A stretch of 32,308 nucleotides of DNA from SAR324 cluster bacterium (GTDB lineage Bacteria; SAR324; NAC60-12): NCBI GenBank assembly GCA_029245725.1, contig JAQWOT010000146.1, positions 1-32,308 of the forward strand, in the 5' to 3' direction. The notes below the pieces were generated by a model. The model was not told where the DNA came from and searched no databases. It saw only the letters and a program-made list of their open reading frames with translations. Numbering within the stretch: position 1 is the stretch's first letter; each line of letters begins with the position of its first letter. Made by a program: the position numbers and the translations under genes. Below are positions 1-32,308 of the stretch, piece after piece.

Positions 1-2
1 GG

Positions 3-74
3 TATGAGGAGGATTTTGGCGCGGAAAAGCGACCTCAGAGTGGTATGAAAATCTATTCCCGATCCGGGTCATGA
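3..74 (+). CDS. C-terminal tail of an upstream unknown gene (5' partial)
   Basis: An open frame enters from the left edge and runs for 23 codons to a TGA at 72-74. It ends in a basic, Ser/Arg-rich tail (KIYSRSGS). The stop overlaps the ATG of the next gene as ATGA (71-74). The same arrangement is repeated at the following junction, which is the main reason to believe this frame is coding. The tail is too short for any family assignment. It would be the first visible member of a translationally coupled set of three genes. Confidence 0.5.
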   Translation, partial: YEEDFGAEKRPQSGMKIYSRSGS

Positions 75-460
75 GACTTCCCAAGAAAATGGATCCTGAA
101 GCTGAACTTTGGTCGCAACGTTTGAAACAACTCGAAAAGGATATCCAAACTCAACGGAATGATCTGGAATTTCAAAGATTTTGCTATCGATGTGTAAATT
201 TTTTCAGAAGGAATGAACAACACTGGCAAAAACAGTTAGTATTACAATCAATCCTCAAGAGAGTAGAACCATTTGAGGATCTTTACATTGAAGGACTAAG
301 GGGAGCTCTAGAAAAAGCCATTACAGCGGCTACGGGGGTCAGTCTTCTTGAAGATGTTATGCGGACATTGGTGAATGTACTAATCATTGATAATCTTGGT
401 TCCAAGTTGCCAAGAAAGCTTGGCAACTTGGAACCAACAGCCAGCGCATTAAGACAATGA
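71..460 (+). CDS. uncharacterised 129-residue protein, first of a coupled pair
   Basis: The product is a small, soluble-looking, mainly helical and charged protein with no signal peptide or membrane segment. I do not recognise the family. Residues 1-50 are rich in Glu, Lys, Gln and Arg (coiled-coil-like), followed by a C-F-R-R-N-E-Q stretch and a more hydrophobic region at about residues 85-108. The ATG at 71 was chosen because it overlaps the upstream stop as ATGA; the ATG at 89 is an alternative. The gene ends with ATGA over the next start. The last 20 or so codons contain a perfect 19-bp inverted repeat (396-437), so the C-terminus is encoded largely by a palindrome and may be a late addition to the protein. 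Confidence 0.6.
   Translation: MRLPKKMDPEAELWSQRLKQLEKDIQTQRNDLEFQRFCYRCVNFFRRNEQHWQKQLVLQSILKRVEPFEDLYIEGLRGALEKAITAATGVSLLEDVMRTLVNVLIIDNLGSKLPRKLGNLEPTASALRQ
396..437. repeat. perfect 19-bp inverted repeat (hairpin) inside the gene end
   Basis: Bases 396-414 are the exact reverse complement of 419-437, with a 4-base loop AAAG at 415-418. The arm itself holds two CCAAG units three bases apart. The hairpin is in the coding frame of the 71-460 gene and ends 19 bases before the start codon of the next gene. No T-run follows, so it is not a standard intrinsic terminator. It resembles the palindromic elements that insert in frame near gene ends in some genomes. A role in controlling translation of the downstream gene is also possible. 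Confidence 0.85.
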
Positions 461-1281
461 CGCTCAATCAACTGCAACACTTGCATAGGAAAATCGATCA
501 AGATGCTCAACAGATCGATCTTCGAAAAATCCCAACAAGTCTTTTTCAACATCCTGATATGAAAAAGTATGACTTGGTGTTGATTAATCCATGGCGATTT
601 GAAGGAAATAAACTGCCCATTCTGATCTTGGTGCGTACAACAGGGAATCTTAGTCGAAAAGAGGAAAAATCACTCGCGAAACAGCCTCAGAATCAGCAGC
701 GGATTGAGGAAGCTAAGAAGCATCTAAAGAATCTACAAGAACAGATTGATCCGATTCAGGTTGAATTAGACCTCATTGAGGCTGATGACTTTAGCAATGA
801 GAACCAACAAGAAGTTGCGCATTATCAGTATCTTATAAAGTCCAAAAAGCAATTACTTGAAAAAATCCTTCAGAAAGAATCATTGATTCAGGAATTGACA
901 AAACCAATTGATCCCAAGAGGAAAACTCATCTGCAACTACTGAATCTTATGAACTGCGACAGCAAAGAGGAAGGCATTGCTGAGAAAGCCACTTCCATGC
1001 TGAAACGAGCATTCACACTTGAAAGCAAGCGAAATGAGGAGGGTATTCATCAAGATATAAAAAAACTGTCAGTGTTCCTAAGACAACATGTCAAGATTGT
1101 CAATACTCTGGAGCACATCCAAATTGAGATGAATGAGCTTGAGAGCAACCTCCAGAATTTAATCACAGAAAAAGATTCAGATAACACAAATCTGTGGCGG
1201 AGGCCATTCCTAGAATATCAATTAGACAATTTGGAATATTGCATTCTTGAGGAAAAACTGACTGAGCTTGCCAAATCTTAA
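457..1281 (+). CDS. uncharacterised coiled-coil protein, 274 residues
   Basis: I do not recognise this protein. It is soluble and highly charged. The N-terminal 60 residues are more globular, with a hydrophobic strand-like stretch (YDLVLINPW, then LPILILVRT). Long helical, probably coiled-coil segments follow at about residues 70-150 and 190-240, rich in Gln, Glu, Lys and Leu. The start overlaps the stop of the previous gene (ATGA at 457-460) and has only a weak ribosome site, so translation is probably coupled. The 19-bp hairpin lies directly upstream. The pair, with the gene tail further left, looks like one operon of unknown function, possibly two subunits of one complex. No clear terminator follows before modA. 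Confidence 0.7.
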   Translation: MTLNQLQHLHRKIDQDAQQIDLRKIPTSLFQHPDMKKYDLVLINPWRFEGNKLPILILVRTTGNLSRKEEKSLAKQPQNQQRIEEAKKHLKNLQEQIDPIQVELDLIEADDFSNENQQEVAHYQYLIKSKKQLLEKILQKESLIQELTKPIDPKRKTHLQLLNLMNCDSKEEGIAEKATSMLKRAFTLESKRNEEGIHQDIKKLSVFLRQHVKIVNTLEHIQIEMNELESNLQNLITEKDSDNTNLWRRPFLEYQLDNLEYCILEEKLTELAKS

Positions 1282-1402
1282 AAAATTCATTTGTTCTAAT
1301 TTTTACCCACGGCCATTCGTCAGATAAATCCTCTGTTCCGTCTAGAAATCGTATTCAATTGTTCAAACAAGTATCCCCAAAGCCAGACTCAAAATAAGCA
1401 AA

Positions 1403-2149
1403 ATGTTGCTAAAAAAAATTCAGTTTCTGCTCTTATTTCTCTTCTTTAATTTCCACATAGTACATGCTGAGAAATTACTTGTCGCCGTAGCATCCAACTT
1501 TGTCGCTCCAGCAAAAGAATTGAGTCAGGAATTTTCCTGGATAACCTCTCATAATGTGAGCCTGAGCTTTGGCTCAACCGGCAAATTATACGCTCAAATC
1601 GTCCACGGCGCTCCTTTTCAAGTATTCCTTGCAGCTGACCAAGAACGCCCATTTAAATTAGTTTCAGAAGGTATTGCTGAGAAGGGTAGCCAATTCACTT
1701 ATGCCCTTGGGCGGATTGTGCTCTATTCTCCAAGGGTGGAAACTGATCAACAACGTTTGGAGATTTTAAAATCGAATGAATTTGCTCGAATGGCGATCGC
1801 AAATCCAACGACAGCGCCATATGGCAGAGCAGCATTGGAGGTTCTCCAAAACCTAGTGATCTTGGAAAATCTCAGTACAAGAATTATTCAAGGTGATAAC
1901 ATCGCTCAGACCCTTCAGTTTTTGAGCACTGGCAATGCCGAATTAGGCTTCGTCTCAAGATCTCAGGTTATCAATATTGACCCAGATCTGTATTGGACTA
2001 TTCCTGCAGATTTACACACCCCAATCCAACAAGATGCTGTGCTCCTACAGAAAGGTCTGGATACAAAAGCTGCCAGAGAATTTCTAGAATTTCTTAAAAG
2101 TGATCTTGCAAGAGAAATAATTCAGTCTTTTGGTTATGACTTGGAATGA
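1403..2149 (+). CDS. modA: molybdate ABC transporter, periplasmic binding protein
   Basis: This is the periplasmic molybdate/tungstate binding protein of the ModABC importer. At 248 residues it is close to the usual size. A signal peptide spans about residues 1-22 (two Lys, a Leu/Phe-rich core, then VHA before Glu23). Family hallmarks follow: VAVASNF at 27-33, GSTGKLY at 57-63 (oxyanion-binding loop), a VFLAAD motif near 74-79, ANPTTAPYG and a C-terminal GFVSRSQV. It lies 9 bases ahead of modB and in one strand with modB and modC. The ribosome site before the ATG is weak. No ModE-type operator was recognised in the 121-base upstream gap. Confidence 0.93.
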   Translation: MLLKKIQFLLLFLFFNFHIVHAEKLLVAVASNFVAPAKELSQEFSWITSHNVSLSFGSTGKLYAQIVHGAPFQVFLAADQERPFKLVSEGIAEKGSQFTYALGRIVLYSPRVETDQQRLEILKSNEFARMAIANPTTAPYGRAALEVLQNLVILENLSTRIIQGDNIAQTLQFLSTGNAELGFVSRSQVINIDPDLYWTIPADLHTPIQQDAVLLQKGLDTKAAREFLEFLKSDLAREIIQSFGYDLE

Positions 2150-2158
2150 GATTTCCCC

Positions 2159-2845
2159 TTGAATGAATGGTTTGATGCTGAGATGTGGGAGGCTACCAAA
2201 CTCACCCTTAAATTAGCCTTTGTCACCACACTCCTTTTACTGATTCTAGGGACTCCAATCGCTTGGTGGCTTGCCCGTTCAAAGTCATTTATTAAAGAAA
2301 TTATCGGAACTTTAGTCGCCCTGCCGCTCGTTCTTCCTCCTACAGTCCTAGGCTTCTATCTGCTTTTGCTGCTTAGTCCACAGGGAAATTTTGGTAGCTG
2401 GTTATCGCAAGTTTTTGGTTCACCTTTCCCTTTTTCCTTCAAGGGATTAGTCGTTGGATCAGTCATCTACTCACTGCCTTTTGTCGTCCAACCTATTCGG
2501 AACTCTTTTGAAGCTATTGGAGAGCATTCATTGGAAGCTGCGGCTAGCCTTCGGGCAAGTCCATTCGATGTCTTTTTTTCAGTTGCCTTACCTCTCGCTA
2601 GGCCAGGCATACTAACCGGATCAGTCTTGGGTTTTGCTCACACCGTAGGAGAGTTTGGTGTGATTTTGATGTTAGGTGGAAATATCCCTGGAGAGACCAA
2701 AGTTCTCTCAGTAGCGATTTATGATTATGTTGAATCTCTTCAATGGGAAAAAGCCCATGTACTGGCTGGAGGTATGATTGGATTTTCCTTTTGCGTGATC
2801 TTGGCAACAACTCTTATCGAACGTCATTGGCGAGAAAAAAAGTAA
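2159..2845 (+). CDS. modB: molybdate ABC transporter, permease
   Basis: This is the inner-membrane permease of the molybdate importer; 228 residues is typical of ModB. It has about five membrane segments. The segment [18 protein letters not shown] (about 52-69) is characteristic of the family. The EAA loop that docks on the ATPase is clear at about 126-150 (EAAASLRAS, then ALPLARPGI). The frame begins at TTG 2159, with a GGAATGAG-like stretch just upstream; the alternative ATG at 2183 would shorten the N-terminus by 8 residues. The stop overlaps the modC start (TAATG at 2843-2847). Confidence 0.93.
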
Positions 2846-3951
2846 TGAGTAGATTTGAAGCCGAGTTCAAAGGGAGACTTGGAAATTTTGAGGTGGATGT
2901 CTTTTTCACTCTACCGCAAACAGGAATTACCGCATTATTTGGTCCTTCCGGCTGTGGTAAAACCACTATCCTACGCTGCATTGCAGGTTTAACTCAGCTA
3001 GAGGGTAACTTAGTTGTTGATGGAAAAAGTTGGCAGAATTCTTCTAATTTTTTGCCAACTCATCGCCGCCCAATTGGCTATGTCTTTCAAGATGCGAATC
3101 TGTTTCCGCATCTTTCTGTTCGAAGGAACCTTGAATATGGGTTGAGGCGCATTCAAAACACTCAGAAGACCAAGCTATGGGAGGAGATAACGGAAATGTT
3201 AGGCTTGGGGGCCTTACTAGACCGTGAACCTAGCAAGCTTTCAGGTGGAGAAAAGCAGCGAGTTGCCATTGCAAGAGCTTTACTCTCTGCTCCAGAAATT
3301 CTCTTGATGGATGAACCACTCTCCGCACTGGATCGCTTCAGCAGAATGGAGATTCTACCTTACCTACAAAGGCTCCATCTAGATCTAAAAGTACCAATTG
3401 TTTACGTAAGCCATGATTTGCATGAGGTCGAACAACTCGCAGATTGGATGATTCTGCTTAAAAAAGGGCATGTCATTGCCCAAGGCAGTATTTCGGAATT
3501 ACTAGCTAATCCACAATTACCATTAGCAAGGTTACCAGAAGCAGCTGTAATTCTGGAGGGAGCAATGCAAGATTTTGATTCAAAGTATTGTCTTTCAAAA
3601 ATAGCAGTTAATGGCGGATCTCTGACTCTATCCCAGAATTTGGGCATGGTTGGAAGCCGTCATCGTTTAAGAATTATGGCAAGAGAAGTAGGGATCGCCA
3701 AATCATGGCAAGACGGAGATGCTAGCTTCTTGAATGTTCTATCAGCCATAATATTTGACATTCAACCTTTTGGGGAGCAACAAGCTACAGTATTTTTACG
3801 TCTAGGAAAACAAGCCAATGGGGATGTTCTCTTGGCTAGAATCACAAGAAAATCCTGTGATGTACTTCAGTTGAAAGAAGGGGATGAGGTAAAAGCCTTG
3901 ATCAAAAGTGTGGGGTTGGTGGGTGTTCCAACTGTGGATCAGGCCGGATAG
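2845..3951 (+). CDS. modC: molybdate ABC transporter, ATP-binding protein with MOP domain
   Basis: This is the cytoplasmic ATPase of the molybdate importer. The frame is open from 2743, but the ATG at 2845 overlaps the modB stop (TAATG) and gives a normal 368-residue ModC, so that start was chosen. Visible motifs are Walker A GPSGCGKT (33-40), Q-loop VFQD (80-83), signature LSGGEKQ (132-138), Walker B ILLMDEP (152-158) and the switch His190. A C-terminal MOP/TOBE molybdate-sensing domain spans about 294-358. The D-loop reads SALD. The 3' end overlaps the convergent FbpC-like gene by 13 bases. With moeA in the same window, this supports a functional molybdenum-cofactor economy. Confidence 0.95.
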   Translation: MSRFEAEFKGRLGNFEVDVFFTLPQTGITALFGPSGCGKTTILRCIAGLTQLEGNLVVDGKSWQNSSNFLPTHRRPIGYVFQDANLFPHLSVRRNLEYGLRRIQNTQKTKLWEEITEMLGLGALLDREPSKLSGGEKQRVAIARALLSAPEILLMDEPLSALDRFSRMEILPYLQRLHLDLKVPIVYVSHDLHEVEQLADWMILLKKGHVIAQGSISELLANPQLPLARLPEAAVILEGAMQDFDSKYCLSKIAVNGGSLTLSQNLGMVGSRHRLRIMAREVGIAKSWQDGDASFLNVLSAIIFDIQPFGEQQATVFLRLGKQANGDVLLARITRKSCDVLQLKEGDEVKALIKSVGLVGVPTVDQAG

Positions 3952-4997
3952 GTTCTGCTGTGTTGGGGTTTAAGTTGCACTGTGTCTCCCAAGAGCCAAC
4001 TCTCTCTGGATGGAACACTGACACGCAGAACCAAGCCATTCTCATGGCGTACATGCACAATTTTGTGATCACCACGAAAAGAAATCTCCTGAATCCAACC
4101 TGCTTGTGAAGTTGTCTCAGGGACTTTTAAAATTTTGATATCTTCTAGTCGAGACATCCATAATTGATCACAGATTTTTGGAAGCTGAGGTATATTTTCA
4201 AGCCCAATAGCTGATCCAACAAGCTCTAGGGGTACCAGATTCGCTTCACCCACGAAGGAAGCGACCCAAGCCGTGGCCGGTTCATGGTATACCTCTTCCG
4301 GGTTTCCGTTCTGAACAACTTTTCCTCGGGATAGCAAAATCATCCGATCCGCAAATGTGTAAGCCTCCGTCTGATCATGTGTGACCAGAATTGCGCTCAC
4401 CTTAGCTTCATGCAGAATATCCCGAATATCCTGCCGAATCTGCACTCTTAGCCGATAATCCAGACTATTGAATGGTTCATCCAACAACAACAATCTTGGA
4501 GCCGGCGCCAGAGCCCTAGCTATCGCAATCCGTTGTTGTTCTCCACCTGAAAGTTCGTGTGGCATTTTCTTTTCAGAGCCAGATAATTCCACAAGTTTCA
4601 GCATTTCCTCCACACGTGAACGTTTTTCGTCCTTTGAACCATTTAGCCCATAAGCCACATTTTTGAAAACATTAAGGTGAGGAAAGAGAGCAATATCTTG
4701 GAAGACCATCCCTACACGCCTTAACTCAGGGGCTACCATGTGGTGAACACTACTCATTTCTTCTCCACCAATAAAAATCTCCCCAGCTTGTGGCTCATCC
4801 AAGCCTGCAATCAAGTTCAGAAGGGTGGATTTCCCACAGCCAGAGGGCCCAAGTATCGAAAGCAACTCATGGGGTCGTAGATTAAGACTTACTCCATCCA
4901 CTGGCTTAATTTTCCCGTAGTGCTTAACGAGATTTTTACATTCCAGCAGGAAATCAGATGTAACTGGCGCTAGTTTACGGCTTCGAAAAAATGACAT
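3939..4997 (-). CDS. orphan ABC transporter ATPase, FbpC/PotA-like
   Basis: The product is a 352-residue ATP-binding subunit of an importer. Motifs are Walker A GPSGCGKS (50-57), VFQDIALFPHL (98-108), signature LSGGEQQ (149-155), Walker B LLLLDEP (169-175) and His206 in VTHDQTEA. The stretch from the signature to the conserved Y-H-x-P-A-T-x-W-V-A sequence reads like Fe(III)-type FbpC and polyamine-type PotA proteins. A TOBE-like C-terminal region of about 100 residues follows. No permease or binding protein lies nearby, so the partner must be elsewhere and the substrate is unresolved. The gene starts 23 bases after recN on the same strand and is probably co-transcribed with it. It overlaps modC tail-to-tail by 13 bases. 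Confidence 0.85.
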   Translation of the reverse strand: MSFFRSRKLAPVTSDFLLECKNLVKHYGKIKPVDGVSLNLRPHELLSILGPSGCGKSTLLNLIAGLDEPQAGEIFIGGEEMSSVHHMVAPELRRVGMVFQDIALFPHLNVFKNVAYGLNGSKDEKRSRVEEMLKLVELSGSEKKMPHELSGGEQQRIAIARALAPAPRLLLLDEPFNSLDYRLRVQIRQDIRDILHEAKVSAILVTHDQTEAYTFADRMILLSRGKVVQNGNPEEVYHEPATAWVASFVGEANLVPLELVGSAIGLENIPQLPKICDQLWMSRLEDIKILKVPETTSQAGWIQEISFRGDHKIVHVRHENGLVLRVSVPSRESWLLGDTVQLKPQHSRTYPA

Positions 4998-5020
4998 TTT
5001 TGAGGAAGAGTCTTTGTAGC

Positions 5021-6703
5021 TTATGTCGCAGTTGTTGAATGGGATCGCTTTCGCATCTCACGCGCCAATTTTAATGCTTGATTTGTGATCTCCGATCCAT
5101 CAAGGAGTCTAGCGATTTCCATGATCGCATGTTGCTTGTCCAGATTTTCAATGAAAGTGTAGGCTTGGTCCTTTTCTGTAGATTTAGTCACTGCATAATG
5201 GTGTTCAGCAAATGCTGCAATTTGCGGAAGATGGGTAATACAAAGCGTCTGTTGGCGTTTTCCTAAATATGCCAACTTCCTTCCAACTGTCTCTGCAACA
5301 CTACCACTTATGCCCGTGTCGACTTCATCAAAGATCAGAGTTTCCACAGTGTCTGTGGTTAGGATAGTCTGGATTGCCAACATCACTCTGGATAACTCCC
5401 CCCCAGAAGCAATCTTTACGAGGGGACGCAGCGGCTGTCCCGGATTGACAGAGAGCATGAATTCAACTCGATCAGCACCATTTGAGCTAAATGAATCATC
5501 ATATTTTTTTTCAAAGGAAGTTTCGAATTTTGCCCGATTCATTCCAAGCTCTCTCAATTCCCTACTGATCGCCTCGTCGAGTTTCTTAGCTGCTTTTTTT
5601 CTTTCTGACGAAAGATTTGTCGACTGTTCTCTTAAGATTGTGACTAATTCATGAATTTCATTTTCTAAGGCTGACACATCTTCTTCCAGATTTTGGAGAC
5701 CTTGTAGCTCCGTTTGATGTCGTTCACAGAGTTCTATTAGTTGAGTTGTGTTGGTTACCCTATACTTGCGCTGCATTGTTTGGAGTAAGCTTAAACGATC
5801 ATTGACCCAAGCCAAGCGTTCAGGGTTGTCTTCAATTCGGTCCTGTCTGTATCTTAATGACTGGCTCAATTCATCAAGCTGAAGAAGTGACTGATCAAGA
5901 TTCTCTAAAAGTGCCGTGCAACCAGGGTCCATTCGTTCAGCATCTTGTAACTGCCTTTTCAAACTACTCAGTACTTCCAAAATAGATCCATCCTCTTCAT
6001 AAAGAATGGTCTGCATTCCTACATAAAGGTTCAGAAGTTGTTCCGCATTAGCAAGCATTTTGGACTCTGTCTCAAGATCATCCATCTCTTGCCGCTTCAG
6101 GTTGAGGCTGGAAAGCTCTTGAAACTGTGCCTCCAGAAGCATCTGTCTATCCGTACGGTTTGCTAACCGTTCCTGCCACTCTTCCTGCTCACGTCGTTTC
6201 CTAGTCCATTTTTTATGAACTTCTCGGAGTGCCCCTCTTGTCGGGAATAGATTGCCAAAGGCATCCAAAAAATCTAAATGATGAGAGGAATCAAGAAGTG
6301 CTTGGTTATCGTGTTGACCATGGATATGAACAAGTCCTCGCCCAACTTCTGCAAGCAAGCCCTGAGTGACAGAAGTGTCGTTTAGAAAGCGTTTCTGGCG
6401 GTTATTTGTGTTAAGCATTCGGCGAATCAATAGTTCATTTTCATGAGGTATTTCCGATTCACTAAGCAATCGCTTCAATTCAGTTTGTTTTGAAATATCA
6501 AATGTTCCCTCCACTAGCGCTTGAGAAGAACCCTGTCGAATTAGTCCAAAATCAGCTCGATCTCCCAACAGTAATTGAAGACCATCAATCATGATCGATT
6601 TCCCTGCACCGGTTTCTCCAGTCATGATGGAAAAACCATCAAAAAAATCGATTTCTAGATTTTCAATTGTCGCTAAATTCTGAATCCGCAAATGCAGCAG
6701 CAT
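5021..6703 (-). CDS. recN: DNA repair protein RecN
   Basis: RecN is an SMC-like ATPase used in double-strand break repair; 560 residues is the usual length. The N-terminus (LRIQNLATIENLEIDF) and Walker A GETGAGKS (29-36) are textbook RecN. The centre (about 150-370) is a long coiled coil rich in Gln, Glu and Leu. The C-terminal ATPase half has SGGELSRVMLA, Walker B IFDEVDTGISG (about 457-467) and THLPQIAAFA (490-499). It starts 17 bases after mrp and is followed 23 bases later by the FbpC-like gene, so it sits inside a minus-strand operon. I saw no LexA-type operator immediately before the start. Confidence 0.97.
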   Translation of the reverse strand: MLLHLRIQNLATIENLEIDFFDGFSIMTGETGAGKSIMIDGLQLLLGDRADFGLIRQGSSQALVEGTFDISKQTELKRLLSESEIPHENELLIRRMLNTNNRQKRFLNDTSVTQGLLAEVGRGLVHIHGQHDNQALLDSSHHLDFLDAFGNLFPTRGALREVHKKWTRKRREQEEWQERLANRTDRQMLLEAQFQELSSLNLKRQEMDDLETESKMLANAEQLLNLYVGMQTILYEEDGSILEVLSSLKRQLQDAERMDPGCTALLENLDQSLLQLDELSQSLRYRQDRIEDNPERLAWVNDRLSLLQTMQRKYRVTNTTQLIELCERHQTELQGLQNLEEDVSALENEIHELVTILREQSTNLSSERKKAAKKLDEAISRELRELGMNRAKFETSFEKKYDDSFSSNGADRVEFMLSVNPGQPLRPLVKIASGGELSRVMLAIQTILTTDTVETLIFDEVDTGISGSVAETVGRKLAYLGKRQQTLCITHLPQIAAFAEHHYAVTKSTEKDQAYTFIENLDKQHAIMEIARLLDGSEITNQALKLAREMRKRSHSTTAT

Positions 6704-6720
6704 AGTTGCTCATTCTTGAT

Positions 6721-7815
6721 TCAGTAGATGTCGTCGAGGGAAGAGATCACATTATCAGCGATTAGGTGGAAGGCTTCTGCAGCAGGGCTATCAGATGGGG
6801 CTTGGTTCATGAGAGGCTTGCCCAGGTCACCTCCTTCACGAACGGCTAGTTCCAAAGGAATAGCACCAAGAAAAGGCACTTCGTATTTGCGGCAAGCTTC
6901 TTCAGCGCCATGTTGGCTGAAGATAGCTGTTTTTTCACCACAATGAGGACATTCAAAGTAGCTCATATTCTCCACAATGCCAACGATGGGAATATCGACC
7001 TTGGAAAACATATTGATTGCTTTGTAAGCATCCACTAAGGCCATGTCTTGTGGAGTGGAAACCACAACGGCACCAGCCAACTCACAGAGCTGTGAAATGC
7101 TGAGTTGAACATCCCCAGTTCCTGGAGGCATGTCGATAATCATTATATCACCACCTGGCCAGGCTGTATCTCGCAAAAGTTGTTCTACTGCCTGATGAAC
7201 CATCGGCCCTCTCCAGACCATTGCCGCCTCATCATCAATCAGATTACCAATCGACATCGCATGTAAACCCATCACTTCCAGCGGCATCAAGTTTTCTTCC
7301 CGTAGTTCTGGTTTCACTCCCCGGAGACCAGTCATAATGGGGAAACTTGGACCATAAATATCAGCGTCAAAAAAACTTACACTAAATCCTTTTTGCTGGA
7401 GGGCTAGCGCTAAATTTAGGGATACCGTAGATTTTCCAACCCCCCCCTTGCCACTGGCCACGGCTAAAACCGCATCATAGTTTTGAAGATAAGCAGTTCT
7501 TTGTGGCTGCCGAGCGCGTCTGCTGTTCTCTGATTCGGGTGTCGAAGCAGTATCTTCCTCTGATTCATCATCAATGGGGGCCTTTTCCAAGACTTCAACA
7601 GCCACTCGAGAAATACTTGGTAAGTTCCGGATATTCTCCTCAATCTGCGTTGGGAGTATTTGACGCAACCTCGACTCTAAGGGCAGAACAATCGTGAATT
7701 TGGCGAAGTCATTGTTGACCACACAGCTATGAACAATCTCTGTTTCAGTGAGTGGCCTTCCATCAACTTCGATTTCAGCCAGAACAGACGTAAATTGTTG
7801 TTCCAATGATTCCAT
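6721..7815 (-). CDS. mrp: Mrp/ApbC-type iron-sulfur cluster carrier ATPase
   Basis: This cytoplasmic P-loop ATPase of the Mrp/NBP35 family carries and delivers [4Fe-4S] clusters. It is 364 residues long, as usual. Residues 3-80 form the N-terminal MIP18/DUF59-type domain, followed by an acidic linker (about 82-100). The deviant Walker A SGKGGVGKST is at 121-130, DMPPGTGD at 228-235 and the cluster-binding C-x-x-C at Cys289/Cys292. It lies 11 bases after ubiE and 17 bases before recN in the same direction. Iron-sulfur clients in this window could include LarE, if that enzyme is of the cluster-binding type; this link is inferred. Confidence 0.95.
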   Translation of the reverse strand: MESLEQQFTSVLAEIEVDGRPLTETEIVHSCVVNNDFAKFTIVLPLESRLRQILPTQIEENIRNLPSISRVAVEVLEKAPIDDESEEDTASTPESENSRRARQPQRTAYLQNYDAVLAVASGKGGVGKSTVSLNLALALQQKGFSVSFFDADIYGPSFPIMTGLRGVKPELREENLMPLEVMGLHAMSIGNLIDDEAAMVWRGPMVHQAVEQLLRDTAWPGGDIMIIDMPPGTGDVQLSISQLCELAGAVVVSTPQDMALVDAYKAINMFSKVDIPIVGIVENMSYFECPHCGEKTAIFSQHGAEEACRKYEVPFLGAIPLELAVREGGDLGKPLMNQAPSDSPAAEAFHLIADNVISSLDDIY

Positions 7816-7826
7816 GATTGCTTCCT

Positions 7827-8546
7827 TCAGGGAGCAGAGGTTTTGTAAGCGACATGAATTGTCGAGGCACCAAATACAAAATCGTAGTAGTCAGCCTGTT
7901 GAAAACCGACTTCAAGTAGTTTCCGCTTCAGGGTTTCTTGATCAGGATACTTCAAAGAAGACTGAGGAAGATAGGTGAACATCTCTTGCTCAGGCATTAG
8001 CCATTCACCAATTTTTGGGACCACCTTGAAGAAGTAGAAATGGCTCAAAACATCTATCAATGGCAGCCGTACTTTTCCCACATCCAGACTAACCAAGACC
8101 CCCCCTGGTTGCAAGATACGCCTTATCTCCAAGAGTCCCTTCGTGAGATCATCAAGGTTACGCAGTCCATAACCAATAGTCACCGCAGCAAACCAGTCAT
8201 CCGGGAAAGGTAGGCGAAGGGCATCCCCTTGGATCCATTGAACCGAATCAACCTTTGTCCGATCTGCAGCGATCCCCAACATGGATGCAGCAAAATCAAC
8301 TCCTGTCACTTCTGCATCAGGATGCTGCTTGATGACAGCCCTTGCAATGTCTCCAGTTCCGCAACAAAGGTCCAGGCAACGTTCTCCTTCCCGAAGACCC
8401 GTCTGACGCGCAACAAAACGCTTCCAATAACGGTGCATCCCAAAGGTAATGAGGTCATTGAACCGGTCATACTTCAACGCAATCTCGTTGAATTTGCGGC
8501 TAACGTATTGGGCTTTATAATCAGTCGATGGGAGTTGGTAGGTCAA
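7827..8546 (-). CDS. ubiE: quinone C-methyltransferase, UbiE/MenG family
   Basis: This is a SAM-dependent methyltransferase of ubiquinone and/or menaquinone synthesis, 239 residues. It has the family N-terminus (VSRKFNEIALKYDRFND), SAM motif I LDLCCGTGD (58-66), the family stretch TIGYGLRNLDD, and the post-motif ILQPGGVLVSLDVGK. The sequence cannot decide between demethylmenaquinone and the ubiquinone precursor as substrate; no other quinone gene is nearby. The start overlaps the stop of the upstream fusion gene by 4 bases (ATGA), indicating coupling, and mrp follows 11 bases later. Confidence 0.93.
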   Translation of the reverse strand: MTYQLPSTDYKAQYVSRKFNEIALKYDRFNDLITFGMHRYWKRFVARQTGLREGERCLDLCCGTGDIARAVIKQHPDAEVTGVDFAASMLGIAADRTKVDSVQWIQGDALRLPFPDDWFAAVTIGYGLRNLDDLTKGLLEIRRILQPGGVLVSLDVGKVRLPLIDVLSHFYFFKVVPKIGEWLMPEQEMFTYLPQSSLKYPDQETLKRKLLEVGFQQADYYDFVFGASTIHVAYKTSAP

Positions 8547-9898
8547 TGGCTTACTGAGGTAGGATACCGATCAAGTTGTCTAGAAAGCAATTCAAGAGCA
8601 GAGATCGCAAAACGAATCTGGTGTTCCTGTTTGGTGAAGAAGGGATTTTCCTTAACTACCTCATGAATTTGCTCATATGGCTGCTCCGTCATTTCTGACC
8701 TTTTGATAAGCACCAGGTGGCAAGCCCCATTCTTATTGCTGCGCAGGGTTCCATCAGGCGGACCAGCCATTCCGTTTTCAGCGAGTACCAAGTCTGCTTC
8801 AGTATTTATAATTGCAGCCAAAGCCATCTCCTTTGTCAATTCCTCAGAAAGGCTTGATTCGCGATGCCCCAGAAATCTCCCAATCAATTGCTCCTTGATA
8901 GAATTGGCATAAGCGACCTGAGAGCCAAGAACGAATTTGGACGAACCAGGTAGCCCAATCAAGGACCCTGCTATCCGTCCTCCAGTGCTTGTTTCCAGAA
9001 AATAGATTTTCGGAGAATTCTTTCTCTCAAAAAGCTGACGAGAGACCTTTCGACTGATTTCTAGGAGATCTCTCTCTAGTTCCTGAATCCTGACTTCCCA
9101 CTCACTGGCTTCAGCAATTTTATTTGAAAGTCTACTCCCAAGATGCTCATCAAGATGCTTAATTGCCTTGTCAGGCAGATAAGCGGGCAGTTGCTGTCTG
9201 CAGGATACAGCTCGACGAATTATCGTTGAGGAAAGATTTAGAAAGCTTTTCAGACCTTTTGGTAAAAGAACCTGGTCCAGAATTTTCTGTTTCAGGGATA
9301 GACCCTCACCAAAACGATCAGCAATCCGCTCACCCGGCCGAGATACTACCAGCCATTCCGTCAAGTTTGACATCTCTTTCAAGTCTGCTTCTGAAAAGAT
9401 TTTGGGATCCTGCATTCTGTTGATCAAGTCACTACCGACCAAAACCTGAATCCGCTTACTTTTGGACTCGCTATTAGACTCGATAGCTGTCCAGATATTT
9501 TTGATATTATCCAACAGTCTAACCTGGCCTTCCTTCTTAAATTCACTGATTGAAATGAATAACCCTACTTGGCGAAGACGAAGAATTTCTTCAACTTGAT
9601 CAACAATGAAATTGAGTCGATTTCCAGCACTTTGATGTAAACTCGCTAGCAAGTCTTGCATCAGTTGGAGGCGGATATCTTTGGGGAGGGTTACTGATCT
9701 TTTGAAAGGATCTGGATGATGACCATTAGAGAGGAGGTAAACGACCTTCGATAATTCAGGTCGTTGCCTTAAGGCCAGTTCTGCCAATACAAGGTGGTGA
9801 TAGCCTGCTGGATTTCCAGTGATGGGAACAAATAGGGTGTTTTGGAAATCAGCATTCTCCGGGCAAGGAGATTCAATAATCCTGGGGTTCACTTGCAA
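8543..9898 (-). CDS. fusion of NadD-like adenylyltransferase and CinA/PncC-like domains
   Basis: The product is a 451-residue two-domain protein. Residues about 22-253 are a nucleotidyltransferase fold: GNPAGYHH (28-35) stands where NadD has its N-P-x-H-x-G-H motif, and SSTIIR (223-228) matches the S-S-T-x-I-R signature. A helical linker (about 262-295) leads to a CinA C-terminal domain (297-445): ETSTGG (302-307) corresponds to ESCTGG of NMN deamidases, with LPGSS, Tyr330, Lys335 and NGMAGPPDG (375-383). In known families these would deamidate NMN to NaMN and adenylate NaMN to NaAD. Deviations are Gly for the first motif His, Thr304 for the catalytic Ser, and Asn for Thr before GMAGP. Activity is therefore not assured. 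It starts 4 bases after the LeuA-like gene and overlaps ubiE by 4 bases. Confidence 0.75.
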   Translation of the reverse strand: MQVNPRIIESPCPENADFQNTLFVPITGNPAGYHHLVLAELALRQRPELSKVVYLLSNGHHPDPFKRSVTLPKDIRLQLMQDLLASLHQSAGNRLNFIVDQVEEILRLRQVGLFISISEFKKEGQVRLLDNIKNIWTAIESNSESKSKRIQVLVGSDLINRMQDPKIFSEADLKEMSNLTEWLVVSRPGERIADRFGEGLSLKQKILDQVLLPKGLKSFLNLSSTIIRRAVSCRQQLPAYLPDKAIKHLDEHLGSRLSNKIAEASEWEVRIQELERDLLEISRKVSRQLFERKNSPKIYFLETSTGGRIAGSLIGLPGSSKFVLGSQVAYANSIKEQLIGRFLGHRESSLSEELTKEMALAAIINTEADLVLAENGMAGPPDGTLRSNKNGACHLVLIKRSEMTEQPYEQIHEVVKENPFFTKQEHQIRFAISALELLSRQLDRYPTSVSH

Positions 9899-9902
9899 AA
9901 AA

Positions 9903-11456
9903 TTAGGCTGCTGGTTCAGCCTCTACTTGATTCTGTAGCATCAGCAAATTTAGCATTTTCAAGGTAGCATTAACTGCTGCCATCACTTGGTCACCATCCA
10001 CACCAATCGTTTGGAGTCGTCTCTCACCCATCTTCCAGGTGATCACAGCCTCGGTCAACGCATCAGTTTTTCCACTCCTGGGAATCCGGATTTCATAGTC
10101 CACCAAGTCAGGACAAATGATTTGACGGCGTTTGAGGATCTTCTTGACGGCATTCATAAAAGCATCATACCCACCAATGCCTGAGCCTGCTTCAGTGTAT
10201 ACCTTTTCGTCCCAACTCAAGCAGACAGAAGCGGTGGACTTAAGATTCAAGCCACTCTGGATGCTGCAACCCTCTAAACGCAATCGTTGATTAACGTTAT
10301 CATCCAAGACATCAGTAACAATGAAGGGCAAATCCGCTGGAGTCAGATTTTTCTTTGAGTCCCCCAGTTGGACGATTCTTTCGAGTACTTTTCGCAGATT
10401 TTTCTCAGAAAGCTGTAAGCCCAGAATCTCCAGATTTTTTACGAGAGACGCTTTGCCACTCATTTTTCCCAGTGCATAACTTCGAATTCTGCCAAAACGC
10501 TCTGGCTGAATTGGATTGTGATAGAGACCACCTTTCCTGTCCCCATCAGCGTGAATTCCACTTGTCTGGGTAAAAACATCAGTACCAATGACAGGGGAAT
10601 TCGTAGCCAATCGCTTACCTGAGAAGGTCTCGATCATCTCGCTCACTGGCACTAAGCTTGTTTCGTCAATGCTGAGGTGAACCCCTAACTTATCACGAAG
10701 GACTACTGAAATTTCAGCAAGGGAAACATTTCCGGCTCTTTCACCCAGGCAGTTCATTGTGCAATGCAGGTTACGAATTCCGGCTTTGACTGCATATAGG
10801 CAGTTTGCGGTGGCCAAGCCATAGTCGTTGTGAGGATGAAAATCGATTTTAGCCCATGGGAATCGTGAGGTCATGTCTTTCAAGCTATCAAAGACTTCCT
10901 CTGGAGATAGCACTCCGAGAGTGTCTGGCAACATAATGTGCTTAATGTCTAACCCCTCCAAGTGCCCCATTAGGTTGTAAACATACTCTGGCTCATCTCG
11001 ATAACCATTTGACCAATCCTCAAGATATATATTTACCTGCAAGCCTCTAATTTCGGCGTATTCGACCGTTAGACGTATGTCTGCAGCGTGTTCTCTAAGT
11101 GTTTTCCGAAGCTGATTCTTGCAGTGATTTTCACTTCCCTTGGTTAGCAAATTCATTACTCTGGCACCAGAGTCGAAAATCCAGTCGACACTTCTCTTGT
11201 GATCACAAAAACCGAGAACTTCTACACGATCCAGAAACCCTTGGTCACTTGCCCAATCTGCTATGTTTTGAACAGCTTCTTGTTCTCCCTGTGAAATTCT
11301 CGCTGAAGCAATTTCCAGTCTATCAACCCCAACTCTCTGAAGCAGAGCTTTGGCGATATTCATCTTCTCAGAAGGTGTAAATGAGACTCCTTGAGTCTGC
11401 TCACCATCACGAAGAGTTGTGTCCATCAAAGAAATATGTTCACCAGCGAGATCCAT
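9903..11456 (-). CDS. 2-isopropylmalate / citramalate synthase family enzyme with regulatory domain
   Basis: The enzyme condenses acetyl-CoA with a 2-oxoacid in branched-chain amino acid synthesis. It is 517 residues long. The TIM-barrel motifs are MDTTLRDGEQTQG (11-23), HPHNDYG (207-213, metal ligands), NCLGERAGN (235-243) and SGIHADG (299-305). A C-terminal LeuA allosteric/dimerisation domain spans about 380-510. The VMNLLTKGS stretch (100-108) and overall length resemble a clade annotated either as isopropylmalate or (R)-citramalate synthase, so the oxoacid substrate is left open. The start has a clear ribosome site (AGAAGGA, 7 bases upstream). Downstream genes follow within 4 bases, so a promoter in the 83-base gap upstream could serve the whole run. 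Confidence 0.88.
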   Translation of the reverse strand: MDLAGEHISLMDTTLRDGEQTQGVSFTPSEKMNIAKALLQRVGVDRLEIASARISQGEQEAVQNIADWASDQGFLDRVEVLGFCDHKRSVDWIFDSGARVMNLLTKGSENHCKNQLRKTLREHAADIRLTVEYAEIRGLQVNIYLEDWSNGYRDEPEYVYNLMGHLEGLDIKHIMLPDTLGVLSPEEVFDSLKDMTSRFPWAKIDFHPHNDYGLATANCLYAVKAGIRNLHCTMNCLGERAGNVSLAEISVVLRDKLGVHLSIDETSLVPVSEMIETFSGKRLATNSPVIGTDVFTQTSGIHADGDRKGGLYHNPIQPERFGRIRSYALGKMSGKASLVKNLEILGLQLSEKNLRKVLERIVQLGDSKKNLTPADLPFIVTDVLDDNVNQRLRLEGCSIQSGLNLKSTASVCLSWDEKVYTEAGSGIGGYDAFMNAVKKILKRRQIICPDLVDYEIRIPRSGKTDALTEAVITWKMGERRLQTIGVDGDQVMAAVNATLKMLNLLMLQNQVEAEPAA

Positions 11457-11539
11457 TGCTTCATCCTTCTAAGAAATTCTGAAAAATCAGACTTTACCAT
11501 GCTCTTACCATGTGTGGCAACCGCTCTTTAAAGTTTTAC

Positions 11540-12373
11540 TTAATCTTCCTCTTCTTGCTTGAGGGTCTGAAATTCCAAGCCCTTGAATTCCCAATGGGGT
11601 AAGGGCTTTTTTACCAAGGCAAGCACGACCTCAAAGATCTGGACCTCCGCATCTTGGTTTACTCTGAAACGAACTCTGGAATCTTCTGCAGCTTCCCTGA
11701 AATCAAGATGTAATTCCGGCTCCTCTAATTCAAATCCTGCAGCCTTCAATTCTAGGTATCTTGGATCCTCCTTGACGACCTCATAGGACACCTGAAAAGC
11801 TGAGGTCTTGCGCATGTTTGGTTGCTGCAGACCCAAGGCAATGATGAAAAAACCAAAGAACAACAAGTTTGAAAGAAGCAGGCGGCGCATTGGGCGCATC
11901 GCATCTGGATTATCAATGACTACCGTTCCTGCTAACCGATCTCCCAAGCGCCTTCCGTAGGAATCTCGAAAGATTTCCCAAGCTTCCCAAGGTAGGATGA
12001 ATAAGCTCAAATTACGTTTGAATAACCGGTCTTTCGGCACTGTTTCATTAAGATTTTCAATTTTACGCAAACACATGCCCAACATGCGTTTCCCAGGGCT
12101 GCCGTTTTTTGAAAGATCTCTAAATACTAAAAAGAGCATGGCCCCACCATAAAACCAAGTGAGGTCTAACCAGCTACGAGCCTGCTGCTTAAGGTCCCAG
12201 TGTTCCTGCCGAAAAAGGCTGTCTAGTGTATTAAGGATCAAAATGATGAGAACAATATCTATCAGGAGACCAAATAGGCGCTTCCCTTGGGAAGATGCCC
12301 TGATGCGTGAAGGAGCGTCGGAATGAACCGCAGAAGGGTTTTCCGATTCAACAGTGGAAGATTCCTCCGTCAT
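11540..12373 (-). CDS. RDD-family membrane protein
   Basis: The product is a 277-residue inner-membrane protein with an RDD domain. The first segment (about 31-50) follows a basic GKRLFG motif and contains LLIDIVL. A second segment lies near 93-105, then the family sequence [16 protein letters not shown] third hydrophobic segment (about 168-182) precedes a C-terminal soluble region of about 90 residues ending in an acidic tail. RDD proteins have no single agreed role; some have been linked to ion exchange. The start overlaps the lpxD stop by 4 bases, so it belongs with lpxD and moeA. An envelope role is inferred only from that context. Confidence 0.8.
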
Positions 12374-13437
12374 GATAAACGAGATTCTACTTTTTTGAGG
12401 CGGTCAAAGAGTTCTTCTAGTCGGTGAATCAATGCCTGAGTTTTGCGCCACTGAGAAACTGGTCTGGAGGGCATTCCACCCACTACCTCCTTATCGGAGA
12501 TATTACTGGTAATCACCGAGCGCGCAACCGCTGTCACATGATTACCAACCTGAACATTATCTCTAATTCCGGTTTGCCCACCCATAATCAGATGATGCCC
12601 AATTACCGCACTTCCTCCAATGGCTGATTGGGCAGAAATCAGCGCATGCTCTCCAATCACAACATTGTGAGCAATTTGAACCTGATTATCAATTTTGCTC
12701 CCTGCCTTGACAACAGTGTCTGCAAATCGGGCTCGATCCACCGTAGTATTAGCTCCAATTTCAACGTCATCTTGAATCACCACCCGACCCACCTGTGGAA
12801 TTTTCTGATTTACACCCTCTCTCTGAAAATAACCGTGCCCGTCTGCCCCAATTACTGATCCACTCTGGAGGATCACCCGATCACCAATGATACAGTCTTC
12901 CTGCACCACAACTTTTGGAAAAATTTCACAATTCTCCCCAATCACAGCATCAGTCATCAAGACACAACCAGCATGTATAATGCTGCCTGATCCAATTCGA
13001 ACTCCATCATAGAGTACCACTTGCGGGCCTACCCAAACATTTTCTCCAACTTGAACATTTTCGCCTAAAGTTGCTGTGGGATGAACTTGGCCTTCTGGCT
13101 TTTGCTGAGAATGCAACAGGGCTGTTACTTTAACATGAGCTGCCAGCGGATCATGGGCAAACAGAAAATTTCGACCCTCAGCGTTGGTGCCTGCTGGAAC
13201 AATCACCGCAATCTCATCACCACTGATTTCCTCTTCATGATGTTGTTTTCGATGAACTCCTCTCGGAGTAGGGACACTGCTCAATCCACTAGCGGAGGCC
13301 AAATAAGCTACCCCTCCAGGTTTCAGTTGATCCAGCCCACAGGCATGAGTTAATTTCAGGGAGGGTTCACCACTAAAGGGTAAATCTAGTTGACGAGCTA
13401 GTTCTTCAAGCGTGATTGTTTGCCGAATGCGTTTCAT
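12370..13437 (-). CDS. lpxD: UDP-3-O-acylglucosamine N-acyltransferase (lipid A synthesis)
   Basis: LpxD adds the second acyl chain to the UDP-glucosamine precursor of lipid A, in the cytoplasm. It is 355 residues long, against about 340 in E. coli. Residues 1-105 form the uridine-binding N-domain, with an extra His/Glu-rich stretch near 62-70. Residues about 115-315 are hexapeptide repeats (left-handed beta helix) with DGHGYF (199-204) and the catalytic His257 in QIAHNV. A C-terminal helix (about 330-355) ends the protein. It is unusually paired with moeA (TAATG overlap, 1 base) and an RDD gene (4-base overlap) rather than with lpxA, fabZ or bamA. Confidence 0.92.
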
Positions 13438-14663
13438 TAACCAAATAAAGCAAAACGATGTGCAAGAGGTCGAACACTGACTGACTGCCCAGATCGTAAA
13501 GGTTGGGAATCCCCCGGCATGTGAATCAGCGAGTTAGCCTGTGCTATCGAGGCAATACTAAAAGAACCTTGTTGAGGTACAGGACGAACCCAATCAGTAC
13601 CATCAAGATGGTACCAGCGGGCTCTTAAAAGTTGCAGTCTCTCTGAGGTTTCATCAAAATCCTCAGAGATTTTTGCTGATCGCATCGGTACTTCCAGTTG
13701 TTGGTGACCAAGACATTTACGCAGAAACGGCCTGACCAATTCTTCAAAAAGAACGAACGTGGAAGCTGGATTACCCGGCAATCCAAAAACCTTTGTGTCT
13801 CCAAGATGTCCAAAGTAGAGGGGCTTACCAGGTTTGATTTTGACCCGCCAGAAAATTTCTTCGACTCCTAATTCTTTTAAAGCAGCCTTAACAAAATCTG
13901 AGTCACCAACCGAGACACCTCCTGATATCAACAAAGCATCCGCTTTCAGCGCCTCATCAAGAACTTTGATTGTACCTTCTAAATCATCAACTACCCGGTG
14001 CAGTCTCGTTACCTCACAAGCCTCTGTTTGGAGCAGAGCTTCAAGCAAAAAACTGTTTGCCTCACGAATTTGACCAGGTCCAGGTTTGATGGTTGGATCA
14101 ACCAGTTCTGTTCCCGTAGACAAAATATTTATCTTCAGCCTTCTGTGCAATGGGACTTCAACCAGACCTTGGGCCGCCAGCAAGGCGAGATGCGTTGGGG
14201 CAATCGTTGTTCCGACTGGAAACAGAGGGTCTCCAATGGACATGTCTCGCCCCCTACGACGAAGGTTATTGCCACTTTTTGTGGAATGCGAGAAATAAAC
14301 TTTCTCACCATTCCTCACAACCTGTTCTCGCATTACCACAGCATCTGCACCTACAGGCAAGGGCGCCCCCGTAGCAACTTGAATGCATTCCCCTTCCTGC
14401 AGAGAGATCGTGTCTAATCGACCAGCGAAAATATATTCCTGGCATCGTAGAGCTATTGGATTTCCTTCAGTAGCTTTAGCGATTTCATTCAATTTTACTG
14501 CGTAGCCATCCACTGCTGAATTATCGAAAGGAGGCTGATCTTCCAGAGCAACAAGATCTTCAGCTAGGGCTCTTCCGACTGCGTTTCTAAAATTAACTTT
14601 TTCTAATTCTTGTGCCCGAGCGTGCGCAAGAATGGTGACTTTGGCTTCTTCGTAAGTTAGCAT
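13437..14663 (-). CDS. moeA: molybdopterin molybdenumtransferase MoeA
   Basis: MoeA inserts molybdate into adenylylated molybdopterin, the last common step of molybdenum cofactor synthesis. It is 408 residues long, as usual. Motifs are [13 protein letters not shown] (44-56), [11 protein letters not shown] (97-107), LSTGTEL (181-187), SGGVSVGD (247-254), KPGKP (277-281) and GLPGNPAS (294-301), followed by the C-terminal domain IV. It heads a minus-strand run and its stop overlaps the lpxD start (TAATG). The modABC transporter about 10 kb away supplies the metal. No other moa/mob genes are in view. Confidence 0.95.
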
Positions 14664-14735
14664 AATTTAGTTAATTTAATGGACAACCAGCTAGAGTCCA
14701 AAGCACTATCCATTCCAAGAAAAAGAGGATCAAAC

Positions 14736-14873
14736 ATGGTGGCATTTCTGAAGAATTACGTAGATGTACTGAAGAATATGCACGAACATCATCGGCTCTA
14801 CTTCTTCATTCACGCGTTCATGTTGATCTCCGCCTCCTTGGTGTTTCTAATTCTTCTATTCAGTATGATTTGA
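14736..14873 (+). CDS. possible 45-residue single-span membrane protein
   Basis: A short open frame encodes a basic, His/Asn-containing N-terminus (about 20 residues) and one hydrophobic helix (about 22-44: FFIHAFMLISASLVFLILLF). An in-frame ATG at 14679 exists, but the ATG at 14736 has a good ribosome site (AGAGGA, six bases upstream) and is preferred. The frame lies alone between divergent moeA and the end of the PAP2 gene. Its function is unknown. The good ribosome site and clean transmembrane helix are in its favour; its shortness and lack of a recognised family are against. Confidence 0.45.
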   Translation: MVAFLKNYVDVLKNMHEHHRLYFFIHAFMLISASLVFLILLFSMI

Positions 14874-14941
14874 AAACTTTTCCCTTTTCATCTTTTTGAA
14901 TGAATCTATATAAATTCATAAGAATTCTTGTGATCTTGACA

Positions 14942-15922
14942 TCAATCGTGCAACCAGTCAAAGATGCCTGCATAAAGTCGTTGAATCCTCAGGAAACCCC
15001 AAGTCATTAGAAGCGCTCCGACTGGAGCTAACCCCAGAAAATAGGGAACTGACTGCAGTTGTACAGAGCGTAACCCCCAAAACCAGCAGATCAATCCCAG
15101 AATCACTAGAAAGCCCCAACCACAAAGTTGCAGCTCCCAGAGACGTGGCATCTCAGGTAGCTTCTTGTTCCTGCGGAAATAGGCCCTCTGTTGGGGAACT
15201 TTCAAAAAATCGAAATAGAGCCAGTAAGCTATCAATGCCACAGGTCCGAAAATTCCAAGACTATCACTGATCCAATGATGAGCCGTCATTGAACGAGCTA
15301 CTGCCATACCTACAGCTAACACAATACAGCCAATTGCCCAACAGATAGCTAACTGTGGCTTTCGGTACTTGTAGTCTGTTAACCAAATTACAGATAGGAG
15401 CATCGGCACAAGGACCACCGCAGTATGCCCACTCGGAAAACTACCTCTGTAGATTCCTTCTGCAATGTAATGTGGCCCAAATTCATACCATTCACTAAAC
15501 GGCCACTGCTTGTCCCAAACAAGATGTGGGCGAGCCCTGCCGATGATCCATTTAAGGCAGTGAACATAACCCAATCCTCCTGCAAGGGTTGTTGTGATAA
15601 TGAACCCCAAAAAGGGACGCCACTCCCGCAGGCGCTCTGATGCGTTGAATTTCCAAGCTCTGAAGTAGAGTAGGAAACTAGCTAGGACAAACAGAATGGC
15701 GGGATCACTTCCTCCCGGCAAAGAGCCCTCAAAGAGGGTGCGGCCCATCCATTCTCCGAAAAGATCCGACCGATTTTCTCTTAACCACCGAGTCCACTCC
15801 TGATCAAACTGACCCAAGTAGCTCAGCCATATTAGACTGAGCAAGGTCAACAGAAGATAGAACTTATATTTCTGCCAGAATAGTTCAGCAGGACTGGGTG
15901 GTGGAAGAGGTGAGAGTGGCAC
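14942..15922 (-). CDS. PAP2-family membrane phosphatase
   Basis: This is a 326-residue integral membrane protein of the PAP2 (phosphatidic acid phosphatase type 2) superfamily, which removes phosphate from lipid phosphates at the membrane face. The three-part active site is visible: Lys124 with RARP (129-132), PSGH (163-166) and R-x5-H-x3-D (Arg210, His216, Asp220). There are about six hydrophobic segments, and the last 80 residues form two further spans. The substrate (undecaprenyl diphosphate, phosphatidate or a phosphoglycerolipid) cannot be read from sequence. It follows the dehydrogenase gene by 12 bases on the same strand. Confidence 0.85.
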   Translation of the reverse strand: MPLSPLPPPSPAELFWQKYKFYLLLTLLSLIWLSYLGQFDQEWTRWLRENRSDLFGEWMGRTLFEGSLPGGSDPAILFVLASFLLYFRAWKFNASERLREWRPFLGFIITTTLAGGLGYVHCLKWIIGRARPHLVWDKQWPFSEWYEFGPHYIAEGIYRGSFPSGHTAVVLVPMLLSVIWLTDYKYRKPQLAICWAIGCIVLAVGMAVARSMTAHHWISDSLGIFGPVALIAYWLYFDFLKVPQQRAYFRRNKKLPEMPRLWELQLCGWGFLVILGLICWFWGLRSVQLQSVPYFLGLAPVGALLMTWGFLRIQRLYAGIFDWLHD

Positions 15923-15934
15923 GAATCCGAATGA

Positions 15935-16804
15935 TTATTTTGGATCTTGTAACAACTTGAGCAAACTAGATGTATCCCAGCGTCCTCCACCCAAAGCTTG
16001 AACGCCAGAGTAAAATTGATCGATCATCGCAGTTCCGGGTAGCTGAGCACCGTTTTGCCGGGCTTCATTGAGCACAATCCCCAAATCCTTACGCATCCAA
16101 TCAACAGCAAAACCAAATTCGAATTCATCAGCCACCATGGTCTTGTGTCGGTTTTCCATTTGCCATGATTGTGCAGCTCCTTTTGAAATCACCTCGATCA
16201 CAGCCAACGGATCCAACCCTGCTCGCTGTGTGAAATGAATGGCTTCTGCCAAGGATTGAACAACCCCTGCGACGCAGATTTGATTGACCATCTTCGTTAG
16301 TTGACCGGAGCCAACTTCTCCAAGTCGTTTGACTGATCGTGCATAGGCTTGAATGACAGGCTCAGCTTGATCGTAGTTTGCCTGATCTCCACCACACATC
16401 ACAGTCAGAATCCCGTTTTCAGCACCACTTTGACCCCCAGAAATTGGCGCATCCATAAATCCGACTCCCAAGGAAGCTCCCACACCCGCAAGTTCCCTCG
16501 CCACAATTGCTGATGTGGTCGTGTGATCAACCAGTAAGGTTCCTTTGTCCATACTACGGAAGGCACCCTGCTCTCCATTTACTACCTGACGGAGATCGTC
16601 GTCATTACCAACACAGGTAAACACAATTTCAGCTCCTTTTGCAGCTTCTGAAGGAGTACTTGCACTTGTTCCACCATGCTGCTGAACCCAATTTGCGGCT
16701 TTTTCTGCTGTACGGTTATAAACACATACCTCGTGACCAGCTTTTACCAGATAGCCAGCCATCGGGTAACCCATCACGCCCAGTCCCAAAAAACTTACTT
16801 TCAT
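15935..16804 (-). CDS. 3-hydroxyisobutyrate dehydrogenase-like NAD(P)-dependent oxidoreductase
   Basis: This is a beta-hydroxyacid dehydrogenase of the HIBADH/GarR/GlxR family, 289 residues from the chosen start. It has the Rossmann motif GLGVMG (7-12), the family signature DAPISGGQSGA (118-128) and catalytic Lys171 in the K-x-x-N context (KMVNQ). The frame is open from 16867. The ATG at 16804 is preferred because GGAG sits six bases upstream and the product begins exactly at the Rossmann strand. Possible substrates include 3-hydroxyisobutyrate, tartronate semialdehyde or succinic semialdehyde; the sequence does not discriminate. It lies 71 bases after priA, with the PAP2 gene 12 bases downstream. 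Confidence 0.88.
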   Translation of the reverse strand: MKVSFLGLGVMGYPMAGYLVKAGHEVCVYNRTAEKAANWVQQHGGTSASTPSEAAKGAEIVFTCVGNDDDLRQVVNGEQGAFRSMDKGTLLVDHTTTSAIVARELAGVGASLGVGFMDAPISGGQSGAENGILTVMCGGDQANYDQAEPVIQAYARSVKRLGEVGSGQLTKMVNQICVAGVVQSLAEAIHFTQRAGLDPLAVIEVISKGAAQSWQMENRHKTMVADEFEFGFAVDWMRKDLGIVLNEARQNGAQLPGTAMIDQFYSGVQALGGGRWDTSSLLKLLQDPK

Positions 16805-16875
16805 TTCATACTCCATATCTATTTGCCAATACTCCCCCACCACGACTTCGAGATGGGCCGAATTCATTCATATTG

Positions 16876-19287
16876 TCACATCAAATGTTGTGGGTCGATA
16901 TCAAGAATAATGTTTTCTTCTCGACTACAGATCAAGGGTTCTGGACCGAGAAGTGATTTTTCAAAAATTCTTCGAATCAATCCTGCAGAGGAAGCCTTAA
17001 TCAATACCTGCCATCGGAAGCGATGGTTAATACGTCGAATCGGTGCTTCGGCCGGTCCCTGACAGATTACTTCCCCTTGGCCGTTTGATCTTAAATTTTG
17101 CCGAAGAGATAAGGCAAGATCCTTAGCTCGATGCTCATCTCGAGAAATACAGAGCACACTTGCCAGGCTCAAAAATGGAGGCTGCCTGAATCTTTCTCGT
17201 AGTGGTAACTCCTGATTCACAAAAGATTCGTAATCTTGAAGTTGAGCGGTTAGCAAACTGTGATGATGAGGATTGTTTGTCTGAATCAAAACCCGGCCTG
17301 GCTTCTCACCTCGCCCAGCTCTGCCAGCAACTTGAGTGAGTAGTTGGAAAGTCCTCTCCGCTGAGCGAAAATCTGGCAAATTCAACCCCAAATCGGCCAA
17401 AAGCACTCCCACTAAAGTCACATTAGGGAAGTCATGTCCCTTGGTAACCAGTTGAGTACCAATGACGATGTCGACTTCATGACTTTGAATCTTCTGCTGC
17501 ATTTCGCTCAACGCATGCTTTCCATGTAGCGTATCACGATCCATCCTGAGCAGCCGGGCTTCAGGGAAAACGACACGAAGATCTTGCTCAATCTGTTCTG
17601 TACCAGTTCCCACCAATCGCATGGCCGTCTGCGTTCCACAATTAGGACAGATCTTCGGAAACGTTTGGTTGTAATCACATTGGTGGCAGCAGAGTTTTTC
17701 GCTGCTCTGATGATACACCAAGCTCAAACTACAGGCATCACAATTAATTGTATTCTCACATTCTGGACACTGAACGACTGGAGCATATCCTCTTCGATTC
17801 AGAAAGAGAATTGCCTGGTCTTTTTTCTGAAGGCAGATCCGAAGAGCCTCAACGAGTTCCTTTGTAAAGAAGTAGCAACCAGACTGTCGAGGCTGCTGGC
17901 GCAGATCTAGTAGCTCAACCTCAGGAAGCTTTGCTCCGATCAGGGCTCTGGATGGCAGTTCTAGCAAATGGTACTTTCCTGTCCTGCCATTTTGCCATGA
18001 TTCAATTGACGGAGTTGCCGAACCCAAGATAACCGTTGTTTTTTCCTGGAAAGCTCGATAAACAGCAACATCACGACCTTGATAACGTGGGGACTCACCT
18101 TGCTTGTAAGATTGGTCATGCTCTTCATCGATGACGACTAGCCCAAGGTTCTGCAAAGGCGCAAAAATGGCGCTACGAGCACCAATTGCGATTTTGGCTT
18201 GTCCCAATTGAATACGTGACCATTCATCAAATCGTTCCCCATCATCCATTCCACTGTGAAGAACAGCCACAAGATCCCCAAATCTTTCACGAAAGCGATT
18301 GACCAATTGTGGCGTTAAGGAAATTTCAGGAACAAGCACCAAGGCTGTCTTTTCCAAAACAAGGCATTTTCTAACAGCGTGAAGGTAGACCTCTGTCTTC
18401 CCACTTCCCGTCACACCATGCAGAAGAAAGGCTTTGTATTTTTTGGAGTCCAGACTTTGTTCAATCAGTGTCCAAACATTATGCTGATCCTCCGAAAGTT
18501 TTCGAAAGTCCGTAGGTGTCGGTAGACCTTGTGGCAAAAATCTTCTGAAAACTCGTTCTTCGAAAGTTTCGACAACTTGTTCCTCGACCAGTTGCTTCAA
18601 TAAAGAAGCTGGAGCTTTGGTTTCATCACGGAGGTTAAGCCAAGGTACTGAGTCGCACTTTAGCAATATTTCTAGTAAGCGTTGACGTTTAGTTTTCTTA
18701 CGACTTGATTTGCCAAGCTTATCAGAAGGAGTGTTTTTCAGCCTGACCCAGCGTTCTGTCTTAATTTTTGCTCTTTGTTGCACAAGATGACGCTGCACTT
18801 TAAGCACTCCGCTATCTAGCCAACACTGGCGGAGTTCTTCATCGGTTGCGGAGGGCTTCAACTCCTTCCATTCCTGGTCTGTCCAGCGCTCCTTCTTTAG
18901 CAGACCAGAAAATTTTTCTGATAGATCTGAGTTCTGATCTGGTCTTGAGGGTCCCCACGAATATTCACTTTGCAAATGAACTCCTAACCCCCCAGGCAAA
19001 GCAGTCTGCAAGACTTCCCCCCACCCACAGAAATAGTATTCTGCAACCCATTTGGTCAGATCCAAGAGTTCCCTGTTGATGATCGGATGCTCATCCAGCA
19101 ACGCTAAGACCTGTCGGACACTGTCAAATTCAGATTTTTCTTTGATCCCAACAATCAAACCACACTTTTTTTGACGTCGAAAAGGGACCAAAACCCGTTG
19201 TCCTAATTTGGGCCCATTCCATCCTGCAGGCCACTGATAGTCAAAGACTTGGCGAAGAGGAATGACGAGAGCAATTTCTACGATCAC
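16876..19287 (-). CDS. priA: primosomal protein N' (replication restart helicase)
   Basis: PriA is the 3'-5' helicase that recognises stalled forks and reloads the replisome. At 803 residues it is longer than the E. coli protein (about 730). The N-terminal 3'-DNA binding domain spans 1-100 (IPLRQVFDY, LGQRVLVPF). A Lys/Arg-rich winged-helix region with an insertion (about 165-205) probably accounts for the extra length. Helicase motifs are GVTGSGKT (291-298), DEEH (387-390), GSATPS (422-427), TKGHDFP and QVAGRAGRG. The zinc-binding cysteines are 507, 510, 516, 519, 534, 537, 547 and 550. The frame begins with GTG; the residues after it align with the family N-terminus. Confidence 0.96.
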   Translation of the reverse strand: MIVEIALVIPLRQVFDYQWPAGWNGPKLGQRVLVPFRRQKKCGLIVGIKEKSEFDSVRQVLALLDEHPIINRELLDLTKWVAEYYFCGWGEVLQTALPGGLGVHLQSEYSWGPSRPDQNSDLSEKFSGLLKKERWTDQEWKELKPSATDEELRQCWLDSGVLKVQRHLVQQRAKIKTERWVRLKNTPSDKLGKSSRKKTKRQRLLEILLKCDSVPWLNLRDETKAPASLLKQLVEEQVVETFEERVFRRFLPQGLPTPTDFRKLSEDQHNVWTLIEQSLDSKKYKAFLLHGVTGSGKTEVYLHAVRKCLVLEKTALVLVPEISLTPQLVNRFRERFGDLVAVLHSGMDDGERFDEWSRIQLGQAKIAIGARSAIFAPLQNLGLVVIDEEHDQSYKQGESPRYQGRDVAVYRAFQEKTTVILGSATPSIESWQNGRTGKYHLLELPSRALIGAKLPEVELLDLRQQPRQSGCYFFTKELVEALRICLQKKDQAILFLNRRGYAPVVQCPECENTINCDACSLSLVYHQSSEKLCCHQCDYNQTFPKICPNCGTQTAMRLVGTGTEQIEQDLRVVFPEARLLRMDRDTLHGKHALSEMQQKIQSHEVDIVIGTQLVTKGHDFPNVTLVGVLLADLGLNLPDFRSAERTFQLLTQVAGRAGRGEKPGRVLIQTNNPHHHSLLTAQLQDYESFVNQELPLRERFRQPPFLSLASVLCISRDEHRAKDLALSLRQNLRSNGQGEVICQGPAEAPIRRINHRFRWQVLIKASSAGLIRRIFEKSLLGPEPLICSREENIILDIDPQHLM

Positions 19288-19455
19288 GAGGGTAAATTCT
19301 TAGGAGATTGTGAAATTGGAGATTGAAACTTCCCTTGGAATGAACGATTGCAAGCAGTGAATTAACAAATACCACCTATATTGAGGCTTGGGACTTTCCA
19401 AAAGCAAGTGTTCATCCTTGCTATGAATTATTGATAAGAAGATCAGGAGATACGC

Positions 19456-20901
19456 ATGAGCCAGCACTTCAACCTACAAATCCCCGGAGCACAAAGTGAT
19501 GATGGCCAAATTGAGGTTACCGCTCCCTACGATGGAACTTTGATTGCCACCGTAACTGCAGCTGATGCTGATGCAGTAGGGTTAGCCCTTTCCACCGCAG
19601 ATCGATTGTACCGAGATCGAGATCTGTGGCTGAAGCCCGCCAAACGAATGGAAATACTTGAAAAAACTGCTTCCATCATGTCTGAAAGAGCAGAGGAATT
19701 AGCAGTGGAAGCTGCCCGAGAAGGAGGTAAACCTTTAATTGACTCAAGGGCAGAAGTAGCTAGGGCAATTGATGGTGTGAGAAACTGCATTGAGGTTCTG
19801 AGAACTCAGGCTGGAGAGGAAATCCCAATGAATCTCAATCCTGCTTCAGAGGGCAAGTTTGCTGTAACGAGATATGAGCCCATTGGTATCGTTGTGGCAG
19901 TCAGTGCCTTCAATCATCCACTTAACTTGATTGTACATCAGGTCGGACCTGCTGTAGCAACAGGATGTCCAGTGATCATAAAACCTGCAGAGGACACCCC
20001 TCTTTCCTGCTTCCGTTTCATCAACATCCTTCGGGAGGCAGGGTTACCTGAAGAATGGTGCCAATCACTGATCGTTAATAATTTAGAAAATGCCACAAAA
20101 TTGGTCACTGATTCCCGTGTGGCCTTCTTCTCCTTCATTGGTAGCGCACGTGTGGGCTGGTCACTACGATCTCAAGTTGCTCCAGGAACACGCTGTGCTC
20201 TTGAACATGGGGGAGCTGCTCCTGTTGTAGTTGCCGCGGATGCAGATTTAGAGCGATTGTTGCCCTCACTCACGAAGGGGGGATTCTATCACGCTGGGCA
20301 AGTATGCGTATCAGTACAAAGAGTATTTGCTGATAGCAGTATTGCTCGAGAAGTGGCTAAAAGAATGGCGGAAAAAGCCAAAAATTTGATAGTTGGAGAT
20401 CCCACAGATGCAGCCACTGAAGTAGGCCCACTGATTCGACATAGAGAAACCGACAGGGTAGAGGCTTGGGTCAACGAGGCAGTAGCTGCTGGTGCAGAAT
20501 TGTTCTGTGGAGGGAAGCGGATTTCTGACTCATGTTTTGAAGCCACCGTCCTGTTGAATCCCCCAACTGACTGCAAAGTGAGCCAGGCAGAAATCTTTGG
20601 GCCAGTCGTCTGCGTCTACAGTGTTGAGAATGTAGATGCTGCAATCGCTAGGGCCAATGACGTTCCCTTTTCCTTTCAGGCCTCTGTCTTCACTAGAAGC
20701 ATTGACACTGCAATGCGTGCCTACAGACGTCTCAATGCATCTGCGGTAATGGTCAATGAGCATACCGCATTTCGAGTGGACTGGATGCCATTTGCAGGCT
20801 TGAAACAATCTGGCTTGGCAGTCGGGGGCATCCCCTTCACAATGCATGACATGCAGGTGCACAAAATGTTAGTGCTCCACTCAGAGGAGCTACGTCCGTG
20901 A
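19456..20901 (+). CDS. aldehyde dehydrogenase family protein
   Basis: This is an NAD(P)-dependent aldehyde dehydrogenase of 481 residues. Visible catalytic positions are Asn153 in AFNHPLN, Glu250 in LEHGG and the nucleophile Cys284 in HAGQVCVSVQ. The cofactor stretch is IIKPAED (174-180), and EIFGPVV and GLKQSG occur near the C-terminus. A good ribosome site (AGGAG) precedes the ATG. It opens a plus-strand cluster with an SDR, larBCE and an aldo/keto reductase. The substrate is not readable. The sequence resembles the lactaldehyde/succinate-semialdehyde/glyceraldehyde-3-phosphate (non-phosphorylating) branch more than betaine aldehyde enzymes, but this is a weak judgement. Confidence 0.9.
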   Translation: MSQHFNLQIPGAQSDDGQIEVTAPYDGTLIATVTAADADAVGLALSTADRLYRDRDLWLKPAKRMEILEKTASIMSERAEELAVEAAREGGKPLIDSRAEVARAIDGVRNCIEVLRTQAGEEIPMNLNPASEGKFAVTRYEPIGIVVAVSAFNHPLNLIVHQVGPAVATGCPVIIKPAEDTPLSCFRFINILREAGLPEEWCQSLIVNNLENATKLVTDSRVAFFSFIGSARVGWSLRSQVAPGTRCALEHGGAAPVVVAADADLERLLPSLTKGGFYHAGQVCVSVQRVFADSSIAREVAKRMAEKAKNLIVGDPTDAATEVGPLIRHRETDRVEAWVNEAVAAGAELFCGGKRISDSCFEATVLLNPPTDCKVSQAEIFGPVVCVYSVENVDAAIARANDVPFSFQASVFTRSIDTAMRAYRRLNASAVMVNEHTAFRVDWMPFAGLKQSGLAVGGIPFTMHDMQVHKMLVLHSEELRP

Positions 20902-20946
20902 CCTTTTTGATTTATTATTATAAATTTTCATAATTATTGACTGCCT

Positions 20947-21714
20947 ATGAACTCTTCATTGTTTTCACTTGAAAACCAAATTGTGTTGATCACTGGATCA
21001 AGCCGAGGACTTGGGTGGTCCATGGCCAAGGCAGTTGCGGAAGCTGGAGCCACCGTTCTGCTGCATGGCCGAGATGAAAACTTACTCAAAGAACGTCAGC
21101 AGCATCTTCAGGAGCTTGGCCAGAATGCCGAATACTATATTTTTGATGTCACCAATGACGAGGAAGTGCATGCCGCTTTTGGAAAAATTCGGGAACAGCA
21201 AGGTCAATTGGATGGCTTGATCAACAATGCTGGCATTCAACATCGCCGTCCACTCACTGAGTTTGAATTAGCAGATTTTGATCGAGTGATGGACACGAAC
21301 CTTCGGGCGAGTTGGTTACTTTCTCGGGAAGCCGTGCGCTTGATGCAAGGTCAAGAGTCTGGATCTATTGTCAATATTGCTTCGATCATGGGTCCTCAGG
21401 CTCGTAAGACAATCTCTGCCTACACCACCAGCAAAGCTGGAGTGGTCGGCTTGACCAAGGCCCTAGCTGTTGAATTGGGACCAGAAGGCATTCGCTGTAA
21501 CGGCATCGCTCCAGGCTACTTTGCCACAGAGCTGGCTACCGATCTTTTCAAAGATCCCAATTTCACCGCCTTTGTTTCTGGACGAACCCCGATGCAGCGC
21601 TGGGGTAATCCCGATGAGCTGGGTGGAGCCGCTGTCTTTCTGCTCTCCAAGGCAGCTTCTTATGTAAATGGGAACGTGATCTTTGTCGATGGAGGACTGG
21701 CTTGCCAAGTCTAA
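20947..21714 (+). CDS. short-chain dehydrogenase/reductase, gluconate 5-dehydrogenase-like
   Basis: This is a classical SDR of 255 residues. Motifs are TGSSRGLG (16-23, cofactor loop), NNAG (93-96), catalytic Ser146, Tyr159 and Lys163 (YTTSK) and a C-terminal VDGG. Arg20 and Arg42 near the cofactor loop would fit NADP(H) use. The overall pattern, including the FELADFDRVMDTNL region and the RTPMQRWG stretch, resembles gluconate 5-dehydrogenase/IdnO and related polyol SDRs. It lies 45 bases after the aldehyde dehydrogenase and 37 bases before larB in one direction. Confidence 0.9.
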   Translation: MNSSLFSLENQIVLITGSSRGLGWSMAKAVAEAGATVLLHGRDENLLKERQQHLQELGQNAEYYIFDVTNDEEVHAAFGKIREQQGQLDGLINNAGIQHRRPLTEFELADFDRVMDTNLRASWLLSREAVRLMQGQESGSIVNIASIMGPQARKTISAYTTSKAGVVGLTKALAVELGPEGIRCNGIAPGYFATELATDLFKDPNFTAFVSGRTPMQRWGNPDELGGAAVFLLSKAASYVNGNVIFVDGGLACQV

Positions 21715-21751
21715 GAGATCTTGCAGAAGAGAACTTTTCGAAGAGTTCAGA

Positions 21752-22504
21752 ATGAATTCTTCACAACTACTCCAACTGCTGGAATATGTTGCAGAGGGAA
21801 GCCAATCTCCAGACTCTGCCCTGAAAAAACTAAGAACCTTTCAGGTCGAGAATTTGGGGTTTGCAGAAGTGGACCATCATAGACAACTCCGCAATGGTTT
21901 TTCTGAAGTTGTCTATTGTGATGGCAAAACCCCTGAACAAGTTGCAGAGATCTTTACGGCACTGAATCGTGAAACACCAAACGCCTCGCTTCTCGGAACC
22001 AGGGCTAGCGCTGCTCATTACAGAGCGGTAAAAAAAAACCTCGGTGGCTGCGGCTATTGTGAAGCCTCCAAGTGTCTTTATCTCGACCAAACTGAGGAGG
22101 ATAAACTCAAGGGTGATGTCTTGTTGGTCAGTGCTGGAACTACGGATCGTCCGGTCTTGTTAGAAGCTGCTCACACGGCCAGACTCACTGGAAGCCGAAT
22201 CGAGGTGATGGAAGACTTGGGGGTTGCGGGACTACAGCGGATTGTGTCTAGACACGAACGTTTGATAAAGGCTCGGGTGATTGTGGTTGCTGCAGGGATG
22301 GAAGCTGCTCTGCCAACAGTGGTAGCAGGACTGGTTTCCTGCCCAGTAATCGGAATTCCCACCTCAGTTGGCTATGGTACCTCTTTTAGCGGTGTCACGG
22401 CTTTGTTGGGCATGCTCAACAGCTGTGCTTCTAACCTTTGCTGCGTAAATATTGATGCTGGCTTCCGAGCAGGATATCTAGCTAGTTTGATCAACAGGAA
22501 CTGA
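21752..22504 (+). CDS. larB: nickel-pincer cofactor biosynthesis protein LarB
   Basis: LarB carboxylates the pyridinium ring of nicotinic acid adenine dinucleotide and cleaves off AMP, the first step to the nickel-pincer cofactor. It is 250 residues from the chosen ATG; an in-frame start at 21683 would overlap the SDR gene and add non-conserved residues. Residues about 122-250 are the PurE/AIRC-like domain (DVLLVSAGTTDRPVLLEA, EDLGVAG, IPTSVGYGTSFSG, VNIDAGFRAG). Cys225 in LNSCAS fits the catalytic cysteine of the family. The stop overlaps the larC start (TGATG). The substrate NaAD is an intermediate of NAD synthesis. Confidence 0.93.
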   Translation: MNSSQLLQLLEYVAEGSQSPDSALKKLRTFQVENLGFAEVDHHRQLRNGFSEVVYCDGKTPEQVAEIFTALNRETPNASLLGTRASAAHYRAVKKNLGGCGYCEASKCLYLDQTEEDKLKGDVLLVSAGTTDRPVLLEAAHTARLTGSRIEVMEDLGVAGLQRIVSRHERLIKARVIVVAAGMEAALPTVVAGLVSCPVIGIPTSVGYGTSFSGVTALLGMLNSCASNLCCVNIDAGFRAGYLASLINRN

Positions 22505-23682
22505 TGCATCTTCATCTTCACTCCACTTCAGGGATCAGCGGGGATATGCTTGTCGGGGGCTTCTTAGGCTTGGGATTGCCCTTAGATTTCCTCCAGGAAC
22601 AACTGGTAAAGTTGAATCTCAAAGGATGGGAAATTTCTCAGAAAAATGTTGAAAAACTTGGGGTTTCAGCCATTCAGTTTGAGGTAGCGTACGAGGAACA
22701 AAACCATCATCGACACCTCACAGACATTCTTGAAATTCTTGGCAAGTCGGAGCTTTCCCCAAAAGCCAAGTCCATCGTAGAAGATTTATTCCAATCATTG
22801 GGTCGTGCCGAATCATCAGTCCATCAAGTACCCATCGAGGAGGTTCACTTTCACGAAGTTGGCGCTGTCGATACCATCATTGACATTGTTTCTATTGCGG
22901 TCGCCTTGGAGTATTTTGAAATTGAGAGCGTTTCCTCGAACACTATTTTGGAAGGAGTGGGGAAAGTTAGATTTTCTCATGGAGAATGCGATCTCCCCGT
23001 TCCGGCTGTTAGAGAACTGTTAGGAGATATTCCCCTGCAAAGAATTCCTGTTTCTTCTGAGCTTGTTACTCCGACCGGTGCAGTTTTTCTCCAAAGATTT
23101 GTAGAATGTTTTTCAGATCTCTCTCCACTACTGCAACCCAGAAAAGGAGTTGGCTGTGGAACCAAGGATCTACCTCATCCCAATGTGTTGGAATTACAGC
23201 TAAGTGAGCAAAAGCTAATAGCTGAGGAGATCATAAGATTAGAAGCAAACGTTGATGACCTCAGTCCTCAACTATTAGCTTCCTGTATCGAAAAAGTCCT
23301 AACTGCTGGAGCATTGGACGGTTGGGCTAGCCCAGTTTTTGGTAAGAAGGGTCGGATTGGACAGCAATTGGTGCTGCTTTGCTTGGAGAAAGATCGAGAT
23401 TCACTGCTAGAGCTTCTTTTAAAGGAATCAGGTAGTTTTGGAGTTCGTGTCCAGCCTGTAAAAAGACTCAAGTTGGATTCAAGGCATGAAAACTTCTCTA
23501 CAGAATGGGGAAATATTTCAATGAGATCAGGGTTTCTTGGTGAACAGTGCTGGCAATGGAAACCGGAGCATCGTGATATTATCAATGCCGCAGATCGGAC
23601 TGGTCAACCTCCAGTATTGATTGAGGCTCAGGTTCGGCAAGCTTGGGGGGCAAAGTTGTTGTCATCAGGGGAAACAGAATGA
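22504..23682 (+). CDS. larC: nickel insertase LarC (single full-length frame)
   Basis: LarC is a CTP-dependent cyclometallase that inserts nickel into the pincer ligand. It is 392 residues long and begins MHLHLH, with SGISGDM (9-15) and the EEVHFHEVGAVDTIIDIV stretch (about 114-131), rich in potential metal-binding His/Glu. The C-terminal half (about 240-385) is the LarC2 region, with ANVDDLSP and a GWASPVFGKKGR motif. In Lactobacillus plantarum the gene is read through a frameshift (larC1/larC2); here both halves are in one uninterrupted frame. It overlaps larB by one base and larE by four. Confidence 0.93.
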   Translation: MHLHLHSTSGISGDMLVGGFLGLGLPLDFLQEQLVKLNLKGWEISQKNVEKLGVSAIQFEVAYEEQNHHRHLTDILEILGKSELSPKAKSIVEDLFQSLGRAESSVHQVPIEEVHFHEVGAVDTIIDIVSIAVALEYFEIESVSSNTILEGVGKVRFSHGECDLPVPAVRELLGDIPLQRIPVSSELVTPTGAVFLQRFVECFSDLSPLLQPRKGVGCGTKDLPHPNVLELQLSEQKLIAEEIIRLEANVDDLSPQLLASCIEKVLTAGALDGWASPVFGKKGRIGQQLVLLCLEKDRDSLLELLLKESGSFGVRVQPVKRLKLDSRHENFSTEWGNISMRSGFLGEQCWQWKPEHRDIINAADRTGQPPVLIEAQVRQAWGAKLLSSGETE

Positions 23683-24527
23683 AAGTATTTGGGGATTTAA
23701 AGCGACTCAATACAGTCTTGAAGGGTACCAGTCCTCGAGTGGTGGCTTGTAGCGGGGGAGTTGATAGTATGTTATTAGCGACTCTGGCTCATCGTCAAAA
23801 ACCTGAGGAGACCATTGTTGTGCATGCTGTTGGACCCGCAGTGCCTTCCGCAGCCTCCACACGAGTCAAACGTTGGGCAAATCAAGAAAAATGGCAACTT
23901 CAACTGGTCAATGCAGGTGAATTCGATGATCCCGAATACTTGGCAAATCCAGTGAACCGTTGCTTTCACTGCAAGAAAAATCTTTACCGCACACTGAGAG
24001 ATATTCGAGAGCAGTTAGATTCATCAAGCGTTTTACTAAGTGGTACCAATCTCGATGATCTCGATGATTTTCGACCCGGCTTAGGCGCTGCAGAACAGGC
24101 AGGAGTCAGGCATCCATTCGTGGAAGCATCCATCACAAAACCTCAACTTCGTGAAATCGCCCGTCAATCAGCTTTGCCATTTGCAGATTTACCTGCTGCC
24201 CCGTGCCTCGCGAGTCGGCTCTACACTGGAACAAGAGTACAGGCAGACTTGCTTCAACTGATTGATCAAACTGAAGAATGGATTCGGGAACAAACTGGTC
24301 TAGCTGTCGTTCGTTGTCGCGTCCACCAACAGGAAATGCTTGTGGAAGTTGAGAATCCGAGCCTAGTGGAGAAGCATCATAAGCTTGTCCAGGACTTGAG
24401 AGCCAGAGTTCTAGAAGCTTCAGACCACATCAATTCCGTAGTGATTGATCCAAAACCTTATCAGCCAGGTCGAGCTTTTGTGAGAGGGAATCTAGTAGAA
24501 GACGCACGTTCAACAATAATCCAATGA
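23679..24527 (+). CDS. larE: sulfur transferase LarE of the nickel-pincer pathway
   Basis: LarE is a PP-loop ATPase that converts the two carboxylates of the pincer precursor to thiocarboxylates. It is 282 residues from the ATG at 23679, which overlaps the larC stop (ATGA) and follows an AGGGGA ribosome site; the frame is open further upstream, from 23643. The PP-loop is SGGVDS (25-30). Cys176 in PCLASR matches the sulfur-donor cysteine of Lactobacillus LarE. Two further cysteines, Cys95 and Cys98 (RCFHCKK), give the three-cysteine set associated with [4Fe-4S]-dependent, catalytic LarE homologues. The aldo/keto reductase follows 10 bases later. Confidence 0.93.
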
Positions 24528-24537
24528 TGGAGGCATC

Positions 24538-25404
24538 ATGACGATTGAGAGAAGAAAATTCGGTAGGACTGGCCATCAAAGTAGCGCTGTTATTTTTGGG
24601 GGAGCCGCCTTGGGTCCCGTTGACCAAAGCACAGCGGACAAAGTTTTGGACCTATTGCTCGAATACGGGGTCAACCACATTGACACCGCTGCTAGCTATG
24701 GCGATTCAGAATTACGCATTGGGCCTTGGATGAAGAGATATCGAAAGCAATTTTTCCTCGCTACCAAGACAGGTATCCGGGACTATGCAGGAGCTAAAGA
24801 GGAGATACATCGTTCGCTAGACCGACTCTGCACAGATCATGTTGATTTGATCCAACTTCATGCGCTCTTTCACCCAGATGAATGGGAACAAGCCTTATCA
24901 GCGGGAGGAGCTTTGGAGGCTTGCATCGAAGCTCGTGAGGCAGGGCTAGTCAAATTCATCGGGGTAACTGGACACAGTTGGAGCGTGGCTACCATGCACA
25001 AAAGGAGTCTGGGGCGCTTTAACTTTGATTCGGTGTTGATGCCCTGGAACTATTTCGCTTTTCAACACGAACCCTATGCAAGTGACTTCAGAGACACCTG
25101 GGATCTTTGCAAGGAGCGAGATGTAGCCGTTCAAACCATTAAGAGCATTGCTCGTGGGCCTTGGGCAGCTGGGGTCGATAAAACACACAATACTTGGTAT
25201 CAACCACTACAGGATGAAAAGGATATTCACCGGGCCGTTAATTGGTTGTTGTCTCATGATGGACTCTTCCTCAATTCTGTAGGTGATGTGGAACTCTTAC
25301 CACTGGTTCTGAGAGTTGCGGAAAATAGGGGGAAACGCCCGAGTCAAAAGCAAATGGACGACTTCAAGGAGAGAGCTGGGCTGGCTTCCATTTTTGGTAT
25401 TTGA
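24538..25404 (+). CDS. aldo/keto reductase
   Basis: This is an NAD(P)H-dependent oxidoreductase of the AKR superfamily, 288 residues, TIM-barrel. The catalytic tetrad is present: Asp49 (HIDTA), Tyr54 (SYGDSE), Lys77 (ATKTG) and His108 (LIQLHAL). A strong ribosome site (GGAGG, five bases before ATG) supports the start. It is the last gene of the ALDH-SDR-larBCE run, 10 bases after larE. A co-linear arrangement with lar genes suggests it acts on a product or substrate of a LarA-type racemase/epimerase, which is an inference. No terminator was seen after it. Confidence 0.9.
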
Positions 25405-25456
25405 AATCTGAAAAAAGAATAACTAATCATACAACAAGAAGTCGAACAAAAATTAC

Positions 25457-25484
25457 TTGACTTGAAAAAGTAAAAGATCATAAT
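25457..25484 (+). promoter_or_regulatory. candidate sigma-70 promoter upstream of dctP
   Basis: A -35 box TTGACT (25457-25462) and a -10 box CATAAT (25479-25484) are separated by 16 bases. The boxes match the consensus well, but the surrounding region is very AT-rich, so chance matches are likely. If used, the 5' leader to the dctP start would be about 150 bases. The rest of the 239-base gap after the aldo/keto reductase holds no recognisable gene. Confidence 0.4.
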
Positions 25485-25643
25485 TTAATTTTTTTAAATA
25501 ATTGTACAATCTTATTAGCAGATAATTGAGTAAGTTAATCAGGTTTTTAAATCAAAAATTATTTCAATTATCATAAAATAACGTGCAATTTATCAACATG
25601 GCTGAGTAGCAGCTTCCTTTAGGTCGTATTTCTCAGGATAATC

Positions 25644-26747
25644 ATGAACCGAAGAAAATTTATTCAAAACATTTCTGTTGTGGGAGGTGCAACCGCTGTA
25701 GCAACTTCAACATTTCCTAGCCCAGCAATTTCTCAAAATAGAAAAAGATGGAATGCTGTATCAGCATTTGGTAAAGCTGGGTTGTTAGGGCAAGCTCTTG
25801 AAGAATTCACAAAATTCGTTGCAACAGCATCTGAGGGAAAACTAACTATTAAAGCCTATCATGCAGGAGAACTAGTTAAGCCGTTTGAAGCAATGGATGC
25901 CGTCCAATCAGGTGCGGCACAAATGGGATATGGAGCACCGTATTATTGGGCAGGAAAATCTGATTCTATTTCTTTTGTTGCAGCAATGCCATATGGACTT
26001 ACTGCCCAAGAGCAAAATGCCTGGCTTTATTACGGGGGGGGAATAGAGCAAGCTGACAAACATGCATATAATCCACTGGGGTTAAAGTTTTTACCGATGG
26101 GGAATACAGGAAACCAGATGGGAGGATGGTATGCGAAGGAAATTAACACTGTGAATGATCTCAAAGGCTTAAAGTTTAGAATGCCTGGGTTGGGTGGTGA
26201 AATTTTGAAGACTTTTGGAGTAAACGTCATTTTGTTGCCAGGTGTTGAAGTTTTACCAGCACTTACATCAGGTGCTATTGATGGCACAGAATGGATTGGT
26301 CCCGCAGCTGACATGGGAGCAGGTCTCCACAAAGTTGTGAAAAACTACTATTATCCAGGATGGCATGAACCAGCAACAGTTCTCGATAGTTTTTTTGATA
26401 TAAATGAGTGGGAAAAATTAGACGACAGCCTTAAAGAAATAGTTAAGCGGGGTGCTGCAAGTACTAACTTGTTTATACTATCCAGGTTTCAAGCAATCAA
26501 CAATTCTGCCCTTCAGAAACTTACTGGTGAACACAACGTTCAACTAAAAGCGTATAGTACAGAGTTGTTGGACGCAATCGGAAGTCGTGCTGCTGATGTG
26601 CTGCCAGAAATTGCTTCTAAATCCCAAGATGCAAAAGTAATCTATAATGAGATAGTCAATATTCGTGAATCAATGTTAGATTGGTCATCTTACGCTGAAG
26701 GAAACTTTATGTCAGCAAGAACAGCTGCGAAAATGAGGAAAATATAA
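25644..26747 (+). CDS. dctP: TRAP transporter periplasmic binding protein, TakP-like
   Basis: This is the substrate-binding subunit of a sodium-driven TRAP importer, 367 residues. The N-terminus has a twin-arginine pattern (RRKFIQ, 3-8) and a hydrophobic region ending near AIS-Q (30/31), so export by Tat is likely. The mature part has the TRAP arginine Arg179 in KFRMPGLGGEI, the stretch SGAIDGTEWIGP (209-220) and NYYYPGW (234-240). These are typical of the TakP branch that binds 2-oxoacids. The exact ligand (pyruvate, 2-oxobutyrate, lactate or similar) is not established. The ATG is preceded by AGGA. An intrinsic terminator separates it from dctQM. Confidence 0.92.
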   Translation: MNRRKFIQNISVVGGATAVATSTFPSPAISQNRKRWNAVSAFGKAGLLGQALEEFTKFVATASEGKLTIKAYHAGELVKPFEAMDAVQSGAAQMGYGAPYYWAGKSDSISFVAAMPYGLTAQEQNAWLYYGGGIEQADKHAYNPLGLKFLPMGNTGNQMGGWYAKEINTVNDLKGLKFRMPGLGGEILKTFGVNVILLPGVEVLPALTSGAIDGTEWIGPAADMGAGLHKVVKNYYYPGWHEPATVLDSFFDINEWEKLDDSLKEIVKRGAASTNLFILSRFQAINNSALQKLTGEHNVQLKAYSTELLDAIGSRAADVLPEIASKSQDAKVIYNEIVNIRESMLDWSSYAEGNFMSARTAAKMRKI

Positions 26748-26776
26748 TTTATATTTTTCTTAATTCTTAACTCATT

Positions 26777-26814
26777 AAGGAGATTTTACTATTAGTAAGA
26801 TCTCCTTTTTTTTT
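26777..26814 (+). terminator. intrinsic terminator between dctP and dctQ
   Basis: Bases 26777-26790 pair with 26794-26807, giving a 14-bp stem with one T-G wobble and a 3-base loop. The strand ends in nine T residues (26806-26814). The dctQ start codon follows at 26823. A terminator at this place would reduce transcription into the membrane subunits and leave more of the binding protein, a familiar arrangement in binding-protein-dependent transporters. Confidence 0.9.
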
Positions 26815-26822
26815 ATTTAATT

Positions 26823-27347
26823 ATGAATACTTTAATCAAAATCAGCAATACGATTGATCAAATAAATGAATTTGCAGGTAAAGTTGTTTCATGGTTACTA
26901 ATCTTAATGATTATTAATGTTTTTATTGTTGTAGTTTTAAGATACGTATTCAGCTATGGTGTTGTTTGGATGCAAGAGACTTATATTTGGATGCACTCAA
27001 TAGTTTTTTTAGTGGGAGCTGGGTATACTTTAGCGTGTGATGCTCATGTAAGAATAGATTTAATCTATGGCAAGGCAGGTGATCGTTATAAATCTATGGT
27101 TAACCTAATTTGCACACTAATATTTGCATTACCAGTTTTATATTTTCTATTTTCAAGTAGCCTACCTTTTGTAAAAAGATCTTGGTCAATTTATGAAAAA
27201 TCTGCAGAAACTGGTGGACTTCAAGGGGTATTTCTACTTAAGTCTGTCATTTTATTATTTTGTATTTTGTTTGGGCTTCAATTTGTAGCTCTAATGATAA
27301 GGAGTATTTCTACTTTTTTCATCACAAAAAATAATATTTACAAATAA
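26823..27347 (+). CDS. dctQ: TRAP transporter small membrane subunit
   Basis: This is the DctQ-type four-helix subunit of the TRAP importer, 174 residues. Hydrophobic segments lie at about 20-42, 55-75, 92-112 and 135-160. The family stretch VVLRYVFSYGVVWMQETYIWMHSIVFLVGAGYTL is recognisable (given here as a span at about residues 38-71). It starts nine bases after the terminator T-run, has no strong ribosome site, and is followed by dctM after three bases. Codon use is strongly AT-biased compared with the genes before 25.4 kb. Confidence 0.92.
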   Translation: MNTLIKISNTIDQINEFAGKVVSWLLILMIINVFIVVVLRYVFSYGVVWMQETYIWMHSIVFLVGAGYTLACDAHVRIDLIYGKAGDRYKSMVNLICTLIFALPVLYFLFSSSLPFVKRSWSIYEKSAETGGLQGVFLLKSVILLFCILFGLQFVALMIRSISTFFITKNNIYK

Positions 27348-27350
27348 AGT

Positions 27351-28739
27351 ATGACTTCAGAAATACTCGGTTTCATTATGTTTGGGGTTACAATGGTAGC
27401 ACTGCTGTTGGGATTTCCAGTAGCTTTTACACTTGCTGGAACAGCTCTACTATTTGCAGCTTTGGGTGATTACTTTGATCTAATAAATTTTGGAATGCTG
27501 TCCCTGTATCCACTAAGGATATTTGGTATAATGAAAACAGAAACACTAGTTGCTGTTCCGTTATTTGTTTTTATGGGTGTAATGCTAGAAAAATCTAACA
27601 TAGCCGCAAACTTGCTTGAAGCTATGGCTAAATTATTTGGGAGAAAAGCTGGAGGACTTGGAATTTCAGTTATTATTGTAGGGACATTGTTAGCTGCCTC
27701 AACAGGAATTGTTGGGGCAACAGTAGTTACAATGGGCTTGATGAGCCTTCCTGTCATGTTGAAAGCTGGGTACAGCAGTAGGGTCTCGTCGGGTTTGATC
27801 TGCGCATCTGGAACATTAGGGCAAATAATCCCCCCTTCAATTGTTTTAGTATTGTTAGCTGAAATTCTGCAGGGAGCAAACGAGCAGGCTTCAGAACTAA
27901 AGGGGGAACTTGTTCCAGATAACCCTGTTACTGCAATTGATCTTTTTGCGGGTGCTCTACTTCCAGGTCTCTTGTTAGTAATTTTATATCTGATATTTCA
28001 AGTTGTGATTGCAATATTAAACCCTAATTCATCTCCTGCTCTGATCAGTAATATTGATGAAAACAACCCAAGCAAAGTTAAACTTTTAGACCTTTTTCAG
28101 ATTATTGCTGCTCCACTTATACTAATAATAATTGTATTAGGCTCAATATTGACAGGTATTGCAACTCCCACAGAATCTGCTGCTGTTGGTGCTGTTGGTG
28201 CCTCAATAATCGCAGCTATTACAGGGCGATTTAATTTTGGTATCATGAAGATTGTTTCACGAGAAACAACTAAAATTAGTTCTATGGTATTTATTATTCT
28301 GATAGGTGCCTCCATGTTTTCACTTGTTTTCAGAGGATTCGGAGGGGATATAATCGTTGAAGAATTCTTAATTAATCTTCCTGGAGGACCAACAGCAGCA
28401 CTGCTAATTGTAATGGCTATAATTTTTTTTCTAGGTTTTTTTCTTGATTTTATCGAAATTATTTTTGTCGTAGTTCCTATAGTTGCACCGATTTTAATAG
28501 CTATAGGTTTCGATCCGCTATGGCTAGGCGTTATGATTGGTATAAACCTACAAACAAGTTTCCTAACACCCCCTTTTGGTTTCGCATTGTTTTACTTACG
28601 CGGTGTTGCGCCAAAAGAGATAGCTACCAAAGAAATCTACCTTGGTGTAATTCCCTTTATTTTGATTCAAATAGTTGCATTAAGTATAATTTGGATTTTT
28701 CCACAAATCGTTCTATGGCTTCCAAATTTAGTATTTTAA
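27351..28739 (+). CDS. dctM: TRAP transporter large permease subunit
   Basis: This is the DctM-type ion-coupled transport subunit, 462 residues with about 12 membrane segments. Family features are the GFPVAFTLAG motif near residues 21-30, a VPLFVFMG stretch near 68-75, GATVVTMG near 123-130, IIPPSIVLVLLAE near 157-169, GIATPTESAAVGAVGA near 266-281 and a C-terminal LTPPFGFALFYLRG. It lies three bases after dctQ and the two are certainly co-translated. No convincing terminator was seen after the stop. The gene is AT-rich like dctQ and the flanking DNA. Confidence 0.94.
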   Translation: MTSEILGFIMFGVTMVALLLGFPVAFTLAGTALLFAALGDYFDLINFGMLSLYPLRIFGIMKTETLVAVPLFVFMGVMLEKSNIAANLLEAMAKLFGRKAGGLGISVIIVGTLLAASTGIVGATVVTMGLMSLPVMLKAGYSSRVSSGLICASGTLGQIIPPSIVLVLLAEILQGANEQASELKGELVPDNPVTAIDLFAGALLPGLLLVILYLIFQVVIAILNPNSSPALISNIDENNPSKVKLLDLFQIIAAPLILIIIVLGSILTGIATPTESAAVGAVGASIIAAITGRFNFGIMKIVSRETTKISSMVFIILIGASMFSLVFRGFGGDIIVEEFLINLPGGPTAALLIVMAIIFFLGFFLDFIEIIFVVVPIVAPILIAIGFDPLWLGVMIGINLQTSFLTPPFGFALFYLRGVAPKEIATKEIYLGVIPFILIQIVALSIIWIFPQIVLWLPNLVF

Positions 28740-29560
28740 TAGCTCATCAGAGAACCTTTTACTTTGTTGATAAAATAAAGTAATTTTGAGATTTAAGTAG
28801 TTAAGTTAATGACTGTAAACAACTATATTTTTCAATTAAGTGCATTAATCTTGAAGACAACACTTTTATTGTTGTGTCTGATAAATGATTTTTCAGATAT
28901 TTCACTACAATAGTCTGATAGAGAATTAACAAAAAATGTTTACGAAACTCTACCTATAATTAGAATGCTTTATGTCCATAAAATGAATTTTGATATAAAT
29001 CTTAAAAATATTTTAATTTAAATCTATGAGGCCAAGTTTTCGAAAGATCCAAATTAAATTCATGACACCTCCTTCAATGAGGTCGAAAAAATCTTCGAAT
29101 TATCTTAGAAAAAATTCAAAAACTAGTTTTGGAAGATCCTGCTTCGGAAAGGTGTTTTTCTGAGGGGGTGGGTTAAACAGGGCGTTCTTAGAATACTTTT
29201 TTACATCAGATTTGAACGCCTTGTTCTAACATCATTTTATTAGCAAAACATTTACTACGCTACCCAGGTCATTAATAGCTGGTCAGAAAATGACTCTAAA
29301 ATAATGATTAGAAAACGTTTTTCTCGAATGTATATCAACGTCTTGGAAATTTCATGGAAGATCTTAATCTTAAAATTAAGCAATACAAGCTAAACGGGTT
29401 TTGAAAAAGATTTAATTTCTCTTCAATAAATCAGTCATGGGGTGTTGTTTCTTTAAGTAAAAATAAAAAAGTTAACTTAACATTTTCTATTTTTAATTCT
29501 AATTATTTTACTTGATTCTGTAATATGATTTTATTAACAGATTTCTCGAAAACGTTTAAA
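28740..29560. other. 821-base AT-rich region with no convincing gene
   Basis: This gap lies between the ends of two convergent operons (dctM and pntB). It is very AT-rich, with scattered stops in all frames I followed. It contains one long imperfect hairpin (29176-29225), a minus-strand strong ribosome site before a 16-codon frame (29013-29063), and short AT palindromes. It could be decayed mobile DNA or hold an untranslated RNA. Nothing in it is firmly identifiable. Confidence 0.6.
29176..29225. repeat. 12-bp inverted repeat with 26-base loop
   Basis: Bases 29176-29187 pair with 29214-29225, with one G-T wobble at 29180/29221. The GC-rich inner part (GGCGTTC with GAACGCC) stands out in AT-rich surroundings. 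No T-run follows on either side, so it is a poor terminator. It could be a remnant of mobile-element ends, a folded attachment-type site or a structured RNA. Confidence 0.7.
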
Positions 29561-30943
29561 TTATCGTAATAATCCTGCGACCTGTGTAAGACTAGTTTTT
29601 GCATCACCAAATAGCATGCGGGTATTGTCGCGGAAATAAAGTGGATTCTCTACCCCAGAGTATCCGGTTGCCATGCTCCTTTTGAGAGCGATCACAGTCC
29701 CAGCCTTCCACACCTCTAGTACCGGCATCCCGTAAATTGGACTGCCTGGATTCTCTTCGGCTCCTGGGTTGACAATATCATTTGCGCCGATCACCAGAGC
29801 AAGATCTGTGTTTGGTAACTCTGGATTGATCTCATCCATTTCTAAAACTATGTCATAAGGCACGTTCGCTTCCGCCAACAAGACATTCATGTGGCCTGGG
29901 AGGCGACCGGCCACCGGATGAATAGCAAATTTAACGTCTACTTGCTGTTCCCTTAAGAAAGCTACAATCTCTCTCACAACGTGTTGAGCTTGGGCAACCG
30001 CCATCCCATAGCCAGGAACGATGACGACACTTCGGGAGTGTTTGAGTTGTTCAGCGACCTCCTCTGCCTGGATCGGAATCGCTTCACCCTGAACTTCTGA
30101 AGAATCTAACACCGTTCCCTCTTCAACTCCCCAACCACCAGCAATTACATTGATGAAAGGCCGATTCATTCCTTTGCACATGATATAGCTTAGTATTGCT
30201 CCACTACTTCCCACTAAGGCACCAGTTACTAGCAAAAGATTATTGCCCAACATGAACCCTGCCATCGCCGCTGACCAACCGGAGTAACTATTTAGCATGG
30301 ATACTACGACGGGCATGTCCGCACCACCGATCGCCATGATCATATGAATCCCAATTGCACCTGAAATCACAGCGACCAAGAATAGAGCAAAAGCATGATT
30401 TCCTGGTTCCCCGATCATCAACCAAATTGCTAGAAGGAAACTAACGCCTATACCTGCCAAGTTAATGAGATGTCGGCCTGGCAGCATCACAGGCCGGCTG
30501 CCAATCCGGGCACTCAGCTTTCCAAAGGCCACCACAGAACCTGTAAACGTGTAGGTTCCAATGAATACCCCAAGAAACACCTCAAAGATATGGATGGTCG
30601 ATCCGGGGCCTGTCTCGGTCTCTAAATAACTGACAAATCCTACAAAGGTTGCCGCAAGTCCTCCAAAACTGTTTAGAATCGCAACCATCTCCGGCATTTG
30701 AGTCATTTCTACTCGAGTCGCCAACTGCCAGCCAATGAGAGCACCCCCGGTAAGTAGAGGGACTAACCAAAAATATCGACCGGCCTCTGGCAAGCTGAGA
30801 GTCGCAAGAATCGCTACTGCCATGCCAAGCATGCCTAGACGATTACCACGTTGAGCCGTTTCTTGTTGAGACAAGCCGCTGATGCTCAAGATGAATAAAA
30901 TACTCGCACTGATAAAGGCTAAACTGATGATCCCTGAGGGCAT
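29561..30943 (-). CDS. pntB: NAD(P) transhydrogenase, beta subunit
   Basis: PntB is the membrane and NADP(H)-binding subunit of the proton-translocating transhydrogenase, which makes NADPH from NADH using the proton gradient. From the ATG at 30943 it is 460 residues. Its first residues (MPSGIIS) align with the family start, and GGAG lies 11 bases upstream. A TTG nine bases further upstream (30952) is in frame but too close to GGAG. The first 260 or so residues hold about eight to nine membrane segments. The C-terminal domain III has the NADP loop [14 protein letters not shown], with [18 protein letters not shown] and [12 protein letters not shown]. The gene follows pntA. Confidence 0.96.
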
Positions 30944-30993
30944 GATAATCAAAACTCCTGATTGAGTGTCAGATTTTCAACATATTGATGAGG

Positions 30994-32308
30994 TTACTTC
31001 TTGAACATGCCAAGCATCCGCTTGGTGACCAGAAAGCCACCCGCAATATTTATCGTAGCGATCAGAATTGCAGCACCTGACAGAAGTGGGTGCTCACCAG
31101 AAATGTGTATCATTCCACCAAGCACAATGATTCCACTGATCGCATTTGTCAGACTCATCAATGGAGTTTGCAGAGAGGGCGTGACATTCCAAACCACCAT
31201 GTAGCCAACAAAACAGGAAAGCATGAAAACAAAGAGATGACCCAGAAATTCTTCCGTTCCAACAAAACCAAGCATCACACACAAGAGGGTGGCTAACGCA
31301 TAAGCAACGTAAGGATGAAAAATCTTATGCCAAGCTGGTTTTATAGTTTCTGTTGCAGTCGCTTCAGCTGTTTGATCTTGAGCAGTTTCCGGTTGGATGG
31401 GTTTTTTCGGCACCGGAGGTCTTGGCGGCTCCCAAGTCACCTCTCCATTACGAGTGACGGTGATTGCGCGAGTGATTTCATCTTCAAAATTCAACTCAAC
31501 AAGGTTCTCACCTTTCAAATGATTCAATAATTTTAGTACGTTGTTACCATATAGCTGACTAGCCTGGGTTGGTAGCTCACTTGGTAGATTGGTTTTGCCG
31601 ACAATGGTTACACCCATTTGCTTGACCACTTTGCTGGGTTCAGTTAGTTCGCAGTTACCTCCACCTTCAGCTGCCAAATCAACAATGACAGAACCTGGCT
31701 TCATAGAGCGAACCATCTCTGTGGTGATCAGCTTTGGAGACGGACGGCCAGGGATTGCTGCCGTAGTAATGATGATATCGACTTCTGCAGCCTGCTGAGC
31801 GAACAGCTCCATCTCTGCCTTGATAAAATCTTCACTCATCTGCTTTGCATAGCCTCCTGCCCCTGTACCATCCTCCTCTAGATCCAATTCTAGGAATTCC
31901 CCACCAAGACTCTTGACCTCATCTCTAACCGCAATTCTCGTATCAAACGCTCTGACAATGGCTCCCAGACTATGGGATGCTCCAATTGCCGCTAAGCCTG
32001 CCACTCCAGCACCAATAACCAATACTTTGGCAGGCGGAATTCGACCTGCTGCAGTGATTTGGCCTGTAAAGAATCTTCCAAAATGCTGAGCTGCCTCGAC
32101 CACAGCTCGATACCCTGAGATGTTTGCCATTGAGCTGAGAACATCCATGGACTGAGCCCTGGAAATGCGAGGAATTGCATCCATAGCCAAGGCGGTCACT
32201 TGTTTGCTTGCTAGCCCTTCCAATAACACTTTTTGTTGGGCTGGCTGAAGCATGCATATCAAAATTTGGCCTTCATGTAGTTTTTCAATCTCTTTGGCTT
32301 CAGGCGCT
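30994..32308 (-). CDS. pntA: NAD(P) transhydrogenase, alpha subunit (5' end beyond window)
   Basis: PntA binds NAD(H) and partners PntB. The frame has no stop up to the window edge. The residues read from 32308 inwards (KEIEKLHEGQILICMLQPAQ) align with the middle of PntA domain I, so the TTG at 32262 is internal and the start lies outside. About 437 of roughly 510 residues are visible. Features are PRISRAQ, the Rossmann motif VIGAGVAGLAAIG, RAFDTR, SVIVDLA and LPTQASQLYG. A proline-rich linker leads to four membrane segments in the last 110 residues (EFLGHLFVFMLSC, TPLMSLTNAISGI). It is the fused form, not split into PntAA/PntAB. pntB begins 50 bases later. Confidence 0.96.
   Translation of the reverse strand, partial: APEAKEIEKLHEGQILICMLQPAQQKVLLEGLASKQVTALAMDAIPRISRAQSMDVLSSMANISGYRAVVEAAQHFGRFFTGQITAAGRIPPAKVLVIGAGVAGLAAIGASHSLGAIVRAFDTRIAVRDEVKSLGGEFLELDLEEDGTGAGGYAKQMSEDFIKAEMELFAQQAAEVDIIITTAAIPGRPSPKLITTEMVRSMKPGSVIVDLAAEGGGNCELTEPSKVVKQMGVTIVGKTNLPSELPTQASQLYGNNVLKLLNHLKGENLVELNFEDEITRAITVTRNGEVTWEPPRPPVPKKPIQPETAQDQTAEATATETIKPAWHKIFHPYVAYALATLLCVMLGFVGTEEFLGHLFVFMLSCFVGYMVVWNVTPSLQTPLMSLTNAISGIIVLGGMIHISGEHPLLSGAAILIATINIAGGFLVTKRMLGMFKK

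Follow-up and report, generated by a model that had tools for sequence, protein, structure and literature searches.

A single open reading frame of 451 amino acids, at 8543-9898 on the reverse strand of the window (the whole stretch of 32,308 nucleotides that we analysed), encodes a protein in which an NMNAT/NadD-like nucleotidyltransferase domain is followed by a CinA/PncC-like domain. The joining of these two folds in one protein is real, and it is a new combination of two known families that is order-specific within our sample. We predict that the fusion works as an adenylyltransferase that handles NMN and that its CinA domain has been remodelled, a reading to which we give about an even chance of being right; with it we infer the substrate, the direction of the reaction, the binding of NMN and any regulation. 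The first-pass annotation, in which the two halves were taken to catalyse consecutive steps of NAD recycling, is as a whole partly supported.

The frame starts with TTG at 9898, with an alternative GTG two codons on at 9892, and no obvious ribosome-binding site is seen before either start (window 9892-9905). All of its features lie on the reverse strand. The N-terminal adenylyltransferase-like domain (9143-9844, residues about 19-252) is placed by TIGR00482, a PDB profile and Foldseek, and the C-terminal CinA/PncC-like domain (8567-9010, residues about 297-444) by PF02464 and 2a9s. Between them the AlphaFold model has a linker, of low confidence at residues 255-261, and a long helix at residues 266-291 (together 9011-9142). 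The motifs first quoted for the two halves were all found in the frame: GNPAGYHH, aligned with the (H/T)xGH ATP-binding motif (9794-9817, residues 28-35), SSTIIR as the second ATP-binding motif (9215-9232, residues 223-228), ETSTGG of block P-I (8978-8995, residues 302-307), PGSS, also in the C-half, and NGMAGP (residues 375-380), which is part of ENGMAGP at residues 374-380 (8759-8779).

With regard to family assignment, Pfam recognises CinA alone (PF02464, residues 283-403, 63.4 bits against a cut-off of 23.5), and PF00994 gave no match to a MocF/COG1058 domain at E 0.1. The NCBIfam NadD model TIGR00482 matches residues 29-252 with E=1.2e-8 and 35.2 bits, below its curated cut-off of 112, and a relative (L007) reaches 73.7 bits, also below that cut-off. 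The NCBIfam PncC/CinA models match over residues about 275-406 with E values as low as 5e-14. Their scores all fall short of the curated cut-offs, TIGR00199 (PncC_domain) for example giving 45.5 bits against 68.9. The AlphaFold model, built from 28 relatives, has a pLDDT of 86.1 and a pTM of 0.85. Foldseek searches of the PDB matched its C-half to Agrobacterium tumefaciens CinA (2a9s, E 5.5e-10, TMt 0.82) and its N-half to human NMNAT3 (1nup, E 2.2e-7) and Bacillus subtilis NadD (1kaq, TMt 0.83), and the profile of the N-half is closer to eukaryotic NMNATs (human NMNAT1 1kqn, E 1.8e-11) than to bacterial NadD (best 1.7e-7). The proposal that both domains are present is thus borne out at the level of the fold by AlphaFold with Foldseek, NCBIfam and Pfam, as is the likeness in structure of the two halves to NadD and PncC. 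We do not class the fusion as a NadD or a PncC, since testing showed one defining motif of each family to be altered; this weakens its claim to membership of those families, though not the claim that it acts on a substrate of that kind. Among viral structures Foldseek gave the best match to A0A481YR20 (E 2.6e-9), a "competence-damaged protein" of 318 amino acids from Marseillevirus LCMAC101.

We searched 383 genomes, one per species, with an 18-sequence profile of the fusion. Within the window's order (two families) 39 of 41 genomes have it, full length in 35 and partial in the rest; the two genomes without it are 54% and 89% complete. It turned up neither in the 11 genomes from other families of the phylum (sister order) nor in the 331 from outside the phylum. 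The scores split cleanly, with the fusion at 167 bits or more and other matches at 88 bits or less, the latter over the CinA part. On plasmids no match covered 80% of the query, those seen being to the CinA part, and the whole fusion was not found in viral contigs. A wide distribution in bacteria finds no support in the 331 genomes outside the phylum and the plasmid and viral collections, and two genes, or an artefact of sequencing or assembly, are ruled out by the 39 genomes with the fusion and the dN/dS values, which are about 0.1-0.36 in both halves. The family nearly always has a single open frame, and some 50 alignment columns are invariant across it. An in-frame TGA in one relative (L019, G020:C88:8708-9949) may be a frameshift, an error or a sign of a pseudogene.

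For the N-half we aligned 28 relatives with eight NadD proteins. The place of (H/T)xGH reads GxHH or GxNH in all 28, so that Gly has taken the place of the first His/Thr and the second His is retained. None of the 28 departs from the Asp of GxD, the Lys of the PPHK loop or SSTxIR, and the places of Escherichia coli NadD His19, Arg46 and Asp109 are occupied by His, Lys and Asp in every one. Mutation has placed these three residues in the active site of E. coli NadD, where their change nearly abolishes activity (0.62% left for His19 and 0.038% for Asp109; PMC1249556). The NadD Trp is absent from the N-half of the family, which has invariant residues of its own in HPDPxK and GxDLxxRM.

For the C-half the alignment set the 28 relatives against E. 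coli PncC and eight canonical CinA proteins, and we use E. coli numbering. The place of the nucleophile Ser29 has Thr in 23, Ser in four and Ala in one, the window's protein having the Thr that lies within ETSTGG. The place of the catalytic Lys61 has Lys in 13 and Gln in 15, and the window's genus keeps the Lys (Lys335, 8894-8896); Ser and Lys occur together in, for example, relatives from G006 and G033. Tyr56 and Arg142 bind NMN in PncC: the first is Tyr in all 28, and the second, a phosphate-binding residue, is Arg in 16 and Lys in 12, including the window's protein, in which K423-Q-E-H-Q is found at 8618-8632. The S/T103 place is Asn in the window's genus, within ENGMAGP. T-G is preceded by a Glu and followed by a Met, and the Arg142 place is followed by EHQ; these residues are invariant in the family and specific to it. 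PncC depends on the Ser and the Lys in both A. tumefaciens and E. coli, S29A/S31A and K61Q/K63A mutants being inactive (PMC8231969, PMC5384747). The E. coli K61Q protein, though inactive, binds NMN in the micromolar range without significant binding of NaMN, and Y56 and R142 are required for NMN binding (PMC8231969). The low dN/dS extends to pairs without the Lys, which indicates constraint on the CinA half rather than simple decay.

The first-pass annotation had looked to a survey of genomes for the same domain order and for a separate nadD. The domain order recurred, in the 39 of 41 genomes above, and the second point gave a divided answer. A separate canonical NadD (115 bits, over the cut-off) is encoded in the window's genome, which is 99% complete, together with NadE and a strong PncB (TIGR01513, 546 bits); neither NadC nor a CinA domain other than that of the fusion was found in it. 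However, in the genera g3, g7 and g8, which keep the fusion, a separate NadD was found in none of 20 genomes, and NadC, NAPRTase (PncB) and NadE in none of the nine tested, NadE being present in each of the six further genomes of the order that were tested. The absence of PncB is less certain than that of NadE, because PF04095 detects even the window's PncB weakly. In nine genomes (G007, G011, G012, G013, G016, G017, G018, G022 and G025), which are 86-92% complete, we detected none of NadD, NadE, NadC, NAPRTase and PnuC. As to a source of NMN in the NadE-less genomes, we found no PnuC, no NAMPT/NAPRTase and no clear match to a NadR-type kinase. In G025, which is in five contigs, the remaining nucleotidyltransferases are CoaD, RfaE2/HldE and RibF, and the fusion is thus the only NMNAT candidate found there.

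The state of Lys61 goes with that of nadD. The nadD state is known for 26 sequences: of the 15 from genomes without NadD, 14 have Gln, and of the 11 from genomes with NadD, one has it (the exceptions are G009 and G012). This correlation carries no statistical weight, because the tree needs only about one loss of nadD and two changes of the Lys, so that the coincidence amounts in essence to a single event. In the NadE-less genera NaMN and NaAD would be dead ends, since there is no NadE in the nine genomes tested by which they could reach NAD. A deamidase coupled to a NadD would be futile in such cells, and an NMN adenylyltransferase would give NAD directly.

We suggest that the N-half most likely moves AMP from ATP onto NMN, or perhaps NaMN, giving NAD directly. 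The C-half would be a CinA domain descended from an NMN deamidase, with its active site remodelled. In the lineages without NadD and NadE it is mostly of the K61Q type, and there it most likely binds NMN without deamidating it and may act as a regulatory or substrate-holding domain. Binding of NMN by the natural Gln-bearing fusions is predicted by analogy with the E. coli K61Q protein; the analogy is inexact, because Ser29 too is altered in them, being Thr in g7; g3 retains the Ser. A fuller version for g3, g7 and g8, which we offer tentatively as rather improbable, is that the fusion is the sole NAD-forming enzyme and that K61Q has turned its CinA half into an NMN-specific sensor or substrate holder that controls or feeds the NMNAT. 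The protein may be bifunctional in the genus of the window, where the Lys is retained and both NadD and NadE are present; deamidation there is possible, but probably weak given a Thr nucleophile and Asn at the S/T103 place. Against our explanation as a whole, every member has lost the first position of the (H/T)xxH characteristic of NMNATs, and the NadD Trp is gone; in addition the search of the NadE-less genomes for a source of NMN found none, and the gene neighbourhood is not NAD-related.

On either side of the fusion, on the same strand, are a citramalate/2-isopropylmalate synthase-like gene upstream (9903-11456, from NCBIfam), four bases from the start of the fusion, and a UbiE/MenG methyltransferase gene downstream (7827-8546), which overlaps the fusion frame by four bases (8543-8546). 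The synthase-like gene adjoins the fusion or is one gene off in four of the eight other loci compared; the neighbourhood gave no clue to the function. The top score of the synthase-like gene is to the Leptospira CimA model, at 670 bits below its cut-off of 950.

The genes larB, larC and larE, for NPN cofactor synthesis, lie side by side at 21683-24527, about 12 kb from the fusion and on the opposite strand; larA was not recognised among the window genes scanned. LarC of some species is made via a programmed frameshift. The LarC of the window (22504-23682) is in a single continuous frame with both LarC1 and LarC2 matches. The substrate of LarB is NaAD (PMC11796402), and on this ground the first-pass annotation had linked the fusion to LarB. 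LarB is indeed encoded in the window (21683-22504), but the link is not upheld: the lar genes are not next to the fusion, and with its own canonical NadD, NadE and PncB the genome needs no fusion to provide NaAD for LarB.

It was originally proposed that the fusion is a bifunctional recycling enzyme, in which the CinA half converts NMN to NaMN and the N-half converts NaMN to NaAD, for use by NadE or LarB. Both folds are present, the fusion has the only CinA domain of the window's genome, Lys61 and Tyr56 are retained in the window's genus, where NadE is also present, Thr could chemically serve as the nucleophile, and LarB is in the window. However, with residues whose mutation inactivates PncC replaced in 24 of 28 (Ser29) and 15 of 28 (Lys61) relatives, with the fusion retained in nine NadE-less genomes that also lack NadD, NadC and PncB, and with a NadD already present in the window's genome, we now regard this coupling as unlikely. 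It is very improbable that the gene is decaying and has no active function: changes are indeed seen at several catalytic residues of both parent families, but the occurrence in 39 of 41 genomes, the nearly unbroken frames, the low dN/dS and the invariant columns all speak against decay.

The altered residues can also be read as a change of substrate, with the N-half adenylating some other small molecule and the CinA half serving as another amidohydrolase or as a structural dimerisation domain, outside NAD metabolism. GxHH or GxNH in place of (H/T)xGH in all members is in keeping with this, and HPDPxK, GxDLxxRM, the Glu and Met around T-G and EHQ suggest remodelled sites; the neighbours are a citramalate-synthase-like gene and UbiE, and inactive CinA homologues are known, such as YdeJ and YfaY of E. 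coli (PMC3855486). We nevertheless think it rather unlikely, as the nearest relatives of the N-half are NMNATs and those of the C-half CinA, which point independently to pyridine mononucleotides, and no other NMNAT candidate was found in the NadD-less genera.

If the NMN-handling adenylyltransferase is the right reading, there is a bacterial lineage whose sole recognised route to NAD is a fusion protein, and an enzyme would have been turned in nature into a ligand-binding domain by the same change as in an engineered NMN biosensor. Residues and gene content together would then predict which relatives can or cannot deamidate NMN. The domain order would also be one not described in the CinA literature searched: our search for an NMNAT-CinA architecture, in which coverage of subscription journals was thin, found no description of it. 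Plant proteins of the Arabidopsis At3g27610 type have CinA-like and nucleotidyltransferase regions in one chain, in the reverse order. CinA is occasionally fused to other domains, and such cases were set aside in PMC3855486.

Compared with NadD and NMNAT proteins (1kaq, human NMNAT1 1kqn and NMNAT3 1nup), the fusion shares the Rossmann-like nucleotidyltransferase fold, the second His of motif 1, the GxD Asp, the Lys/Arg of the PPHK loop and SSTxIR, and differs in the Gly for the first His/Thr, in having neither the GG of motif 1 nor the NadD Trp, in scoring below the TIGR00482 cut-off and in carrying a CinA domain. With single-domain PncC/CinA (E. coli PncC/YgaD, 2a9s) it has in common the CinA fold, Tyr56, ExxTGG GG and the AGP loop, but the family mostly has Thr at Ser29, has Gln at Lys61 in about half, Asn at 103 (window's genus) and Arg or Lys at 142, and has the new invariant E, M and EHQ. 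The E. coli PncC K61Q mutant has the very substitution that occurs naturally in 15 of the 28 relatives; unlike the fusion it is engineered and single-domain, with Ser29 intact. NadM-Nudix (Synechocystis slr0787), as cited in PMC3680494, is likewise an NMNAT fused to a second NAD-recycling enzyme; it is of another NMNAT subfamily and has another partner domain. The two-domain COG1058(MocF)-CinA proteins (Thermus thermophilus CinA 4ct8 and Shewanella oneidensis PncC) resemble the fusion in having a C-terminal CinA domain together with a second nucleotide-active domain, but there the partner is an ADP-ribose pyrophosphatase and not an adenylyltransferase (PMC4246079, PMC3680494).
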